A stretch of 64,000 nucleotides of DNA from Marinoscillum furvescens DSM 4134 (lineage in GTDB: Bacteria > Bacteroidota > Bacteroidia > Cytophagales > Cyclobacteriaceae): NCBI RefSeq assembly GCF_003386095.1, contig NZ_QREG01000011.1, positions 62,001 to 126,000 on the forward strand, in the 5' to 3' direction. The first letter of the stretch is position 1. Each line of letters opens with the position of its first letter. A program made the translations under genes and the position numbers. A model generated the notes under the pieces. It searched no databases. It saw nothing but the letters and a program-made list of their open reading frames with translations, and was not told where the DNA came from. This document shows positions 1-64,000 of the stretch, in pieces.

Positions 1-518
1 ACAAAACTGATGAAAGCGAAACAAGATCTGGCAATTTTAATCACATACTCCGAGAATCCTTTTTCAATGGATCAGTTCTCCTGTTAGTAGGGAGTTTAGT
101 GATCGGCTATGTCGCTGGAGAAACAGGCGAAAAGGAACTCAAACCATTTGTAAATGAGATATTCTTTGGGATGCTCAGTCTATACATGCTGGACATGGGA
201 CTGTTAGCAGGTCGCAGGATTCGTGAACTTCGCAAAGCAGGTGCTTTTGTTGTTTCCTTTGCAGCACTGTTTCCACCAGCAATTGCTGTCCTGGGAATAG
301 CACTTTCATATGCACTGGGGTATTCTGCAGGGGATGCCTTGCTGCAAACCATACTTTTGGCCAGTGCTTCCTATATAGCTGTACCTGCCGCCATGCGAAT
401 GGCTGTGCCTCAGGCCAATATGAGCATACTTCTACCCATGGCTTTAGGTGTGACTTTCACCTTCAATATTGCTCTGGGTATTCCTCTCTATTATTTCATC
501 ATTCAAATTTTCTGGTAA
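1..518 (+). CDS. sbtA: sodium-dependent bicarbonate transporter SbtA, C-terminal part
   Basis: The frame is open from the left edge (first full codon at 3) to a TAA at 516-518, giving 171 residues of a membrane protein whose start lies outside the window; a GTG at 99 is in frame but internal. The visible part is strongly hydrophobic, with about five membrane segments, and includes the FFGMLSLYMLDMGLLAG stretch and an IAVPAAMRMAVP segment typical of the DUF897/SbtA permease family, which imports bicarbonate with sodium across the inner membrane. It is followed one base later by a PII-like gene, the usual SbtA-SbtB pairing. Identification rests on the C-terminal half only, so substrate is inferred from family and neighbour. 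Confidence 0.85.
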   Translation, partial: KTDESETRSGNFNHILRESFFNGSVLLLVGSLVIGYVAGETGEKELKPFVNEIFFGMLSLYMLDMGLLAGRRIRELRKAGAFVVSFAALFPPAIAVLGIALSYALGYSAGDALLQTILLASASYIAVPAAMRMAVPQANMSILLPMALGVTFTFNIALGIPLYYFIIQIFW

Positions 519-519
519 A

Positions 520-819
520 ATGAAACTACAAAAAATAGAAATAATTATAGCTAACAGCTTTCTGCAAGACCTTATCCAGCAACTGGAAGGTTGCGGAATT
601 CATGGTTATACGGCTTTGGAGATTTTTCGTGGAAAAGGCACTCAACGCGGCGAACAGCTTTCTGAAGGACTGCTCCCTATTACCAGAAATTCACTGGTCT
701 TTACGATTACAGAAGAGAAACTCTCAGAGCAAGTGATTCAAAAGCTAGACCCATTTATTTCAGAGCGTGGAGGGGTGTTAATAGTCACAGAAGTGACGCA
801 TGCCATAGGCATTTCCTAA
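520..819 (+). CDS. sbtB: PII-like signalling protein SbtB
   Basis: A 99-residue protein of PII (GlnB-like) size and fold pattern: a beta-alpha-beta start (MKLQKIEIIIANSF), a central stretch matching the T-loop region (GKGTQRGEQLSEGL) and a second beta-alpha-beta half ending in VLIVTEVTHAIGIS. The ATG at 520 follows the stop of the transporter by one base, so the two are co-transcribed and probably translationally coupled. An upstream in-frame start at 469 lies inside the transporter gene and was discarded. SbtB proteins bind adenine nucleotides and the cytosolic face of SbtA to gate bicarbonate uptake. The C-terminus lacks the cysteine-rich R-loop seen in some cyanobacterial SbtB, so redox control is not expected. 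Confidence 0.85.
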   Translation: MKLQKIEIIIANSFLQDLIQQLEGCGIHGYTALEIFRGKGTQRGEQLSEGLLPITRNSLVFTITEEKLSEQVIQKLDPFISERGGVLIVTEVTHAIGIS

Positions 820-824
820 AAAGA

Positions 825-856
825 AAGCCCATCTTTAGAGACTTAAAGGTGGGCTT
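825..856. terminator. rho-independent terminator between convergent sbtB and the arabinose operon
   Basis: A 12-bp stem (AAGCCCATCTTT with AAAGGTGGGCTT, one G-T pair) and an 8-nt loop lie between the stops of sbtB and the symporter gene. On the minus strand the stem is followed by TTTCTTTTTA, so it mainly ends the arabinose operon; the plus-strand tail is poor in T. Confidence 0.8.
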
Positions 857-875
857 CCAATGGTTTTAACTGTGC

Positions 876-2495
876 CTATTTGCCGTTGAAAAAGATCATG
901 ATAGAGATCACAATCGCTACCACGATTACAGACACTACTATATCTTTCCAGTTATAGGATGTTTTATTGCTCGCCTTGTCTTCATCACTAAGCGTACCAT
1001 AGGTCATTCCGGCCAGTTGCTCTTTGGTTTGAGGAGCTGTGGCAAAACTCACCCCTACGGCCAGAATCACACAAAACAAGAAGAACCACGCACCGAATGT
1101 TAGGAAGTTCATGGTGCCCATCGTATGCAGGAAGCTCCCGGGAGCAAAACTGTCTGACAGTACTTCAAGGACAATACGCAAACCACCTACGATAAACCCG
1201 ACTACCAGGGTAGCATAGGCCCCATGGGCATTGATGCGCTTGTAAAAGATGCCCAGCAAGAATACGGCTGCTATCGGAGGAGCAATGTATGCCTGCACTG
1301 ACTGTAAGTACTCATACAAAACCCCTGAAATGTTTTGCATGATTGGGATCCACAGGATACCCAGTACTACCACTACGAGCGTAGCCACACGCCCGATGTT
1401 TACCAGTTTCTTTTCAGATGTATCCGGTCTTAGTTTTTTATAAATATCTACTGTGAAAAGTGTAGAGCAAGAATTGAATACAGATGCTAATGAGCTCATG
1501 AGCGCAGCCAATAATCCTGCAGCAACCAGTCCTCTAAGGCCAGATGGCAACAAATTACTCATCAACACAGGAAATGCCTGATCTGGAGTATCCCAGTGTA
1601 ATTTACCTTGTGTTTTTAGCGTAAGCGCTACGATACCTGGCACCAAAAACAAGAATACAGGCAATAACTTAAGAAACGCACCCCAAATCGCTCCTCGCCT
1701 GCCTTCTTTCAGGTTTTTGGCAGTAAGTGTTCGTTGTACGATATACTGATCTGTACACCAGTACCAAATCCCGACAATGGAACTGGTAATCACCAAAGAT
1801 GGCCATGGAAAGTCAGGGTCTGTGGCCGGTCTCCACATATTAAAGTACTCCTTACCCAATGTTGACTGCATTTCAGCCCAGCCGCCTACTTCGTTGAGAC
1901 CGATAAAGGTCAGTGCAGCGGCTCCAAATACCAGCACGATGGCTTGAAGGGTCTCGGTATACACTACGGCCCGCATACCACCAAATACAGTATACAACCC
2001 TGTAAGTACTACAGTAGAAAGTGCACCTACCCAAAAGTTGATTCCCAATAGTGAGGCTACTACCACCCCACCAGCATAAATGGTTACGGATATTTTGGTG
2101 AGGATATAAGCTACCAGAGATACCACTGAGAGAAACCAGCGTGATTTAGCACTAAAGCGCTTTTCCAGGAATTCTGGCATGGTAAAAACTCCGCTACGGG
2201 CATAAAAAGGCAAAAACACCCAACCAAGCAACAATACCACCCAGGCGTGAATTTCATAGATAAGCATCGGAATCTTATTTCCAGCGCCAGCGCCAGCCAG
2301 ACCTACTACATGTTCAGATCCAATGTTGGAGGCAAAAATAGAAGCTCCGACTACAAACCAGCCCACATTACGGCCCGCCAGGAAGTAGTCCTCAGTATTA
2401 TTGTTTTTTCGGAAAATGACCCAAATGGCCACCCCGAACAAGATGATGAAGTAGATGGATATAAATACCCAGTCCAGCGTGTCTAAACTCTTCAT
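876..2495 (-). CDS. sodium/solute symporter (SSS family), probable arabinose uptake
   Basis: A 539-residue inner-membrane protein with the repeated hydrophobic segments of the SSS/SGLT family (about 13-14 membrane spans). The N-terminus has the family pattern DYFLAGRNVGWFVVGASIFASNIGSEH, shown here only by its core FLAGRN and ASIFASNIGSEH, and there is a GLTTVFGGMRAV-like motif (GLYTVFGGMRAVVYTE). These proteins use the sodium gradient to import sugars. It is the last gene of the araBDA-galM cluster, so L-arabinose or arabinose-containing sugar is the likely substrate; this is context, not sequence proof. A hairpin with a T-rich tail lies 30 nt before its start and could set its expression below that of galM. 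Confidence 0.85.
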   Translation of the reverse strand: MKSLDTLDWVFISIYFIILFGVAIWVIFRKNNNTEDYFLAGRNVGWFVVGASIFASNIGSEHVVGLAGAGAGNKIPMLIYEIHAWVVLLLGWVFLPFYARSGVFTMPEFLEKRFSAKSRWFLSVVSLVAYILTKISVTIYAGGVVVASLLGINFWVGALSTVVLTGLYTVFGGMRAVVYTETLQAIVLVFGAAALTFIGLNEVGGWAEMQSTLGKEYFNMWRPATDPDFPWPSLVITSSIVGIWYWCTDQYIVQRTLTAKNLKEGRRGAIWGAFLKLLPVFLFLVPGIVALTLKTQGKLHWDTPDQAFPVLMSNLLPSGLRGLVAAGLLAALMSSLASVFNSCSTLFTVDIYKKLRPDTSEKKLVNIGRVATLVVVVLGILWIPIMQNISGVLYEYLQSVQAYIAPPIAAVFLLGIFYKRINAHGAYATLVVGFIVGGLRIVLEVLSDSFAPGSFLHTMGTMNFLTFGAWFFLFCVILAVGVSFATAPQTKEQLAGMTYGTLSDEDKASNKTSYNWKDIVVSVIVVAIVISIMIFFNGK

Positions 2496-2524
2496 TGTTC
2501 GTTAGAGATTAAAAGTTTAATAAA

Positions 2525-2559
2525 ATATTGCCGGGGCAGGGGCATTTGCTTGGCAATAT
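2525..2559 (-). promoter_or_regulatory. intercistronic hairpin before the symporter gene
   Basis: A perfect 8-bp inverted repeat (ATATTGCC / GGCAATAT) with a GC-rich 19-nt loop lies between galM and the symporter gene. On the transcript it is followed by UUUUAUUAAAC and then, 30 nt later, the start codon. It may be a weak terminator or a 3'-end stabiliser for the galM part of the message. Confidence 0.45.
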
Positions 2560-2570
2560 AAACGATCTTC

Positions 2571-3728
2571 TTAGCTTTTGGTAATAAAAACGTATTTCGT
2601 AGTGCTTTTGTAGACATCTCCTGCCCTAAGCACTACCTCTGGAAAATCAGGCTGATTAGGGGAATTAGGAAAATGTTGGGTTTCCAGACAAAAACCACTT
2701 CTGTGTCCATAGTTCTTTCCGCCCTTACCAGTAATGGTACCATCCAGGAAATTTCCTGAGTAGAACTGGATGCCTGGCTCCGTAGTATAAACACTCACCT
2801 GTCTCCCACTCTTAGCGTCAAACGCCGCAGCAGCAAGGTTTAATCCCTTTTTCTCCTGATCAATTGCCCAGCAATGATCAAAGCCTAATCCATACGCAAT
2901 TTGTTGATTATCGGCATTAATGTCCTTCCCAATTCTCTTGAAACTTGTAAAGTCAAAAGGTGTGCCTTGTACTGACCTTAGTTCGCCAGTAGGAATCAAC
3001 GTACTATCTACCGGTAAAAACTTCTGAGCGTTAATCATCAGCTCATGGTCCAATATATCTGACTCCCTTCCAGTGAGATTAAAGTAAGTATGCTGAGTTA
3101 AATTGACAATGGTCGTTTGGTCTGAAGTAGCATGGTAGTCTACGATAAGCTCATTATCATTTGTCAAAGTGTACTGTACTTTTACATCCAAGTTACCTGG
3201 GTAGCCTTCTTCCATAGCTGGGCTTAGATACTCCAAAGTCACTGCCACTCCATTTTCAACAGCAGCTTCTTTTAATTCCCAAACTACTTTGTCAAAACCC
3301 CTTTCACCGCCGTGCAAGTGATTGTTTCCATCATTTGTCGCAAGCGTGTACGTTTTTCCTTCCAGTGTAAACTGACCACCTGCTATCCTATTCCCAAACC
3401 TACCGATGAGTGCTCCGAAGTAGGGGTTTTTCTCTAAATAACCTTCTAAGTCATCATAGCCCAGCACAATATCATCGAAATTACCTTTTCGATCCGGTGT
3501 TTTAATACTAGTTATAATACCTCCATATGAAATTACTTTCATAGAGAACCCATTCGCATTGGTGAGGGTATAGGCAAAAACTTTGGTACCATCATCTAGT
3601 ATACCAAATAACTCCTTCTGAACAGCTGTTTTTACATGAGACTCATTTGTTTTTTTAGAGTTGGTACATCCTGCCAAAACCAGAAACAAAATGATCAGTG
3701 TGAACAGGTGCATATTAAGTTGCTTCAT
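2571..3728 (-). CDS. galM: galactose mutarotase (aldose 1-epimerase), lipoprotein
   Basis: A 385-residue aldose 1-epimerase, which interconverts alpha and beta anomers of aldoses. Visible family motifs are NDGNNHLHGGERGFDK (substrate-binding His), LTQHTYFNLTG (catalytic His region) and PGIQFYSGNFLDG with a downstream Glu in CLETQHFPN. The N-terminus MKQLNMHLFTLIILFLVLAGC carries a lipobox (LAGC), so the enzyme is exported and lipid-anchored, as often in Bacteroidota sugar operons. It lies 21 bp downstream of araA on the same strand and probably feeds the right anomer of arabinose to the symporter next door. The substrate range cannot be read from sequence. Confidence 0.9.
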   Translation of the reverse strand: MKQLNMHLFTLIILFLVLAGCTNSKKTNESHVKTAVQKELFGILDDGTKVFAYTLTNANGFSMKVISYGGIITSIKTPDRKGNFDDIVLGYDDLEGYLEKNPYFGALIGRFGNRIAGGQFTLEGKTYTLATNDGNNHLHGGERGFDKVVWELKEAAVENGVAVTLEYLSPAMEEGYPGNLDVKVQYTLTNDNELIVDYHATSDQTTIVNLTQHTYFNLTGRESDILDHELMINAQKFLPVDSTLIPTGELRSVQGTPFDFTSFKRIGKDINADNQQIAYGLGFDHCWAIDQEKKGLNLAAAAFDAKSGRQVSVYTTEPGIQFYSGNFLDGTITGKGGKNYGHRSGFCLETQHFPNSPNQPDFPEVVLRAGDVYKSTTKYVFITKS

Positions 3729-3749
3729 TTCAATGGTTGAGTTTTGAGA

Positions 3750-5234
3750 TTAGTGAATGTGATAATATACCTCATTCCAACGAAGTTTCTCTTTAAATTC
3801 GCGCACATTGGTGTTTTGATCAATAACTACCAACTCCACATCCGCAATCTCAGCAAAATCTTCTATGTATTCTGTATCTAAAGCTTTACTGAATACCGTG
3901 TGATGGGCGCCTCCAGCATGTATCCAGGATTGAGCAGCCACTTCGAGGTTTGGTCTGGGATCCCACAATACTCGTGCGACAGGCAGTTTGGGTAATTCTT
4001 GTTCTGGCTTTACAGCGTCCACTTCATTCACAATCAGCCTAAACCTGCTTCCCATATCTACCATCGATACGTTAATGGCCTCTCCGGAATCTACATCAAA
4101 GACCAGACGTGCCGGGTCGTCTTTTCCTCCAATTCCTAATGGGTGCACTTCGCACTTTGGTTTACCCAATGCAATGGAAGGGCATATTTCGAGCATGTGT
4201 GAGCCCAACACCCGAGAGCGCCCATTCCTAAAATCATAAGTATAATCTTCCATAAACGAACTACCGCCCTCAAGTCCCTGGTCCATTACTTTGATGGCAT
4301 AGAGCAATGCCGAATGCTTCCAGTCTCCTTCCGCACCAAAGCCATACCCTGCTGCCATCAGACGTTGTGATGCTATTCCTGGTAGCTGCTTAATGCCGTG
4401 CAAGTCTTCAAAAGTATCTGTGTACGCTCCAAAGCCACCATCTTCTAAAAACGCCTTTAGCCCCAGTTCGATTTGTGCTGCATCTTTTAGTGATGCACTT
4501 TTCAAAACATCATCGCTTATCACGTAAGTATCCTGATAAATTTCTAACAAGGATTTCACCTCTTGCTCACTCACAGCTTCAATAAACTTGACAACATCCC
4601 CTACACCGTATCCATTTACTGAAAAGCCAAATTTCATTTGTGCTTCCACTTTATCACCTTCCGTCACAGCCACTTCACGCATGTTATCACCTATTCTCGC
4701 CAATTTCAGGTTTTGTAGAGCATGCCAACCGGCAGCCACCCTGGACCATTTACCCAGTGCCTGTTGTGCTTTTTGTGCCTGCCAATGACCCACAATGACT
4801 TTACGGTTTTTTCGTAGGCGACTAGCCATAAAACCAAATTCTCTACCTCCATGTGCTGATTGGTTTTCATTCATGAAATCCATATCAATTTTGTCCCATG
4901 GAATCTCGTCGTTAAACTGGGTATGAAAATGAACCAATGGTTTTCGAAGAATTTGCAATCCTCGAATCCACATTTTAGCAGGAGAAAATGTATGCATCCA
5001 ACTCACAATACCTACACAGTTTGCCGAATTGTTGGCAGCCTCGCATACTTGGTAGATTTCTTCGGGACTTTTTACCACTCCTTTATAATGTACGGCTACA
5101 GGAATGTGCGTGCTTTTATGCAGAGCGTCAGCTATTTTTTTAGAGTGATCTGCTACGTTTTGAAGAATTTCATCACCATAGAGGTGCTGACTTCCAGTGA
5201 CAAACCAAATTTCAAGTGTATTTAATGTGATCAT
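3750..5234 (-). CDS. araA: L-arabinose isomerase
   Basis: A 494-residue protein of normal AraA length; the enzyme converts L-arabinose to L-ribulose in the cytosol and uses manganese. Diagnostic stretches are [10 protein letters not shown] at the N-terminus, [27 protein letters not shown] and a metal-binding region ending in [10 protein letters not shown]. Conserved Glu and His metal ligands fall in these segments. It sits 7 bp after araD and 21 bp before galM, so it belongs to the araBDA transcript. Nothing is truncated. This is one of the most certain calls in the window. Confidence 0.97.
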
Positions 5235-5241
5235 TTATCTC

Positions 5242-5946
5242 TTATTTTTGACCGTAATAGGCGTTTTTCCCGTGTTTTCTTTCGTAATGCTTGTTGACCA
5301 ATGCTTCTTTAAGCCTCGGAGCCTTTGGGTTGATCTGTAATGTAAGAAAGGCCATCCGTGCGAGTTCTTCCATTACTTTGCTGTTGTAGACGGCTTTTTC
5401 TGCGCTTTTCCCCCAGCTAAAGGGGCCATGGTTGCCCAAAAGTACCATCTCCACTTCCTCATAGGATAATCCTTTTGATTCGAAACAGTCGATGATCTGC
5501 TGTCCTGTCATATGTTCGTAATCTCCCTGGATCAGTTCATCGCTCATCGGTGGAGCGCAGGGTATATCCGCCGTGAGGTGATCTGCATGTGTGGTCCCAA
5601 AATTTGGAATATCCATCTGAGCCTGAGCCCAGGCTACAGAGTAGGTCGCATGTGTATGCGATATACCTCCAATTTTATCCCAGGATTTATAGAGAAAAGC
5701 ATGTGTTTTGGTATCGGATGAAGGACGCATTTTGCCTTCCACCAGCTGGTTGTCAAAATCTACAACTACTATATCCGACACCTGCAGTTCCTCATATGGT
5801 ACCCCACTTGGTTTGATGGCAAAAACCTCTTTCTCACGGTCTACCTGACTGACATTTCCAAAGGTATAAACTACCAGATCAAGTGCTGGTAGTTGCATAT
5901 TAGCTTCGTAGCACGCTTCCTTTATGTTTTGATAAGGTGACTTCAT
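5242..5946 (-). CDS. araD: L-ribulose-5-phosphate 4-epimerase
   Basis: A 234-residue class II aldolase-family protein that converts L-ribulose 5-phosphate to D-xylulose 5-phosphate, the last arabinose-specific step before the pentose phosphate pathway. The zinc-binding pattern is clear: SHTHATYSVAWAQ (two His) and FGTTHADHL, with a further NHGPFSWG segment. Length and start (MKSPYQNIKEACYEAN) agree with AraD. It lies 12 bp after araB and 7 bp before araA, an order (B-D-A) common in Bacteroidota. Confidence 0.96.
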   Translation of the reverse strand: MKSPYQNIKEACYEANMQLPALDLVVYTFGNVSQVDREKEVFAIKPSGVPYEELQVSDIVVVDFDNQLVEGKMRPSSDTKTHAFLYKSWDKIGGISHTHATYSVAWAQAQMDIPNFGTTHADHLTADIPCAPPMSDELIQGDYEHMTGQQIIDCFESKGLSYEEVEMVLLGNHGPFSWGKSAEKAVYNSKVMEELARMAFLTLQINPKAPRLKEALVNKHYERKHGKNAYYGQK

Positions 5947-5958
5947 CGGCTTAGATAA

Positions 5959-7608
5959 TTAAATAGAGGACTCTACAAACCCTCCTAGTTTTTGATAATT
6001 GCTATAAAGATTCTGGTATTGTTTTACCAATTCTGGTTGTGGATGGTAGGTCTTCTCAAACCCATTGCCCATAGCTGCTATGGCTGATTCTGTATTTGGG
6101 TACAAACCGGCAGCTACAGCCGCGTACATTGCCGCACCTAAAGCGGGGGCCTGGTCTGACACTGCTACTTTTATAGGCATATTGAGCACATTGGCTAAAG
6201 TCTGCATGATGAACGTTGATTTTTTGGCCACTCCCCCTATACCCACTATTTCTTTGATGGGCACACCCTCCGTCTCAAATCGGTCTACGATTAGCTTTGA
6301 GCCATAGCAAATGGACTCAACCAACGCTCGAAAAACATGTGGAGCCTGGGTGCCAAGACTTAAGTTCATGATAGCTGCCTTCAGGTTTTGATTAGCATCT
6401 GGTGTACGTCTGCCATTTACCCAATCCAGCGCAAGAGGAGCTGACTCGGCTATAGGTGTTTGCTCTGCCTGTGTAGAAAGCTGAGTAAGAATCTCTTCTT
6501 TGAGTTCTTCAATATCCTGTGGAGAAAGTTTGCTTGTAGCCAAGTGATCTAGAGGCCAGCTAAGCAGGTTTTTAAACCAGGCCAACACATCCCCAAATGC
6601 AGACTGACCAGCCTCCAGACCGATTAGGCCGGGTATGACCGCCCCATCTACCTGCCCACATATTCCATGTATGGTGCGTTTGCCTACTACTTCTTTTGAA
6701 GACACGATAATATCACAAGTAGAAGTACCCATGACACGCACAAGCGTATGTTCCTTTACTTCAGCGCCGATAGCACCGGCATGGGCGTCAAAAGTTCCCA
6801 CGGCTACCACTGTATCTTCAGTCAACCCCAGTTTCTGTGCCCATTCACTGGATAGGCGTCCAGCTGCCTGATCTGCAGTATAGGTCTCTGTATAAAGCCG
6901 CTTTTTTAAGTCGACAAGGTATGGGTCTAATTGTCCCAAAAACGTATCTGAAGGCAAACCACCCCAGCTCTCGTGCCACATGGCCTTATGCCCAGCTGCA
7001 CAACGTGAACGCTTTAACTCATTTAGTTTTTCTCCTCCTGTGAGCAAATAGGTCATGTAATCGCAGTGCTCCACCCAGCTGTAAGCCTGCCTTTTTACTG
7101 CATCATCTTGTCGTACAATATGAAGAACCTTCGCCCAAAACCATTCAGATGAATAAGTCCCTCCCACATAGCGGGTATAATCCTCCCCTCCCCAGGTTTT
7201 GGCGAGCTGCGTAATTTCCTCGGCCTCAGCAATGGCGGTATGGTCTTTCCATAATACCATCATGGCATTTGGGTTTTGAGAAAATTCAGGAAGCATAGCC
7301 AATGCCTCTCCTGATTCATTTACCGGAATAGGTGATGATCCAGTAGTATCTACACAGATACCTTTTATCGCTGAGGAGTTTACATCACAAGCTGCTACAA
7401 GCTCCCTAATGGTAGATTCCATTCCATCCACATGATCCAGAGGATGTTGCCTAAATTGATTTTGCTCAGGCTTACAATATTTGCCCTCCTTCCACCGCTC
7501 ATACCAATGAACTTTAGCTCCAATAACCTCTCCATTACTGGCATTTACCAATACCGACCTAACGGAGTCCGAACCAAAGTCTAATCCAATAACATAGCTA
7601 TTTACCAT
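5959..7608 (-). CDS. araB: ribulokinase
   Basis: A 549-residue FGGY-family carbohydrate kinase that phosphorylates L-ribulose with ATP. The first phosphate-binding loop is GLDFGSDSVRSVLV, the second is VRVMGTSTCD, and the ATP-binding segment EIVGIGGVAKKSTF lies near residue 445. Length fits AraB rather than the shorter xylulokinases. It is the first gene of the araBDA block and is preceded by 138 bp that contain an AraR-type operator (7661-7681), so it probably has its own promoter in addition to read-through from the GH51 gene. Confidence 0.95.
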   Translation of the reverse strand: MVNSYVIGLDFGSDSVRSVLVNASNGEVIGAKVHWYERWKEGKYCKPEQNQFRQHPLDHVDGMESTIRELVAACDVNSSAIKGICVDTTGSSPIPVNESGEALAMLPEFSQNPNAMMVLWKDHTAIAEAEEITQLAKTWGGEDYTRYVGGTYSSEWFWAKVLHIVRQDDAVKRQAYSWVEHCDYMTYLLTGGEKLNELKRSRCAAGHKAMWHESWGGLPSDTFLGQLDPYLVDLKKRLYTETYTADQAAGRLSSEWAQKLGLTEDTVVAVGTFDAHAGAIGAEVKEHTLVRVMGTSTCDIIVSSKEVVGKRTIHGICGQVDGAVIPGLIGLEAGQSAFGDVLAWFKNLLSWPLDHLATSKLSPQDIEELKEEILTQLSTQAEQTPIAESAPLALDWVNGRRTPDANQNLKAAIMNLSLGTQAPHVFRALVESICYGSKLIVDRFETEGVPIKEIVGIGGVAKKSTFIMQTLANVLNMPIKVAVSDQAPALGAAMYAAVAAGLYPNTESAIAAMGNGFEKTYHPQPELVKQYQNLYSNYQKLGGFVESSI

Positions 7609-7660
7609 CCCAATACTGTCAAATTTTCATACTTACGCTAATATAATGGAAATGTGTTTA

Positions 7661-7681
7661 TTAGTGTATTTACAACACTTA
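7661..7681. promoter_or_regulatory. probable AraR operator before araB
   Basis: Half-sites TTAGTGT and ACACTTA are separated by 7 bp, an imperfect 21-bp palindrome lying 53 bp before the araB start. The same layout recurs at 9337-9357 in the araR-GH51 divergent region, and no gene occupies either site. Binding by the neighbouring AraR is inferred. Confidence 0.65.
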
Positions 7682-7746
7682 TAATTTTGAAATAAAGAAA
7701 CAGCTATAAACCTTTACACCTGCTAGAGGCCTATGACTCCCTGGTA

Positions 7747-9291
7747 TTACTTGATCTTCAATACAATTACTGAAGCTTGAGGAATGGACACTTCCAATTT
7801 TTCTTTTCGTTTTTTAAACGAACTAAATGACACTTGTGAAATTTTGGAAGGGTTATCGAAGGTATTATGATCTTGTAAATGGTCTGAACTCAAGATTTGA
7901 CCAGTGATTGATTTTGCTTTTAGATCTGTCAACAACAGATCCACTTTGACCGACTTAGTGACATGTATATTTACCAATGAAATATGAACCTCGCCTTTGT
8001 CATTCAACGAAGCAGAAACTGAAACTGCAGGTAAGGACTTTCCTCCCATTTCATAAGAGGTATTATTGTTAAGAGATACTGGTATAAGTTTAGCATCTTG
8101 ATGCACCTTATACATATTCATAACATGATAAGTAGGCGTGAGCACCAATTTCTCTTCTTTCGTAAGTAACACAGCCTGTAGGACATTAATGGTTTGAGCA
8201 AGGTTGGCCATTTTCACCCGATCTGCGTGATTGTTAAAAATATTTAGTGTGGTGCCTGCGATCATAGCGTCACGCATGGTATTCTGTTGATATAAAAAGC
8301 CAGGATTGGTACCTTCCTCTACATTGTACCATCCTCCCCACTCATCTACGAAAAGCGCTATTTCTTTTTCAGGATCATACTTATCCATTATGGCGCTATG
8401 TTTGGTCACTAGCGTTTCCATGTTTAACGCTCGCTCCATTGTAGTAAAATACTGGGATTCGTTAAAGGCTGTTGCTGAACCTTTATCATTCCAATCTATG
8501 ACTGCATAAGAGTGTAGCGCTATTGCTTCGATGAGATGTTTAGGAATATCCCTCATCATTATTTCCGTCCAGTGATAATCATTATCACTGGCCCCGGAGG
8601 CTATTCTGTAAAGACCTGCGCTGTTGGACCAATCCACCATAAATGTGGCATATTGCTTGTAGAGGTTAGCATAATACTCGGGAGTCATATTTCCACCACA
8701 CCCCCACATTTCGTTACCTACTCCCCAGTACTTAACATTCCATGGTTTATCTCTACCATTTTCCTTTCTCCATTTGGCCATAGGGCTGATACCATCGTGG
8801 TTTACATATTGTACCCAGTCAGCAAGCTCTTTTACAGTTCCACTACCCACATTTGCCGCCAGGTAAGGCTCTGCTCCTAAAACCTCGCACATGTTTAGAA
8901 AATCATGAGTACCAAAACTGTTGTCTTCCACAACTCCGCCCCACCATTGATTCACGATAGTAGGTCTCTTGTTTTTGGGTCCTACGCCATCTTTCCAATG
9001 ATATGTATCAGCAAAACAACCTCCTGGCCATCGCAATACAGGGATTTCGAGATCCCTCAACGCCTCTATCACGTCCAAACGCACACCATTTTTATGTGGG
9101 ATCGTTGTATTGTCTTCGCCTACATAGAACCCATCGTAGATACACCGCCCCAAGTGTTCGGCAAAATGTCCGTAGATATTTTTATTTATGGTATGATTAA
9201 TCTGGTCTTCAAAAAGCTCAACTTCAACCTGAGCAATTACCGAAATTCGAGAAATAAGAATGATTGATGTTATCAATAAAAAATTTTTCAT
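7747..9291 (-). CDS. alpha-L-arabinofuranosidase, GH51
   Basis: A 514-residue exported glycoside hydrolase of family GH51 that releases terminal arabinofuranose from arabinan, arabinoxylan or similar side chains. The TIM barrel shows [17 protein letters not shown] at the start, [17 protein letters not shown], the acid/base Glu in [13 protein letters not shown] and the nucleophile Glu in [13 protein letters not shown]-terminal beta domain follows from about residue 400. The N-terminus ([21 protein letters not shown]) is a type I signal peptide, so the enzyme acts in the periplasm or outside. It is the first gene of the arabinose cluster and faces araR across 222 bp. Confidence 0.93.
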
Positions 9292-9336
9292 GGTAGGTAT
9301 GTGTTAGATATTATTCATGTTTCAATATACGACTTT

Positions 9337-9357
9337 TAAGTGTACTTAATACATTAT
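9337..9357. promoter_or_regulatory. probable AraR operator between GH51 and araR
   Basis: Half-sites TAAGTGT and ACATTAT are separated by 7 bp, the same arrangement as at 7661-7681. Overlapping it is a perfect 6+2+6 palindrome at 9336-9349 (TTAAGT-GT-ACTTAA). It lies 46 bp before the GH51 start and 157 bp before araR, so it could serve both directions. The rest of the 9292-9513 gap is AT-rich with no gene. Confidence 0.6.
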
Positions 9358-9513
9358 ATAAACATACCATACCCCTATCGGCCACAAACAACCTATTTAT
9401 CGTTCATATTTAAATAATTTCAGCTTATTAAAATTTGAAAGTACTTGTGGATTTTTAGGGTTAGAATGACTTAATTGCCCTTTCTTTTTGGTACTCACCC
9501 GATATCCTAAAAT

Positions 9514-10212
9514 ATGACTCAATATCAAGATCAAACCCACTTACTGGTAGCGGTTGATTGCATCATCTTTGGCTTTGACAATGAAGAGCTGAAACTTCTT
9601 TTGATTAAAAGGGATTTTGAACCTGAGCGTGACAAATGGTCCTTAATGGGTGGGTTTCTAAGGCCCCAGGAAACGGCTGATGAAGCTGCGAAGCGAGTAC
9701 TTCACCGACTCACAGGCTTACAGGATGTATATCTCGATCAGGTACATACTTTTAGTGCTCCTGGCAGGGATCCTGTAGAACGCACAGTTTCAATTGCCTA
9801 CTACGCCCTGATTAATATTGAAGATCACAATGAGGAGCTATCTGAACAACACGGTGCGAAGTGGTTTAGTCTGAAAGAAGCGCCAAAGCTCATTTTTGAT
9901 CACGAGCAGATGGTAACAGCAGCCATTCAAAAGTTACGCTACAAAACCTCCGTGCAGCCCATTGGTTTTGAACTCTTGCCAGAGAAATTTACCATGCGCC
10001 AGCTTCAGAAGCTCTACGAGGCAATTCTCGACGAAGAGCTTGATAAACGCAACTTTGTAAAGAAGATCAATCAGCTAGACATCCTGACCAAACTGGATGA
10101 AAAAGATATGACATCCAGCAAAAAGGGATCTTACCTTTTTCAATTTGATCAGAGCAAATATGAAAAACAGGCGAGCAAAGGGTTTTCGCTCAAACTAGCC
10201 AATCAATTGTGA
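9514..10212 (+). CDS. araR: Nudix-related arabinose regulator AraR
   Basis: A 232-residue protein with an N-terminal Nudix fold (about residues 8-140) and a C-terminal winged-helix region (about 150-225) that includes a FTMRQLQKLYEAILDEELD stretch. This is the NrtR/AraR layout; in Bacteroides, AraR of this kind controls arabinose genes and senses L-arabinose. The Nudix box is degenerate: GGFLRPQETADEAAKR keeps the first Gly and Glu, but the following REUxEE motif reads RVLHRL, so the metal-binding glutamates are lost and the domain should sense rather than hydrolyse. It is divergent from the GH51 gene and ends directly against the GH9 gene. Confidence 0.88.
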   Translation: MTQYQDQTHLLVAVDCIIFGFDNEELKLLLIKRDFEPERDKWSLMGGFLRPQETADEAAKRVLHRLTGLQDVYLDQVHTFSAPGRDPVERTVSIAYYALINIEDHNEELSEQHGAKWFSLKEAPKLIFDHEQMVTAAIQKLRYKTSVQPIGFELLPEKFTMRQLQKLYEAILDEELDKRNFVKKINQLDILTKLDEKDMTSSKKGSYLFQFDQSKYEKQASKGFSLKLANQL

Positions 10213-10222
10213 TTAATTGGCT
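10197..10222. terminator. small hairpin across the abutting araR and GH9 stops
   Basis: AGCCAAT (10197-10203) pairs with ATTGGCT (10216-10222), and AAT/ATT pairs extend it inward. Both stop codons (TGA 10210-10212 and the minus-strand TAA 10215-10213) lie in the loop side. There is no T-run, so termination is uncertain. Confidence 0.3.
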
Positions 10223-11976
10223 GCTACATTAAAGTCCTGCTCGTATAAGGTTTTCATTGCAGCAGCAACATATACTAGCGGAGCATTCCAATTGATGGCT
10301 ATTTCGTTCGTACTATAGCTACACAGCTCATCGATATAACATTTTGCAGGTGCAGTATCTGGATAGTAACTCAGCCCACAGTCTTGTGATCGATTGTGGG
10401 GATTTGGACCACCTACCAGCCAGCCTGGAATAGGTGCGGCTATTCCATCTGCCTCAGAAAGGCGATGATGAATTCTTTGGGGTGATACCACACCGAAACC
10501 CGTGACAAAACAGTAGCCGGTGGCATTCTTACCCAACACATAATCCAGGCAGGATTGTGCGGCTTCAAAAAATTCTCGATGCCCTACCAGTCGGTAGGCA
10601 TTGATCATGACCATCGCCTGATTTAGAATATAGGAATTACTCCCCCATTGAAACTGATCTATGGGAACCCGATAAGCAGACGCTCTCCATTTTTCGACCT
10701 GTGCTTTTGCTAGTTGAAGCAACTTATCCGACACCTGCTTGTGAAAGGTATTGGGTAAATCCGGACAACTTGCCAATGAAAAAATAGCCAGTGTTTCCAC
10801 TGAAGCCCAATTGGGCACAGAAAAATGACCAAACTGCTCCAGGTCAATCGCCGCGAGATACTGCTCATCTTCAGTTGCCAGATAAAGCTCTGTTGCCGCC
10901 CAAAGAAATTCATCCTGTAGTTGTTTATCTCCATATTCACCGGTTTTTACAGCAGGGTATTCTGTAGAATTGGTATATGCCTTATGAGGGTTTTTTGAGG
11001 CCCATGACCAGGCATATTCAGCTTTATTGAGCAATCGCTTTGCCATTACGCTATCCACTTCCTTTAGACTATGATAGCTACGAGCTAGTACTGCAGCAAA
11101 ATTCAAGGATGCTGCCGTTCCTTTGGCAACTACATATCGTGTGCTATTTGCATCATGCGGAGGCACAAAGCCTTCAAAATTGGCAGTAGTTAGCTTATGA
11201 TATACTCCTCCATCATTGGGGTCTTGCATTTGCTCCATCCATCGGAGGTTCCATAAAACTTCATCGAGAATATCCGGATTGGCATTGTTACTTTCCGGAA
11301 TGTTTAGCTTCATGTCCAGAAGAGAGCTTTCATAGTGCTCCAGCGCCAAAAGCAATGTGTAAGTTGTAATTCCAGAGTTGACCACATATTTGTTGTAATC
11401 ACCAGCATCATACCAGCCAAATGGTGCCTTTATCACCTGATCTTTACCTCCATGTGTGTCTACTGCTGAAACATGCAGCTGAACCGCGGTATCGGGATGT
11501 CCCGCTTTACGAGCAAATTCTCCTGCGTGCTTAGCTTCCAAAGCAGTGGATGCCCGATTGTAGTAGTATGCCTTGATACTTGCCTTGAGCAAGTTGTCAT
11601 AAGGCTTAGCGTTGATCTGAAATGGGTGCGACTTTACTCCACCCGACCGAAGTTGGAATGTGCCTGACTCTTGAAAATCTGAGAAATCTGCAATGGCCAC
11701 TTCCTCCTGAGAATACTGCCAGGTAGCAGCAGGTAACAATGCCGCAGTGTAGACAATCTGCTCATTTGTGTTCAGGATCTCAAATGAATCCCGATTTGGT
11801 TGAACCAAAACAGCTTGTTTCTGACCGTTCGTGAGATAGCCAACCTGATTGACACGGAAAATTGGTGACTGCTCCGATGAGCCTTTTGAGGGCAGGTAGC
11901 AACCATTCATAAGCAGCGCAGTGATCATGACGAGCACTACTGTGCAGATATTTGAAACAGAGGGGCTAATCTTCAT
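10213..11976 (-). CDS. GH9 glucanase with N-terminal Ig-like domain, lipoprotein
   Basis: A 587-residue enzyme when started at the ATG at 11976; an upstream GTG at 12021 would place extra residues inside a hairpin and before the signal peptide, so it was rejected. The N-terminus ends in LLMNGC, a lipobox, so the enzyme is probably surface- or periplasm-anchored. Residues about 38-120 match the CelD N-terminal Ig-like domain (FRVNQVGYL). The catalytic domain has GWYDAGDYNKYVVNSG with the base Asp pair, HHRLSEADG with the conserved His-Arg, and the acid Glu in STNEIAINWNAPL. GH9 enzymes cut beta-1,4-glucosidic bonds in glucan, xyloglucan or glucomannan. It is the last gene of the SusC/D block. 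Confidence 0.92.
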   Translation of the reverse strand: MKISPSVSNICTVVLVMITALLMNGCYLPSKGSSEQSPIFRVNQVGYLTNGQKQAVLVQPNRDSFEILNTNEQIVYTAALLPAATWQYSQEEVAIADFSDFQESGTFQLRSGGVKSHPFQINAKPYDNLLKASIKAYYYNRASTALEAKHAGEFARKAGHPDTAVQLHVSAVDTHGGKDQVIKAPFGWYDAGDYNKYVVNSGITTYTLLLALEHYESSLLDMKLNIPESNNANPDILDEVLWNLRWMEQMQDPNDGGVYHKLTTANFEGFVPPHDANSTRYVVAKGTAASLNFAAVLARSYHSLKEVDSVMAKRLLNKAEYAWSWASKNPHKAYTNSTEYPAVKTGEYGDKQLQDEFLWAATELYLATEDEQYLAAIDLEQFGHFSVPNWASVETLAIFSLASCPDLPNTFHKQVSDKLLQLAKAQVEKWRASAYRVPIDQFQWGSNSYILNQAMVMINAYRLVGHREFFEAAQSCLDYVLGKNATGYCFVTGFGVVSPQRIHHRLSEADGIAAPIPGWLVGGPNPHNRSQDCGLSYYPDTAPAKCYIDELCSYSTNEIAINWNAPLVYVAAAMKTLYEQDFNVAAN

Positions 11977-12002
11977 GGTATTATGTAGGACTGTTACAAA
12001 AA

Positions 12003-12069
12003 ACATTCTCCAGCGAGCCACCCTTGTGGGTATTATTTTCAGTGATCAAACGAGCTCGCTGGAAAATGT
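12003..12069 (-). promoter_or_regulatory. strong intercistronic hairpin with U6 tail before GH9
   Basis: TCCAGCGAGC (12009-12018) pairs perfectly with GCTCGCTGGA (12054-12063), and ACATT/AATGT outside extends the stem to 15 of 16 pairs. The loop holds a smaller ACCC-TTGT-GGGT hairpin. On the transcript the stem is followed by six U (12003-11998), then the GH9 start 21 nt later. This is the form of a terminator or attenuator between the glycan-binding protein and GH9. Confidence 0.75.
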
Positions 12070-12079
12070 CAAAAATCAA

Positions 12080-14095
12080 TTATTCAAATCCTATGCGATC
12101 TGCATAGATTACGGAAGAGGTGATCCCATCAACCTTGAGAGCAAAACGAACAACCTGAGACAAATCGGTGGTTGAATAATTGGCCAATGGAACTTGGTAC
12201 TCTGTCCATTCACCTTCTACTAAAGTGACCGTATTGTAATCATCCCAGTTGTCATTCAAAATACAAGCAACTTGTGCTCCATCGGTACCAGGGCCTCCAT
12301 ATAGCGCAAATGAAAAGCTCGTGCGTGTACTGGCATCTATAGCTGGATCTATCCCACCTACAGAAAGTCCCCCACCATTGGTAGTTTCAAACTTCCAGCT
12401 TACCTCACCGCTATAGACCTGTTCTTTATTTGCAGGATCAGAGGTGGCCGCCTCCCAGCTCCAATCTCCACCACCTGCGGCAGTTTCATCATCAAACAGG
12501 CTTACTGGAAGTGGTGCAGGTCCACCCATATCAAACCCTACTCGATCTACATAAATCGTAGTACCAGCGACTCCTTCCACCTTGAAAATAAATCGTGTGA
12601 TGTTTTGAAGGTTTACCGTGGCATAGTTGCTAAGGTCTATTTCATAAGAAGTCCATTCGCCTTCTTTAAGGGTAACACTATTGTAGCTGTCCCACTTATC
12701 AGCACCATCCGAACCAAGGATACATGCGAGCTGAGCTCCGTCAGTTCCTGCTCCTCCAAACACTGAAAAGGCAAACACTTTTTGCTCTGAAGCATCTACA
12801 CCCGTAAGTCCGCCAGCAGATACTCCACCATCGCTATCCGTTGTAAATTTCCACGAAACGTCTCCTGAGAAGAATTGCTCAGTGCTGGCTGGATCGGATT
12901 CTACAGTATTCCAGCTCCAGTCTCCCCCACCAAATTGAATGCCGTCATCATATAGTGTGACTGCCAAAGGTTTGGGTCCTTCTCCGGGTACCAGCAAGTT
13001 TGCGCCAAGCAGGCCTTCATAGTCATGAATGGTTTTGTAGGTGATACCACCATTTTTAGCTCCTTCCGGAACCCCTACGACAATTTCCGTAGCACTATGA
13101 GCGGTGAAAGATGCGGCAGCCACAGGATCAACTCCCGGAAGAGTAAGTGACGCAACGAGATCCAGGTTTGTACCTGTGATGGTGATATCGTCGGTGCCCG
13201 GCACTGCGGGCTCAGGAGATACCGATGCACCCATAGGTAGCTGTATAACGACCTCTTGTGAAGTGGTCACTTCCACCGGAGATACTTGTCTTAGCACCAT
13301 GCTACCTCTCTCTGTTTGCTTTGGCACGGCCAAAACGATTTCTGTAGCCGTATGTGTCTTAAACCCTGCGGCACCTACTATCTGATCACCAGCAAATAAA
13401 ATAGATGTTACCAGATCTAGATCCGTACCCGTAATGGTCAGGTCTGCTGTATGTCTTACTTCTGCAGGACTCAGTGCCGTCACTCGTGGCAATGTGACCT
13501 TTAGCTCCTGCTCCGAGGCAAAAGTTAGAGGCTCGGTACCTCCTGAGCTAAATACCAAAAAGCCTGTTTCTGCCTCCATTGGCACTTTCACTTTCAGCTC
13601 GGTCATGCTCTGAGACTCAAACTCATCTACCAAAAGTCCATCTTTGAAGGTGACTGTCTCGATCCAGTTGAGCATCTCACCTGTGATGGTCAGTGTACCG
13701 CCAGGTTTCACTTCATCATCTATAGTGCTAATAGTCACCGGCACCTCAAAACTCAATGGTGTCTTTGAAACTACATCGCCTTTACTGGATTTAAGGGTCA
13801 CCAGGCCTGCCTCGGCCTCCCGTGGTACTTTGATTTCTATTACCGTGGAAGATTTAGAAATAAAATCTGTCACAGACACTTCAGGAGCAAGCATGATGCT
13901 GCTCACTTTGTCCAAATTGAGCCCTATGAACTTGATAGTATCTCCGTGGTGGACTCCTGATGGACCGAAACTCAACAGTACCACTTCATCTACTGTAGGC
14001 TCTTCCTCGTCGCAGGCAGTAGTAAGCCCACCCACGATTAGCAACATAAGCAGGAGCTTTACTCCCCACTTATTCTGAACTATTAAATGTTTCAT
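12080..14095 (-). CDS. surface lipoprotein with four IPT/TIG repeats and two tandem C-terminal modules
   Basis: A 671-residue lipoprotein (signal peptide ending LTTAC) encoded between a glycan-binding protein gene and GH9. Residues about 30-360 hold four IPT/TIG-like immunoglobulin repeats, each with a SP...GDTITITGxNLDxV pattern (for example TLTITGEMLNWIETV and LTITGTDLDLVTSIL). From about 375 to 671 come two tandem copies of a 145-residue module starting LYDDGIQFGGGDWSW and LFDDETAAGGGDWSWEA and ending in YVDRVGFD and YADRIGFE. The modules look like carbohydrate-binding beta-sandwiches, but I do not recognise a named CBM family. Position suggests a SusE/F- or SGBP-like role in capturing glycan at the cell surface. 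Confidence 0.8.
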   Translation of the reverse strand: MKHLIVQNKWGVKLLLMLLIVGGLTTACDEEEPTVDEVVLLSFGPSGVHHGDTIKFIGLNLDKVSSIMLAPEVSVTDFISKSSTVIEIKVPREAEAGLVTLKSSKGDVVSKTPLSFEVPVTISTIDDEVKPGGTLTITGEMLNWIETVTFKDGLLVDEFESQSMTELKVKVPMEAETGFLVFSSGGTEPLTFASEQELKVTLPRVTALSPAEVRHTADLTITGTDLDLVTSILFAGDQIVGAAGFKTHTATEIVLAVPKQTERGSMVLRQVSPVEVTTSQEVVIQLPMGASVSPEPAVPGTDDITITGTNLDLVASLTLPGVDPVAAASFTAHSATEIVVGVPEGAKNGGITYKTIHDYEGLLGANLLVPGEGPKPLAVTLYDDGIQFGGGDWSWNTVESDPASTEQFFSGDVSWKFTTDSDGGVSAGGLTGVDASEQKVFAFSVFGGAGTDGAQLACILGSDGADKWDSYNSVTLKEGEWTSYEIDLSNYATVNLQNITRFIFKVEGVAGTTIYVDRVGFDMGGPAPLPVSLFDDETAAGGGDWSWEAATSDPANKEQVYSGEVSWKFETTNGGGLSVGGIDPAIDASTRTSFSFALYGGPGTDGAQVACILNDNWDDYNTVTLVEGEWTEYQVPLANYSTTDLSQVVRFALKVDGITSSVIYADRIGFE

Positions 14096-14118
14096 CTTGA
14101 TTCTTTTTAGTAAGGAGT

Positions 14119-15354
14119 TTATTGTTCTACAATGCGCACATTATCTATATAAATCTCAAATGGACTATTGTCAGCCATAGGCGCTGCCAGTACCCAAAAC
14201 GACAGCCCGCCAGTATTGTCCGGGTTCCACTTAGTAGCTGATGGAGTATATTCCACCTCATCGCTATCATTCATGTCCATGTCATACATAAAATCTGTCA
14301 AAGGAATGGTGACAGTAATCCAACGGCCTCCCGTATCAAAGTTTTGATCAGCAGCCGCCCACGGGCCCCATATGGCTCTCGGATTGAAAGCGTTCGTCCA
14401 TACTTCCTGGTTACCAGCATTGTCCCAAGGTGAAAAGCAAATGTTGAGATAGGAAGCATACCAGCTTATTACCTTCGCTTCAAACTTCAATACATAGTTT
14501 TGTGGTTCGGCAGGTATAGGTATCAGGCTACCCTCAGGACGTCCGGCAGCCTGCCCCCAAAACTGAGATTCATAATGATTGTCTCCTACAGGTCCCTCTT
14601 CACGAGGACTATCCGCACTGTAGTTTCCACTCAGCTTTAGGTAATTGCCATCCAAACTGTGCTGGTCGGTTACATATAACCCTGGTCTCCAGCTGCCATC
14701 TGCATTTTTGTCATCATAGTTTAAGAAGATGTTACGTTCATCTTTATAATGAAAACTGGTTTCTGTAGTACCAAAATTGGTGCTTACCGTCAATGGACCT
14801 GATTGAGCTCCCTCTGGTATGGTCACCTGAAGTGTATTTTGATCTACTACTTCTACAGATGCTTCCACATTGCCCGTAAAGCTTACGGTAATAGGTTCGA
14901 AAAAGAAGTCTCCGGTAATTGTGGTAGTACTTCCCACTTCAGCATACTCATGCGTCATGCTGCTCAATACAGGTTCAGATATTGCCACCTCAAAATCATA
15001 AGCAAGCGTACTACCGTCTTTGAATACGATTTGAATGGTATTCGTGACCTCAGTAGGCGCCTGGTTGGGTATATCTACAAAAATTGCTTGATCCGTGATA
15101 TAGGTTGGTATCAATACGGCTTGCTTGTCATTAAACCACAGCTCTCTTGCTCCTCCAAGGTTTTCTCCAACTACCACTATGAGGTCTCCTAAAAAGGCCC
15201 CTGCTAACAATGAATCGGAACTCTCTGGATTAGCCACCCGCACATAATGAATGGCCGGGCTGCCTGTATCATCGTCTTCACAGCTACTCATCAATGCTAC
15301 AACGAGCATAAGGGGAAGTAGCAGTGCTAATCTGTTTTTATATAATTTTTTCAT
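14119..15354 (-). CDS. surface glycan-binding protein with IPT repeats and xyloglucan-binding-type domain
   Basis: A 411-residue lipoprotein (lipobox region LMSSCEDDD). Two IPT/TIG-like domains occupy about residues 30-200. The C-terminal 200 residues, starting IFLNYDDKNADGSWRPG and containing ESQFWGQAAGRPEG, YLNICFSPWDNAG and PRAIWGPWAA, match the SGBP-B xyloglucan-binding domain type, with several exposed-looking Trp. It lies 52 bp after the SusD gene on the same strand and 23 bp before the second binding protein, so it is the third gene of the susCD operon. Related domains bind several beta-glucans and mannans, so the name does not fix the ligand. Confidence 0.85.
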   Translation of the reverse strand: MKKLYKNRLALLLPLMLVVALMSSCEDDDTGSPAIHYVRVANPESSDSLLAGAFLGDLIVVVGENLGGARELWFNDKQAVLIPTYITDQAIFVDIPNQAPTEVTNTIQIVFKDGSTLAYDFEVAISEPVLSSMTHEYAEVGSTTTITGDFFFEPITVSFTGNVEASVEVVDQNTLQVTIPEGAQSGPLTVSTNFGTTETSFHYKDERNIFLNYDDKNADGSWRPGLYVTDQHSLDGNYLKLSGNYSADSPREEGPVGDNHYESQFWGQAAGRPEGSLIPIPAEPQNYVLKFEAKVISWYASYLNICFSPWDNAGNQEVWTNAFNPRAIWGPWAAADQNFDTGGRWITVTIPLTDFMYDMDMNDSDEVEYTPSATKWNPDNTGGLSFWVLAAPMADNSPFEIYIDNVRIVEQ

Positions 15355-15406
15355 CTTATTTTATCTTTTATAGTTGTGCCAAGTACCACAAGTTATTACT
15401 ACCATC

Positions 15407-17086
15407 TTACTGCGGAATCTCAAAAGGAACTGCTTCCGCATCAGGTCCCAGGTTTGGATTATTGATGAGCTCCGTAACCGGAACTGGCAAAAACATATCC
15501 TCTGGCGAAACAACTACGGGACTTTCTGGAGCCTCGGCGATGTAGGCCGACTCATCATTCGCATCAGCAGTAGATCCATCAGGAAGCACCACCGTGTGGG
15601 CTCTTCTTTGATTATTGAGATAGGCCAAAGCCCCTGCTTCATCACGATAGTACAAACGCTTGACATCCAGCCAATTGATCCCTTCTGCTGCAAACTCTAC
15701 TCTACGCTCTCTGAGGATGTCAGCATAGGTAATGACAGCACGAGTATCCAACCCGGCACGCGATCGGATGGCATTGTAATATTGAAGGGCTTTAGCATCG
15801 GTGGTGGAAGAACCCGTACCAATGGCTGCCTCTGCATAGATCAGGTACACATCAGCCAGACGAAGCATATACTGATTGAGTGGTGTTGCCTGATTGACCA
15901 CTGGAGCTCCAATATCATCCTGCGTTCCGACAATGTATTTTCTTACGTTGTTACAAACTGGTGCTTTATATTCCAGCTGATCACCATTGTCATCAGTATT
16001 GACAATATGGTATTCATATCCGCCTTCTTTGCTGTTGATGTTTGGATATACATCTCCATTCATCATAAAGATGGCCGGTCTTCGCAAGTCTTCGAATACA
16101 CTATCCTCAGCGCCATCATTGGCATCTAGAGCTCTCACAAAATCATAGGTCATGGACTTACCTCCACCCCAGGCCTCAGAGTTTCCTGTGATGAGGCTAC
16201 TGCGCGCAAATACTGCTTGTCGGCTATTGCCTGTGCCCCAGGCACCTGAGATCCATTGAAGTGCAAACAACGATTCAGCATTATTCTCATTTTCCACCTT
16301 AAAAAGGTCTTCATAATTTTCCATGAGTTCTGCACCACTATTCATGATCACGTCATCTGCAAGCTCCATTGCTTTCGCAAAGTGTGCCGCAGCATCACCC
16401 GAGCTAAGATTTGATCCCATGGTCAGATATATTTTGGACAATAAGCCCTTCGCAGACCAGCTGGTCAACCTCCCAGGCTGATCACTGCCAGGCAGATGCT
16501 CCGCAGCAAACTCCAGGTCACTTACGATAAACTGATAGATACTTTCACGCGTGTTCTTTGGCAGATCCAGGTTGTCATCACTGATCAACTGTGTAGGGTT
16601 GGTTACCACGGGAACATCTCCCCAGTATTCGGTAAGAAAGTAGTATGCAAATGCTCTGAAGAACTTTGCTTCGGCTACTCCGGCATTGATCACCTCATCA
16701 TTTACTCCATAGCTCGAAGCGATTCGAGGCATGTCATTGATGATGACATTGGTACGAGCAATTACAGAGTACAAACTCCCCCATGCTCCCGATACGATAC
16801 TATTGGCATCGGTGAAAGTGAAGAAGAAAAACTGTCCTTCGTCCTGGTAATCATTGTACAAGTCACCAGCCAGTCCATCTCCGGCTGCCCAGCTAAACTT
16901 ATCATTGAAACTAAACCATGGTCTTCCGTACAGCGATGCAGTGACCGTTTTGATTTCCGCTTCGTTTCGATAAAAAGCATCTACCACAGCATTGTCCGCC
17001 GGTAGTACTTCTAAAAACTCGTCCTGACATCCGTTGATCGTCAGAAGCAGTGCGAAAGCACTTAAATATGTTGTAATCTTTTTCAT
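15407..17086 (-). CDS. susD: SusD/RagB family glycan-binding lipoprotein
   Basis: A 559-residue lipoprotein (LLTINGC lipobox) with the SusD pattern: N-terminal SusD-like region with WGDVPVVTNP and LPKNTRESIYQFIVSDLE, TPR-type helices around ARGLLSKIYLTMG-like sequence (SWSAKGLLSKIYLTMG), and the RagB/SusD C-terminal part with RLADVYLIYAEAAIG and RRVEFAAEGINWLDVKRL. It forms the lid on the SusC pore and binds oligosaccharide at the outer surface. It is encoded 18 bp after susC. The gene is complete and no frameshift is seen. Confidence 0.95.
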   Translation of the reverse strand: MKKITTYLSAFALLLTINGCQDEFLEVLPADNAVVDAFYRNEAEIKTVTASLYGRPWFSFNDKFSWAAGDGLAGDLYNDYQDEGQFFFFTFTDANSIVSGAWGSLYSVIARTNVIINDMPRIASSYGVNDEVINAGVAEAKFFRAFAYYFLTEYWGDVPVVTNPTQLISDDNLDLPKNTRESIYQFIVSDLEFAAEHLPGSDQPGRLTSWSAKGLLSKIYLTMGSNLSSGDAAAHFAKAMELADDVIMNSGAELMENYEDLFKVENENNAESLFALQWISGAWGTGNSRQAVFARSSLITGNSEAWGGGKSMTYDFVRALDANDGAEDSVFEDLRRPAIFMMNGDVYPNINSKEGGYEYHIVNTDDNGDQLEYKAPVCNNVRKYIVGTQDDIGAPVVNQATPLNQYMLRLADVYLIYAEAAIGTGSSTTDAKALQYYNAIRSRAGLDTRAVITYADILRERRVEFAAEGINWLDVKRLYYRDEAGALAYLNNQRRAHTVVLPDGSTADANDESAYIAEAPESPVVVSPEDMFLPVPVTELINNPNLGPDAEAVPFEIPQ

Positions 17087-17104
17087 AACAATCGTTTTGT
17101 CTGG

Positions 17105-20100
17105 TTAGAAAGTGATATTTGCACCTACTGTATACACTCGAGGTGACGGGTACCTACCCATGTCGATGTTTTGCATCAGCGGGTCCTGGTTGAATGCCCC
17201 TACTTCAGGGTCATACCCACTGTAGTTGGTGAATGTGTAAAGGTTCTGTCCTTTTACATAAACTCTCATCGAGTTGATTTTTACGCGATTGAGTAGGCTG
17301 GTAGGTAAAGAATAACCTACTGTAATGGTCTGGATGCGAACATACGATCCATCCTCAATCCATCGGTCTGACATGCGATCGTTAGTGTTGTTGTCAGTCT
17401 GTGAAAATCTGGGAATGTCAGTATTTGGATTAGTCAATGTTACATCACTAATGTTGTTATAAGATCCTTCCTCATTTACCAGTTCGATCCGAGCCCGTTT
17501 TACAATATCAGATGATTGGTTGTTGTAAACACTAGACATCTGCTCATTTCTAACTTTGGAGAAATTTAACACATCTGCACCGTAGGATCCTGTGAGATAA
17601 ATTCCCAGGTTAACCGGCCCAAAATTGAAAGAGTTGTTGATACCATAGGTGAAGTCAGGGTTCGGATCGCCGATGATCGTTTGATCTTCTGAGTTGACAA
17701 TGCCGTCTCCATTGAGGTCTTGAAATTTCATATCCCCCAGCCAAACGCCATCCCGAACGTGTATAAGGTTTTGATTGCCATCTTGCGTTTGGTCCTCTAC
17801 TTGTACCGGAGAATTCGCTATGTCCGTACTGTCCGTGAATATTCCATTGGTCTTATAGCCATAAAATACCCCTACCGGCTGACCTTCAGTGGTTCTGGTC
17901 ACCGATTGGAAGTTGCTATACCAGTACAGGTTTCTGGTATAGTCTCTGTCAATCTCCAGAATCTTGTTTCTATTCAGCGTGAAGGTCACGTCAGTATTCC
18001 AGGAAAACTTATCTCTTGTGATGTTTCTGGTATTGAGGCTCAGCTCCAATCCCTTATTTTCCAATTTACCTACGTTGGCAAACGGTGATGCGATACCAGC
18101 GCCACCACCACTGATGTAATCTGGCAGGGACACCTCGAGCAAAAGATCCCTTGTCTGCTTATTGTAGTAGTCAGCAGTAAGGTCGATTCTCCCCCCCCAC
18201 AGGCTCAGGTCTAGTCCAATATTATACTGAGTAGTAGCCTCCCATCTTAAGTTGGGGTTTGAAAAACGCTGGTTGATGTTGGCAGTGCCAAATTGAGAGT
18301 TCTCTGTACGCAGAGCAGATCCGTACGCATAATTTGGAATACTTTGGTTACCCACTTCGCCATATCCAGCTCTAAATTTCAAATCTGTGAGCACATTGGT
18401 TTTGGGCATAAAATCCTCGTTCATCACCCTCCACGCAAAGGAACCAGACGGAAATACTGCCCATCGGTTGTTCGGACCAAACTTAGATGATCCATCTGCT
18501 CTCACAGTGAAGGTAAAGAGGTATTTATCTGAAAGAATATAATTTAAACGGGTGTAGTAGGAAGCCAGCGTAGAGTTTCCAAGCCATCCATTGGTAGGCA
18601 CTGTAGAGTTTTCTCCCTGGTTAAGTACTTGAATGTCATTGGACACAAAGTTGGTTTTATAAACTTCTGATCCATTCCAGCGTGACTCCTGCATTTCATT
18701 ACCCAACATCGCGGTGAGATCATGCACCCCAGATTTAAAATTATAAGTCAGGTAGTTTTTCCAAATCCAAAAGAAGTTGTTCTCCTCCCGCTGACGCAAA
18801 TCATTCACATCATTTCGAATGACTCCCCATTCATAGGTTGGATTAAAAGATTTATTGAGGCCATGTGCATTGTCTAGCCCATATTCGGTGCGTAGTTTTA
18901 GTCCTTTAGCTAAATCCAAATCTGCGAAAAAATTAGCCATGAGGCGTTCACGCTTAAGGGTGTTGTTTCTCAATAAGGCCAGGGCCACAGGGTTGGACCC
19001 TATCTCAGCAGTATTTTGCACAGGTCCGGCGAAGTTTCCATCTATATCCCGAACCGGTACTGCGGGAGACATCTGTAGCGCTTGAGAAATCACACCATCT
19101 CCACCACTATTTAGCGTGATCACTTCATCTATATCGGCATAGGTGATGCTAGTACCCATCTTGAACCACTCTTTTACTTTTACATCCAGGTTTACCCGGG
19201 TGGTGAAACGCTCAAATCCAGAGCCAATGATGATCCCATCCTGTGAAAAATAGCCTCCAGATATCGCATATTTGAAATCATCCACACCTCCAGAAACAGA
19301 AAGTTGGTGACTTTGAATAGGCGCTTGTTCAAAAACGGCATCCTGCCAGTCAGTACCTTCTCCGAGAAGTGATGGGTCTTGAAACCGTTCATTGAGTTCG
19401 ATTCCATCGATTTCTTCTGCCACTTGAGCCTGATACGCTGCAAACTCCCGTAGATTCATCATATCAAGCTTTCTGGGAAGCTCCTGCACGGCATAGTAGC
19501 CATCATAGCTGATCTTAGCTTCGCCAGCTTTTCCACGTCTGGTGGTGACCATGACCACACCATTGGCTGCTCGCGATCCGTAGATGGCTGTAGCTGAGGC
19601 ATCTTTTAACACCTCTATACTTACTATATCATTGGGGTTGATTGAAGCAAGTGGGTTTACCCGGTTTTGTCCGTTGGCACCCCCTGCCCAATCAAACCCT
19701 GCAATAGACTGGCCTTCTCCTGAAATAGGAATACCATCTATTACATATAGAGGCTCACTACTGCCCGTGATAGAACTGGTACCACGAATACGCAGCGAAA
19801 CCGCTCCCCCAGGTGCACCTGTGTTTTGTGTTACTTGCACACCTGCTATCCGTCCCTTTAGTGCCTGATCTATGTTGGCCGCTACCATGTCATTGAGGGT
19901 CTCCCCATCCAATGAGGCCACGGCGCCTGTTAAATCACTTTTCTTTTGGGTACCATAGCCTACTACCACTACTTCATCTAGTGCGGCTACATCAGTTTGC
20001 ATGTTTACATTGATAACACTTCGTCCATTTACAGGAATCTCCTGTGTCTGAAACCCCACAAACGAAATAATCAATGTAGCATCTTCAGGTACTTGAATAG

Positions 20101-20335
20101 AATAGTTTCCTTCAATGTCTGTAATGGTACCGTTGGTGGTACCCTTTACTAGTACAGTTACTCCGGGAAGTGTGCCTCCATCTTCATCGGAGCTAATTGT
20201 ACCAGTCACTCGGGTGGTGTTTTGTGCCTTACTGACATATCCCCCAAAAAGCAGGAGACATACCATCACAAAAGAAACACCAGGCCATGACCTGACGGGT
20301 TCTTTTGGTTTCATTTTACTGTAATCGTTTCTCAT
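17105..20335 (-). CDS. susC: SusC/RagA TonB-linked outer-membrane transporter
   Basis: A 1076-residue outer-membrane protein. After a signal peptide (ending YVSKAQ) comes a carboxypeptidase-D-like regulatory domain (VTGTISSDEDGGTLPGVTV), the TonB box region and plug with ALDEVVVVGYGTQKK, NIDQALKGRIAGVQVTQ and VEVLKDASATAIYGSRAANG-type motif, then a long beta-barrel ending in YTVGANITF. It imports oligosaccharides with energy from TonB-ExbBD. It has no N-terminal STN signalling domain, consistent with control by the HTCS encoded upstream rather than an anti-sigma factor. It starts a susC-susD-SGBP-SGBP-GH9 transcript. Confidence 0.96.
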   Translation of the reverse strand: MRNDYSKMKPKEPVRSWPGVSFVMVCLLLFGGYVSKAQNTTRVTGTISSDEDGGTLPGVTVLVKGTTNGTITDIEGNYSIQVPEDATLIISFVGFQTQEIPVNGRSVINVNMQTDVAALDEVVVVGYGTQKKSDLTGAVASLDGETLNDMVAANIDQALKGRIAGVQVTQNTGAPGGAVSLRIRGTSSITGSSEPLYVIDGIPISGEGQSIAGFDWAGGANGQNRVNPLASINPNDIVSIEVLKDASATAIYGSRAANGVVMVTTRRGKAGEAKISYDGYYAVQELPRKLDMMNLREFAAYQAQVAEEIDGIELNERFQDPSLLGEGTDWQDAVFEQAPIQSHQLSVSGGVDDFKYAISGGYFSQDGIIIGSGFERFTTRVNLDVKVKEWFKMGTSITYADIDEVITLNSGGDGVISQALQMSPAVPVRDIDGNFAGPVQNTAEIGSNPVALALLRNNTLKRERLMANFFADLDLAKGLKLRTEYGLDNAHGLNKSFNPTYEWGVIRNDVNDLRQREENNFFWIWKNYLTYNFKSGVHDLTAMLGNEMQESRWNGSEVYKTNFVSNDIQVLNQGENSTVPTNGWLGNSTLASYYTRLNYILSDKYLFTFTVRADGSSKFGPNNRWAVFPSGSFAWRVMNEDFMPKTNVLTDLKFRAGYGEVGNQSIPNYAYGSALRTENSQFGTANINQRFSNPNLRWEATTQYNIGLDLSLWGGRIDLTADYYNKQTRDLLLEVSLPDYISGGGAGIASPFANVGKLENKGLELSLNTRNITRDKFSWNTDVTFTLNRNKILEIDRDYTRNLYWYSNFQSVTRTTEGQPVGVFYGYKTNGIFTDSTDIANSPVQVEDQTQDGNQNLIHVRDGVWLGDMKFQDLNGDGIVNSEDQTIIGDPNPDFTYGINNSFNFGPVNLGIYLTGSYGADVLNFSKVRNEQMSSVYNNQSSDIVKRARIELVNEEGSYNNISDVTLTNPNTDIPRFSQTDNNTNDRMSDRWIEDGSYVRIQTITVGYSLPTSLLNRVKINSMRVYVKGQNLYTFTNYSGYDPEVGAFNQDPLMQNIDMGRYPSPRVYTVGANITF

Positions 20336-20650
20336 AATGTGACTTTTTAGAAAATCTTAATCGGTTGTATGATTGATTTCAAAATCCTCATTTAATCATC
20401 AGTTCAGACTAATTAGATTAAGGATTATTCAATGATAGTAGGAATTATTCCCAATTAGCTCCGTCATTTTATCACATGAAGGTCATAAAATGTCTTCGGA
20501 CAAGCCCCAACATCTTCAGTAATCATATGTACACTATTTCAAAGTCATTTAATACCTAATTCCACCGACTAGCTAGCTACCTAAAGTCACTGGCTCACTG
20601 ACTCTTATCGCTTTTGGTGAATATTTTCGCTTGATTTTGAGTAGGCGGAA
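20336..20650. other. intergenic region ahead of susC
   Basis: This 315-bp gap between the HTCS gene and susC holds no credible gene. It contains an 8-bp inverted repeat (CATTTTAT 20465-20472, ATAAAATG 20485-20492) and a TCACTG direct repeat at 20587 and 20595. It must contain the susC promoter and the HTCS binding site, but no clear TAnnTTTG element was found on the minus strand. Confidence 0.4.
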
Positions 20651-23600
20651 CTAGGTGTCCTGCCGGTCCAGTGATTGGGCATATTTGGACGGCAATACTT
20701 TGTATTCTTGCTTGAAGTATTTGGTAAAATATTTCGGATTGTTGAAGCCTACTTTATAAGCAACCTCAGCTACACTTAGCTGGCTTTTTTCTAAAAGCGC
20801 CGCTGCTCTCTTTAAGCGTATCAATCGGATAAACTCGATGGGAGACTTACCTGTGATCTCCAAGGTCTTTTTGTAGAGTTGCCCCCTACTCACAGCCAGC
20901 TCCCTGCTGAGTTCCTGAACCGAAAAATTGGCATTGGAGATATTTTCCTCTACTATGGCAATGGCCTTTTCTATAAACTTTTCATCCAGAGACTTGATTG
21001 CAATCTCAGATGGTTTGGCCACAATCCGATGTTCAGATGCATGGATTTGCTTCTGAAGTTGAATAGCTGATTTAATGCCCTGTATTAGAATTTCAAAATT
21101 GAAAGGCTTCGTAATATACTCTGTGGCTCCGGCCTCAAATCCTTCAAGTTTTTGATCATCTGAATAATGAGCGGTGAGCAAAATAACCGGAATATGTCCT
21201 GTTCGCGGGTCGCGCTTTATCTTTTGACAAAGCTCAATACCTGTCATCACAGGCATCATAATATCGGTTACCACCAGATCTGGCTGCTTGTCCATTGCCA
21301 GTTTCCAGGCTTCTTTGCCATTTGGTGCCTCATAGATGTTATAAAGAGCTTTTAGGTTATCTCTTAGGTAAAACCTAAAATCCTCATTGTCATCTGCCAG
21401 CAGAATGGTTGGGCAGTTTTCCTGATGCACTTCTGGTTCGATCACGGATTCCTGACTGTTGACTATCTGTGTGGTTTCAATTTCCTCCCTATGCTCTAAA
21501 AGTCTTTTGAGTGGTAACTCAAAGATGAACTTGCTACCTTTCTCCACTTCACTTTCTACCCAAATTTCACCATGATGCATTTCTACAAACTCTTTCGAAA
21601 TCGAAAGCCCAATTCCACTACCGTGATTTAGGTTAAATGAAGCATTGTCTACCTGAAAAAACCGATTAAAAACTTGTGCTTTGCGCTCCTGAGGAATACC
21701 TATACCGGTATCTCTTACTGCAAAGCGAATGGTATGTACTCCTTCTTTTTGGGCTACCTCATCGATCTCAACAGCTACCTTACCCTGAGGGTGTGTAAAT
21801 TTAAACGCATTGGATAAGAGGTTAAACATCACTTTTTCTAGCTTATCACGATCAAATCGGGTGAAAAATTGAGGAACGGATGATTCAAAGCTCAAGTGAA
21901 TGTGGCGTTCACTTGACAGGTCTGTAAACGAGTCTACGATACTCTTCATGAAAGCGATAATATCACCAGATGCCAATGACAAACGATGCTGATTGGCTTC
22001 CATTTTACGAAAATCCAACAGTTGGTTGACCAGATTGAGTAAGCGGCGGGCATTTCTATGAATCAGCTCATAATGCACCTTTTTTGCTTCATCCTCAGTG
22101 CTTTTCATCAGCCTCTCTATTGGTGTAAGGATCAGCGTAAGTGGTGTGCGAAACTCATGGCTGATGTTGGTGAAAAATTTGATTTTCATCAGATCCAGTT
22201 CGTGTAGGCGCTTTGCTTCCAATTGCTCCTGAGCCACTTTGGCTCTAAACCGCTCTTTATTGATGATGACTCTGCGAGTGAAGATTAGCGCCAGAGCAAA
22301 TACGAACATATAGATTACGTAGGCCAGAGGTGTTTCCCAAAAGGGCGCCAAAACTGTGATGTTTAGTGTTTTTGTTTCACCACTCCACATGTGACTTTGG
22401 TCAGTAGCCATCACCTCAAACGTATAACGACCCGGGTCAAGATTGGTGTAGTTTACCCGATGTATATTAGGGTCTGTCACCCACTGATCATCAAACCCCT
22501 TTAACCGATACTTATAAACCGTATTTTCATTTTGGTAGTAATTGAGTGCTGTAAACTCTATGGTAAATGAGTTTTCAAAATGTTTAAGTGTAATTGCTGA
22601 TGTTTGGTTGAGGCCATCTGCAAACCACTCTCGGCCATTGTACCACTCGCCAGACCTAATGCGGTGATTGGAGATGTAAAAGTCCAGAAATACCAGTTTA
22701 TTTTCCTCATTGGTAAACTGTACTTGCTCCGGATCAAAAATATTGAGACCGTTGCTGCCACCAAAAGCCAAATGCCCTGACTGCAACTTGAGCGCAGAGC
22801 GTTCATTGAACATTTCGCCTTGCAAACCGTCAGATAAATCAAAGTTTTCGAAAATCCTGAGGCTGTCATCGGTAATGGTCAGTTTAGACAGGCCTTTGAA
22901 GGTGCCAAACCACATATCGCCTGAATCATCCTCCAAAATCGAAGAAATGATATTGTCTGGCAGCCCGTCTTCTTTGGTAAAGGTCTCAAACTGCTGTTTA
23001 TCCTTATCAAAACGGTTTAGGCCATACATAGTACCTACCCACATGGTGCCATCGGAAGCACAATAAATGTCTAATACGGAATTGTTGCTAAGTGAGCCTT
23101 CTTTGCTTTCGTCCTGTAGGATGTGGCTGAAGGTCTGCGTTTCTGGATGAAAAATCTCAATACCATAGCCTGTACCCACCCACATGCGGCCACTTCGATC
23201 CTCGCTAAATGAGGTCGCATAGTTCGATTTTATCGTGCCGTTCTCGCGGTTAAACTCATAGATTTTTTGAAATGCACTATCATAAACATTGACTCCTCCC
23301 TTTAAGGTCCCTAACCAAAGCCGGTTTTTCGAATCAAGGTAAAGCTTCCATACGCTATCACCAGAGGGTGAATTAGGATCATCTTTTTGGTGCCTATATG
23401 TAGTGAATTTTTGGCCATCAAAGTAATTGAGCCCTCCCATGTAAGTACCCATCCAGATGCCCCCATCTGCTGCAGGAGATAGACTCACCACAATATCTGA
23501 GCTCAAACTATGCGGGTCCTGAGGGTCATGCCGATAGGTAGTAAAGGAACCGGAGCGGCGATCAAAACGATGTAGCCCAGCCCCATCCGACCCGAGCCAA

Positions 23601-24709
23601 AGGGTATGTTCATCTGCTTGCATAATCGCTAGTAGATCGTTGGCTTTTGGTGATCGGGCATCTACATTCTTATAAAAATTGAAATTTACTGACTTAGGTG
23701 AAAAATAATTGACTCCTCCCTTATTGGTACCTATCCACACGAGCTCCGATTTGTCCTTGTAGATAGAAATGACCGAATTGATACTTAGTGAATTAGGGTC
23801 AGAAGTATTATTCCTGATGGATTGTATAGTTTGTTGCTGATCATCTATAATCGTGAGTCCTCCGTGATCCACCCCTATGATTACCCTTCCCGCCTGGTCT
23901 TGGATGATACCACTGACTAGTGTGCTACCCAGTACGTCTGCATCATAGTGTTTGCAGCTACTCGTTTCAGGAGAAAACCGACACGCACCAAAAGGGTATG
24001 CTTCGCTGTAAAACCAAAAATCTCCGGCATTGTCAATAAAGGTTTTGAGCTCACTTTTTCCCTGTAAGTGTTCCGGATATTTGATGAAAGTTGTTTTTTG
24101 TGGATCGCCAGTATCAATCAGCTCAATACTGCCATTCATATGCGTAAGTGCAATATTTCCTTTGCCATCTAATGCAGCAGAAACTACGTCCCGATATGCC
24201 CCGCCATAGTGGTAAATGGTGTCCTGGTCTGACAGATAGGTCTTCACTCCCAGGTTTTCGATGATAAACCAGTAATTACCATGTTCGTCCTTTATGAGGT
24301 CTGTGAGGTTATAATCATCTATTCGCAACTGAATAATCAAGTCCTGAATGTTGATAAACCGTTCCTGAAAGACATCATAAGCAAAAACGCCATAGTTTGG
24401 CTTGATCCACATGTGGCCTTCGGGACCTTCTTTCATCCAAAAGATATTTGGGTTACTCAAGGCAAACTGATTGTCTTCATCAGGCTCAAATACTTTGATC
24501 ATACTGCCATCATAGCGATTGAGACCTGACGGGGTCCCGAACCAAATAAACCCAAGTTGATCCTGATAAATGCTGTTGATTCGATTGTGCGAGAGTCCGT
24601 CTTTACTATCCAAATGCTCAAATCGGATTTGCGAATGCTGTCCGTGGCATACTATGGCAAGCAAAACAAAAAACTGAACCAGGATTTTTTGCAAAATGGG
24701 TCTCATCAC
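20651..24709 (-). CDS. hybrid two-component system sensor-regulator (HTCS)
   Basis: A 1352-residue one-protein signalling system. A signal peptide is followed by a periplasmic region of about 14 beta-propeller strands (Reg_prop repeats such as DQLGFIWFGTPSGLNRYDG), a Y_Y_Y domain near 700-785 and one membrane segment near 800. In the cytosol come a HisKA domain (FTNISHEFRTPLTL, phospho-His), a HATPase (DTGIGIPQE, GSGIGLSIS), a receiver domain near 1098-1223 (phospho-Asp in VVTDIMMPVMTG) and an AraC-type HTH at about 1240-1345 (SVAEVAYKVGFNNPKYF). Such proteins bind an oligosaccharide in the periplasm and activate the adjacent susCD operon. It sits between the acetylesterase gene and susC. Confidence 0.96.
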   Translation of the reverse strand: MMRPILQKILVQFFVLLAIVCHGQHSQIRFEHLDSKDGLSHNRINSIYQDQLGFIWFGTPSGLNRYDGSMIKVFEPDEDNQFALSNPNIFWMKEGPEGHMWIKPNYGVFAYDVFQERFINIQDLIIQLRIDDYNLTDLIKDEHGNYWFIIENLGVKTYLSDQDTIYHYGGAYRDVVSAALDGKGNIALTHMNGSIELIDTGDPQKTTFIKYPEHLQGKSELKTFIDNAGDFWFYSEAYPFGACRFSPETSSCKHYDADVLGSTLVSGIIQDQAGRVIIGVDHGGLTIIDDQQQTIQSIRNNTSDPNSLSINSVISIYKDKSELVWIGTNKGGVNYFSPKSVNFNFYKNVDARSPKANDLLAIMQADEHTLWLGSDGAGLHRFDRRSGSFTTYRHDPQDPHSLSSDIVVSLSPAADGGIWMGTYMGGLNYFDGQKFTTYRHQKDDPNSPSGDSVWKLYLDSKNRLWLGTLKGGVNVYDSAFQKIYEFNRENGTIKSNYATSFSEDRSGRMWVGTGYGIEIFHPETQTFSHILQDESKEGSLSNNSVLDIYCASDGTMWVGTMYGLNRFDKDKQQFETFTKEDGLPDNIISSILEDDSGDMWFGTFKGLSKLTITDDSLRIFENFDLSDGLQGEMFNERSALKLQSGHLAFGGSNGLNIFDPEQVQFTNEENKLVFLDFYISNHRIRSGEWYNGREWFADGLNQTSAITLKHFENSFTIEFTALNYYQNENTVYKYRLKGFDDQWVTDPNIHRVNYTNLDPGRYTFEVMATDQSHMWSGETKTLNITVLAPFWETPLAYVIYMFVFALALIFTRRVIINKERFRAKVAQEQLEAKRLHELDLMKIKFFTNISHEFRTPLTLILTPIERLMKSTEDEAKKVHYELIHRNARRLLNLVNQLLDFRKMEANQHRLSLASGDIIAFMKSIVDSFTDLSSERHIHLSFESSVPQFFTRFDRDKLEKVMFNLLSNAFKFTHPQGKVAVEIDEVAQKEGVHTIRFAVRDTGIGIPQERKAQVFNRFFQVDNASFNLNHGSGIGLSISKEFVEMHHGEIWVESEVEKGSKFIFELPLKRLLEHREEIETTQIVNSQESVIEPEVHQENCPTILLADDNEDFRFYLRDNLKALYNIYEAPNGKEAWKLAMDKQPDLVVTDIMMPVMTGIELCQKIKRDPRTGHIPVILLTAHYSDDQKLEGFEAGATEYITKPFNFEILIQGIKSAIQLQKQIHASEHRIVAKPSEIAIKSLDEKFIEKAIAIVEENISNANFSVQELSRELAVSRGQLYKKTLEITGKSPIEFIRLIRLKRAAALLEKSQLSVAEVAYKVGFNNPKYFTKYFKQEYKVLPSKYAQSLDRQDT

Positions 24710-24761
24710 GATTTGGGTTAAGGTCTAATAATATACATGTTCGGGTACTTACATATGGAAA

Positions 24762-26642
24762 TCATAGTTGTTGCTGGAAAGGCACAGCGGGTAGTCCGTT
24801 TGCATTGTAAAGCGAAACCTCCGGGTTGTCAGCCCAGCCATAGCGCACATACTTTGGCGTAGTGATCTCATCGCTCCATACTACTACCTGATTGTCACTT
24901 ATTTTGGCTTCAGCCCAAACATACTTACCATCGGCACCAGCCAAAGCAAAGCCCTTCACAGGCCCATTGGAAATCAATCCATTCCCTACATAGTCATAGC
25001 TAATGACAAGTCTATTGCCCGACATTGTATGGGCTTTGTAAGTAGGGCCACTATGGATAAGAGCTTCACCAAAGGCCACATTTCGCGCAGCAAGCCAAAG
25101 TCGCTCTCCCACATCTCGCTTGTTTCGTGGATGTATATCTAGTGCATCCCCTATATCCAAGGCCACGGCCATGCCAGTCTTAGGCAATTGTAGCACCTGA
25201 CTTTGTGCTTCTCTAAGTGCTGCCCACTGACTCTCCGAGGGCTCGGGTTTCCTTTCCATAAAATTAGCTAACTGAACAAACAAAAATGGAAACTCTCCTT
25301 GTCTCCAGGCGATCCGCCAGCTTTCAATCATTGTTTTGAAAAGCTCATAGTACTGGTCTGGCTTGTCGGCATTGCTCTCTCCCTGATACCAGATGACACC
25401 TTTTATGGTGTAGCCAGCTATTGGAGCAATCATTGCATGATAAATCATTCCTGGCAGCCAGTTATATCGCTTTACAACAGGCATAGGTGGCTCCACCTGA
25501 TTACTGAAAAGCCAATCTCCTGAGAGGTCCATACGCTCGCTTCCCACCTCTAAATACATGGCTCCTGGTTTACCTACATACACCTTATTGTCCCAATCGT
25601 TGATGCATCGAATAGCTATCACATTATCCCCTTCTCTCAACACATTTTCCGGGATTTTTAACACAGGGGTGTCATCCTGCCAGGACTCTCGGCCCACCAG
25701 TTTGCCATTCACAAAATAGGTCGCAGTTTTGGTCACATCTCCGAGAAATAATGAAGATTCGGCGGTGTTTTCCAGACTGATATGTTTCCGCAACCAGACA
25801 AAATCTGTCAATGCCTCTTGATTAGGCAATGCTACCTGCTGCCAGTTGGAATCGTTGTAACCTGGAAGCTGAGTACCTGTTTTTAAGAAGGAATGTTCAT
25901 CGCCAATTCTTCGGTATTTGGTTTCATTTCGCTCATTGTTGGCACGAATACTATCTGACCAGTTTGCTTTAGGATCTAAAATCTCTTTTGCCGCCAATTC
26001 ATAGCCTGGCACGCCTACCAACCTTGAAGCGGGGGTCCAGGCCTCGGCTGGAGTACCACCCCAGTTGCTTTCTATGATGCCCACGGGCACATCTTTCTCT
26101 AAATGATTTTTCTTGGCAAAAAACCAGGCAACAGCAGAAAAGTGCTCACTGGTCTCTGGGTTGGCGATTTTCCATTCACCACCATTAAAGGATTGTTGTG
26201 GAGAAGACCCTATTTGATGCGGAACCTTGAAAAATCGAATCTGATTATAGCTCGAATTGGCAACTTCGCTTTGCCAGCCATCTACATTTCCATTGAGTGG
26301 CCATTCCATATTCGATTGTCCACTAGCAATCCATACATCGCCAAACCAGACATCTTTTATAGTTGATCGGTAATCTGTACTTTCTATAACTATTTGGTAA
26401 GGCCCTCCTGCCCCATGTGCCGGGTATAATACTTCCCATTTTCCTGATTTGTCAACGACAGTATTCACCGTTATTCCATCGACACTCAAACTAATCTTTT
26501 CTGAAGGCTTTCCGGTTCCCCAAAATCGTACTAGATGATCTCTTTGCAACACCATATGGTCCTGAAAAAGCAGATTCAACGACACTTGCCCATTAGAAAC
26601 AGCAGCGATGCATGCAAATACGAGAAATAGGAGTTGTTTCAT
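24762..26642 (-). CDS. SGNH carbohydrate acetylesterase (sialate O-acetylesterase family)
   Basis: A 626-residue exported esterase (signal peptide MKQLLFLVFACIAAVSNGQ). The SGNH block I is WIASGQSNMEWPL with the nucleophile Ser, block III-like sequence is GVIWYQGESNADKP, and a catalytic Asp-His lies in ALDIGDALDIHPRNK. Between them, about residues 255-380, is a jelly-roll insert of GH2-like sugar-binding type (YFVNGKLVGRES, GDNVIAIRCINDWDN). The family removes O-acetyl groups from sialic acids or from plant polysaccharides. Given GH26 and GH9 nearby, deacetylation of glucomannan or another hemicellulose is more likely than a sialic acid role; that is inference from context. Confidence 0.88.
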   Translation of the reverse strand: MKQLLFLVFACIAAVSNGQVSLNLLFQDHMVLQRDHLVRFWGTGKPSEKISLSVDGITVNTVVDKSGKWEVLYPAHGAGGPYQIVIESTDYRSTIKDVWFGDVWIASGQSNMEWPLNGNVDGWQSEVANSSYNQIRFFKVPHQIGSSPQQSFNGGEWKIANPETSEHFSAVAWFFAKKNHLEKDVPVGIIESNWGGTPAEAWTPASRLVGVPGYELAAKEILDPKANWSDSIRANNERNETKYRRIGDEHSFLKTGTQLPGYNDSNWQQVALPNQEALTDFVWLRKHISLENTAESSLFLGDVTKTATYFVNGKLVGRESWQDDTPVLKIPENVLREGDNVIAIRCINDWDNKVYVGKPGAMYLEVGSERMDLSGDWLFSNQVEPPMPVVKRYNWLPGMIYHAMIAPIAGYTIKGVIWYQGESNADKPDQYYELFKTMIESWRIAWRQGEFPFLFVQLANFMERKPEPSESQWAALREAQSQVLQLPKTGMAVALDIGDALDIHPRNKRDVGERLWLAARNVAFGEALIHSGPTYKAHTMSGNRLVISYDYVGNGLISNGPVKGFALAGADGKYVWAEAKISDNQVVVWSDEITTPKYVRYGWADNPEVSLYNANGLPAVPFQQQL

Positions 26643-26650
26643 AGGTTGGA

Positions 26651-27793
26651 TTATTTGAGTGCTTTTCCTGATTTGTACGGATTGTTCATATCCCGCTCAA
26701 AAAATGTCTTTTCGTGTTCCTCGAATTTAATAAAATCGGCGACTGAAGGGTGAGACGGGTATGGCGCATAGTGATGGGTGGTGTTGGCATTGCGCCACAC
26801 CAGCACCCAGGCTATCGCAATATCGTTTGCCAAAATAGGGTCAAGCAACACATCTGTAAACCACTTTTCATTGGTCACCCCTTCCAAACCTGTTTCAGAA
26901 AGCGCCGCTACTTTGCCTCGCTCACGAGCGATCTCAGTGATCAATTCCAGACTTTCTATAAAGTATTTTCGCTGCAACTCTGGGCTGTCACTTCCTCCAA
27001 TTCTACCCACATCGCCATAGTTATCCAAACCTATTATGTCCACGTACTCATCACCCGGATAGCCATAGAAATAAGTCGATTTTGCCAGGCTATCCATTTT
27101 CCATCTACTGCGATCTGGAGAAAATGCATACAGCAAGTGATGGATGTCTTTCTCGTTTTTCAGATAATCTACAGTGAAGCGATACAGCTCAATATACTCT
27201 TCTTCCGAGCAATTACCTTTTCCCCACCAAAACCAGTCACCATTATGCTCATGCCAGGGTCTGAAAATGACTGGAATACGCTTAAACCAACCCACTCGCA
27301 ATTGATCCAGCCAGGCTGCCACCAGGTTCAGTTGCTGCTTAAACTCCTCGTGCTTGCTTCCACCAGGAAGTAAATCGCTTACAGAGGGTGTCTTATCCCA
27401 GCTATTGCCACCGGTAGAGAGGTTATCCAGATGCCACGAAATGGTAGTTATACTCCCCATCCGGTAACTCTGCTTGATCCACCGCTTCATATTCTGAAAT
27501 CGGACATCATCCAGATTCGCATCCAAATCCATCCTACTACCCAGGTCCCATCCTATTACAGCTGGGTATGTACCCACAGTTTCTTTTACATCAGATCTCT
27601 TCTTCTCTGCTTTCCATTTCACCCCATATGCCAAATCGTCCTGATGTCCAAACATAAATCCCTCTTTAGCTATATGATGTAGGTTTAGTAATAAGCTTTT
27701 AGTTTCACGGGTTGCATCCAGATCGATAGGTGTCTGAGCAAGTGTTTGTTGGATTAAAATAGTAAGAGCAAATAGACCAAAGATGTGTTTCAT
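26651..27793 (-). CDS. GH26 beta-mannanase
   Basis: A 380-residue GH26 enzyme when started at the ATG at 27793, where a signal peptide begins (MKHIFGLFALTILIQQTLAQ); a start at 27820 would add nine residues before the signal peptide and overlap a hairpin. The TIM barrel has the acid/base Glu in FRPWHEHNGDWFWWG and the nucleophile Glu in AALSETGLEGV, with the early FGHQDDLAYG motif. GH26 enzymes mostly cut beta-1,4-mannan. The stop is 8 bp before the acetylesterase start, so these two form an operon leading into the HTCS gene. A structured leader of about 370 nt lies upstream. Confidence 0.92.
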   Translation of the reverse strand: MKHIFGLFALTILIQQTLAQTPIDLDATRETKSLLLNLHHIAKEGFMFGHQDDLAYGVKWKAEKKRSDVKETVGTYPAVIGWDLGSRMDLDANLDDVRFQNMKRWIKQSYRMGSITTISWHLDNLSTGGNSWDKTPSVSDLLPGGSKHEEFKQQLNLVAAWLDQLRVGWFKRIPVIFRPWHEHNGDWFWWGKGNCSEEEYIELYRFTVDYLKNEKDIHHLLYAFSPDRSRWKMDSLAKSTYFYGYPGDEYVDIIGLDNYGDVGRIGGSDSPELQRKYFIESLELITEIARERGKVAALSETGLEGVTNEKWFTDVLLDPILANDIAIAWVLVWRNANTTHHYAPYPSHPSVADFIKFEEHEKTFFERDMNNPYKSGKALK

Positions 27794-27810
27794 TTGTGTG
27801 CGTTGAGAAT

Positions 27811-27840
27811 CGAAAAACAAGAGTCGGCTATAACCGACTC
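27811..27840 (-). promoter_or_regulatory. terminator-like hairpin just before GH26
   Basis: On the minus strand GAGTCGG, a 6-nt loop and CCGACTC (27840-27821) are followed by TTGTTTTTC, and the GH26 start codon comes 17 nt after that tail. It is too close to the gene to end an unrelated transcript, since the upstream gene already has its own terminator at 28167-28200. A leader attenuator is the simplest reading. Confidence 0.55.
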
Positions 27841-28166
27841 TCTTAACCTATGAAGAATGAAGTGATACCTAAATAATTTGGTATGGAGTAATTATACTAG
27901 CTACACGGAGGAAGGAGAAATCAAAAGACAAATGATACCCATAAAATGATCATACACCGCCAAAGGGCTCTCAATAGGGTGTTTTTCCTTTGGTGACCTT
28001 GTAAAAAAACTCTGTGAGTTAAGATTCAAAACCATTAAATTTTGCTGCATTCTATGTGCTGATTCAAAGCCACAAATAGAAAAGCAGCAAGCTTGTAGTG
28101 ATGAAATTCGTTCCCGTGCTATACAGTAAAATAGCCCTACAAGATAGAGTAGATGTGCTGCATAAA
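27841..28166 (-). other. non-coding, stem-loop-rich leader of the GH26 operon
   Basis: No credible gene lies here; the one open frame of fair length starts inside a terminator and has no family resemblance. Several stem-loops are visible: a nested one at 28042-28090 (TTGCTGC/GCAGCAA outside, TTCTAT/ATAGAA and GTG/CAC inside), AACTC-TGT-GAGTT at 28008-28020 followed on the minus strand by a T-run, CCAAAGG/CCTTTGG at 27960-27993 and ATACC/GGTAT at 27865-27884. It could be a regulatory leader RNA or a decayed repeat element. Confidence 0.45.
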
Positions 28167-28200
28167 TAAAAAGCCAATTGGAGTGCTCCAATTGGCTTTC
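28167..28200 (-). terminator. terminator of the large surface-protein gene
   Basis: A perfect 14-bp stem (28170-28183 with 28186-28199; core GCCAATTGGAG) with a 2-nt closing loop begins 27 nt after the stop codon and is followed by TTTATTTATG on the minus strand. Confidence 0.92.
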
Positions 28201-28226
28201 GAATCAGATTTAGAGAAAATCGGATC

Positions 28227-31200
28227 TTATCTCTTGATTATTTTATGTGTCTGACTTTTCGATTCGCTAAGGATATTGAGTAAGTAAATACCTTCGCTTA
28301 ATTCGGAAAGATCCAATTTGATAAGCTTGGAGTCGTTCGAGTGAGATGAAATGACCACACGCCCGTTCATATCTACAATAGTGATATTAGCCGATTGTAA
28401 GAGGTTGATTTCCACGAAATCATTGGTTGGATTAGGGGAAATTCTAATCTGCTTTTTAGCGTTTAACACATCAGCATTTTCAACTTTGAAATCTATGCAG
28501 TCAGAAATAAATGAACAATTATCTAGTATTGTTCTGACCGCATAGCTTCCAGAAACAAGTGGAACGAAGGTGGCGCTTATTTCCCCCTCTATTTCTTGAT
28601 CAGACGCACAATCAATCCATTGATAAGTGTCTGCAAGTGTTTCTGTGGAGATTTGATTATCAGTTTGAGTTGTTTCAGGCGTAGCGTTTATTATTACAAC
28701 CTCGGTGATACTCGTACTATCACAACCATTCGCTGCACCTCCTGCAAAAACATCAGTAACTGTCTGCGACTCGTAGTAAGTTGTTCCATTTATAGAAATA
28801 CTCCCACAAGCAATAACGGGGTCCTGGGTGCTTACCACCGGTTCTAACACAATGATTTCTGTAATGCTCGTACTATCACAACCATTGCTTGCTTGTCCAG
28901 CAAACACCTCTTCCACTGTTTGTGAGCTATTATAAGTAACTCCTTTGTACGTTACACTTTCACAACCTGAGATGGCAGGTTGCTTTGCAATAACTGGCGC
29001 TAATATGGTCAGCTCTGTGATGCTGGTGCTATCACAACCATTCGCTGCACCACCAGGGAAAAGATCGGTAACTGTCTGCGACTCATAGTAAGTAGTTCCA
29101 TTGATAGAAGCACTCCCACAAGCAGTAACGGGGTCCTGGGTGCTTACCACCGGTTCTAACACAATGATTTCTGTAATGCTCGTACTATCACAGCCATTGC
29201 TTGCTTGTCCGGCAAACACCTCTTCCACAGTTTGTGAGCTATTATAGGTAAGTCCTTTGTATGTTACACTTTCACAACCTGTGATGGCAGGTTGTGTAGC
29301 AACAACTGGCGCTAATATGGTTAACTCTGTAATGCTAGTGCTATCACAACCATTCTCTGCACCACCCGGAAAAAGATCGGTAACTGTCTGCGACTCATAG
29401 TAAGTAGTTCCATTAATAGAAACACTCCCACAAGCAGTAACGGGGTTCTGGGTGGTTACCACCGGTTCTAACACAATGATTTCTGTAATGCTCGTACTAT
29501 CACAGCCATTGCTTGCTTGTCCGGCAAACACCTCTTCCACAGTTTGTGAGCTATTATAAGTAACTCCTTTGTATGTTACACTTTCACAACCTGTGATGGC
29601 AGGTTGTGTGGCAACAACTGGCGATAATATGGTTAACTCTGTGATGCTGGTGCTATCACAACCATTCGCTGCTCCACCCGGAAATAGATCGGTAATAGTC
29701 TGGGATTCATTATAAGTTGTTCCATTGATAGAGACGCTACCACACGATGTGATTGGGTCTTGCGTAGCTATCACCGCTTCGTTTACTGTGAGGTTTACTG
29801 TAACCAATGAATCACAACCAGTCTGAGAAGTATATATTTTCTCATAAACACCTGTCGTAGAAAGGGATTGCCCATCAAAATCAAACGATTCTCCATGACA
29901 AAGCACTTGCTCTATGGTCTGCTGTGGCTCTGGCAATAGTGTAAATGTAAGATTCACCGTACTGTCACAGCCGTATGAAGAACTCAAGGTTTGCGTGTAG
30001 TTACCAGATTCTGATAGAGCCAGCGACCCAAAAGCATATGGTACATCACTAGCACACCGGGTAACTTCGATGGTTTCATCATAGATTATCCCTTTTTGAA
30101 TACTGAGCACCACAACGGAATCACATCCCGTACTACTCACAAAATACTCATAGTAGTTTCCAGCTTCTGCAATAACTTGACCCCCAAAATCAAAGGTTTC
30201 TTCTCCGCATAGCGTTTGGCTCACTTCTGTAAAATCATATGATTGATAATTAGCCTCGGTAATTTCAAATTCAGGAATAACCGTACCTTCACATTGATCG
30301 TAGTGATCATCCACGCCATCCAAATCATGCCAGGCATTTGGGTCATTCACAGCTACATCCTCGCGATTAATTACTCCATCTTCGTCATCATCGTAATAGG
30401 TTTCAGATCCATAGTCCAATATCCATTCCTTGCCTGCATTGTCCCATCGGTATACATAGTGCCTAAGCTTTGTACCATTGCTATCAAATAATTTCTCCCA
30501 TTTTTCCTGCCCGATAAAACTCTCAGTACCCGAGTGATAATAGTACTTTTCATATTCCGTCTGGTTTCCATAGCTGTCATAGTTAAATTTGTATTTATTC
30601 CCACTCTGAAGCGCCCAGACATCAGTACTCCAGGTATAATTCAAAATGAGGGTATCCTTATAAAACCGATCATAGGCCTTTACATTTCTTTGGATAGGGT
30701 CAAACTGTTTTGTAGACAGGTCTAAGGTGGAGTAAATCCGCTCGGTGTACAATGACGTATCTTCCAAATAAGTATAGTCGTACTTCCTTATTTGTGTGGT
30801 ATCCCACTTCATTTCAGATTCATTCCAGACTTCTGCTTTGTAGCGAATTTGAACATTATATTCATTAAACTCCTGACTGGATCTTGTTCCTGTATTGGCC
30901 CAGTCCCCAATAATATCGTCCCAGACATAATTGATAGTTTCAGTGTTGTTTCCTAACTCATCATATAGATTCACGACTTTTGATAGACCAGAAAGTTCTT
31001 CACCTATAGAAGCACGTGAATAAATTTCTTGTAAAGTATGTCTGATTCCATCATAGTACTCGTAGTTCTCTGTTTTATTCACATACCAGCTTTCCGTACC
31101 CGTATCCCAACCGTAACTTGTTTTGGTAAGTACTTTGCCTTCGGAGTTATAGGTGGCTTCATACTTTTGACTACCTACAAAATCCTGTATGGAACTGTTG

Positions 31201-32759
31201 TAGGTATAGTATTCAAACGATGTATTCAGCTTTTGCTCATTGGTGGTAAGGGACCTTTGATACCCATCACTACCACTCCAACTGTCTGTGGAGCTATCCC
31301 ATGTATAGTTCAACTCAAGGGTTTGAAAGTCACCATCAAAAACCTTCTCCCATTTTTCACTACCGTATAATTTACCCAATCCTGAATGATAAAAATAGGT
31401 TTCGTGAAGAATCAGATTACCAGACTCGTCATATGCTGATTTTGTTCTGTTTTTCACATACCAGTCACTAGCATCAGTATCCCAGGAATACCTCTCATAC
31501 AGTAATTGTTGACTTACCGAATCGTATTGATATACTTTCTTATCAAACGGAATATAAGCGTCACTACTTGAGTTAAAAGTTTGTCTTTCATAGAGCGTCA
31601 TGTTGTCATTCGCATCATAAGCATAAGTGAATTTATTGCCGCTTTGCTGATCATATGCGCTCCCATTCCATGTGTAGCGCTCATTTAGGGTTTCATTGCT
31701 CCATTCGTCATAGTCGTAAACATACTTTTCAAGTGGACTCCACTCCATGTCCACTTCGTTCCATTCAAACTTTTCTTTGACGACAAGGCTATCTACATCA
31801 TTATAAGTGTTTACTGTTCGCTGACTATTGGCAGCTACCCAGGTGCTGTGGGTATCATCCCAGGAATAGGTTATGTAATCAGTAAGGTTTCCTGAAGCAT
31901 CATATTCCCTAGTCCATTTACTCACTCCCACCCAAATAAGCTCGTCACTATTCCAGTTGTAGCTTTCGTTTAGGGTTTGTTTACCTTCAGAAGTAGCTGA
32001 AGTTGTCTTAGCGTCATTGAGCCACTCTACTCCTGTCCATCTGGTGATTACCGTAGTAAGTGTATCTGCACTTCTAGTATAGGTAGTCTGTATTGAGTCC
32101 CTCCAGTTTTCATTATTCTCATCACCATAGGCTACCAATCGAAGGATAAGGTCACTCATGGTATTGTCACTGTAAGTGGAAGTGGTTTTCGTATTGGTAT
32201 AGTTCGTATAATCACTGCCACACCTAAATACATCCGTACAATCAAAGTCATCCACCCTGGAGTAAACCTCTACAATGGTACCCTCAGAATAATTCGTCGT
32301 GGTATATCTGTTTAACCGATCTGTCTCCCGAGTATAGCTACCCCTATCATAGTCATAGTCGCTTTGCCATTTATATAGCACATTTCCCTCTACATTTTCA
32401 TATCGAGAAGTTCTACGATCGTAACCACTTCCACTACTAGTATAGTGATAAGTACGAAACATGTCCATGTCAAAAAATTCAGAATAGCTGACATTTTGCT
32501 GCTCACGAGATGATTGATTTCCTGAATCATCATAGGTGTAATAATATCTGTAGGACAAATCGTAGCTCTTGGAATCGTCATCAAATAAATAAACTAACTC
32601 CTGTTCGAGTTGGTCCATATCATTAAAGACATACTCATAACGATAGCGTGTAGAGTCGCTTGAGTTGAAAGTGAAAAGACTATCAGGCTTTTGTGCAATG
32701 CCGAAGTGAAAAGTGAAAAATAACACAGCAAGGCATGTAATTCTTGTGTTGAGGATCAT
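28227..32759 (-). CDS. large type IX-secreted surface protein with repeats
   Basis: A 1510-residue protein with a signal peptide (MILNTRITCLAVLFFTFHFGIAQ). Residues about 130-780 are imperfect repeats of 35-40 residues rich in Tyr, Trp and Asp, with YDxxGN and YxWDxxxxxW patterns reminiscent of YD repeats. Near 785-820 is an Asp-rich calcium-binding stretch (YYDDDEDGVINREDV). Residues about 835-990 have Cys-containing CDSxV repeats, followed by seven 52-residue modules (about 990-1350). The last 75 residues form a type A C-terminal sorting domain (ISPNPTNDFVEI, MNGRVV, LSEGIYLLNI, HKIIKR), so the protein leaves through the type IX system and is attached to the surface. Adhesion is plausible; no catalytic domain is visible. 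Confidence 0.85.
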   Translation of the reverse strand: MILNTRITCLAVLFFTFHFGIAQKPDSLFTFNSSDSTRYRYEYVFNDMDQLEQELVYLFDDDSKSYDLSYRYYYTYDDSGNQSSREQQNVSYSEFFDMDMFRTYHYTSSGSGYDRRTSRYENVEGNVLYKWQSDYDYDRGSYTRETDRLNRYTTTNYSEGTIVEVYSRVDDFDCTDVFRCGSDYTNYTNTKTTSTYSDNTMSDLILRLVAYGDENNENWRDSIQTTYTRSADTLTTVITRWTGVEWLNDAKTTSATSEGKQTLNESYNWNSDELIWVGVSKWTREYDASGNLTDYITYSWDDTHSTWVAANSQRTVNTYNDVDSLVVKEKFEWNEVDMEWSPLEKYVYDYDEWSNETLNERYTWNGSAYDQQSGNKFTYAYDANDNMTLYERQTFNSSSDAYIPFDKKVYQYDSVSQQLLYERYSWDTDASDWYVKNRTKSAYDESGNLILHETYFYHSGLGKLYGSEKWEKVFDGDFQTLELNYTWDSSTDSWSGSDGYQRSLTTNEQKLNTSFEYYTYNSSIQDFVGSQKYEATYNSEGKVLTKTSYGWDTGTESWYVNKTENYEYYDGIRHTLQEIYSRASIGEELSGLSKVVNLYDELGNNTETINYVWDDIIGDWANTGTRSSQEFNEYNVQIRYKAEVWNESEMKWDTTQIRKYDYTYLEDTSLYTERIYSTLDLSTKQFDPIQRNVKAYDRFYKDTLILNYTWSTDVWALQSGNKYKFNYDSYGNQTEYEKYYYHSGTESFIGQEKWEKLFDSNGTKLRHYVYRWDNAGKEWILDYGSETYYDDDEDGVINREDVAVNDPNAWHDLDGVDDHYDQCEGTVIPEFEITEANYQSYDFTEVSQTLCGEETFDFGGQVIAEAGNYYEYFVSSTGCDSVVVLSIQKGIIYDETIEVTRCASDVPYAFGSLALSESGNYTQTLSSSYGCDSTVNLTFTLLPEPQQTIEQVLCHGESFDFDGQSLSTTGVYEKIYTSQTGCDSLVTVNLTVNEAVIATQDPITSCGSVSINGTTYNESQTITDLFPGGAANGCDSTSITELTILSPVVATQPAITGCESVTYKGVTYNSSQTVEEVFAGQASNGCDSTSITEIIVLEPVVTTQNPVTACGSVSINGTTYYESQTVTDLFPGGAENGCDSTSITELTILAPVVATQPAITGCESVTYKGLTYNSSQTVEEVFAGQASNGCDSTSITEIIVLEPVVSTQDPVTACGSASINGTTYYESQTVTDLFPGGAANGCDSTSITELTILAPVIAKQPAISGCESVTYKGVTYNSSQTVEEVFAGQASNGCDSTSITEIIVLEPVVSTQDPVIACGSISINGTTYYESQTVTDVFAGGAANGCDSTSITEVVIINATPETTQTDNQISTETLADTYQWIDCASDQEIEGEISATFVPLVSGSYAVRTILDNCSFISDCIDFKVENADVLNAKKQIRISPNPTNDFVEINLLQSANITIVDMNGRVVISSHSNDSKLIKLDLSELSEGIYLLNILSESKSQTHKIIKR
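28700..29780. repeat. 312-bp tandem super-repeat of two 52-codon modules
   Basis: Seven 156-bp modules in two alternating types lie inside the surface-protein gene. Type A has GCESVTYKGVTYNSS and FAGQASNG; type B has CGSVSINGTTYYES and FPGGAANG; both start CDSTSITE. The motif CGTACTATCA recurs at 28869, 29181 and 29493, exactly 312 bp apart. Copies are nearly identical in DNA, which points to recent duplication or conversion. Confidence 0.9.
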
Positions 32760-33010
32760 AAAAATGGAGTAAGTACTCAGAACGGTAATTCCTGCAATAA
32801 TTAATCATAAAAAATGGAAAAATGCACTTTGTCCCATGGTGCTTTGTAAGCGCCTGTTATTTTTTTGTAAGCAGGCCTAAAACATGTGTACTCCCATTGG
32901 GTAGAAAAGACATTGCAGGATGTTTGATTAGGCATTGCAATATGATGGGAGCAGGAACCTGAAATGGAGCCTTTTCCAGTTTTAGTATTTTCGGGAAGTT
33001 CTATTGCATA
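32760..33010. promoter_or_regulatory. upstream region of the surface-protein gene with paired direct repeats
   Basis: There is no gene here. TTTGTAAGC occurs at 32843-32851 and 32864-32872 (21 bp apart), and CATTGCAGGATG / CATTGCAATATG at 32911-32922 and 32933-32944 (22 bp apart). Two-helical-turn spacing is typical of sites for a dimeric activator. CTCCCAT and ATGGGAG flank the second pair. No clear TAnnTTTG promoter was found. Confidence 0.4.
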
Positions 33011-33042
33011 AAAAGGTCATCATGTTGATTTGATGACCTTTT
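33011..33042 (-). terminator. terminator of the sugar isomerase-like gene
   Basis: AAAAGGTCATCA pairs perfectly with TGATGACCTTTT (12 bp, 8-nt loop). It lies 18 nt after the minus-strand stop at 33061 and is followed on that strand by TTTTTATG. Confidence 0.9.
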
Positions 33043-33060
33043 CAAGTGTTGGTTCTTTTC

Positions 33061-34113
33061 TCAAATTTCCCCTACGCGTTCGAGGAGCTTTATGGTAGCA
33101 AGGATACCTTCTGCTTCAGACAGCTCATCGCCTTCATATTCGACACCCACATGGCCGGTAAAACCTGCAGCCTTCACGATAGCCATCATTTTTTCATAAT
33201 CCGTATGTATTTCAGCCCCGTTGGCATCAAAGCCATGAGACTTTGCACTCACGCCTTTGGCAAATGGCATGAGCTCCTTCACGCCCTGGTAGCGATCATA
33301 TTCATTGGCACAGCCATCTTCGCCTCGTTCTATACAGAAATTCCCAAAATCAGGCAGCGTGCCGCAGTATTCACTGCCAACCCCTTGAATGACTTCTGAT
33401 AGCCACTGGCCATTGGAAGAATACCCCCCATGATTTTCTACGATGATATTGATCCCGGTTTTAGCTCCATACTCGGTGAGTCTGCCTAGTCCATCAATAG
33501 CCGATGTTTTTACTTCCTCTGCGGTACCATTTCCAGCAGCATTTACTCTTATTGAGTGACAACCCAAAGTTTTGGCGTGATCCACCCATTTGTAGTGGTT
33601 TTCTACAGCTTGTACTCTGGCCTTCTCGTCCAAATCCCCAAGGCTACCCTCGGCATCACACATGATGAGCAAGCTACTCACACCCGCATCATCACATCGC
33701 TTCCTCATTTCCTTCCAAAAGTTGGCATCTTTTGCTTTACCGAAATAGAAGGTATTGACATACTCCACGGCATCAATGCCAAATTGGTTCTTGGCAATTG
33801 TGGGGAAATTAATGGGGTCCAATTCGCCTTGAAGTAAAGAGTCTGGGTCGGACTGTAGCCGCTCGCCGAATTCTGCCCAGCTAAGCTGGCGACTAGCTCC
33901 AAAAAAGGAACGATTCAGTGACCACTGAGCCAAAGAAATACTAAAGAAAAGGCTTCCAGCGGAAGCGGTTGCGTCCTCCTTCGGAGTTTCTGTGGTCTGA
34001 TTTTTATTGGTGGAGCCAGAGCACGCGCTCATGATTCCCGAACTGCCCAATACAGCCAGACCGGCACCCGTCATACCGATGTGTTTTAGTGTTTTGCGTC
34101 GATTGTGATTCAT
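33061..34113 (-). CDS. exported sugar phosphate isomerase/epimerase-like TIM barrel protein
   Basis: A 350-residue protein of the xylose isomerase-like TIM barrel family. The N-terminus has a twin-arginine motif (NRRKTLKHIG), a hydrophobic stretch and a lipobox-like IMSACSG, so it is probably exported folded through Tat and may be lipid-anchored. Barrel motifs with metal-binding character are visible: NIIVENHGGYSSNG (Glu, His), GTLPDFGNF (Asp), AKSHGFDANG (His) and GHVGVEYEGD (Glu). The substrate is unknown; relatives act on sugars or inositols. It has its own terminator and is separated from the surface-protein gene by about 300 bp, so it is likely a single-gene unit. Confidence 0.82.
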   Translation of the reverse strand: MNHNRRKTLKHIGMTGAGLAVLGSSGIMSACSGSTNKNQTTETPKEDATASAGSLFFSISLAQWSLNRSFFGASRQLSWAEFGERLQSDPDSLLQGELDPINFPTIAKNQFGIDAVEYVNTFYFGKAKDANFWKEMRKRCDDAGVSSLLIMCDAEGSLGDLDEKARVQAVENHYKWVDHAKTLGCHSIRVNAAGNGTAEEVKTSAIDGLGRLTEYGAKTGINIIVENHGGYSSNGQWLSEVIQGVGSEYCGTLPDFGNFCIERGEDGCANEYDRYQGVKELMPFAKGVSAKSHGFDANGAEIHTDYEKMMAIVKAAGFTGHVGVEYEGDELSEAEGILATIKLLERVGEI

Positions 34114-34235
34114 AGTGTGTATTTAGATCTAAAAAAATGTGAAGGCGTGGCCTCCAGCAGAAATATACAACTCTTCAAGCTATCTATGAACAATAATGAA
34201 CAAATGACACCCACAAATGGGAAAGTTGACACCCT

Positions 34236-35606
34236 TTAAAGTTTCTCAGCGTTTTTTACAAAATCCAGAAGCTGCTCTACGTCGAGCTTTTTAGCAATAA
34301 TTTTCTTCTGACCATCGAGCAAGTAGATTTTTGGTGTACTGCGCACATCGTAGTAAACCCGAAAGTAGCTTTTACCCGTGGGATCTATCGTATGGTGCCA
34401 CATAGGATTGTGCTCACTTACAAAGTTCTTCCATTTGTCTACATCCGTAGTGGTACATACAGCCACTACCTCCACCCCTTGATTTGCAAATTCAGTGTCA
34501 AGTTCTTCAAGTTTCTTAATGGCCTTTTTGCAATGCCCACAATCCGGATCGTAAATAAACAGTAAGGTATATTCGGAAGCCACTTGCCTTAAGGAAAATG
34601 GCTGCATCAAAGTATCCACAACATTTAGTGGTGGCGCTTCATTACCTATCACATTGTGCTTGATATAGGCTACTTCTTCGCGAAGGGTCTTTTCGTATTC
34701 TTCGGAGATCCAGTCCACTTGTGGTGTAAGGTAATAGTGTTCTATCAGGTGGATCATCACCTTATCAAGTCCCATTATTTTAGCTTCGGCGTATTTCTTA
34801 AATAATGTGACCAACCAATACCGAAACAATTCCGGTTCATTATTCACTTGATTAAACAAAAAATCAACGCCTTGAATAAGGGTATCCGGATGTTGCACAA
34901 GTACATCGTTGAAGTATTTCATGACTTTATTGTGCAGCAGAGGAGTTCTCAGAAGAGCTGGATCACTTAGATCCACATTATCAAAATAATGCTCTTTGTA
35001 ATAGTTATAGCGTCTTTTTTGACGCTCCTTTTCATCACTAATTTCATCCATTTTAGGTACTGCTACTTCATCCATCAATCCAACAAAACTGGCAAGAAAG
35101 GTCTCTGGATTATCGGAAATTAGCCCTTGACGAAACTCCTCCTGATCTGTCGCCAACTGCTGGAGGCTACGCCTGATTTGCAAGGAATCTTCTCCTGAGG
35201 CTTCCTGTAGCTTTTCTGACAAGGATCGCTGCTCACTTTGAAGCCCAATCATTGTTTTCTGAAACTGCTGAAACAACGAATTTTCTTTTGAATTCTGAAC
35301 TTCCATTTCCCTTGTCCCTCCTGCTCTAGAAGTACTCAACCGGTAGTCACCTAAGTGAAGTATAAACTCCAAATAATAGTCGGGCCTGTAAACGAAGTAC
35401 AAACCCTTTTTTACCTTTTCTACTTCAAGCACAAATGCATCATCTTTTACAGCCAAAGTATCCATTAAGTATTTCTGACTACCAAAATGATATCCGACAT
35501 ATACGGTATCCGCATTTAAACCTTGTATTTCGAAGGCCACATTCGCTGGTTGAGACCAGGCTTTAGTTGCTGTCAAAATCAGGATAAAAAGGACGTATTT
35601 TTTCAT
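34236..35606 (-). CDS. TlpA-like thioredoxin-fold periplasmic protein
   Basis: A 456-residue exported protein when started at the ATG at 35606, where a signal peptide begins (MKKYVLFILILTATKAWSQ); an upstream in-frame start would add 25 residues without a signal. The first part resembles the DUF4369-type beta domain seen before Bacteroidota thioredoxins. A long helical middle follows (about 115-300). The C-terminal 140 residues are a thioredoxin fold with the redox motif PDCGHCKKAIKK and a cis-Pro segment RSTPKIYLLD. Likely role is thiol-disulfide exchange in the periplasm. No partner gene is adjacent, so its client is unknown. Confidence 0.85.
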   Translation of the reverse strand: MKKYVLFILILTATKAWSQPANVAFEIQGLNADTVYVGYHFGSQKYLMDTLAVKDDAFVLEVEKVKKGLYFVYRPDYYLEFILHLGDYRLSTSRAGGTREMEVQNSKENSLFQQFQKTMIGLQSEQRSLSEKLQEASGEDSLQIRRSLQQLATDQEEFRQGLISDNPETFLASFVGLMDEVAVPKMDEISDEKERQKRRYNYYKEHYFDNVDLSDPALLRTPLLHNKVMKYFNDVLVQHPDTLIQGVDFLFNQVNNEPELFRYWLVTLFKKYAEAKIMGLDKVMIHLIEHYYLTPQVDWISEEYEKTLREEVAYIKHNVIGNEAPPLNVVDTLMQPFSLRQVASEYTLLFIYDPDCGHCKKAIKKLEELDTEFANQGVEVVAVCTTTDVDKWKNFVSEHNPMWHHTIDPTGKSYFRVYYDVRSTPKIYLLDGQKKIIAKKLDVEQLLDFVKNAEKL

Positions 35607-35922
35607 ATCACACAACTCATTAAACAGATTCCTCAAATATAGATCATTCATAAAATGTGGGCTATCTCGGAGATAGGCCATGTTTTAACATTACAAATTG
35701 CAACCTATCACACACCAAATAACAAATATTACAGTAAAATTTCATTTCATTAAAAAATTAACATTTTATATTGGCTATTTTTTGTGAATTTTGAAATCAT
35801 TCAATCAAACCAGTAAACCATTGGCAATTTTGAAATATTGTTCGGTAAGGAAGCTGTTTTAAGAACTTTTATTTCTCTTAGCGCCTCTCTTTCAGTATTT
35901 TTGAGGTTGGTTTAACAACTAA
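35607..35922 (+). promoter_or_regulatory. gltB upstream region with a -7-like element
   Basis: This AT-rich gap of 316 bp has no gene. TATTTTTG at 35896-35903 fits the Bacteroidota TAnnTTTG element 19 bp before the gltB start, but no TTTG lies 19-21 bp upstream of it, so the promoter assignment is weak. Confidence 0.3.
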
Positions 35923-38900
35923 ATGAAATTATTAATGTCGAATAAAGGACTGTATACCAAAGAGTTAGAGCACGATTCTTGTGGCGTTGGATGTGTAGCA
36001 GACATCAACAATAAAGAATCCCACAAAAACGTAAAGGATGCCCTAACCATGCTGAAAAACATGGAGCACCGGGGTGGCACAGGCAGTGACGAAAATACAG
36101 GTGATGGAGCTGGAATCTTGGTCCAGATTCCTCATCAGTTTTTTAAGGCTGAGTTGGAAAACTTCGCCATCACACTTCCTGAAAAAGGAGCCTATGGTGT
36201 GGGTATGTTATTTTTCCCTAAGAACTATCAGCTCAGGGAAGAATGTAGACGCATCCTAAATAAATGTATTAAAGACCTTGACCTGGGACTGATAGGCTAC
36301 CGATTGGTGCCTGTAAACGAACAAGTACCTGGTCATGAATCCAAAGCTGCTGAACCTTACATCGAACAGCTTTTCGTAGAACCCAAAGAGGGACTCACTG
36401 AAGAGGAGCTGGAGCGTAAGCTGTTTGTGCTGAGCAACTACGCCACGCATGAAATCAAAAGTAACGTAGAAGGTGAAAATGGTGATTTTTATGTTTGTAG
36501 CCTCTCTTCTCGTACAGTCATTTATAAAGGTCAGCTAAAAACTGATCAACTCGAAGAGTATTACCACGATTTGCAAAACAAGAATTTCAAATCTGTCTTT
36601 GCGATTGTTCACTCTAGGTTTTCGACCAACACATTTCCAAACTGGAAGCTTGCCCAACCCTTCCGCTACCTCGCTCACAATGGTGAAATCAACACCATTC
36701 GAGGTAACGTAAACAAAATGAAATCTAAAGAGGCAAATATGAACTCGCCTCTTTTCTCTGAGAAGGAATTGAAATGGCTGCTACCCGTTACGAATCCTAA
36801 AAACTCAGATTCGGCAAACCTGGATGCATTGATCGAACTCCTCGTGCTCGGAGGAAGATCACTACCTCACGTCATGATGATGCTCGTGCCTGAGGCTTGG
36901 CAAGACAACTCCTTCATGGATCCATTGAAAAAGGCATTCTACAAATACCATGCATCACTTATGGAGCCGTGGGATGGCCCTGCAGCCCTCTTCTTTACTA
37001 ATGGTAAACAACTAGGTGCTACCCTTGACAGAAATGGTCTCCGTCCTGTTCGATATACAGTCACTAAAGACAATAGGCTGATAATGGCGTCTGAAACAGG
37101 TGCCATCCAGATCAAGCCAGAAAATGTAGTGGAAAATGGCAGACTACAGCCAGGCAAAATGCTTTGGCTGGACCTGCCCAATAACAAGCTCGTTAAAGAT
37201 GATGAAATCAAAAAGAGCATTGTTGAAAACAAACCTTACTTTGACTGGATCAAAAAAGAGCGTATCAAGCTTCGATTGCTTCCAGACCCTGAAGTGAAGG
37301 AAGAAAAAACAGAAAAGTCTCTGCTCAAAAGGCAACTCAAAGCCTACGGGTATACACAAGAAGACCTTAAAGAAACTATAGTACCTATGGCTGCTCAGGC
37401 CAAGGATCCTGTAGGTTCTATGGGAGCTGATGCGCCTCTTGCTGTACTTTCTCGTCAGAGCCAGCATATTTCCAATTACTTCAAGCAATACTTTGCTCAG
37501 GTAAGTAACCCTCCTATCGACCCGATTCGTGAGCGATTGGTGATGTCACTATTCACTCGTGTAGGTAAGTCGCTAAACATATTGGATGAAACGCCTGAGC
37601 ACACCCGTCAGATTCATATCTCTCAGCCTGTGCTTTCACGTGAGGATTTTTATAAGCTCACCAACCAAAAAGCTATCGGGTTTGACTATGCTATTTTGGA
37701 CGCTACGTACGATCCAAGTGAGGTGAACCTAAAAACAGCATTGGATAAGGTATGTGCAGATGCTGAAAAAGCTGTAGGAGAAGGCAAAACGATCCTTATC
37801 ATCTCTAATAGAAATATTGGTGATAAACGCGTACCACTACCTACACTCTTGAGTGTGGGTGGAGTACACCAACATCTCGTAGCTAAAAACTTGCGAACAG
37901 AAGCAGGGCTAATAGCCGAAGCTGGTGATGTGTGGGAAACGCACCATTTTGCGACAGTAGTGGGATACGGTGCTAGTGCAATATATCCTTTTAAAGTTTA
38001 CGAAGTTCTTGAAGATCAATATGAAGAAGGTAAACTGGATAACGATAAGCCTGTAACCGAATACTTCGAAAGATATACCACAGGAGTAGGCGGAGGATTA
38101 TTGAAAATCCTCTCTAAAATGGGAATATCCACCCTTCAGTCTTATCAGTCCGCTCAGATTTTTGAGTGTGTGGGGCTTGGGTCTGAAATAGTCAACAAGT
38201 GTTTTAAAGGCACAGTTAGTCGATTAGATGGACTCACCTTCGACGATCTGGAAAAAGAATGTCTAATCAAGCACCACGCAGGGTTTGGTACGGACAACAA
38301 CCTACTAGAAGTCGGTGGGTATTTTCAATGGAAGCGCAATGGTGAAGCTCACCTGCTCAATCCGGAAACCATCCACTTGTTGCAGAAGTCTACTTCCCTG
38401 GGAGATTACAAACTCTTTAAGCAGTACTCCAAAGCAGTGCAGGAGCACGAGGCGAAAAACCTTACGATTCGTAGCCTCTTCAACTTTAAAAAACGCACCC
38501 CGGTGCCATTAGAGGAAGTAGAGCCTGCTAGCAATATCATGAAACGCTTCGCTACAGGTGCCATGTCGTTTGGGTCCATCTCACACGAAGCTCACTCTAC
38601 GCTGGCGATCGCTATGAACCGCATAGGTGGAAAGAGTAACAGTGGAGAAGGTGGAGAAGACGAAATCCGTTTCCAACGCAAACCAAATGGCGACTGGGAA
38701 CGCTCAGCCATCAAACAGGTAGCTTCCGGACGTTTCGGCGTAACGAGCAATTACCTCAAAGAAGCTGAAGAAATACAAATTAAAATTGCTCAGGGAGCCA
38801 AGCCAGGTGAAGGTGGTCAGCTTCCAGGTCACAAAGTAGATGAGTGGATAGCAAAAGTACGTCACTCTACTCCAGGTGTAGGACTTATCTCTCCTCCACC

Positions 38901-40413
38901 TCACCACGACATCTACTCTATCGAAGATCTGAAGCAGTTAATTTATGACTTGAAAAATGCCAACAGACATGCACGTATCAACGTGAAGCTAGTGTCTGAA
39001 GCAGGTGTAGGTACGATTGCTTCTGGTGTAGCTAAAGCTAAAGCCGATGTAATTCTGATATCAGGTGCAGACGGAGGTACGGGAGCATCACCACTATCAT
39101 CTATTCGTCATGCAGGTCTTCCATGGGAAATGGGACTTTCTGAAGCACATCAGACGCTTCTGAAAAACAACCTCAGATCTCGAGTAGTAGTGCAGACAGA
39201 TGGTAAGCTGATGACTGGAAGAGATGTAGCAGTAGCTACCCTACTAGGTGCTGAGGAATATGGCTTTAGTACTACCGCTCTCATTGTTGAGGGTTGTATC
39301 ATGATGCGTAAGTGTCACTTGAATACTTGTCCGGTAGGAATTGCTACTCAAAAACCAGAGCTCAGAAAACTCTTTACAGGAAACCCTGATCACGTCGTTA
39401 ATTTCTTTACGTTCATAGCCGAAGAAATGCGCGAAATCATGGCTGAGTTAGGCTTCCGCACTATCAATGAGATGGTGGGTCATTCAGACGTACTCAAAGT
39501 GAAGCCGGACCTGGACCACTGGAAGATGCAAAACATCGACTTCTCTCCTATCCTTCATCAAATGCAGGTACCATCGTCTTTTGGAAAACACCATCAGATC
39601 GATCAGAACCATGAATTGGAGAAAGTATTGGACACCAAGCTGGTGCGTGATTACCTCAAAAAAGGAGAAAACGACAAAACGTACAAGATCATCAACATCG
39701 ACCGATCTGTTGGAGCTATGCTCTCGCATGAAGTTTCGAAGAAGTACGGCAGCAAAGGTGTAGAAGGCACTCCATTCAAAGTAGGCTTCAAAGGTTCTGC
39801 TGGTCAAAGCTTTGGCACATTCCTGGCACCAGGAGTTCACTTCTATCTGGAAGGTGAAGCCAATGATTACTGTGGAAAAGGCCTTTCTGGTGGACAGCTT
39901 GTAGTGAAAGCTCCAGAAGTGGCTACGTTCAAGCCTGAACAAAACATCATCATTGGAAACGTAGCCTTCTATGGTGCTACCAGTGGAAAGGCTTACATCA
40001 ATGGACAGGCTGGAGAGCGGTTCTGTGTAAGAAACTCCGGAGTAGAAGCCGTAGTAGAAGGTGTTGGGGATCACGGATGCGAGTATATGACCGGAGGTCG
40101 CGTGATTATTCTCGGTGAGACCGGAAACAACTTCGCAGCGGGTATGAGTGGTGGAATTGCCTACATACTTGATACCAATGAATCATTCAAAGACAAGCTC
40201 AACATGGAAATGGTCAACCTCGACCCTATGGACGAAGAAGACCTGAGCTATATCAAACAAGAAATAAGCACACATGCTGAGCTTACAGGAAGTAGCCTGG
40301 CGGCCAACATCCTGGATGATTGGGATCACATGCAGCAGTACTTTGTGAAAGTGATGCCGAATGATTTGAAAAGAGTTTTAGAAGAAAGAAAAATTAAAGA
40401 AAAAGTAGCATAA
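35923..40413 (+). CDS. gltB: glutamate synthase large subunit
   Basis: A 1496-residue protein of normal GltB length that, with GltD, makes two glutamates from glutamine and 2-oxoglutarate. The N-terminal class II glutaminase has its nucleophile Cys in HDSCGVGCVAD; mature protein would begin at that Cys. The FMN/TIM barrel domain includes GQLPGHKVDEWIAK and ISGADGGTGASPLSSI, the 3Fe-4S cluster Cys lie in MMRKCHLNTCPVGIAT, and the C-terminal GXGXG beta-helix has GQSFGTFLAPGV and YMTGGRVIILG. The ATG at 35923 is used here; an ATG at 35935 (MSNKGLYTK) is equally likely and closer to family starts. gltD follows with a 1-nt overlap. Confidence 0.97.
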   Translation: MKLLMSNKGLYTKELEHDSCGVGCVADINNKESHKNVKDALTMLKNMEHRGGTGSDENTGDGAGILVQIPHQFFKAELENFAITLPEKGAYGVGMLFFPKNYQLREECRRILNKCIKDLDLGLIGYRLVPVNEQVPGHESKAAEPYIEQLFVEPKEGLTEEELERKLFVLSNYATHEIKSNVEGENGDFYVCSLSSRTVIYKGQLKTDQLEEYYHDLQNKNFKSVFAIVHSRFSTNTFPNWKLAQPFRYLAHNGEINTIRGNVNKMKSKEANMNSPLFSEKELKWLLPVTNPKNSDSANLDALIELLVLGGRSLPHVMMMLVPEAWQDNSFMDPLKKAFYKYHASLMEPWDGPAALFFTNGKQLGATLDRNGLRPVRYTVTKDNRLIMASETGAIQIKPENVVENGRLQPGKMLWLDLPNNKLVKDDEIKKSIVENKPYFDWIKKERIKLRLLPDPEVKEEKTEKSLLKRQLKAYGYTQEDLKETIVPMAAQAKDPVGSMGADAPLAVLSRQSQHISNYFKQYFAQVSNPPIDPIRERLVMSLFTRVGKSLNILDETPEHTRQIHISQPVLSREDFYKLTNQKAIGFDYAILDATYDPSEVNLKTALDKVCADAEKAVGEGKTILIISNRNIGDKRVPLPTLLSVGGVHQHLVAKNLRTEAGLIAEAGDVWETHHFATVVGYGASAIYPFKVYEVLEDQYEEGKLDNDKPVTEYFERYTTGVGGGLLKILSKMGISTLQSYQSAQIFECVGLGSEIVNKCFKGTVSRLDGLTFDDLEKECLIKHHAGFGTDNNLLEVGGYFQWKRNGEAHLLNPETIHLLQKSTSLGDYKLFKQYSKAVQEHEAKNLTIRSLFNFKKRTPVPLEEVEPASNIMKRFATGAMSFGSISHEAHSTLAIAMNRIGGKSNSGEGGEDEIRFQRKPNGDWERSAIKQVASGRFGVTSNYLKEAEEIQIKIAQGAKPGEGGQLPGHKVDEWIAKVRHSTPGVGLISPPPHHDIYSIEDLKQLIYDLKNANRHARINVKLVSEAGVGTIASGVAKAKADVILISGADGGTGASPLSSIRHAGLPWEMGLSEAHQTLLKNNLRSRVVVQTDGKLMTGRDVAVATLLGAEEYGFSTTALIVEGCIMMRKCHLNTCPVGIATQKPELRKLFTGNPDHVVNFFTFIAEEMREIMAELGFRTINEMVGHSDVLKVKPDLDHWKMQNIDFSPILHQMQVPSSFGKHHQIDQNHELEKVLDTKLVRDYLKKGENDKTYKIINIDRSVGAMLSHEVSKKYGSKGVEGTPFKVGFKGSAGQSFGTFLAPGVHFYLEGEANDYCGKGLSGGQLVVKAPEVATFKPEQNIIIGNVAFYGATSGKAYINGQAGERFCVRNSGVEAVVEGVGDHGCEYMTGGRVIILGETGNNFAAGMSGGIAYILDTNESFKDKLNMEMVNLDPMDEEDLSYIKQEISTHAELTGSSLAANILDDWDHMQQYFVKVMPNDLKRVLEERKIKEKVA

Positions 40414-41888
40414 TGGGAGCAGTAGACGGTTTTTTAAAATACGACAGAGAACTTCCCAAGTCAAGGGATCCTAAACAAAGGATTGAAGATTACAAGGAAA
40501 TCTACGAGCCCTTTGCAGAAGAAAAGACAAATAAGCAAGCAGCACGTTGCATGGATTGTGGCATCCCATTTTGCCACAATGGCTGTCCACTGGGCAACCA
40601 AATACCTGACTTCAATGATGCTGTATTCAAGCAGGATTGGGCCAATGCTTACAAAATCCTTTCTTCTACGAATAACTTTCCGGAGTTTACAGGGCGCATC
40701 TGCCCTGCTCCGTGTGAAGGCTCATGTGTGCTGGGGATCAATAAGGACCCTGTAGCCATAGAGCACATCGAAAAGTCCATAGCAGAAGAGGCTTGGGAAA
40801 GAGGTCTGATCAAGGCCAACCCACCAGAGCACCGCACAGGCAAATCTGTAGCAGTGGTTGGCTCCGGTCCTGCCGGACTGGCAGCTGCAGCTCAGCTCAA
40901 TCGTGCCGGTCACAACGTCACTGTTTATGAAAGAGCAGACAGAATCGGTGGATTGCTGCGATTTGGAATTCCAGATTTCAAACTAGAGAAGTGGACAATA
41001 GACCGCAGACTCAAAGTAATGGAAGAAGAAGGCATCACCTTTAAAACCAATTGCAATATTGGTGTAGATATTCCCGTGAAAGACCTTCAGGATCAGTACG
41101 ATGCAGTACTTCTTTGTGGAGGATCTACGGTCCCAAGAGATCTACCATTGCCGGGCAGAGATCTGAAGGGCATTCACTTCGCTATGGATTTCCTAAGTCA
41201 GCAAAACAAACGTGTTGGTGAAAATCCTAACGTTTTGGTGAACCATAAAGGAGACAAACTTGAAGCAGAGGTTTTTGCTACTGACAAAAATGTTGTTGTA
41301 ATAGGTGGCGGTGATACCGGATCTGACTGTGTGGGTACTTCCAACCGTCATAGTGCCAAGTCGATCACGCAGATTGAACTGCTTTCAAAACCACCAGAAT
41401 CTAGAGCTCAAAACAACCCTTGGCCTGAGTGGCCAATGACGCTCAAAACTTCTTCCTCTCATGAAGAAGGGGCGCAGAGAGATTGGGCTGTCCTTACTAA
41501 AGAGTTTATCGGGAATGATAAAGGTGAGCTGGTAGGGCTAAAGATTGTTGACATCAAGTGGGGTGACAATGGCATGGAAGAAATCAGAGGTACGGACCGT
41601 GTGATTCCATGTGAGCTTGCTCTGATTGCTGCAGGATTTGTGCACCCTCAAAAAGAAGGAATGATCGATCAGCTCGGAGTGGATTTGGATCAGCGCGGCA
41701 ATGTGAAAGCTGACAATTATGCAACAAGTGAAAAAGGAGTCTTTGCAGCTGGAGATATGCGCAGAGGTCAGTCGCTCGTAGTTTGGGCGATCTCCGAAGG
41801 CCGTGAAGCCGCTCGCGCTGTTGATCAGTTTATCATGGGCAGCTCTAAGCTTCCTTCTAAATCAGAATCGTTTTACCAATTAGCGTAA
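40413..41888 (+). CDS. gltD: glutamate synthase small subunit
   Basis: A 491-residue NADPH-dependent oxidoreductase that supplies electrons to GltB. The N-terminal cluster-binding region has CMDCGIPFCHNGCPLGN and GRICPAPCEGSC. The FAD-binding Rossmann motif is VAVVGSGPAGLAAAAQL, and the NADPH motif is VVVIGGGDTGSDCVG, with a final GVFAAGDMRRGQSLVVWA segment. The start overlaps the gltB stop by one base (TAATG), which indicates translational coupling. The 3' end overlaps the convergent gene at 41880-42086 by 9 bp. Confidence 0.97.
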   Translation: MGAVDGFLKYDRELPKSRDPKQRIEDYKEIYEPFAEEKTNKQAARCMDCGIPFCHNGCPLGNQIPDFNDAVFKQDWANAYKILSSTNNFPEFTGRICPAPCEGSCVLGINKDPVAIEHIEKSIAEEAWERGLIKANPPEHRTGKSVAVVGSGPAGLAAAAQLNRAGHNVTVYERADRIGGLLRFGIPDFKLEKWTIDRRLKVMEEEGITFKTNCNIGVDIPVKDLQDQYDAVLLCGGSTVPRDLPLPGRDLKGIHFAMDFLSQQNKRVGENPNVLVNHKGDKLEAEVFATDKNVVVIGGGDTGSDCVGTSNRHSAKSITQIELLSKPPESRAQNNPWPEWPMTLKTSSSHEEGAQRDWAVLTKEFIGNDKGELVGLKIVDIKWGDNGMEEIRGTDRVIPCELALIAAGFVHPQKEGMIDQLGVDLDQRGNVKADNYATSEKGVFAAGDMRRGQSLVVWAISEGREAARAVDQFIMGSSKLPSKSESFYQLA

Positions 41889-42086
41889 TTCACGTATTTC
41901 AAAATCCTCGCCAGTACCGTAGCGTGTAATATCCGACATGTGAAAGTGCTCGAGCGTATTGAGATCTTTAAGTTTGAAATCCTGGGGGTACATTACTTCC
42001 AGGATTTCGAATTCATACCGCTCCCCGTAATTGAGCAGCCAATATTGTTTTCCTGCTCTTAGATTATTGTAAGCCAATCCTTTCAT
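41880..42086 (-). CDS. small conserved cytosolic protein of unknown function
   Basis: A 68-residue protein if started at the ATG at 42086 (MKGLAYNNLRAGKQYWLLNYGE); upstream in-frame codons reach 42158 but run into the lipoprotein promoter region. It has GKQYWLLNYGERYEFEILEV and a Leu/Asp-rich DFKLKDLNTLEHFHMSDI stretch, the look of a small beta-barrel protein seen in Cytophagales; I cannot assign a function. It has no signal peptide. Its last codons overlap the end of gltD on the other strand, and it is divergent from the lipoprotein gene at 42196. Confidence 0.7.
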   Translation of the reverse strand: MKGLAYNNLRAGKQYWLLNYGERYEFEILEVMYPQDFKLKDLNTLEHFHMSDITRYGTGEDFEIRELR

Positions 42087-42195
42087 TCCTATTTGTTCTT
42101 TTCTTATTCGTTGGGCGAAATTATCTACACTAAATTTCAATGCAACCCAAAAAAGCATTAAAATTGAGAGTACTTAAACCTAACCCTCGTTTAAA

Positions 42196-43107
42196 ATGAA
42201 CAATTCGTTACGCGCTTTTGCTTTACTTTTTCCGGTTGCCATATTTTTTTCTTCTTGTGGAGGTAGCTCCTCTAGCGAGAAAGCCAAGGCGGAGGCTGAT
42301 GAAGTGGCCTTCTCTGAAGCTGAGAAAAAAATCGTTTCGGATATGGATCAGGTGATCCATGATTTACCTTCACCAACTGAGGTCCCGTATTTGCTGCAAG
42401 CTACCGGAGCAGATTACAATGCAGAGCTCATCAATTCATTAGAAAAGTTACCCCAGTATCAAACCAACGAAGATGAAGCAGCCCTTAATTTAGGTGTATA
42501 TGCTACCGATATGGGGTACCTTATCTCCTACAATAAGATAGAAGAAGCCACTAACTACATGGAAAGTTGTCAAAAGCTGGCAGAAAGCCTGGGTGTTGCT
42601 TCAGTGTTTAATGTGGCCACTATTGAAAAATTCCAAAATAACCTGAACAATGCCGACAGCCTGAATAAAATCCTGAGTGAGGCGATAATCGAAGCTGAAA
42701 GCAAGCTAGAAAATGCAGATCGCGCTACGATGGCAGCATTAGTGCTGACAGGCAGTTTTGTAGAGGGCCTACACCTGGCAGTACGTGTGATAGAAACTTA
42801 CCCTACAGATGTGCTGGATGAAGAAAACAGAAACCTCATTCTTGAGCCTATGGTAAAAGTGGTATTGGATCAGAAAAAACCTTTATTGGATGTGATCGCT
42901 ATGCTCAAAGACCTTCCACAAGACGATATCATCGCTAAAATGATAGCCGAGCTCAATATCTTGCGAATTCTCTACGATGGAGACCTGGCGGAGATCGAAG
43001 AGAAAATCTCTGAAAACACAGGAAACTTTGTATTGACCCAAGATATGCTACTGGATATTACTAAAGAGGTAAAACGGGTACGCAGAGATATCGTGGAATA
43101 CAAATAA
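42196..43107 (+). CDS. lipoprotein of unknown function, helical
   Basis: A 303-residue lipoprotein: the signal peptide ends in IFFSSCGGSS (lipobox SSC). The mature part is acidic and almost wholly alpha-helical by eye, with a Ser/Ala/Glu linker at about 22-45. Motifs such as EAALNLGVYATDMGYLISYN and TMAALVLTGSFVEGLHLA are similar to those of a Bacteroidota lipoprotein family often called hypothetical. No enzyme motif is present. A strong terminator follows 30 nt after the stop, so it is its own unit, divergent from the small gene at 41880. Confidence 0.8.
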   Translation: MNNSLRAFALLFPVAIFFSSCGGSSSSEKAKAEADEVAFSEAEKKIVSDMDQVIHDLPSPTEVPYLLQATGADYNAELINSLEKLPQYQTNEDEAALNLGVYATDMGYLISYNKIEEATNYMESCQKLAESLGVASVFNVATIEKFQNNLNNADSLNKILSEAIIEAESKLENADRATMAALVLTGSFVEGLHLAVRVIETYPTDVLDEENRNLILEPMVKVVLDQKKPLLDVIAMLKDLPQDDIIAKMIAELNILRILYDGDLAEIEEKISENTGNFVLTQDMLLDITKEVKRVRRDIVEYK

Positions 43108-43137
43108 GCATTTTATACAACCTATCTTAACTATATC

Positions 43138-43165
43138 AAAAAGCATTGGTTCTCCAATGCTTTTT
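43138..43165 (+). terminator. terminator after the helical lipoprotein gene
   Basis: AAAAAGCATTGG, loop TTCT, then CCAATGCTTTTT (12 bp perfect stem with a T5 tail) ends the lipoprotein transcript before the ABC transporter gene. Confidence 0.92.
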
Positions 43166-43200
43166 GTAGTTTTAGACACACCTAATATCGTCGCCAGATC

Positions 43201-46185
43201 ATGAGTGAAGAAATATTAAGAGCTATAGTTGAGCTATTGGCCATAGTGGCCAAAGAGGACGAAGTTACTGCTGATGAGCGTGCTTCCATCCAGAATTTTT
43301 TGGAAGACAATTTAACTCAAGACTCCTCCATCAGGTTTCTTTCTCTTTTTGATGAACTTACTGCCAATGCCCATAGCCCTGGAGACGAAGCTGCACATAT
43401 CTCTGAGATATGCATGAGGATCAATCAGGAGCAAACCTCCCAACAGAAGATCATTATTATCCTGAACCTCATCATTGTGATCAATGCTGATGGTCGTATC
43501 TCAGAGCGAGAAAATGAGCTGCTTTACTTGATTTCAGACCATTTAAATATTGACAAGCGTCTCACAGATCTGATCAAAGCTTTTGTCATTTTTCAGGAAC
43601 GTAGCAAGATAAGCTCCCGCAACCTGATGATTGTAGATGACGGCAATTATCAAATCCCCGAAAAATGCCAACGAATCATTCGGCCGGAGTTCGACGGATT
43701 CATACTGATTCTTCGCATTCCCAATGAAGAAGTGTACCTGGCTAAGTATGTGGGCGAGCACAATCCTGTGCTCAATGAAATACCAATGCGTACAAACCGC
43801 ATCTATAATTTGGCGTCAGGTAGCAGCATTAAATTTGAGTCATCTGATCCTCTTTATCATAGTGAAATTGTTAACAGATTTCGGTCAATAGCCGCCGAAC
43901 ACCACCTAACATTCGTGGCAGATCAGGTTTCATTTAAATTCAAAAATGGAAACATTGGCCTCAGAAACATCAATATTCAGGAAGAAGGTGGCCAGCTTAT
44001 AGCGCTTATGGGTGGTAGTGGTGCAGGTAAGTCTACCCTACTCAATGTCCTGAATGGCAATGACAAGCCCTCCGAAGGCAGTGTGCGGGTCAATGGAGTA
44101 GATATACATGTCAGCCCCAAGAAAATTGACGGTGTGATTGGTTATGTCCCACAAGATGATCTACTAATAGAAGAGCTTACAGTTTTCGACAACCTGTACT
44201 ATGCCGCTAAGCTGTGCTTTAAAGACTTGTCTGGCGACGAAATAAGTGAGCTTGTCAACAAAACCCTGGAATCACTTGGCCTGTACGAAACGCGTCATTT
44301 GAAGGTGGGCTCTCCGCTGGAAAAGACCATATCGGGAGGTCAACGAAAACGATTAAATATTGGTCTCGAACTACTTCGCGAACCTAGTCTATTGTATGTG
44401 GATGAGCCCACAAGCGGCCTCTCCTCTCGGGATTCGGAAAACATTATGGACCTGCTCAAAGAACTTTCGCTGAAGGGCAAAATGGTATTTGTTGTGATCC
44501 ATCAGCCCTCCGAAGACATTTTCAAAATGTTCGATAAACTGATCGTTTTGGATGTTGGGGGCTATCAGGTCTATTATGGAAACCCTATCGAAGGAATCTC
44601 TTATTTCAAGCAGATCGTAAAGATGGTGGACCAGTCACGCACAGCAAACCCCGAACAAATTTTTAATATCATTGAATCGAAGGTGATCAATGAGTTTGGA
44701 AACTTTACCAAAGAACGAAAAACCTCTCCAGAACAATGGTATGCCCACTTCAAGGAGAAAATTAAGCTTCCGAAAATCAAGGAAACAGACGTAATACCGC
44801 ACAAGACTTTACATCTGCCGAGCCACCTGAAGCAACTCGGTATTTTTACCATTAGAGACCTAAAAAGCAAACTAAGCAACAAGCAGTACCTACTGATCAA
44901 TCTGCTAGAAGCTCCTATTCTTGCGCTTCTGCTCGCTTTTATCATTCGGTACATGCCCGAAGACACCACCACTTATCACTTTTCAGAAAACCTGAACATT
45001 CCTGTGTTTTTCTTCATGAGTGTGATCGTTTCCCTTTTTATGGGACTCACAGTAAGTGCAGAAGAAATCATTAAGGATCGGAAAATACTCAAAAGAGAAG
45101 CGTTTTTGCACTTGAGCAGGTCTAGTTACCTCTATTCCAAGTTGATCATACTGTTTTCGATATCAGCTTTTCAAACAGCTACTTATCTGGCTCTCGGTCA
45201 CTGGATTCTCGAAATAAAAGGCATGTTTCTTCCTTTTTGGTTAGTGCTTTTTAGTACATCATGTTTTGCCAACTTACTGGGTCTTAACATCTCCGCTGCT
45301 TTCAAGTCTGCAGTTACGGTATACATTCTTATTCCACTCCTTGTCATACCTCAACTCATACTTAGTGGCGTAGTGGTAAACTTTGACAAACTAAACCCAT
45401 CGATTACTACAGAAGACAAAGTACCTATGATAGGTGAAGTCATGGCCTCTCGGTGGGCATTTGAAGCGCTAGCTGTACACCAGTTTAAGTCCAATGCATT
45501 CAATGCTATGTTTTATCCTCAAGACAAACAAATGGCTGAGAGTGAGTTTAAAACAGTTTATACCTTCCCTCGCCTGGAGGATGACCTGGAATACATTCAT
45601 CACAACATTGCAGGTGCTTCAGAAGAAGAACGCGAAATCATTGCCTATAAACTCACCACCCTTCGCAATGAACTAAACAAAGAACTCAGCAAAATTGGGT
45701 ACGATAAATTTCCTCAGGTTGATCAGCTGACTTTGAGCAACTGGTCAGATGAGCTGTTTGATGACACCAAAGAGTTTTTAGGCAAATTGGTCACCTACTA
45801 CAACCTCAGGTTTAAAAAAGCCAATTCAACGAAGCAGTCGAAACTCAAAGAACTTACAAGTAGTCCTGAACAAAGACAGGTTTTTAATGAGCTCAAGCAA
45901 GACCATCACAATGAAGCCGTAGCGCAACTGGTTAAAAATGTGGCCACTGCTCACCGCATACTGGAGCACAACAATGAATTGGTGCAAAAACTTTATCCTA
46001 TTTACCATGATCCAGAATTCCCAGACCATGTATTGGACGTAAGAGCACAATTCTATCAGCCGCAAAAACACTTTGCAGGTATGTATATAGACACCCTTTA
46101 TTTTAATGTCACGGTGATTTGGCTCATGTCCATATTCCTGTTCGTGGCATTGTATTTTGATTGGTTGAAAAAAATCGTAAACTAG
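43201..46185 (+). CDS. ABC transporter ATPase-permease fusion with N-terminal TerB-like domain
   Basis: A 994-residue half-transporter of ABCG-like order. Residues 1-120 are helical with DEVTADERASIQNFL and NADGRISERENELLYLI, the two acidic repeats of TerB-like (tellurite resistance/DjlA) domains. A linker of about 100 residues follows. The ATPase has Walker A GGSGAGKSTLLN near 271, Q-loop PQDDLL, signature TISGGQRKR near 376 and Walker B LLYVDEPTSGL near 397. An ABC2-type membrane domain with about six spans begins near residue 560 (INLLEAPILALLLAF) and has a large extracytoplasmic helical loop near 760-950 before the last span. The substrate is unknown. The fusion to TerB is seen in some Bacteroidota. 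Confidence 0.88.
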   Translation: MSEEILRAIVELLAIVAKEDEVTADERASIQNFLEDNLTQDSSIRFLSLFDELTANAHSPGDEAAHISEICMRINQEQTSQQKIIIILNLIIVINADGRISERENELLYLISDHLNIDKRLTDLIKAFVIFQERSKISSRNLMIVDDGNYQIPEKCQRIIRPEFDGFILILRIPNEEVYLAKYVGEHNPVLNEIPMRTNRIYNLASGSSIKFESSDPLYHSEIVNRFRSIAAEHHLTFVADQVSFKFKNGNIGLRNINIQEEGGQLIALMGGSGAGKSTLLNVLNGNDKPSEGSVRVNGVDIHVSPKKIDGVIGYVPQDDLLIEELTVFDNLYYAAKLCFKDLSGDEISELVNKTLESLGLYETRHLKVGSPLEKTISGGQRKRLNIGLELLREPSLLYVDEPTSGLSSRDSENIMDLLKELSLKGKMVFVVIHQPSEDIFKMFDKLIVLDVGGYQVYYGNPIEGISYFKQIVKMVDQSRTANPEQIFNIIESKVINEFGNFTKERKTSPEQWYAHFKEKIKLPKIKETDVIPHKTLHLPSHLKQLGIFTIRDLKSKLSNKQYLLINLLEAPILALLLAFIIRYMPEDTTTYHFSENLNIPVFFFMSVIVSLFMGLTVSAEEIIKDRKILKREAFLHLSRSSYLYSKLIILFSISAFQTATYLALGHWILEIKGMFLPFWLVLFSTSCFANLLGLNISAAFKSAVTVYILIPLLVIPQLILSGVVVNFDKLNPSITTEDKVPMIGEVMASRWAFEALAVHQFKSNAFNAMFYPQDKQMAESEFKTVYTFPRLEDDLEYIHHNIAGASEEEREIIAYKLTTLRNELNKELSKIGYDKFPQVDQLTLSNWSDELFDDTKEFLGKLVTYYNLRFKKANSTKQSKLKELTSSPEQRQVFNELKQDHHNEAVAQLVKNVATAHRILEHNNELVQKLYPIYHDPEFPDHVLDVRAQFYQPQKHFAGMYIDTLYFNVTVIWLMSIFLFVALYFDWLKKIVN

Positions 46186-46199
46186 TCGCTTAGTTACTC

Positions 46200-46964
46200 G
46201 TGGCTTTCATTTTATCTAAAATCTTAGGTTTACTACTCAATCCTATTCTTTGGATCATTCTACTTTGGCTGCTTTCCTGGTGGGCTAAATCAGCTCTTTG
46301 GAAGAAGCTATTTGGCTTGATGGGTATATTTCTCCTGTTTGTGTTTACTAACCCGCTCATCCTACACTTGGTACTCAGGAAAAGTGAATATCCACCAGTG
46401 CCAAAAGATCACTTGCCTCTGACCGATGTGACAGTAGTACTGGGAGGCGCCAATAAAACCAATATGGGGATAAGTGATCAAATGCATTTAAATGAAAGTG
46501 CAGATCGAGTGACCGAGGCACTAATGCTTTACCATCAGGGAATTACAAAAAGCATCCTGTTATCTGGCGGTTCAGGGGAGCTCATTTACAACGATGAAAA
46601 GGAAAGCACGCAGCTTATTGACTTTTTCCTGGCCAGTGGTGTAGCCTCAGCTGCACTTTTAGCAGACACCCTCTCACGCAACACTCATGAGAATGTCGTT
46701 CACACAAAGAATATGCTAAAGGCAAGAGGCATCGATAACAGACCCATAATTTTGGTTACATCTGCTACACACATGTACAGAGCAGTAAAATGTTTTCAAA
46801 AGCAGGGCTTTGAAGTGATTCCCTATCCTGTAGACTATCAGGCAGGTAAGCTATTGTGGTCTCCAGCTATTGTCGTTCCAAATGTGGAAGGATTGATTAT
46901 CTGGTATAAGCTTCTGCATGAATGGGTGGGAATAATCGCCTACAAGCTTCTAGGGTACACATAA
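46200..46964 (+). CDS. YdcF/ElyC family membrane protein (DUF218)
   Basis: A 254-residue protein beginning with a GTG at 46200, 14 bp after the ABC gene. Two membrane helices near the start (LLLNPILWIILLWLLSWWA and FGLMGIFLLFVF) are followed by a DUF218 domain: TDVTVVLGGANKT, ESADRVTEALMLYHQG, ILLSGGSGELI, a NTHENVVHTK segment and ILVTSATHMYRAVKCF. Relatives act in cell-envelope integrity (ElyC, SanA), with no settled reaction. It probably shares a transcript with the ABC transporter. A bidirectional terminator follows. Confidence 0.87.
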   Translation: MAFILSKILGLLLNPILWIILLWLLSWWAKSALWKKLFGLMGIFLLFVFTNPLILHLVLRKSEYPPVPKDHLPLTDVTVVLGGANKTNMGISDQMHLNESADRVTEALMLYHQGITKSILLSGGSGELIYNDEKESTQLIDFFLASGVASAALLADTLSRNTHENVVHTKNMLKARGIDNRPIILVTSATHMYRAVKCFQKQGFEVIPYPVDYQAGKLLWSPAIVVPNVEGLIIWYKLLHEWVGIIAYKLLGYT

Positions 46965-46965
46965 A

Positions 46966-46992
46966 AAAATACCCGACCAAGGCCGGGTATTT
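46966..46992. terminator. bidirectional terminator between YdcF gene and the basic-protein gene
   Basis: AAATACCCG pairs with CGGGTATTT around an 8-nt loop, with an A-run before and TTTC after. It serves both the plus-strand YdcF gene and the minus-strand gene ending at 47018. Confidence 0.85.
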
Positions 46993-47017
46993 CAAATGTA
47001 TATAAGAGGTAAACGAA

Positions 47018-47335
47018 TTATTCTTCGTCTTTCTTCTCTGTTTTTTTGGCTGCTGCTTTCTTAGGCTTTTCTTCCTTTTTAGCTTCTGCTTTAGGAGCTG
47101 CTTTTGCCTTTGTTTTCTTTTCTTCTTTTGCAGGAGCTTCAGCCTTTGCTTCTTCAGCTTTTGCCTCCTTCTTAGGAGCTGCTTTTTTGGCAGGCTTTTC
47201 GAAGCTTTTCTTGATCTCTTCTACATCTACATTCTTGATGGTAGGTACCGCATTCAATTTCTTGATTGTATTTACGCGGTTCTTAGCTCTTGTCTTATTT
47301 CTTCTACCTTTTCTTTCTAATCTTGTAACAGCCAT
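47018..47335 (-). CDS. Lys/Ala-rich basic protein, histone-H1-like tail
   Basis: A 105-residue protein with two parts. Residues 1-45 (MAVTRLERKGRRNKTRAKNR and following) are basic and look conserved, as in small nucleic-acid-binding proteins. Residues 46-105 are low-complexity repeats of K, A, E and P (KKAAPKKEAKAEEAKAEAPA type), resembling histone H1-like and AlgP tails. DNA or RNA binding is plausible but not shown. A good promoter (47364-47395) lies upstream. The antisense frame over the same bases is also open because of the biased composition, but it lacks a real family pattern. It is divergent from hisS. Confidence 0.78.
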   Translation of the reverse strand: MAVTRLERKGRRNKTRAKNRVNTIKKLNAVPTIKNVDVEEIKKSFEKPAKKAAPKKEAKAEEAKAEAPAKEEKKTKAKAAPKAEAKKEEKPKKAAAKKTEKKDEE

Positions 47336-47363
47336 TTTCTGATCATTTCTATTAAACGAGGTG

Positions 47364-47395
47364 CAAATTTAGAGGATTAGTTAGTTTTGTCCAAA
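47364..47395 (-). promoter_or_regulatory. Bacteroidota-type promoter of the basic-protein gene
   Basis: On the minus strand TTTG (47395-47392), 20 bp, then TAAATTTG (47371-47364) matches the TTTG-N19-21-TAnnTTTG consensus; the start codon is 28 bp further on. A plus-strand TAGTTTTG at 47382-47389, 14 bp before hisS, sits inside it, so the two divergent promoters overlap. Confidence 0.65.
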
Positions 47396-47403
47396 ACAAA
47401 TAT

Positions 47404-48759
47404 ATGGCAACTTCAAAACCATCTATACCGAAAGGAACACGCGATTTTGGACCCGTTCAGTCGGCCAAGCGCTCATATATCATTGATACCATCCGTAAGA
47501 GTTTCATCAAATATGGATTTAGCCAAATAGAAACGCCGGCAATGGAACAGCTCTCCGTACTCACCGGAAAGTACGGTGACGAAGGTGATCAACTGCTTTT
47601 TAAAATCCTGAATTCCGGAGATTATCTTAAAAAAACATCCGAACAGGATTATCAAGCGGGAAGCGGTGCTCTACTACCTAAAATAGCGGAGAAAGGGTTG
47701 CGTTACGACCTCACTGTGCCCTTTGCCAGATTCGTGGTGCAAAACCAAAACGACATTACATTTCCTTTTAAACGTTTTCAGATACAGCCTGTATGGCGAG
47801 CGGATAGACCGCAAAAAGGCAGATATCGCGAGTTTTATCAATGTGATGCCGATATCGTGGGTTCTGATTCACTTTGGAATGAAGCAGAACTTACGCTGAT
47901 GCTGCACGAAGTATATGCCAACCTCCAGTACGATGGGTTTGTCTTGAAGATCAATCACCGTGAACTGCTCATGGAAATGGCTCGTTTCATTGGGCTTGCA
48001 GGTAAAGAAATGCCCTTTTGTGTGACAATAGATAAACTCGATAAAATAGGCGAAGAAAAAGTAAATGAAGAACTGATAGCTTTAGGAGCAGACGAGACAA
48101 AACTTCAAGATGTAGTTGGGTTGTTTCACTCTACTGCATCGGCATCAGACAAGGTGGATGCATTTGAAAAACTCATTGGTAAAAACCGAGGAACTGAAGA
48201 AGTTCAACAATATTTTGAGTTTCTGAGTGCTCATTCGAGCACTCCGCTAAAAGTAGAATTAGACCTTAGCCTGGCTCGAGGCCTCTCCTACTACACAGGC
48301 ATTATCTTCGAAGTAAAAGCTACTGATGTGAAAATTGGCAGTATCACCGGTGGAGGTAGATATGACAACCTCACTGGAGTGTTTGGGCTCAAGGGGATTT
48401 CTGGTGTTGGCATCTCATTCGGTCTGGATCGAATTTATGATGTTTTAGAAGAAAAAGGACTTTTCCCTGATCACCTTACCAAATCAGTTGACCTTCTCAT
48501 AGCGCACCTTGATGAAGATTGTTTCAAACATGGATTGAGCTTACTCCAAAAACTGCGTAGTTCGGGGATTCAGGTTGAGATATATCCCGACCAGGCAAAA
48601 CTGAAAAAGCAGTTTAACTATGCAGACAAAAAGGCCATTCCTCATGTGCTGGTTATCGGTACGGAAGAAATTGAAAAACAGCAATATGGGGTAAAAAACA
48701 TGGTGAGTGGTGAGCAAGCATCTTATACCATAGAGCAATTAATCCAGCTACTCAGCTAA
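47404..48759 (+). CDS. hisS: histidyl-tRNA synthetase
   Basis: A 451-residue class II synthetase that charges tRNA-His. Motif 1 region is KGTRDFGPVQSAKRSYI, motif 2 is FKRFQIQPVWRADRPQKGRYREFYQ, and the histidine-specific segments are LDLSLARGLSYYTGI and SITGGGRYDNL, with motif 3 GISFGLDRIYDVL. An anticodon-binding domain covers about residues 355-451. The start follows a TAGTTTTG element by 14 bp, implying a very short leader. The gene leads a run of four same-strand genes. Confidence 0.97.
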   Translation: MATSKPSIPKGTRDFGPVQSAKRSYIIDTIRKSFIKYGFSQIETPAMEQLSVLTGKYGDEGDQLLFKILNSGDYLKKTSEQDYQAGSGALLPKIAEKGLRYDLTVPFARFVVQNQNDITFPFKRFQIQPVWRADRPQKGRYREFYQCDADIVGSDSLWNEAELTLMLHEVYANLQYDGFVLKINHRELLMEMARFIGLAGKEMPFCVTIDKLDKIGEEKVNEELIALGADETKLQDVVGLFHSTASASDKVDAFEKLIGKNRGTEEVQQYFEFLSAHSSTPLKVELDLSLARGLSYYTGIIFEVKATDVKIGSITGGGRYDNLTGVFGLKGISGVGISFGLDRIYDVLEEKGLFPDHLTKSVDLLIAHLDEDCFKHGLSLLQKLRSSGIQVEIYPDQAKLKKQFNYADKKAIPHVLVIGTEEIEKQQYGVKNMVSGEQASYTIEQLIQLLS

Positions 48760-48807
48760 AATTATTGCTCGTTTTTTACGTTAGCTAATAATAAACCATA
48801 CGCTCGT

Positions 48808-50412
48808 TTGCGGATTATATTAGTCATATTCGTTTGCCTACAACTACATACCACAGTGGCCCAGCACTCAAGTCAGTTGGGCCGCTTTGCTATTGACTTT
48901 CCTGAAGGCTGTGCACCCGTTACCATACACATCACCAGTACTGATAGCTTTGGGGATGTTAGTCGTCAGTATTTTTATGAATCAGGACAGGTAGAAACAT
49001 CCGATACATTTTATACTTACTCTGAGCCCGGGATATATGAAATTGTGCAGGTAATTGGGCGGGATATAGTCCCTAAAACGGACACATTAACTTTTGAAGT
49101 GGTGGACAGCACTCCCCCACAATATGAAATTTACCAATGCAGCCAGTCTGCCATTTCTCTGGAGCTTCAAGACGAATTTTATGATGAATACCTCATCGTT
49201 TTCAACGATCGTGACTCCCTAACCACTCGACTCCCGAATACCGTGCAGTATGACTTCAGCAGCTCCTCTGGGAAGATTTATATTAAGGGGTTAAGGGATC
49301 AATCATTTGCAACATGTGATGATACGAGCATCAGTGTAAATCTAGGCACACAGTCAGAGTTGTCATTCAGCAGAGCACTCATAGCTCCAGGCTGTCTAAA
49401 TCAATCGCACTTGATATTACAGCCTACGAATTTTCTTCCACTTGCCAAATACTCGATCGCAGTAGCAACCAACTCACTCAATACTCAAAACCTCTATACG
49501 GGGTATTTATCAATTGAAATGCAGCTAAAGCTCCCCTCATTCGATAGTGATAGCCTGTGTGTGACCATTGCCCAGCTCAACGCTTGTGACGCCTCCACAG
49601 TGATTGAGCAAGAAATATGTCTGTATTCGCCTACATCTTCTGATAGTTTTCAAAACATTTATGCGTCTGTGCAAGACAATCAAATCCTTTTAGCTATCCC
49701 TGAGCTCAGCACTTCTAGAAAAGTGGATATAGGAAGAGGCGCCAGTCAAAACGCTTTTAATCACCTCACATCTACTAACGGACCATTTCGCGATAGCCCT
49801 CCCTCCTTTTCCAGACAGTATTTTTACAGACTGCATCTACTAGACACCTGTGACAATGCTCTGGATAGCATGGTCATTGCTGCCCCCACACTTCGGTTAG
49901 TAGATCGGAGCTATGAAGGAAACAATGTCAGTCTTTCATCTAAAGACCCTATCAATCAGCTGGGTACGGCCAAAAAAGAATTGCTGCTTTACAGTGCAGA
50001 CAGCTCCCAGTCGGTTGTTATGGATTATCAGGATAATCTGGAGCTTCCTTCAGGCCTCGGTGAAGTGATTCACCTGCGAACCAGATACTGTTACGATTCA
50101 ATCTGTAGCTACTCCAACGCGGTGACCACAACATTTGAAACCATCGTGTTTGTCCCAAAAGCCTTTTCGCCCGACGGCAATGGCATGAATGACTGGCTTG
50201 AGCTCTTTGGCCTGCCTACTCCAGAATTTGAGATCTCCATTTATAACCGCTGGGGTGCTGTCGTTCACACTTCTAACCAAAACCCGGTTTGGAACGGACG
50301 AATAGGCAAAGAACTAATGCCATCTGGCACTTATTTGTACGAACTTAGGTTTAAGCTGCAAAGCGGGAAACTTAAAACGCAAGTTGGTACTTTTGCGCTC
50401 ATTAGAAACTGA
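48808..50412 (+). CDS. exported CHU_C-domain protein (type IX sorting, type B)
   Basis: A 534-residue protein starting at TTG 48808 (signal peptide RIILVIFVCLQLHTTVAQ). Residues 25-110 resemble a PKD domain (GCAPVTIHITSTDSFGD, YSEPGIYEIVQVIG). Beta-rich sequence with few landmarks follows. The last 90 residues form the gliding-motility-type C-terminal domain (VFVPKAFSPDGNGMNDWL, SIYNRWGAVVH, WNGRIGKELMPSGTYLYEL). Such proteins are exported by the type IX system and fixed to the surface. It lies 48 bp after hisS and 16 bp before ybaB; the linkage may be transcriptional rather than functional. Confidence 0.85.
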   Translation: MRIILVIFVCLQLHTTVAQHSSQLGRFAIDFPEGCAPVTIHITSTDSFGDVSRQYFYESGQVETSDTFYTYSEPGIYEIVQVIGRDIVPKTDTLTFEVVDSTPPQYEIYQCSQSAISLELQDEFYDEYLIVFNDRDSLTTRLPNTVQYDFSSSSGKIYIKGLRDQSFATCDDTSISVNLGTQSELSFSRALIAPGCLNQSHLILQPTNFLPLAKYSIAVATNSLNTQNLYTGYLSIEMQLKLPSFDSDSLCVTIAQLNACDASTVIEQEICLYSPTSSDSFQNIYASVQDNQILLAIPELSTSRKVDIGRGASQNAFNHLTSTNGPFRDSPPSFSRQYFYRLHLLDTCDNALDSMVIAAPTLRLVDRSYEGNNVSLSSKDPINQLGTAKKELLLYSADSSQSVVMDYQDNLELPSGLGEVIHLRTRYCYDSICSYSNAVTTTFETIVFVPKAFSPDGNGMNDWLELFGLPTPEFEISIYNRWGAVVHTSNQNPVWNGRIGKELMPSGTYLYELRFKLQSGKLKTQVGTFALIRN

Positions 50413-50428
50413 AAAAATTGGAAGGCTT

Positions 50429-50761
50429 ATGTTTGATATGATGAAAATGATGGGGAAACTCAAGGAAGTGCAAGAGAACATGAAGAAAGCACAAGAGGGA
50501 CTCAAAGACATCACCACAACAGCAGAATCTGGTGCCGGCATGGTAAAAGCTACCGTGAACGGACAAAAAGAACTCATTTCACTGGAAATAGATCCATCCA
50601 TTGTAAGCACTGACGATGCAGAAATGATGCGAGATCTGGTGATCGCAGCGGTTAATAAGGCTCTTACTGATATCGACCAGGAAGCCAAAGCCCATATGAA
50701 AAAAGCCACAGAAGGCATGATGCCTAACATTCCTGGTTTTGACTTAAACAATATGGTTTGA
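50429..50761 (+). CDS. ybaB: YbaB/EbfC nucleoid-associated protein
   Basis: A 110-residue protein of YbaB length when started at the ATG at 50429 (MFDMMKMMGKLKEVQENMKK); an upstream frame reaching 50384 lies inside the preceding gene. The family pattern is clear: N-terminal amphipathic helix with KEVQENMKKAQEGLKD, then VKATVNGQKELISLEID and a final helix with MKKATEGMMPNIPGFD. The dimer binds DNA with little sequence preference. The usual neighbour recR or dnaX is absent. The stop overlaps the next start by one base (TGATG). Confidence 0.93.
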   Translation: MFDMMKMMGKLKEVQENMKKAQEGLKDITTTAESGAGMVKATVNGQKELISLEIDPSIVSTDDAEMMRDLVIAAVNKALTDIDQEAKAHMKKATEGMMPNIPGFDLNNMV

Positions 50762-51759
50762 TGGTTAAAACCGCCGTAGTAATTCTGAATTGGAATGGAC
50801 AGGATTACCTCAAAAGATTTTTACCAACCTTAATCCTTCATTCTTCGGAGGCAAAGATTATAGTTGCTGATAATGCCAGCACAGATGACTCTTTAGCAGT
50901 TTTGGAGAATTTTCCTGAGGTAGAAGTTCTTAAACTTTCAGAAAATTATGGTTATGCTGGGGGGTATAACGAAGCGCTCAATCAGATAGAGGCTGAGTAC
51001 TTCCTACTTCTCAATAGTGACATAGAAGTTACCAGCAACTGGCTTGTTCCGATGGTGCGTTTTCTGGATGAAAACCCCACTTATGGAGCCGTTCAGCCAA
51101 AAATCAACGACATATACAATAAGTCACATTTTGAATATGCCGGCGCGGCTGGAGGGTTTTTGGATTCGCTTGGTTATCCATTCTGTAGGGGGCGCATATT
51201 CGATACTTTGGAGCAAGACACAGGTCAATATGACTCGATCTGTGATGTTTTTTGGGCTACAGGGGCATGTTTTATGGTTAGATCGGAGGTGTTTCATGCA
51301 CTCTCGGGGTTTGATGCTTCTTTCTTTGCTCACATGGAAGAGATTGATTTTTGCTGGCGAATGCGCAGCCAAGGATATCAATTGGCCTGTGTGCCCCAGG
51401 CAACTGTGTATCATGTAGGTGGAGGAACGCTCAACAAAACCAGCCCGAGAAAAACTTATTTAAACTTTCGAAACGGGCTCACCTTACTCATCAAAAACTT
51501 ACCTAAGAACCAGCTTTGGTGGAAATTACCCTTCCGAATAGTGCTGGACCTAATCGCAGGCATAAAATTTTGGAATGACCAATCTTTTGCGCACTTCAAG
51601 GCGGTATTCACTGCGCACAAAGATGCGCTTTCAAGGTGGAAAACAAGCATTCAGAATGAAAACAGGTCAACCCCATCTCCCAGGCCAACTAACAGTATTT
51701 TGACAGCATACTATCTCCAGGGAAAGAAAAAATACTCAGACCTTAGTAATACCAAATAG
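50761..51759 (+). CDS. family 2 glycosyltransferase
   Basis: A 332-residue GT-A glycosyltransferase starting at the ATG at 50761, which overlaps the ybaB stop. Nucleotide-sugar motifs are VVILNWNGQDYLKRF, ADNASTDDSLAVL and YFLLLNSDIEVT, with the acceptor-side motif MEEIDFCWRMRSQGYQ and GGGTLNKTSPRKTYLN; this matches rhamnosyltransferase-like (WbbL type) enzymes of cell-surface polysaccharide synthesis. No signal peptide is present. A C-terminal part of about 60 residues is hydrophobic in places and may touch the membrane. The donor and acceptor are unknown. Its end overlaps the convergent PspC gene by 17 bp. Confidence 0.9.
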   Translation: MVKTAVVILNWNGQDYLKRFLPTLILHSSEAKIIVADNASTDDSLAVLENFPEVEVLKLSENYGYAGGYNEALNQIEAEYFLLLNSDIEVTSNWLVPMVRFLDENPTYGAVQPKINDIYNKSHFEYAGAAGGFLDSLGYPFCRGRIFDTLEQDTGQYDSICDVFWATGACFMVRSEVFHALSGFDASFFAHMEEIDFCWRMRSQGYQLACVPQATVYHVGGGTLNKTSPRKTYLNFRNGLTLLIKNLPKNQLWWKLPFRIVLDLIAGIKFWNDQSFAHFKAVFTAHKDALSRWKTSIQNENRSTPSPRPTNSILTAYYLQGKKKYSDLSNTK

Positions 51760-51952
51760 AATTATCCCGTCTTCTGAGCATCTTCCGAAAGTTCATCACA
51801 AAAGCAAGAGCGAGATAGATGACCACAGGGGATCCAAACGTAAGGAAAGAGGTGTAAATGAAAAATAACCGAATACTCGAGGTAGGGATGCGAAGTTTCT
51901 CCCCGAGACGAGTACATACACCGAAAGCATATTTTTCAAAAAACTCCTGCAT
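51743..51952 (-). CDS. PspC domain protein
   Basis: A 69-residue protein started at the ATG at 51952 (MQEFFEKYAFGVCTRLGEKL); another ATG at 51961 would add three residues. It has the PspC pattern: a GVCTRLGEKLRIPTSSIRLFF stretch (shown by GVCTRLGEKLRIP and SIRLFFIY) followed by one or two membrane segments (SPVVIYLALAFVMNF). PspC-type proteins sit in the inner membrane and take part in envelope stress responses. No other psp gene is nearby. A minus-strand TATCTTTG at 51984-51977 lies 24 bp upstream. Confidence 0.85.
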   Translation of the reverse strand: MQEFFEKYAFGVCTRLGEKLRIPTSSIRLFFIYTSFLTFGSPVVIYLALAFVMNFRKMLRRRDNSIWYY

Positions 51953-51976
51953 AAAAACCATCGATTAAGATGTCAC

Positions 51977-52004
51977 CAAAGATAACAAAAGCCAATTACA
52001 TTTG
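51977..52004. promoter_or_regulatory. facing -7 elements between PspC and TPR lipoprotein genes
   Basis: A minus-strand TATCTTTG (51984-51977) points to the PspC gene and a plus-strand TACATTTG (51997-52004) points to the lipoprotein gene. An 8-bp inverted repeat (ATAACAAA 51982-51989, TTTGTTAT 52001-52008) overlaps both. Neither has a clear TTTG at -33. Confidence 0.4.
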
Positions 52005-52105
52005 TTATTCATGCATTACGAAGAATGTTTAAATTTCCGTATTATTGCATTCAACATTTAGGTATTGACCATTATTGTTACTGAAAATTCAAAAAAATGA
52101 TCCAA

Positions 52106-53896
52106 ATGAAAAAAGTTAATTTTGCTATAGCATTCGTTGCTGGAGCAATGATTTTTTCTGGCTGTGCGCTAAGCAAAATGATTAAGCTTGCCTCAGACCA
52201 AGATTTGCAGGTAGACCCTAATCCACTAGAAGTACATGGAAGCACGGTTCCTTTCGAACTATCAGCGGTTTTACCTCCTAAAATGCTCCCAACTGGTAAA
52301 GTATACACTATCAACACCATCTATCAATATGGCGACCAAGAGGTTGAGGTAGGATCTATCGAGTTCAAAGCTGAGGACTTCCCTTCTAGCAGTTCTTCTA
52401 CATCCAGAAAATCTTCTCAAATGACTTTCCCTTATCAGGAAGGCATGAATCCTGGAACGCTTTATGTAGAAGGAGTAGCTAGCGATCCAAGATCTGGAAA
52501 GTCTAAAACTACGCCTCGTATGGAGGTAGCTAAAGGTCTTGTAATGACAAGCCGTTTTGCTAAGCCTGTAGTTTTCAGCACGTATGCTGATCACGGGTAC
52601 AACGACAAAGAAGAATTGATCCCTACACGAGTAAACTTCTACTTCGAGCAGGGGCTATCTCGTTTAAACCCTTCTTTGAGCATCGAAGGCTCTTCAAACA
52701 GAACAAAAAGCAACAACCTTGCTGCTTTTATCGCTGAGAAAAACGTAACCAGAACTGTAACCATCACTGGTACTCACTCTCCAGAAGGTCCTGAAAGAGT
52801 AAATAGCAGTCTTGCTGAAAATCGTGCTGAAACAATCGAAAACTTCTACAGAAAGCAGATGAGAAGATACGATTACAAAGGCATGGCTGACTCTATCAAG
52901 TTTATCTTGAAGCCAGTAGTAGAAGACTGGAGCAGCTTTAAAACAGCCCTTGCTGAGTACGATGGTATCGAGCAAAGTGCAAAAGACAAAGTGCTTAGAA
53001 TTGTAAACGGAAACGGATCTTTCGAAGAAAAAGAAGATGAACTACAGAAGCTTCCTGTTTACGACAAACTTTTGAAAGAAGTATATCCTGGATTGCGTAC
53101 TGCAAAAACTGAAATCCTTACAGTTAAGGAGAAGAAATCTAATGCACAGATTGCTGTACTTTCTAAGCAGATCGTAAACGGTGATGTAGATGCAGATACA
53201 CTTTCTACTGAGGAGTTCCTTTTCTCAGCTACACTTACTCCTTCACTGGATGAGAAAGAAGCTATCTACAAAGCAGCTACAAAATCTGGTAGCTGGGTAG
53301 CTCACAACAACCTTGCGGCTGTTTACCTTGACAAAGCGAAAAAAGCTGAAGGATCAGCAAAAACTGGACTTGTTCAGGATGCAATCACACAACTTGAAAT
53401 CGCTGCTAATAAGAGCAAATCTGCAATTGTAAATGCTAACCTCGGTGCTGCATATTTGATGCAAGCTGACTATGCTAAAGCAATGGATGCCCTTAAAACT
53501 GCAGAAACTGCATCTCCTTCTAACACCACATCTTCTAATGTAAAAGGAATGAAAGGTTCCATCCAGGTGATGAACGGTCAATACGAAGAAGCTCGCGCTT
53601 CATTTGCATCTTCTGCAAAAAGTGATATAGTTACTTTTGATCACGGTCTTGCTCACCTTCTAGGTGGCGAGTACAGTGCTGCAAAATCAACTTTAGGAAA
53701 TGTTACTAGCAGCGAAAAAGTAGGTGCTCAGGCACACTACCTGATTGCTGTGGCTTCAGCTCGTGAAAACAATGCTGCAGACGTAACAAGCAGCCTGAAA
53801 GCAGCAGTTGAGAAAGATCCTTCACTGAAGGACAAAGCGCTCAACGACCTTGAGTTTACAAACTACGCTGATGCAGTAGCAAAAGCGGTGAAATAA
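52106..53896 (+). CDS. lipoprotein with OmpA-like region and TPR repeats
   Basis: A 596-residue lipoprotein started at 52106 (MKKVNFAIAFVAGAMIFSGC, lipobox FSGC); an ATG at 52097 is an alternative. Residues about 25-150 are beta-rich. Around 215-290 an OmpA-like segment appears (TGTHSPEGPERVNSSLAENR). From about 385 to 596 there are TPR-type helical repeats (AHNNLAAVYLDKAKKA, ANLGAAYLMQADYAKAMD, AHYLIAVASARENNAADV). Codon choice looks biased toward a small codon set, hinting at high expression. It is probably a peptidoglycan-linked outer-membrane protein; links to gliding or type IX secretion are possible but unproven. It has its own terminator. Confidence 0.83.
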   Translation: MKKVNFAIAFVAGAMIFSGCALSKMIKLASDQDLQVDPNPLEVHGSTVPFELSAVLPPKMLPTGKVYTINTIYQYGDQEVEVGSIEFKAEDFPSSSSSTSRKSSQMTFPYQEGMNPGTLYVEGVASDPRSGKSKTTPRMEVAKGLVMTSRFAKPVVFSTYADHGYNDKEELIPTRVNFYFEQGLSRLNPSLSIEGSSNRTKSNNLAAFIAEKNVTRTVTITGTHSPEGPERVNSSLAENRAETIENFYRKQMRRYDYKGMADSIKFILKPVVEDWSSFKTALAEYDGIEQSAKDKVLRIVNGNGSFEEKEDELQKLPVYDKLLKEVYPGLRTAKTEILTVKEKKSNAQIAVLSKQIVNGDVDADTLSTEEFLFSATLTPSLDEKEAIYKAATKSGSWVAHNNLAAVYLDKAKKAEGSAKTGLVQDAITQLEIAANKSKSAIVNANLGAAYLMQADYAKAMDALKTAETASPSNTTSSNVKGMKGSIQVMNGQYEEARASFASSAKSDIVTFDHGLAHLLGGEYSAAKSTLGNVTSSEKVGAQAHYLIAVASARENNAADVTSSLKAAVEKDPSLKDKALNDLEFTNYADAVAKAVK

Positions 53897-53919
53897 GGAT
53901 CAAAGAGAATTTTATAAGG

Positions 53920-53950
53920 AAAAGCTCTCCATTTTGGAGAGCTTTTTTTA
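53920..53950 (+). terminator. terminator after the TPR lipoprotein gene
   Basis: AAAGCTCTCCA and TGGAGAGCTTT form an 11-bp stem with a 3-nt loop, followed by TTTTTTT. Confidence 0.93.
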
Positions 53951-54005
53951 TTTATATCGCCCTAATCTTTTAATTTAGCAGGGCTTTAAAATCAACGAAT
54001 AAATC

Positions 54006-54983
54006 ATGCGAGAAATACAATTTAGACAAGCACTTGGTGAAGCGATGAGCGAAGAAATGAGAAAAGACGAGAAAGTCTTTTTGATGGGAGAAGAAGTCGC
54101 TGAATACAATGGTGCTTACAAGGTGAGTCAGGGAATGCTCGACGAGTTTGGTCCTGATCGCGTGATTGATACACCCATCGCAGAGTTGGGTTTTGGTGGT
54201 TTGGGAGTAGGTGCAGCTATGAATGGCCTCCGTCCTATCGTAGAGTTCATGACTTTCAACTTCTCTCTTGTTGCTATCGATCAGGTGATCAATGGTGCTG
54301 CTAAAATGATGTCCATGTCTGGGGGTCAGTTTAACGTGCCTATCGTATTTCGTGGCCCTACCGGTAATGCCGGAATGCTCAGTTCACAACACTCACAAAA
54401 CTTTGAAAACTGGTATGCCAATACTCCAGGATTGAAGGTGGTAGTACCTTCTAATCCATACGATGCTAAAGGTCTACTAAAAACCTCCATCCGTGACAAT
54501 GACCCTGTAATCTTTATGGAGTCTGAGCTCATGTATGGTGATAAAGGAGAGGTTCCTGAAGAAGAGTACCTCATCCCCATTGGTGAAGCGAAACTAGTCA
54601 AAGAAGGTAGTGACGTTACACTGGTTTCATTTGGTAAAATGATGAAAGTAGCGAATGAAGCCGCTGCTGAAATGGAAAAAGAAGGCGTGAGCGCAGAGGT
54701 GATTGACCTCCGTACTGTTCGTCCTATTGACTATGCTGCTATCGTAGAGTCTGTAAAGAAAACCAATAGACTTGTAGTGGTAGAAGAGGCTTGGCCACTT
54801 TCATCAATTGCAACAGAAATCAGCCACCACATCCAGCGATATGCATTTGACTTCCTGGATGCACCAGTGCATAAGGTAAATAACAGAGACTTGCCATTGC
54901 CGTATGCTCCTACCTTGATCGAGGAGATACTTCCAAATGTAAAGCGTACAGTAGAGGCAATAAACGCTGTTTGCTACAGATAA
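54006..54983 (+). CDS. pdhB: pyruvate dehydrogenase E1 component, beta subunit
   Basis: A 325-residue transketolase-like subunit that forms the E1 heterotetramer and takes part in oxidative decarboxylation of pyruvate (or a branched-chain 2-oxo acid). Motifs include MGEEVAEYNGAYKVSQGML, DTPIAELGFGGLGVGAAM with the cofactor-binding Glu, and the C-terminal VVVEEAWPLSSIATEI. The TPP-binding alpha subunit gene is not in the window, which is common in this phylum. A pyruvate role is favoured by the FNFSLVAIDQVINGAAKM pattern, but a 2-oxoisovalerate role cannot be fully excluded. It is a single-gene unit with its own terminator. Confidence 0.93.
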   Translation: MREIQFRQALGEAMSEEMRKDEKVFLMGEEVAEYNGAYKVSQGMLDEFGPDRVIDTPIAELGFGGLGVGAAMNGLRPIVEFMTFNFSLVAIDQVINGAAKMMSMSGGQFNVPIVFRGPTGNAGMLSSQHSQNFENWYANTPGLKVVVPSNPYDAKGLLKTSIRDNDPVIFMESELMYGDKGEVPEEEYLIPIGEAKLVKEGSDVTLVSFGKMMKVANEAAAEMEKEGVSAEVIDLRTVRPIDYAAIVESVKKTNRLVVVEEAWPLSSIATEISHHIQRYAFDFLDAPVHKVNNRDLPLPYAPTLIEEILPNVKRTVEAINAVCYR

Positions 54984-55012
54984 TAAGCTATCCTAAGATA
55001 TTTGCTTTAGAG

Positions 55013-55044
55013 AAAGAGGTGCTCAGTATGCACCTCTTTTTTTA
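55013..55044 (+). terminator. terminator after pdhB
   Basis: AAAGAGGTGC and GCACCTCTTT form a 10-bp stem with a 7-nt loop and a long T-tail. Confidence 0.92.
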
Positions 55045-55079
55045 TGGTTTAATTTTAATCTGCAGCCTCATGAGGCACA

Positions 55080-55107
55080 AAAAAAGGCTAGAGAGTCTCT
55101 AGCCTTT
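55080..55107 (-). terminator. terminator after ffh
   Basis: AAAGGCTAGAG and CTCTAGCCTTT form an 11-bp perfect stem with a 3-nt loop; the minus-strand tail is TTTTTTTGTG. A 12-bp palindrome (GCCTCATGAGGC, 55065-55076) lies between this and the pdhB terminator. Confidence 0.92.
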
Positions 55108-55134
55108 GTCGTTTAATAGAATGAACTTATTCTT

Positions 55135-56454
55135 TTAGCGCATCAGGTTAGAAAGTGCTTTTGCACCTCCCATCTTATTCATTGTTTTCATCATTTTACG
55201 CATCTGCTGGAATTGCTTCAGCAATTGATTCACCTGATTCACAGAGGTACCACTACCCTTAGCTATGCGCTGACGCCTAGAGCCATTGATCAGGTCAGGG
55301 TTTTCACGCTCATCAGGGGTCATTGACTTGATTATCGCCTCAATAGGCTTCAGAGAATCATCGTCTATATCTATGTCTTTAATGGCCTTTCCTACACCAG
55401 GTACCATGCCCAGCAAATCTTTGATGTTACCCATCTTCTTGATTTGCTCCATCTGTGACAGAAAATCATCAAAACCAAACTGATTCTTTTTGATTTTCTT
55501 ATTGATTCTGCGGGCTTCTTCCTGATCGAAATTTTGCTGAGCCTTTTCTACAAGTGATAGTACATCACCCATACCGAGGATTCGCTTTGCCATACGGTCA
55601 GGGTGGAAAAGATCGATGGCATCCATCTTTTCACCAGTACTGATAAACTTGATAGGCTTAGTGACCTCCTTGCGTATAGAAAGCGCTGCTCCACCCCGAG
55701 TGTCACCATCGAGCTTGGTGAGGACTACTCCGTCAAAATCTAAACGCTCATTGAAGACAGCTGCAGTATTTACAGCATCTTGTCCTGTCATAGAGTCCAC
55801 CACAAATAAGGTCTCTGAAGGATTGATTTCCTTTTTAATTGCAGAAATCTCCTGCATCATTTCCTCATCCACAGCAAGTCGTCCAGCTGTATCAATGATC
55901 AGAGACTTTTTACCCTGCTCCTTCGCATATTTAATAGCGTTCTTAGCTATTTTCACAGGGTTCTTTTCATCGGGTTCTGTGTATACCTCAACACCTATCT
56001 GCTCACCCAGCACCTTCAGCTGATCTATCGCTGCAGGGCGGTAAACATCACATGCAGCCAACAATACGGTACGTCCTTGCTTCTTTAGCATATTGGCGAG
56101 TTTTCCACTAAAAGTGGTTTTACCCGAACCTTGCAATCCGGCAATCAATATGGTATTGGGATTCCCTGTCTGATCCATAGGGACATTAGTCTCACCCATG
56201 AGCAAGGTAAGCTCTTCAGCTACTATTTTGGTGAGCAACTGACCAGGAGAAACAGCTATCAATACATCTCGCCCAAGTGCCTTTTCCTTGATGGAGTCGG
56301 TCACTTCTTTGGCTACTTTATAGTTGACATCAGCATCTATCAGCGCTCGTCTGATTTCCTTTATGGTAGATGCAACGTTTACTTCTGTAATACTTCCCTG
56401 ACCTTTCAGGGTTTTAAAAGCCCGGTCGAGCTTTACACTAAGATTATCAAACAT
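55135..56454 (-). CDS. ffh: signal recognition particle protein (SRP54 homologue)
   Basis: A 439-residue GTPase when started at the ATG at 56454 (MFDNLSVKLDRAFKTLKGQG), which matches family N-termini; the frame extends to 56481 without an ATG. The N domain is followed by the G domain with P-loop GLQGSGKTTFSGKLA, DTAGRLAVDEEMM and TKLDGDTRGGAALS. The C-terminal M domain is methionine-rich (KQFQQMRKMMKTMNKMGG). It binds SRP RNA and signal peptides of membrane proteins. A minus-strand TAGTTTTG at 56486-56479 lies 24 bp before the start and may be its -7 element. Confidence 0.97.
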   Translation of the reverse strand: MFDNLSVKLDRAFKTLKGQGSITEVNVASTIKEIRRALIDADVNYKVAKEVTDSIKEKALGRDVLIAVSPGQLLTKIVAEELTLLMGETNVPMDQTGNPNTILIAGLQGSGKTTFSGKLANMLKKQGRTVLLAACDVYRPAAIDQLKVLGEQIGVEVYTEPDEKNPVKIAKNAIKYAKEQGKKSLIIDTAGRLAVDEEMMQEISAIKKEINPSETLFVVDSMTGQDAVNTAAVFNERLDFDGVVLTKLDGDTRGGAALSIRKEVTKPIKFISTGEKMDAIDLFHPDRMAKRILGMGDVLSLVEKAQQNFDQEEARRINKKIKKNQFGFDDFLSQMEQIKKMGNIKDLLGMVPGVGKAIKDIDIDDDSLKPIEAIIKSMTPDERENPDLINGSRRQRIAKGSGTSVNQVNQLLKQFQQMRKMMKTMNKMGGAKALSNLMR

Positions 56455-56582
56455 TCGATCGTGTCTTTTTCCTAGCTGCAAAACTAATAAACATCTATTT
56501 ACTGTAACTAAAGTATTCGATTTTCAGTATGATACATTATGCAGTACCTTGCAATACATAATACAACAAAAACATCGAACTC

Positions 56583-57044
56583 ATGAAAAGGATCTTATTG
56601 ATTATTCTAGTTGCCTCACTAGCCACCACTACTCAAGCCCAGCATAAGGTGAAGGAAAAAGAGGTTATAGGAACTTGGAAACTAATTATTGACGTAGAAG
56701 ACGCTTTAAAAGATGCTGAAGAAGAAGCTTCTGAAGAAAGCTTACTAGGCAAAGTTATTCTCAGTTCAGTTTCTGGTCTTGTATCCGGAATACTAGAAGA
56801 AATAGAAATCTACATGGATTTTCGCCCTGATGGCGAACTAAAAATAGCCGTAGAGGCATTTGGCGAGCGGGAAATTGAGTACTCTGAATGGAGCATTAAA
56901 AATGGTAGACTATACATAAAAGACACAGACCACTTTGATATGGATGTAGATGATTACTGGCTTATGGATGATGGTATGTTGGTAGCCTATGAAGATGACG
57001 GTGAGCCCAACGCCAATGTATACATGGTTTCTATAGACCAATAA
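56583..57044 (+). CDS. small exported protein, lipocalin-like
   Basis: A 153-residue protein with a signal peptide (MKRILLIILVASLATTTQAQ). The mature part opens with KEKEVIGTWKLIIDVED, the GTW pattern seen in lipocalin-like proteins, then an acidic helix (DAEEEASEESLLGKVI) and beta-rich sequence with MDFRPDGELKIAVE and DHFDMDVDDYWLMDDG. It is strongly acidic. It probably folds as a small beta-barrel in the periplasm, but I cannot name a ligand. It is divergent from ffh and lies upstream of the 57.1-kb inverted-repeat element. Confidence 0.75.
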   Translation: MKRILLIILVASLATTTQAQHKVKEKEVIGTWKLIIDVEDALKDAEEEASEESLLGKVILSSVSGLVSGILEEIEIYMDFRPDGELKIAVEAFGEREIEYSEWSIKNGRLYIKDTDHFDMDVDDYWLMDDGMLVAYEDDGEPNANVYMVSIDQ

Positions 57045-57089
57045 TACACAAGGCAATCAACCCTTAAAATACAGGATTTGCACCATAGA

Positions 57090-57155
57090 CTGAATTATTT
57101 TGCTATTTTGATCCATAGATCAATAAATTATTTATAATTTAGCAAAATAATTCAG
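57090..57155. repeat. 66-bp three-way inverted-repeat element
   Basis: A perfect 16-bp inverted repeat forms the outer arm (CTGAATTATTTTGCTA 57090-57105 and its complement 57140-57155). Inside are two further perfect hairpins, TTGATC-CATA-GATCAA (57108-57123) and AAATTAT-TT-ATAATTT (57125-57140, sharing one base with the outer arm). The whole could fold into a cross-like or three-way structure as DNA or RNA. It lies 10 bp before the 51-residue lipoprotein gene and has no T-tail on either strand. Confidence 0.8.
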
Positions 57156-57165
57156 ACTTTCTAAG

Positions 57166-57321
57166 ATGAAGAACAAGCCGCTAATCCAACTATTGACTTC
57201 TCTTTCTATCTACGCCATCATTATGTTTGGCTTAGGATGTGACGAGAAAACTCTGAATAACCTCATGGATATTCAAAGCAGCTTAACCTCTACGATTTCG
57301 CTATTGATTCCTGGTTTATAA
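57166..57321 (+). CDS. 51-residue lipoprotein, unknown function
   Basis: A short frame from ATG 57166 to TAA 57321. The translation starts MKNKPLIQLLTSLSIYAIIM, then FGLGCDEKTLNN, so a positively charged N-terminus, a hydrophobic stretch and a lipobox (GLGC) are present. After the Cys only 27 residues remain, ending SLLIPGL. It resembles a small lipoprotein rather than a chance frame. Its upstream region holds the inverted-repeat element and a TATAATTTAG sequence. The last 32 bp overlap the convergent MazG-like gene. No homologue is recognised. Confidence 0.55.
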   Translation: MKNKPLIQLLTSLSIYAIIMFGLGCDEKTLNNLMDIQSSLTSTISLLIPGL

Positions 57322-57778
57322 TAGACTCCAAATTAGCCGGTGAATAGTTGATAGATTTAAGGGTCTTATTGTCCCCCTTTCGGTAAACTAAAAATTTACC
57401 ATCTTCCTCTACGATGTAAGCTTCCGTGTTTTTGTGTTCGCGATAATGCGCTACTGTTTTTTCAGCTTCCTCTTTCGAAACACATGCTTTGCTCATATTG
57501 GAGCGCTGCACTTCATTGAAGAGCTCCACAAATTTTTCCCCTAAGCCAAATTCCAGGACTGCTCCTGAAAGCACATATTGGATATCACAAAGTGCGTCGG
57601 CTACTTCTACCAAATCATTATTGGTGATAGCTTCCTGTAATTCTTTCAGCTCCTCGGCAATAAGCGATACGCGCAACTCACATCGCTCCTTCGCAGGTAT
57701 CACCGGAGATGGCTCGATAGGGTGTTTAAACGTTTTATGAAATTCTGCTACTTGATTCAATGAATCGATTTTGTCCAT
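57290..57778 (-). CDS. MazG-like nucleoside triphosphate pyrophosphohydrolase
   Basis: A 162-residue protein of the all-alpha NTP pyrophosphohydrolase group. The metal-binding pattern is SLIAEELKELQEAI followed by EVADALCDIQYVLSG, giving the EExxE and ExxD helices. A short C-terminal extension follows (about residues 110-162). Such enzymes cleave NTPs, often damaged or non-canonical ones, to NMP and pyrophosphate; the substrate cannot be told here. It starts one base after the MetS stop, so it is the last gene of the OPT-NSS-metS operon. Confidence 0.85.
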   Translation of the reverse strand: MDKIDSLNQVAEFHKTFKHPIEPSPVIPAKERCELRVSLIAEELKELQEAITNNDLVEVADALCDIQYVLSGAVLEFGLGEKFVELFNEVQRSNMSKACVSKEEAEKTVAHYREHKNTEAYIVEEDGKFLVYRKGDNKTLKSINYSPANLESIINQESIAKS

Positions 57779-57779
57779 G

Positions 57780-57884
57780 CTATTTTTCCTTTTCTTTTTT
57801 AATTGCTTTGGTCAGAAAGTATAGAAAACCTCCCAGCACCACTGCAATAATCGCCAACATACTGATAATAGAAGATACACTCAT
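57780..57884 (-). CDS. metS: MetS-type small subunit of the NSS transporter
   Basis: A 34-residue frame whose ATG (57884-57882) overlaps the NSS stop TGA (57883-57881) as ATGA. The product is MSVSSIISMLAIIAVVLGGF followed by LYFLTKAIKKEKEK: one membrane helix and a lysine-rich tail on the cytosolic side. This fits the small subunits paired with some bacterial NSS transporters (MetS with MetP), which are needed for transport activity. The 4-nt overlap and one-base gap to the next gene support coupled expression. Confidence 0.85.
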   Translation of the reverse strand: MSVSSIISMLAIIAVVLGGFLYFLTKAIKKEKEK

Positions 57885-59392
57885 CGTTTTTCTTTTTGGA
57901 CAAATTGTCTGTACAACAGGCTATTTAGTAGTATCCCCAGCAATAGGACAGTTCCCCATTGCGTAGTGATAGTGGCATTACTATACACATCCCACCAGTT
58001 CCAGGCACCATTTTCATCAAACCATGGGTTTTGGCTATAGCCTTGCGACATCCACCAGTAAATAATTCCCACACCCATCACAATGTTTAGATAGATAGCA
58101 GCACTAAAGTACCACCCTGATACTTTAAAATCCGAATCAATATCCATCAATTCCGTTTTAAAACGATTAGGGCCATACACCGCTGTAGCTATGGCAATAA
58201 ATACACCACTTACTATCAGGCCGAGTCCCCAGACCCAATCCTGATTACTAAAATAATCTAAGGAGTAAGCTGATGGAAACCCAAATAGAATAAACACCAA
58301 AACCATCACCACAATGATTCCTCGCTGTGTTAGGTTCGTGCGAACCAGGTTGGTTTTTAGCAGCTCAAGCATTGGCAAGAAAGAACTAAAAGCAGCGAGC
58401 GTAAGTGCTAAAAAGAAGACCACAGCCAAAAAACCTCCGCCGGGCAGCGTAGCAAAAAGTTCTGGAATAATTGTGAAAGTCAGTGCCTGACTGCCTGACT
58501 GTAATGAAGCTATGGCCGCTTGCTCTGAACTTGCCAATGCAAAAACCGCTGGCAGTATGGCCATACCAGCCAAAATAGAGGCTGTATTATTCCCAAAGGC
58601 ACCAATAAAGGTATTGAGTGTAATATCTTCTTTTGATCTGGAATAGGATGAAATAGTTATCATCAGCCCCCATCCAGCCCCTGTACTCCATGCCGACTGG
58701 GATAGCGCTTCTATCCAAATGGTTGGGTTAGATAAGTTTTTAGGGTCTATCGTAAACATGTATTCCAGCCCTTTTACCCCATCCGGCATAAGTAAGGCTG
58801 CTACTGCCACAATAAGCAGCAGTACAAACAAACTGGGAATTAAAACTTTGTTGGCCTTCTCCAAGCCACCCTTCACTCCCCTGCTCACCACAAAAACACC
58901 CAACCCTACTACCAGGGCATACAAGGCGATTGTAAGTAAGTTTTGATTGGAAAGCAATGCCCACTGCTCCTGTAAGTATTCCGGGTTGTTGCTCAAGCGC
59001 TCACCGAGCGACACCCCACCACTGAGGCCATTGATCAGGTTGCCAATCGAAATCCCCAGATACTCTAGCGACCAGGCCGTAACTACTGAGTAGTAAAAAG
59101 CAATGCCTAATGTGCAGACGGTAATAAAAAAACCCATCCAGGTGAGTTTTGACCCCACGAGTTTTCCAAAGCTGCCAATAACCCCACTTTTGAACTTTTT
59201 CCCAATGGAAAACTCTGCAAGTAGTAACGGTATAGACCAGATAAATAGAAATAGGATCCAAAGGATAATAAAGCTCCCACCATATTGGCCTGCAAGACGC
59301 GGAAATCGCCACAAGTTACCCGCACCAATGGCCATACCGAGTGAGGCCAGAATAATGCCCCACCGGTTACTAAATTCTTCGTGTTTCTGCAT
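57881..59392 (-). CDS. NSS family sodium-dependent amino acid transporter
   Basis: A 503-residue neurotransmitter:sodium symporter-family protein (LeuT fold). The start has the family signature SNRWGIILASLGMAIGAGNLWRFPRLAG, with sodium-site region ASLGMAIGAGNLWRFP, then about twelve membrane spans. SQSAWSTGAGWGLMIT and NNTASILAGMAILPAVFAL are the TM6 and TM7 regions. The predicted substrate is a neutral or sulfur amino acid; the small MetS subunit suggests methionine or alanine but does not prove it. It starts 3 bp after the OPT gene. Confidence 0.92.
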   Translation of the reverse strand: MQKHEEFSNRWGIILASLGMAIGAGNLWRFPRLAGQYGGSFIILWILFLFIWSIPLLLAEFSIGKKFKSGVIGSFGKLVGSKLTWMGFFITVCTLGIAFYYSVVTAWSLEYLGISIGNLINGLSGGVSLGERLSNNPEYLQEQWALLSNQNLLTIALYALVVGLGVFVVSRGVKGGLEKANKVLIPSLFVLLLIVAVAALLMPDGVKGLEYMFTIDPKNLSNPTIWIEALSQSAWSTGAGWGLMITISSYSRSKEDITLNTFIGAFGNNTASILAGMAILPAVFALASSEQAAIASLQSGSQALTFTIIPELFATLPGGGFLAVVFFLALTLAAFSSFLPMLELLKTNLVRTNLTQRGIIVVMVLVFILFGFPSAYSLDYFSNQDWVWGLGLIVSGVFIAIATAVYGPNRFKTELMDIDSDFKVSGWYFSAAIYLNIVMGVGIIYWWMSQGYSQNPWFDENGAWNWWDVYSNATITTQWGTVLLLGILLNSLLYRQFVQKEKR

Positions 59393-59395
59393 GCC

Positions 59396-61366
59396 TTATT
59401 TTCTCGATTGTTGGATGACTGCTCTATACAGATAGACCAGAATGAGCCCTAGTATGCCCAGCCCAACCAGACTGCCTCCCAGGGGTTCTGCTCCCAGCTG
59501 TAGGTTCAGTCCAAAAGTAGCCAGCAGTGCAATTAAAATACCCATCAACGCTTCGCCTGTGATAAGTCCAGAAGCGATCAGCAAACCGGCATTGTTTGCT
59601 TTATCAGCTGGCTCGCCTGTAATATTGTTTTTTCTAAAACTACGGTCAATCATCCAGGCGATGACCCCTCCTATGAATATGGAAGAATCCAGTTCAAAGG
59701 GAAGATATAGCCCGACAGCCACTGCCAACACTGGCATTCTAAAATTAGAATTGATCGATTTGAGGTATTGGTCAGCAATGATGATCACTACACCCAGACA
59801 GCCACCTATCGTAATGATGGTCCACGGAAGTTCACCTCCAAATATACCTGTAGCTACACTCATCATTAATGTAGCCTGCGGGGCTGTCAGTGGATTAGGA
59901 TGTTCTGCAGTAGGGCTTCCAATACCTTTAGACTCCAGTAGCAAATTAAGCACCGGAGCGATTAGCAGTGCTCCCGCCACTACTCCTATCATTTGCATCA
60001 CCTGCTGATTTCTTGGTGTGGCACCAAGTACATAGCCAGCTTTTAAATCCTGCATGTTGTCTCCAGCGATAGCAGCAGCACAGCATACCACCGCTCCTAC
60101 AAGAATAGCTCCTGCAGCACCTCTACCAGGGTCAGAACCTCCTAACAATAAAAGAAGCAGTAAAGCTGTACTTAAAATCGTAGCAATGGTAACACCGCTA
60201 ATGGGGTTGTTGCTACTGCCTACAAGGCCAGCCATGTAGCCTGCCACAGCTGAAAAGAGAAACCCAGCCACCACCATCAAAACAGCCATAAAAAGTGTGA
60301 CGGGTACGTCTTGAATAATGGTAAGGTAGATGAAAAACACAGGCACAATCATCACTCCGATTCCGATCAAAACCCATGACATTGGCGTGTCCAGATCGGT
60401 ACGTAAGGTTTCTGAGAGTTTCTTTGAGCCTTCTTTAAACGCTTTTACTCCTGATGTAAATGCTGTAACCAATGCACTGCGCAAGCTTAGCAGCGCCCAC
60501 AGGCCTCCGACAATCATAGCACCTACGCCCAGATAGCGCATCTTCACGCTCCAAAGCGCTCCACCCAGAGCCTCCGCTGTAACGCCTTCTACGGACACAA
60601 ATTTTCCTGCATTCACCAGTTCTTGGGCCACTGCATCGAAGCCATTCATGCCCACATAGGCTGGAATTGCTATCCACCAGGTAATGACTCCACCCATGAA
60701 AACCAGGGTGCTGATATTGAGACCTACGATATACCCTACGGCTACCAAAGCCGGCGAAAGGTTAAGACTAAAGTACAAATAAGCCTTCTGCTGAACTACT
60801 GTTGCTTTTTCAAAAATGCCATGCCACAGGTTTAAAGCCTCCGAGCCAAACTTAAAAACCCCGCCTATTAAACTTCCGTACACTAGATGCTTTACGGATT
60901 TACCTCCTTTTTCACCTGTCTTCAGGACCTCAGCCGTAGCTATACCTTCTGGAAACATCAACTTTTCCTTGACGATCAGGGCCTGGCGTAGTGGTATGGT
61001 AAACAACACCCCCAATACACCTCCACAAATAGATATTAGCGTAGTTTCTACGTAATTAAACTCTTGCCAATACCCCATAATCACAAGAGCAGGAATAGTG
61101 AAAATTACTCCAGCCGCGAGTGACTCTCCTGCAGAGGCAGCTGTTTGCACCATGTTGTTTTCCAGAATATTGGAGTTTTTAAAGGCTTTCAAAATAGCCA
61201 TGGAAATGACCGCTGCTGGAATGGAAGCCGAGACTGTTAGTCCTGAAAACAAGCCAAAATAAGCGTTGGCAGCTCCGAGCACTACAGATAGCAGTGCTCC
61301 AATTAGGATGGACCGTAAGGTCAGTTCGTTGAGACGAGTCTCAGGACTGATGTGAGGTTTGTGCAT
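59396..61366 (-). CDS. OPT family oligopeptide transporter
   Basis: A 656-residue inner-membrane protein with about 15-16 hydrophobic spans. The family pattern is visible: ELTLRSILIGALLSVVLGAANAYFGLFSGLT at the start, shown by VVLGAANAYFGLFSGLT, MVQTAASAGESLAAGVIFTIP, AGDNMQDLKAGYVLGATP and GSDPGRGAAGAILVGA. OPT proteins move small peptides or metal chelates with protons. It is the first gene of a four-gene operon (OPT, NSS, metS, MazG-like), which suggests a shared role in peptide and amino acid uptake. Confidence 0.92.
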   Translation of the reverse strand: MHKPHISPETRLNELTLRSILIGALLSVVLGAANAYFGLFSGLTVSASIPAAVISMAILKAFKNSNILENNMVQTAASAGESLAAGVIFTIPALVIMGYWQEFNYVETTLISICGGVLGVLFTIPLRQALIVKEKLMFPEGIATAEVLKTGEKGGKSVKHLVYGSLIGGVFKFGSEALNLWHGIFEKATVVQQKAYLYFSLNLSPALVAVGYIVGLNISTLVFMGGVITWWIAIPAYVGMNGFDAVAQELVNAGKFVSVEGVTAEALGGALWSVKMRYLGVGAMIVGGLWALLSLRSALVTAFTSGVKAFKEGSKKLSETLRTDLDTPMSWVLIGIGVMIVPVFFIYLTIIQDVPVTLFMAVLMVVAGFLFSAVAGYMAGLVGSSNNPISGVTIATILSTALLLLLLLGGSDPGRGAAGAILVGAVVCCAAAIAGDNMQDLKAGYVLGATPRNQQVMQMIGVVAGALLIAPVLNLLLESKGIGSPTAEHPNPLTAPQATLMMSVATGIFGGELPWTIITIGGCLGVVIIIADQYLKSINSNFRMPVLAVAVGLYLPFELDSSIFIGGVIAWMIDRSFRKNNITGEPADKANNAGLLIASGLITGEALMGILIALLATFGLNLQLGAEPLGGSLVGLGILGLILVYLYRAVIQQSRK

Positions 61367-61434
61367 ACTGATATGGGATAATGTTAGGGTTCAATTTTGG
61401 TATCCAACAAAAATGTGGATTTAGCCATTAAAAA

Positions 61435-61470
61435 CAAAAAAGCCACGACCTGTTCTGGTCGTGGCTTTTT
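61435..61470 (-). terminator. terminator after the carbonic anhydrase gene
   Basis: AAAAAGCCACGACC and GGTCGTGGCTTTTT form a 14-bp perfect stem around TGTTCT. The minus-strand side ends in TTTTTTGTTTTT, and the stop codon is 32 bp upstream. Confidence 0.95.
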
Positions 61471-61501
61471 ATAGTAATAACTGCTAAAGCAGTGGTTTTT
61501 A

Positions 61502-62074
61502 TTAAAGAAACTCTACTTCTCCGGTTTCTAGCTTGTAGTAAGCTGAAACTACCTCAACACCATCCGAAGCTACAGCTGGAGCCATTGTAGGCTTTGACCC
61601 TGCTAGCTCTTTTGCGGTATTTTTTGCATTGGTTTTTACTGCATTGGTGAGCAAATCACCATCAAGTGCTTTTGCTTCTTCAACTGAAGGCTTGATTTTC
61701 TTTACAATAGCGCTGATGTGCCCTCCAGGATCTTCATCTCCAAGGCTAGCTCCTACTGCTCCACATTTTTCGTGACCCAATACTACCACGAGCTTAGAAC
61801 CTAGATGCTTCACAGCATACTCAATACTTCCCGTAACATCGTCATTGGCAATATTTCCCGCCACGCGAATCACAAAGATGTCTCCGATACCCTGATCGAA
61901 AACCAACTCTGGAACTACTCGTGAATCTGCACAACTCAATATTACCGCAAATGGTTGCTGCCCGCCTGTGAGCGACTCTCTACGGTTTACATCTGAGTGT
62001 GGATGCTGTAAATTTCCTGCGACATAGCGCTGATTTCCCTCTTTTAGCTGAGATAATGCTTCCTGTGACGTCAT
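61502..62074 (-). CDS. beta-class carbonic anhydrase
   Basis: A 190-residue beta-carbonic anhydrase that interconverts carbon dioxide and bicarbonate. Zinc ligands are seen in ILSCADSRVVPE (Cys, with the Asp-Arg dyad) and VVLGHEKCGAVGA (His and Cys). The N-terminus NQRYVAGNLQHPHSDVNRR is typical, and there is no signal peptide, so it is cytosolic. It may supply bicarbonate for biosynthesis, parallel to the SbtA/SbtB pair at the left edge. It has a promoter candidate and a strong terminator, so it is a single-gene unit. Confidence 0.95.
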   Translation of the reverse strand: MTSQEALSQLKEGNQRYVAGNLQHPHSDVNRRESLTGGQQPFAVILSCADSRVVPELVFDQGIGDIFVIRVAGNIANDDVTGSIEYAVKHLGSKLVVVLGHEKCGAVGASLGDEDPGGHISAIVKKIKPSVEEAKALDGDLLTNAVKTNAKNTAKELAGSKPTMAPAVASDGVEVVSAYYKLETGEVEFL

Positions 62075-62116
62075 TTTATTGTGTTTTTAGAATGCTTATT
62101 CATTTTATATCGATTC

Positions 62117-62146
62117 CAAAAATAGCCAATAGAATGACAAATCAAA
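62117..62146 (-). promoter_or_regulatory. promoter candidate of the carbonic anhydrase gene
   Basis: On the minus strand TTTG (62146-62143), 18 bp, then TATTTTTG (62124-62117) fits the Bacteroidota promoter form with a spacer one base short. The start codon lies 42 bp downstream. Confidence 0.45.
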
Positions 62147-62164
62147 CCCGTAATAATACGGACA

Positions 62165-63079
62165 TTACTCGTAGAAATACTGACTGCCACTAGTTGTGAC
62201 TCCCAGAACGTCAAACTTCCCGCCTTCCAGGATGAGTCGCTTAGATTCTTTTACAGCTCCCGCTCGCAAACTCCCTGATGAAGTCTTTAGGTCAAAACTC
62301 AAATCAGAAAAATCATTCAACAATTCAAACTCTACATCTCCAGAAGTAGCTTTGAAGCGGCTGTCTCCGGTGATTAAGACCTCTTCCCCGGATATATCTC
62401 CAGAGGTAGTTTGAAGTACAATAGCACCTTCAGCATCTTCTATTTCTATATCACCACTGGTAGCCTGGCCGGTGATGTTGCCCACAACAGCTGCTAGTTC
62501 CAAATCACCAGATGTGGCAACTACAGAAATATTTCCTTTGATTGATGTAAATTCCTGATCGCCTGATGTGGTCTTTGAAGTGACATCACCCGTGAGCCCT
62601 TCTACACTCAAATCGCCAGAAGTCGCATTTAATGATAAGTTTGCATTTATAGTCTCCAGCGAAACATCACCACTGGTAACCTGCACATCCAGCGTATTGG
62701 CTGTATAGCGCTCTACCTGTACATCACCTGAAGTGTTTTTGATTTGAAGGGTAACACCTTCTGGAAGTGTCACCGCAATTTTTGAATCCCTACTGCTCCC
62801 CCAACTCCACTTGTTTTTGGTTCGTCTGGACTCAACTTTTATCAAAAGTTGCCCTCCATCCATCGATTTTACAAACTCGTAATCACCTGGAGAGCCATCT
62901 CCAGCAATCAATCCATCGATTTTCGTAGTACGTCCCGGCTCCACGGTGACATCACAAAATACTCCCTGTACAATGACGCTTGAAATATTTTCTGACTCAA
63001 AATGAATTTCAGCAAGTGTTTGCTGAGCTGTAGCGCCCATCAGGCTGAGGGCAAAGAGTAAGGTTAAGGCAAGTCTCAT
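62165..63079 (-). CDS. DUF4097 beta-strand repeat protein
   Basis: A 304-residue exported protein when started at the ATG at 63079 (MRLALTLLFALSLMGATAQQ); a TTG at 63112 would add eleven residues that do not fit a signal peptide. The centre has about nine TSGD-containing turns spaced about 18-20 residues (for example NTSGDVQVERY, TSGDVSLETI, TSGDIEIEDAEG), the mark of a DUF4097/DUF2807-type right-handed beta-helix. Such proteins are found in the envelope, often near anti-sigma systems, and have no known enzyme activity. It is 46 bp after the protease gene on the same strand and may be co-transcribed. Confidence 0.88.
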   Translation of the reverse strand: MRLALTLLFALSLMGATAQQTLAEIHFESENISSVIVQGVFCDVTVEPGRTTKIDGLIAGDGSPGDYEFVKSMDGGQLLIKVESRRTKNKWSWGSSRDSKIAVTLPEGVTLQIKNTSGDVQVERYTANTLDVQVTSGDVSLETINANLSLNATSGDLSVEGLTGDVTSKTTSGDQEFTSIKGNISVVATSGDLELAAVVGNITGQATSGDIEIEDAEGAIVLQTTSGDISGEEVLITGDSRFKATSGDVEFELLNDFSDLSFDLKTSSGSLRAGAVKESKRLILEGGKFDVLGVTTSGSQYFYE

Positions 63080-63110
63080 ATCTTTTTCTTTTACAGATGC
63101 GAGACTTGCC
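63068..63110 (-). promoter_or_regulatory. hairpin enclosing the DUF4097 start codon
   Basis: GGCAAGTCTC (on the transcript, just before the gene) pairs perfectly with GAGACTTGCC, which begins at the G of the start ATG and covers codons 1-4. The 23-nt loop contains the A-rich region ahead of the ATG. Confidence 0.55.
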
Positions 63111-63124
63111 AATAAGGTTGCATA

Positions 63125-64000
63125 TCAACCAATCTTATTTTTAGAAAGCTCAGCTAAAAGCCTCAGGGCCTCTTTTAGGTAAGGATCTTCTGATAGTTTT
63201 TCGCTGTTTACCTCGTCTGTAAACACTTCGCTTGGTTGAAGTGTAGTAGAGAGGTCCGCTTCTGTTTCGCTTTCTTGCTGCTCTTGTGCCTTACGCTCTT
63301 CCAGATTCAATGACACTTTTGTTTCTTCTCGAAGCTTACGCACACGTTCTACATCTTTCTGTAAGTCAGCCAGGTCCTCATCTGTTTGAAGGTGTTTGTT
63401 GTAAAGCTTTCTTAGATGTACAATCATTTGATCTGAAATCGTGTTGGTAGGATCGTATTTTGTGGTACGAATTTCGTCCCATGGCAACGCTGTAGGACGC
63501 CCACTTTCCCCAAAGTTTTCATCTTCGTATGGAGATGGAAATGCAATATCCGGAGAAACCCCCATGAGCTGAGTGCTACTGCCTGACACCCGATAAAACT
63601 TAGCCAGCGTCATTTTCAACTGTCCAAGGTCTACGTCTTTTTGCTGCATGTAGCGTCCTATATCGATCAGGTTTTGAACAGTACCTTTACCAAAAGTATT
63701 TTCCCCAAGAACCACTCCTCGTTTGTAATCCTGAATTGCTCCAGAAAATATCTCAGAGGCAGAAGCACTATAGCGATTAGTAAGTACGGCAAGGGGTCCA
63801 TCATAAAAGACCTTCCCTCCATCGGTGTCTTTCATCACTTCTACGCTATTGTCTGTATTTCTCACCTGTACTACTGGACCATCAGGAATAAAAAGACCGG
63901 TGAGCTCTATGGCCTCCTGAAGCGAGCCGCCACCATTGTACCTTAGATCTATTACTAATCCGTCCATTCCTTTCACATTCAAACTATCGATAAGCTTCCG
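63125..64000 (-). CDS. tail-specific (C-terminal processing) protease, C-terminal part
   Basis: The frame is open to the right edge and its start lies outside; 291 residues are visible. It is an S41-family protease: DGLVIDLRYNGGGSLQEA is the conserved strand, the catalytic Ser is in NRYSASASEIFSGA and the catalytic Lys in TFGKGTVQNL. A charged helical tail follows (about the last 120 residues, with LPWDEIRTTKYDPTN), like the C-terminal DUF3340 region of Prc/Tsp. The PDZ domain would be in the missing part. It cleaves periplasmic proteins from their C-terminus. The DUF4097 gene follows. Confidence 0.9.
   Translation of the reverse strand, partial: RKLIDSLNVKGMDGLVIDLRYNGGGSLQEAIELTGLFIPDGPVVQVRNTDNSVEVMKDTDGGKVFYDGPLAVLTNRYSASASEIFSGAIQDYKRGVVLGENTFGKGTVQNLIDIGRYMQQKDVDLGQLKMTLAKFYRVSGSSTQLMGVSPDIAFPSPYEDENFGESGRPTALPWDEIRTTKYDPTNTISDQMIVHLRKLYNKHLQTDEDLADLQKDVERVRKLREETKVSLNLEERKAQEQQESETEADLSTTLQPSEVFTDEVNSEKLSEDPYLKEALRLLAELSKNKIG

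Follow-up and report, generated by a model that had tools for sequence, protein, structure and literature searches.

What the DNA ahead of a GH26 operon does is the question raised by this locus. In the window (the whole 64-kb stretch of DNA that was analysed) the GH26 gene and the esterase gene behind it are preceded by a leader that begins downstream of a gene for a surface protein with a Por secretion tail (Table 1). The initial annotation had read this leader as an attenuator or riboswitch with at least four stem-loops, the last one terminator-like, and had named a decayed repeat as a second possibility. Its view that the upstream surface-protein gene has a terminator of its own was borne out by the terminator-like hairpin at 28200-28169. 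The window lies on contig C11 of its genome, G000.

Table 1. Features of the GH26 locus, in window coordinates.
Feature	Position	Strand	Details
Upstream gene of the leader	28227-32759		Pfam Por_Secre_tail
Terminator-like hairpin of the upstream Por-secretion-tail gene	28169..28200	(-)	14 pairs, loop of 4
Nested stem-loop, borderline	28036..28092	(-)	z -2.23; as stable in 17/500 shuffles
Direct repeat, copy 1	28061..28071	(-)	GGCTTTGAATC
Direct repeat, copy 2	28023..28033	(-)	GGTTTTGAATC; 38 nt from copy 1
Possible GH26 promoter -10 box, TATAAT	27891..27896	(-)	Found by eye; absent from promoter-scan output
Degenerate copy of the junction motif TACTTCTTCATA	27849..27860	(-)	Reads TCATTCTTCATA; 2 mismatches
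Terminator-like hairpin before GH26	27819..27842	(-)	10 pairs, loop TATA
U-rich tail GTTTTTC	27812..27818	(-)	T5 at 27817-27813
GH26 gene, probable mannanase	26651..27793	(-)	380 aa; Pfam Glyco_hydro_26, E 2.7e-46
SASA-type carbohydrate esterase gene	24762..26642	(-)	Next gene of the operon after GH26
Hybrid two-component (HTCS-type) regulator gene, downstream	20651..24709	(-)	Reg_prop, Y_Y_Y, HisKA, HATPase_c, Response_reg, HTH_18

The last hairpin of the leader proved to be genuine and slightly longer than first noted (27842-27819 instead of 27840-27821), with a folding energy of -14.8 kcal/mol and a U-rich tail. The GH26 ATG is located at 27793, 25 nt from the stem and 18 nt from the end of the tail at 27812, which corrects the 17 nt given earlier. 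When the whole leader was folded, five of the six checked pairs of this hairpin reached probabilities of 0.997-1.0 and the outer A-T pair 0.54. Segment 27850-27812 was more stable than all 500 of its shuffles (z -4.7), and the stem score ranked 20th (tied with the 19th) among 616 gene-upstream regions sampled from the window's own genome. The hallmark of an intrinsic terminator, a stable GC-rich stem followed immediately by a U tract, is present in 27842-27819 and its T5.

The remaining part of the leader folded unremarkably. Without both terminators (28166-27845) it reached -66.9 against a shuffle mean of -63.4 (sd 5.15; z -0.69), and 47 of 200 shuffles were as low; the stem 28000-27940 was at chance level (z -0.12; 204 of 500 shuffles as low). 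The number of stem-loops pointed out earlier is thus not unusual, with the nested loop as a borderline case that may represent a DNA-level (operator-like) element or chance. The z of -2.69 obtained for the whole leader seems largely due to the terminal hairpin, because the leader without terminators folds like its shuffles. The direct repeat GGYTTTGAATC (= GG[CT]TTTGAATC) has two exact copies in the 64-kb window, both in the leader, and four copies with up to one mismatch against 3.31 expected; it is possibly a site of the regulator.

A search of the window against Rfam gave no match at gathering score. Sub-threshold matches over the leader (E up to 10) reached at most 21.4 bits, and AniS, the top-scoring family over the leader's own hairpin, 17.1 bits, the gathering score being 50 in both cases. 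Before the 3' arm of the hairpin is made, its 5' arm was predicted to pair elsewhere, with per-base probabilities mostly of 0.6-0.97 over five start points; one base stayed at 0.0-0.09 in all five, and three further bases at 0.24-0.45 in two of them. No conserved alternative partner (anti-terminator) for this arm was found by folding, as none had been seen by eye, and the complete hairpin dominates the leader fold. With no Rfam match at gathering score, no aptamer-like conserved domain (z -0.69), no match of the leader DNA in the genus relatives searched and a dominant complete hairpin, the riboswitch half of the initial proposal is unsupported and was rejected. The attenuator half is reasonable, because a terminator-like hairpin recurs before GH26 genes in relatives.

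As a whole the leader is not a repeat: it occurs once in its own genome, the only further matches being the upstream terminator's self-complement and hits with E >= 0.19. Its DNA gave no match in five relatives of the genus. Short matches at E <= 0.1 occurred in 70 of 196 genomes of the family, the best (8.9e-5 over 36 nt) being taken as chance, so that conservation of the leader DNA across the family was rejected.

Upstream sequences of orthologous and paralogous GH26 genes were compared, 75 of 90 listed places being taken in and 15 left out, with the start of L018 set by hand. In the relatives of the genus, which we infer to be Marinoscillum, the GH26 genes have upstream of them a linear motif resembling UACUUCUUCAUA and, behind it, a hairpin that varies in sequence. 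The motif was selected after inspection of these upstream regions; with up to two mismatches it was found together with a hairpin scoring 20 or more in 6 of 10 regions of the genus and 2 of 65 from other genera, and with up to three mismatches in 8 of 10 and 3 of 65. Across two hundred shuffled motifs the mean count in the genus regions was 0.12 at the first and 0.81 at the second of these thresholds (maxima 3 and 5); in the others it was 0.08 and 0.63 (maxima 3 and 4). The counts for other genera are not significant, because they lie within the range of the shuffled motifs. Seventy-nine of 80 named loci had enough upstream DNA, and there the combination was found in the three loci of the genus only (0 of 76 others). 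Among 441 upstream regions of at least 100 nt from the window's own genome, motif (up to two mismatches) plus hairpin occurred once, and this one is the GH26 leader of the window. One record whose GH26 locus matches that of G003, a genome of the window's genus, is titled as a Rickettsiales bacterium (L312, PBTY01000017.1) and is probably a mislabelled metagenome-assembled genome.

One alternative is a plain intrinsic terminator or read-through brake acting with no regulator, either a relic or a constitutive partial terminator, beside which the window motif would be incidental. Terminator-like hairpins near start codons are no rarity here: 50 of the 441 upstream regions of this genome score 20 or more, the threshold for a strong hairpin. 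GH26 genes of other genera have a hairpin in 11 of 65 regions, mostly without the motif. Moreover, the motif class of the window (up to two mismatches) has 13 matches in 64 kb against 7.83 expected, which is not significant alone. Against this reading, the motif recurs before GH26 genes in the genus and at gene junctions of sister genomes. At L015 and L018 it is separated from the preceding gene's stop codon by 3 and 0 nt, and at L011-L013 the upstream gene is divergent, so the hairpin there cannot be its terminator and is part of a true leader element. The stems of L011 and L012 share a common layout with a G-C to A-T change on both sides; the other hairpins of the genus are unrelated in sequence. 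We regard a plain terminator as unlikely.

A second conserved block, close to GGTTCAAATGTTCACAAA, was found at L010-L013 in all four loci, 163-191 nt upstream of the GH26 ATG and 67-69 nt upstream of the motif, and is a possible operator of the regulator. The window does not have this operator in recognisable form: its best match has 7 mismatches, and a match at least as good is present in 391 of 500 shuffled leaders. The own-genome GH26 paralogue L014 (G000:C18:91712-92731), whose match contains one TAA, has a hairpin just before its start and lacks the motif.

The genome to which the window belongs has few copies of the element. The exact 12-mer was absent from 896 sampled 3' regions. Four of these regions held the motif with up to two mismatches plus a hairpin, against means of 0.35 and 0.32 (maxima 2 and 3) for shuffled motifs; the counts from 14 stretches of relatives, which were chosen for containing the motif or GH26 loci, are no test of this. 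TTCTTCA was not enriched ahead of 154 own-genome hairpins, and a general pre-terminator motif was not seen in this genome. The window copy was assigned to the element because it has a hairpin behind the motif and shares its layout with the orthologues. We take the element to be a feature of the sister lineage, or one that was partly lost in the window's species.

In the sister genomes G001-G004 all 48 sites of the exact 12-mer were classified: 32 are intergenic, 13 antisense inside genes, one antisense at a gene start and two sense inside genes. Within 120 nt after a same-strand stop lie 21 of the 32 intergenic sites, and 15 of these 21 have a strong hairpin behind the motif; when the GH26 borders L250, L253 and L268, from which the 12-mer was derived, are left out, the count is 13 of 18. 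The counts over the 21 sites are not independent because some of the sites are orthologous to each other, and the baseline is taken from another genome of the same genus: of post-stop positions drawn at random from the genome that contains the window, 65 of 573 and 35 of 322 had a strong hairpin. The 21 sites themselves showed one strong hairpin on their 5' side, and the other 27 sites gave two. In a control of 30 sites, one each from 30 other genomes of the family, none had a strong hairpin and 23 were antisense inside genes. On the opposite strand the motif occupied a comparable post-stop spacer at L242 and L392 only, against 21 sites in the main orientation; the bias is thus strand-specific, which supports action as RNA.

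The element varies between sites. Six of the 21 post-stop sites are without a scored hairpin, and at L265 and L260 the called frame of the following gene includes the motif. Tails behind the hairpins range from 8-9 T down to 3 T in 12 bases, which means that not all of these hairpins are canonical terminators. REP- or MITE-like dispersed repeats were rejected, as only the 12-mer and A/T-rich edges are common to the copies and the hairpins differ. The 9-mer ACTTCTTCA was rejected as a genome-wide marker; it is identical when reversed, which makes the reversed control uninformative, and the 30 loci inspected are mostly inside genes.

The flanks of 18 of the 48 sites were scanned with Pfam (16 upstream and 12 downstream proteins), and the 28 proteins were mostly products of polysaccharide-locus genes, SusC/SusD and glycoside hydrolases with GH3 among them. 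SusD flanks L251, L257 and L263, a TonB-receptor (SusC) barrel L266, and GH26 L250. Borders were found between GH92 and DUF4964-DUF5127 (L261), GH30 and GH5 (L246, L267), a PKD protein and GH16 (L241), CBM4_9 and a glucuronyl esterase (L252), and GH53 and GH2 (L265, with GH53 also in L260); L259 adjoins a DUF4961-alpha-amylase protein. Exceptions are L247 (dehydrogenase and UxaC), L243 (MscS channel) and L248 (a TIM-barrel match below cut-off and RDD). Among the SusD positions listed, at least one falls within 5 kb for at least 18 of the 48 sites, against 1.9 expected; at susD 3' ends in the genus the motif with hairpin was found in 2 of 30 (L197 and L208). The element is not GH26-specific, since most sister copies adjoin other genes. 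The initial suggestion of a decayed repeat fails for the leader as a whole, but the motif-plus-hairpin part belongs to a dispersed set in sister species. The same annotation had counted a multi-copy repeat unrelated to GH26 genes as evidence against its own reading; this was found by half, as the element is multi-copy in the sister species and mostly not at GH26 genes.

The element thus consists of the linear motif UACUUCUUCAUA and, 3-20 nt behind it, an intrinsic-terminator-like hairpin whose sequence appears free to change; it recurs with a strand bias and is associated with SusD neighbourhoods. A conserved single-stranded motif combined with free hairpin sequence points to recognition at the RNA level plus termination or end formation, and, together with the strand bias, favours a partial terminator with a trans-acting reader. 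Our preferred reading, to which we assign a probability of about 45%, is that 27860-27812 is a leader copy of this genus-level motif with a partial terminator, the motif being read by a trans-acting RNA or protein. In sister species the element is located just behind stop codons, at the gene borders of carbohydrate operons. The inferred partial terminator would set the amount of transcription that reaches the enzyme gene behind it, in the window GH26 with its esterase. The conserved single-stranded motif might be the site where a trans-acting RNA or protein affects the termination decision or the resulting RNA end; the existence of such a reader is our guess. The combination of motif and hairpin at sugar-operon borders suggests how such operons might be tuned.

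Discussion of polysaccharide-utilisation operons usually centres on transcription activators. A search of the openly accessible literature on such operon borders, made in general terms, yielded no description that we recognised as a motif plus terminator. A border motif tied to changing hairpins would, if true, give a handle on the unequal expression of transport and enzyme genes within one operon.

A leader- or junction-derived small RNA, that is a short terminated RNA whose motif serves as a single-stranded 5' seed for pairing with other mRNAs in the manner of FopS, was weighed as the next alternative. A single-stranded stretch followed by a Rho-independent terminator is described for FopS of Bacteroides thetaiotaomicron (PMC11697453), and 5'-, 3'- and intra-operonic sRNAs are present in this species (PMC7366714). 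In G000, G001 and G003 (L255, L269, L292) a conserved SusC-type gene (MKKYLLLGLS) has its start codon and 5' flank (TTGTAATAGTATGAAGAAGTATTTACTC) within the motif's complement, and the same bases surround the motif at L396 and L408 (G002, G004). However, complementary sites near gene starts showed no clear excess: with up to two mismatches all three gene sets fell within 40 shuffles. With up to one mismatch one set had 2 against a shuffle maximum of 1, and with up to three another had 145 against 128; the frequent Met-Lys-Lys starts could explain such excesses in single gene sets. For the pairing near SusC-type starts expected of a FopS-like sRNA, one SusC start fits and the set-wide counts just given show no clear signal. 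An sRNA directed against start codons is accordingly not clearly supported by the set-wide complementarity counts. Neither RRM_1 nor Hfq was matched in six genomes of the genus, and 13 junction loci gave no Rfam match at gathering score. We consider a small RNA of this kind improbable.

Alternatively, the hairpin could be an RNA stability or processing element, shielding either the downstream mRNA at its 5' end or the upstream mRNA at its 3' end, with the motif as a processing or binding site. Junctions with a weak or no U tract (L250, L261, L267, L268) suit stabilisers better than terminators, but long U tracts stand behind a last gene at L251, L257 and L266, and we hold this reading to be quite improbable. 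That the motif is a DNA-level site, part of a promoter or operator with the hairpin as a bystander, is very improbable: the constant 67-69 nt between the GGTTCAAATGTTCACAAA block and the motif at L010-L013, where the distance from motif to ATG varies, would be expected of a motif near the transcription start, but the motif lies mostly behind stop codons in one orientation, a second conserved box upstream of it was absent at the 21 junction sites, which also spoke against a promoter box there, and the GGTTCAAATGTTCACAAA block is unrecognisable in the window. A switch between the motif and the 5' arm of the hairpin found no support either: over 16 sites their pairing was no better than that of shuffled controls (of 300 controls each, 215 and 206 were as low).

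For the preferred partial terminator with a trans-acting reader, a lead to the partner was found at L242 (G002; reverse strand, ~1501) and L392 (G001; ~1501), where the reverse complement AGTATGAAGAAGTA lies within a stem-loop that is followed by a strong terminator. This stem-loop, a possible partner RNA, is located in the spacer before an alpha-1,3-glucanase-like gene, which is 47% identical between the two. In the predicted folds AGTATGAAGAAGTA is unpaired in L242, and in L392 part of it falls into a weak inner stem. As a genus-wide sRNA gene it was rejected, being found in only G001 and G002 of the four genomes covered (G000, G001, G002 and G005); it was absent from the spacers of the relatives seen from other genera, and in G000 and G005 the neighbouring protein itself was without a match. 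In its widest form, which we consider improbable, the proposal would be that UACUUCUUCAUA with a tunable terminator marks the borders of polysaccharide-utilisation operons in the Marinoscillum lineage and that one trans-acting reader, possibly an RNA displaying the complement AGUAUGAAGAAGUA such as these candidate stem-loops with terminator in the L242 and L392 spacers, determines read-through or the fate of the RNA in many operons together, with no Hfq or RRM_1 protein found in the searches.

Three known systems resemble the element in part. FopS are paralogous multi-copy sRNAs of B. thetaiotaomicron linked to the control of polysaccharide utilisation; nine of 14 are intergenic, four antisense and one 3'UTR-derived, and they have their own promoters, occur in Bacteroidaceae, are bound by the RRM protein RbpB and were deposited in Rfam (PMC11697453). 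The window copy and the sister sites share with FopS the multi-copy nature, the link to polysaccharide utilisation and the layout of a single-stranded 5' stretch plus Rho-independent terminator. In contrast to the mostly intergenic or antisense FopS with own promoters, the copies described here are located at gene borders and their hairpin sequences are unrelated. Whereas FopS has an RbpB-type partner, RRM_1 was found in none of six genomes of the genus at E <= 0.001 (the control in Bacteroides ihuae being positive), Hfq in none of the six, and Rfam, in which FopS was deposited according to its paper, gave no match at gathering score in the window and the 13 loci. Rfp18 of Flavobacterium psychrophilum is a trans sRNA predicted to pair in the fpp2-fpp1 intergenic region and to uncouple both genes, one sRNA region being predicted to serve all targets (PMC9723704). 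It is similar in that a Bacteroidota sRNA has its predicted site in the intergenic region of an operon. It differs in its targets, which are metalloproteases, in that the part of that report considered describes no motif-plus-terminator junction, and in that the partner sRNA here is a lead only (L242, L392). Finally, ordinary intrinsic terminators and partial-termination attenuators share with the element the stable GC stem, the U-rich tail and the position at an operon border or in a leader, but the element described here has in addition a conserved 12-nt linear motif ahead of hairpins that differ in sequence.
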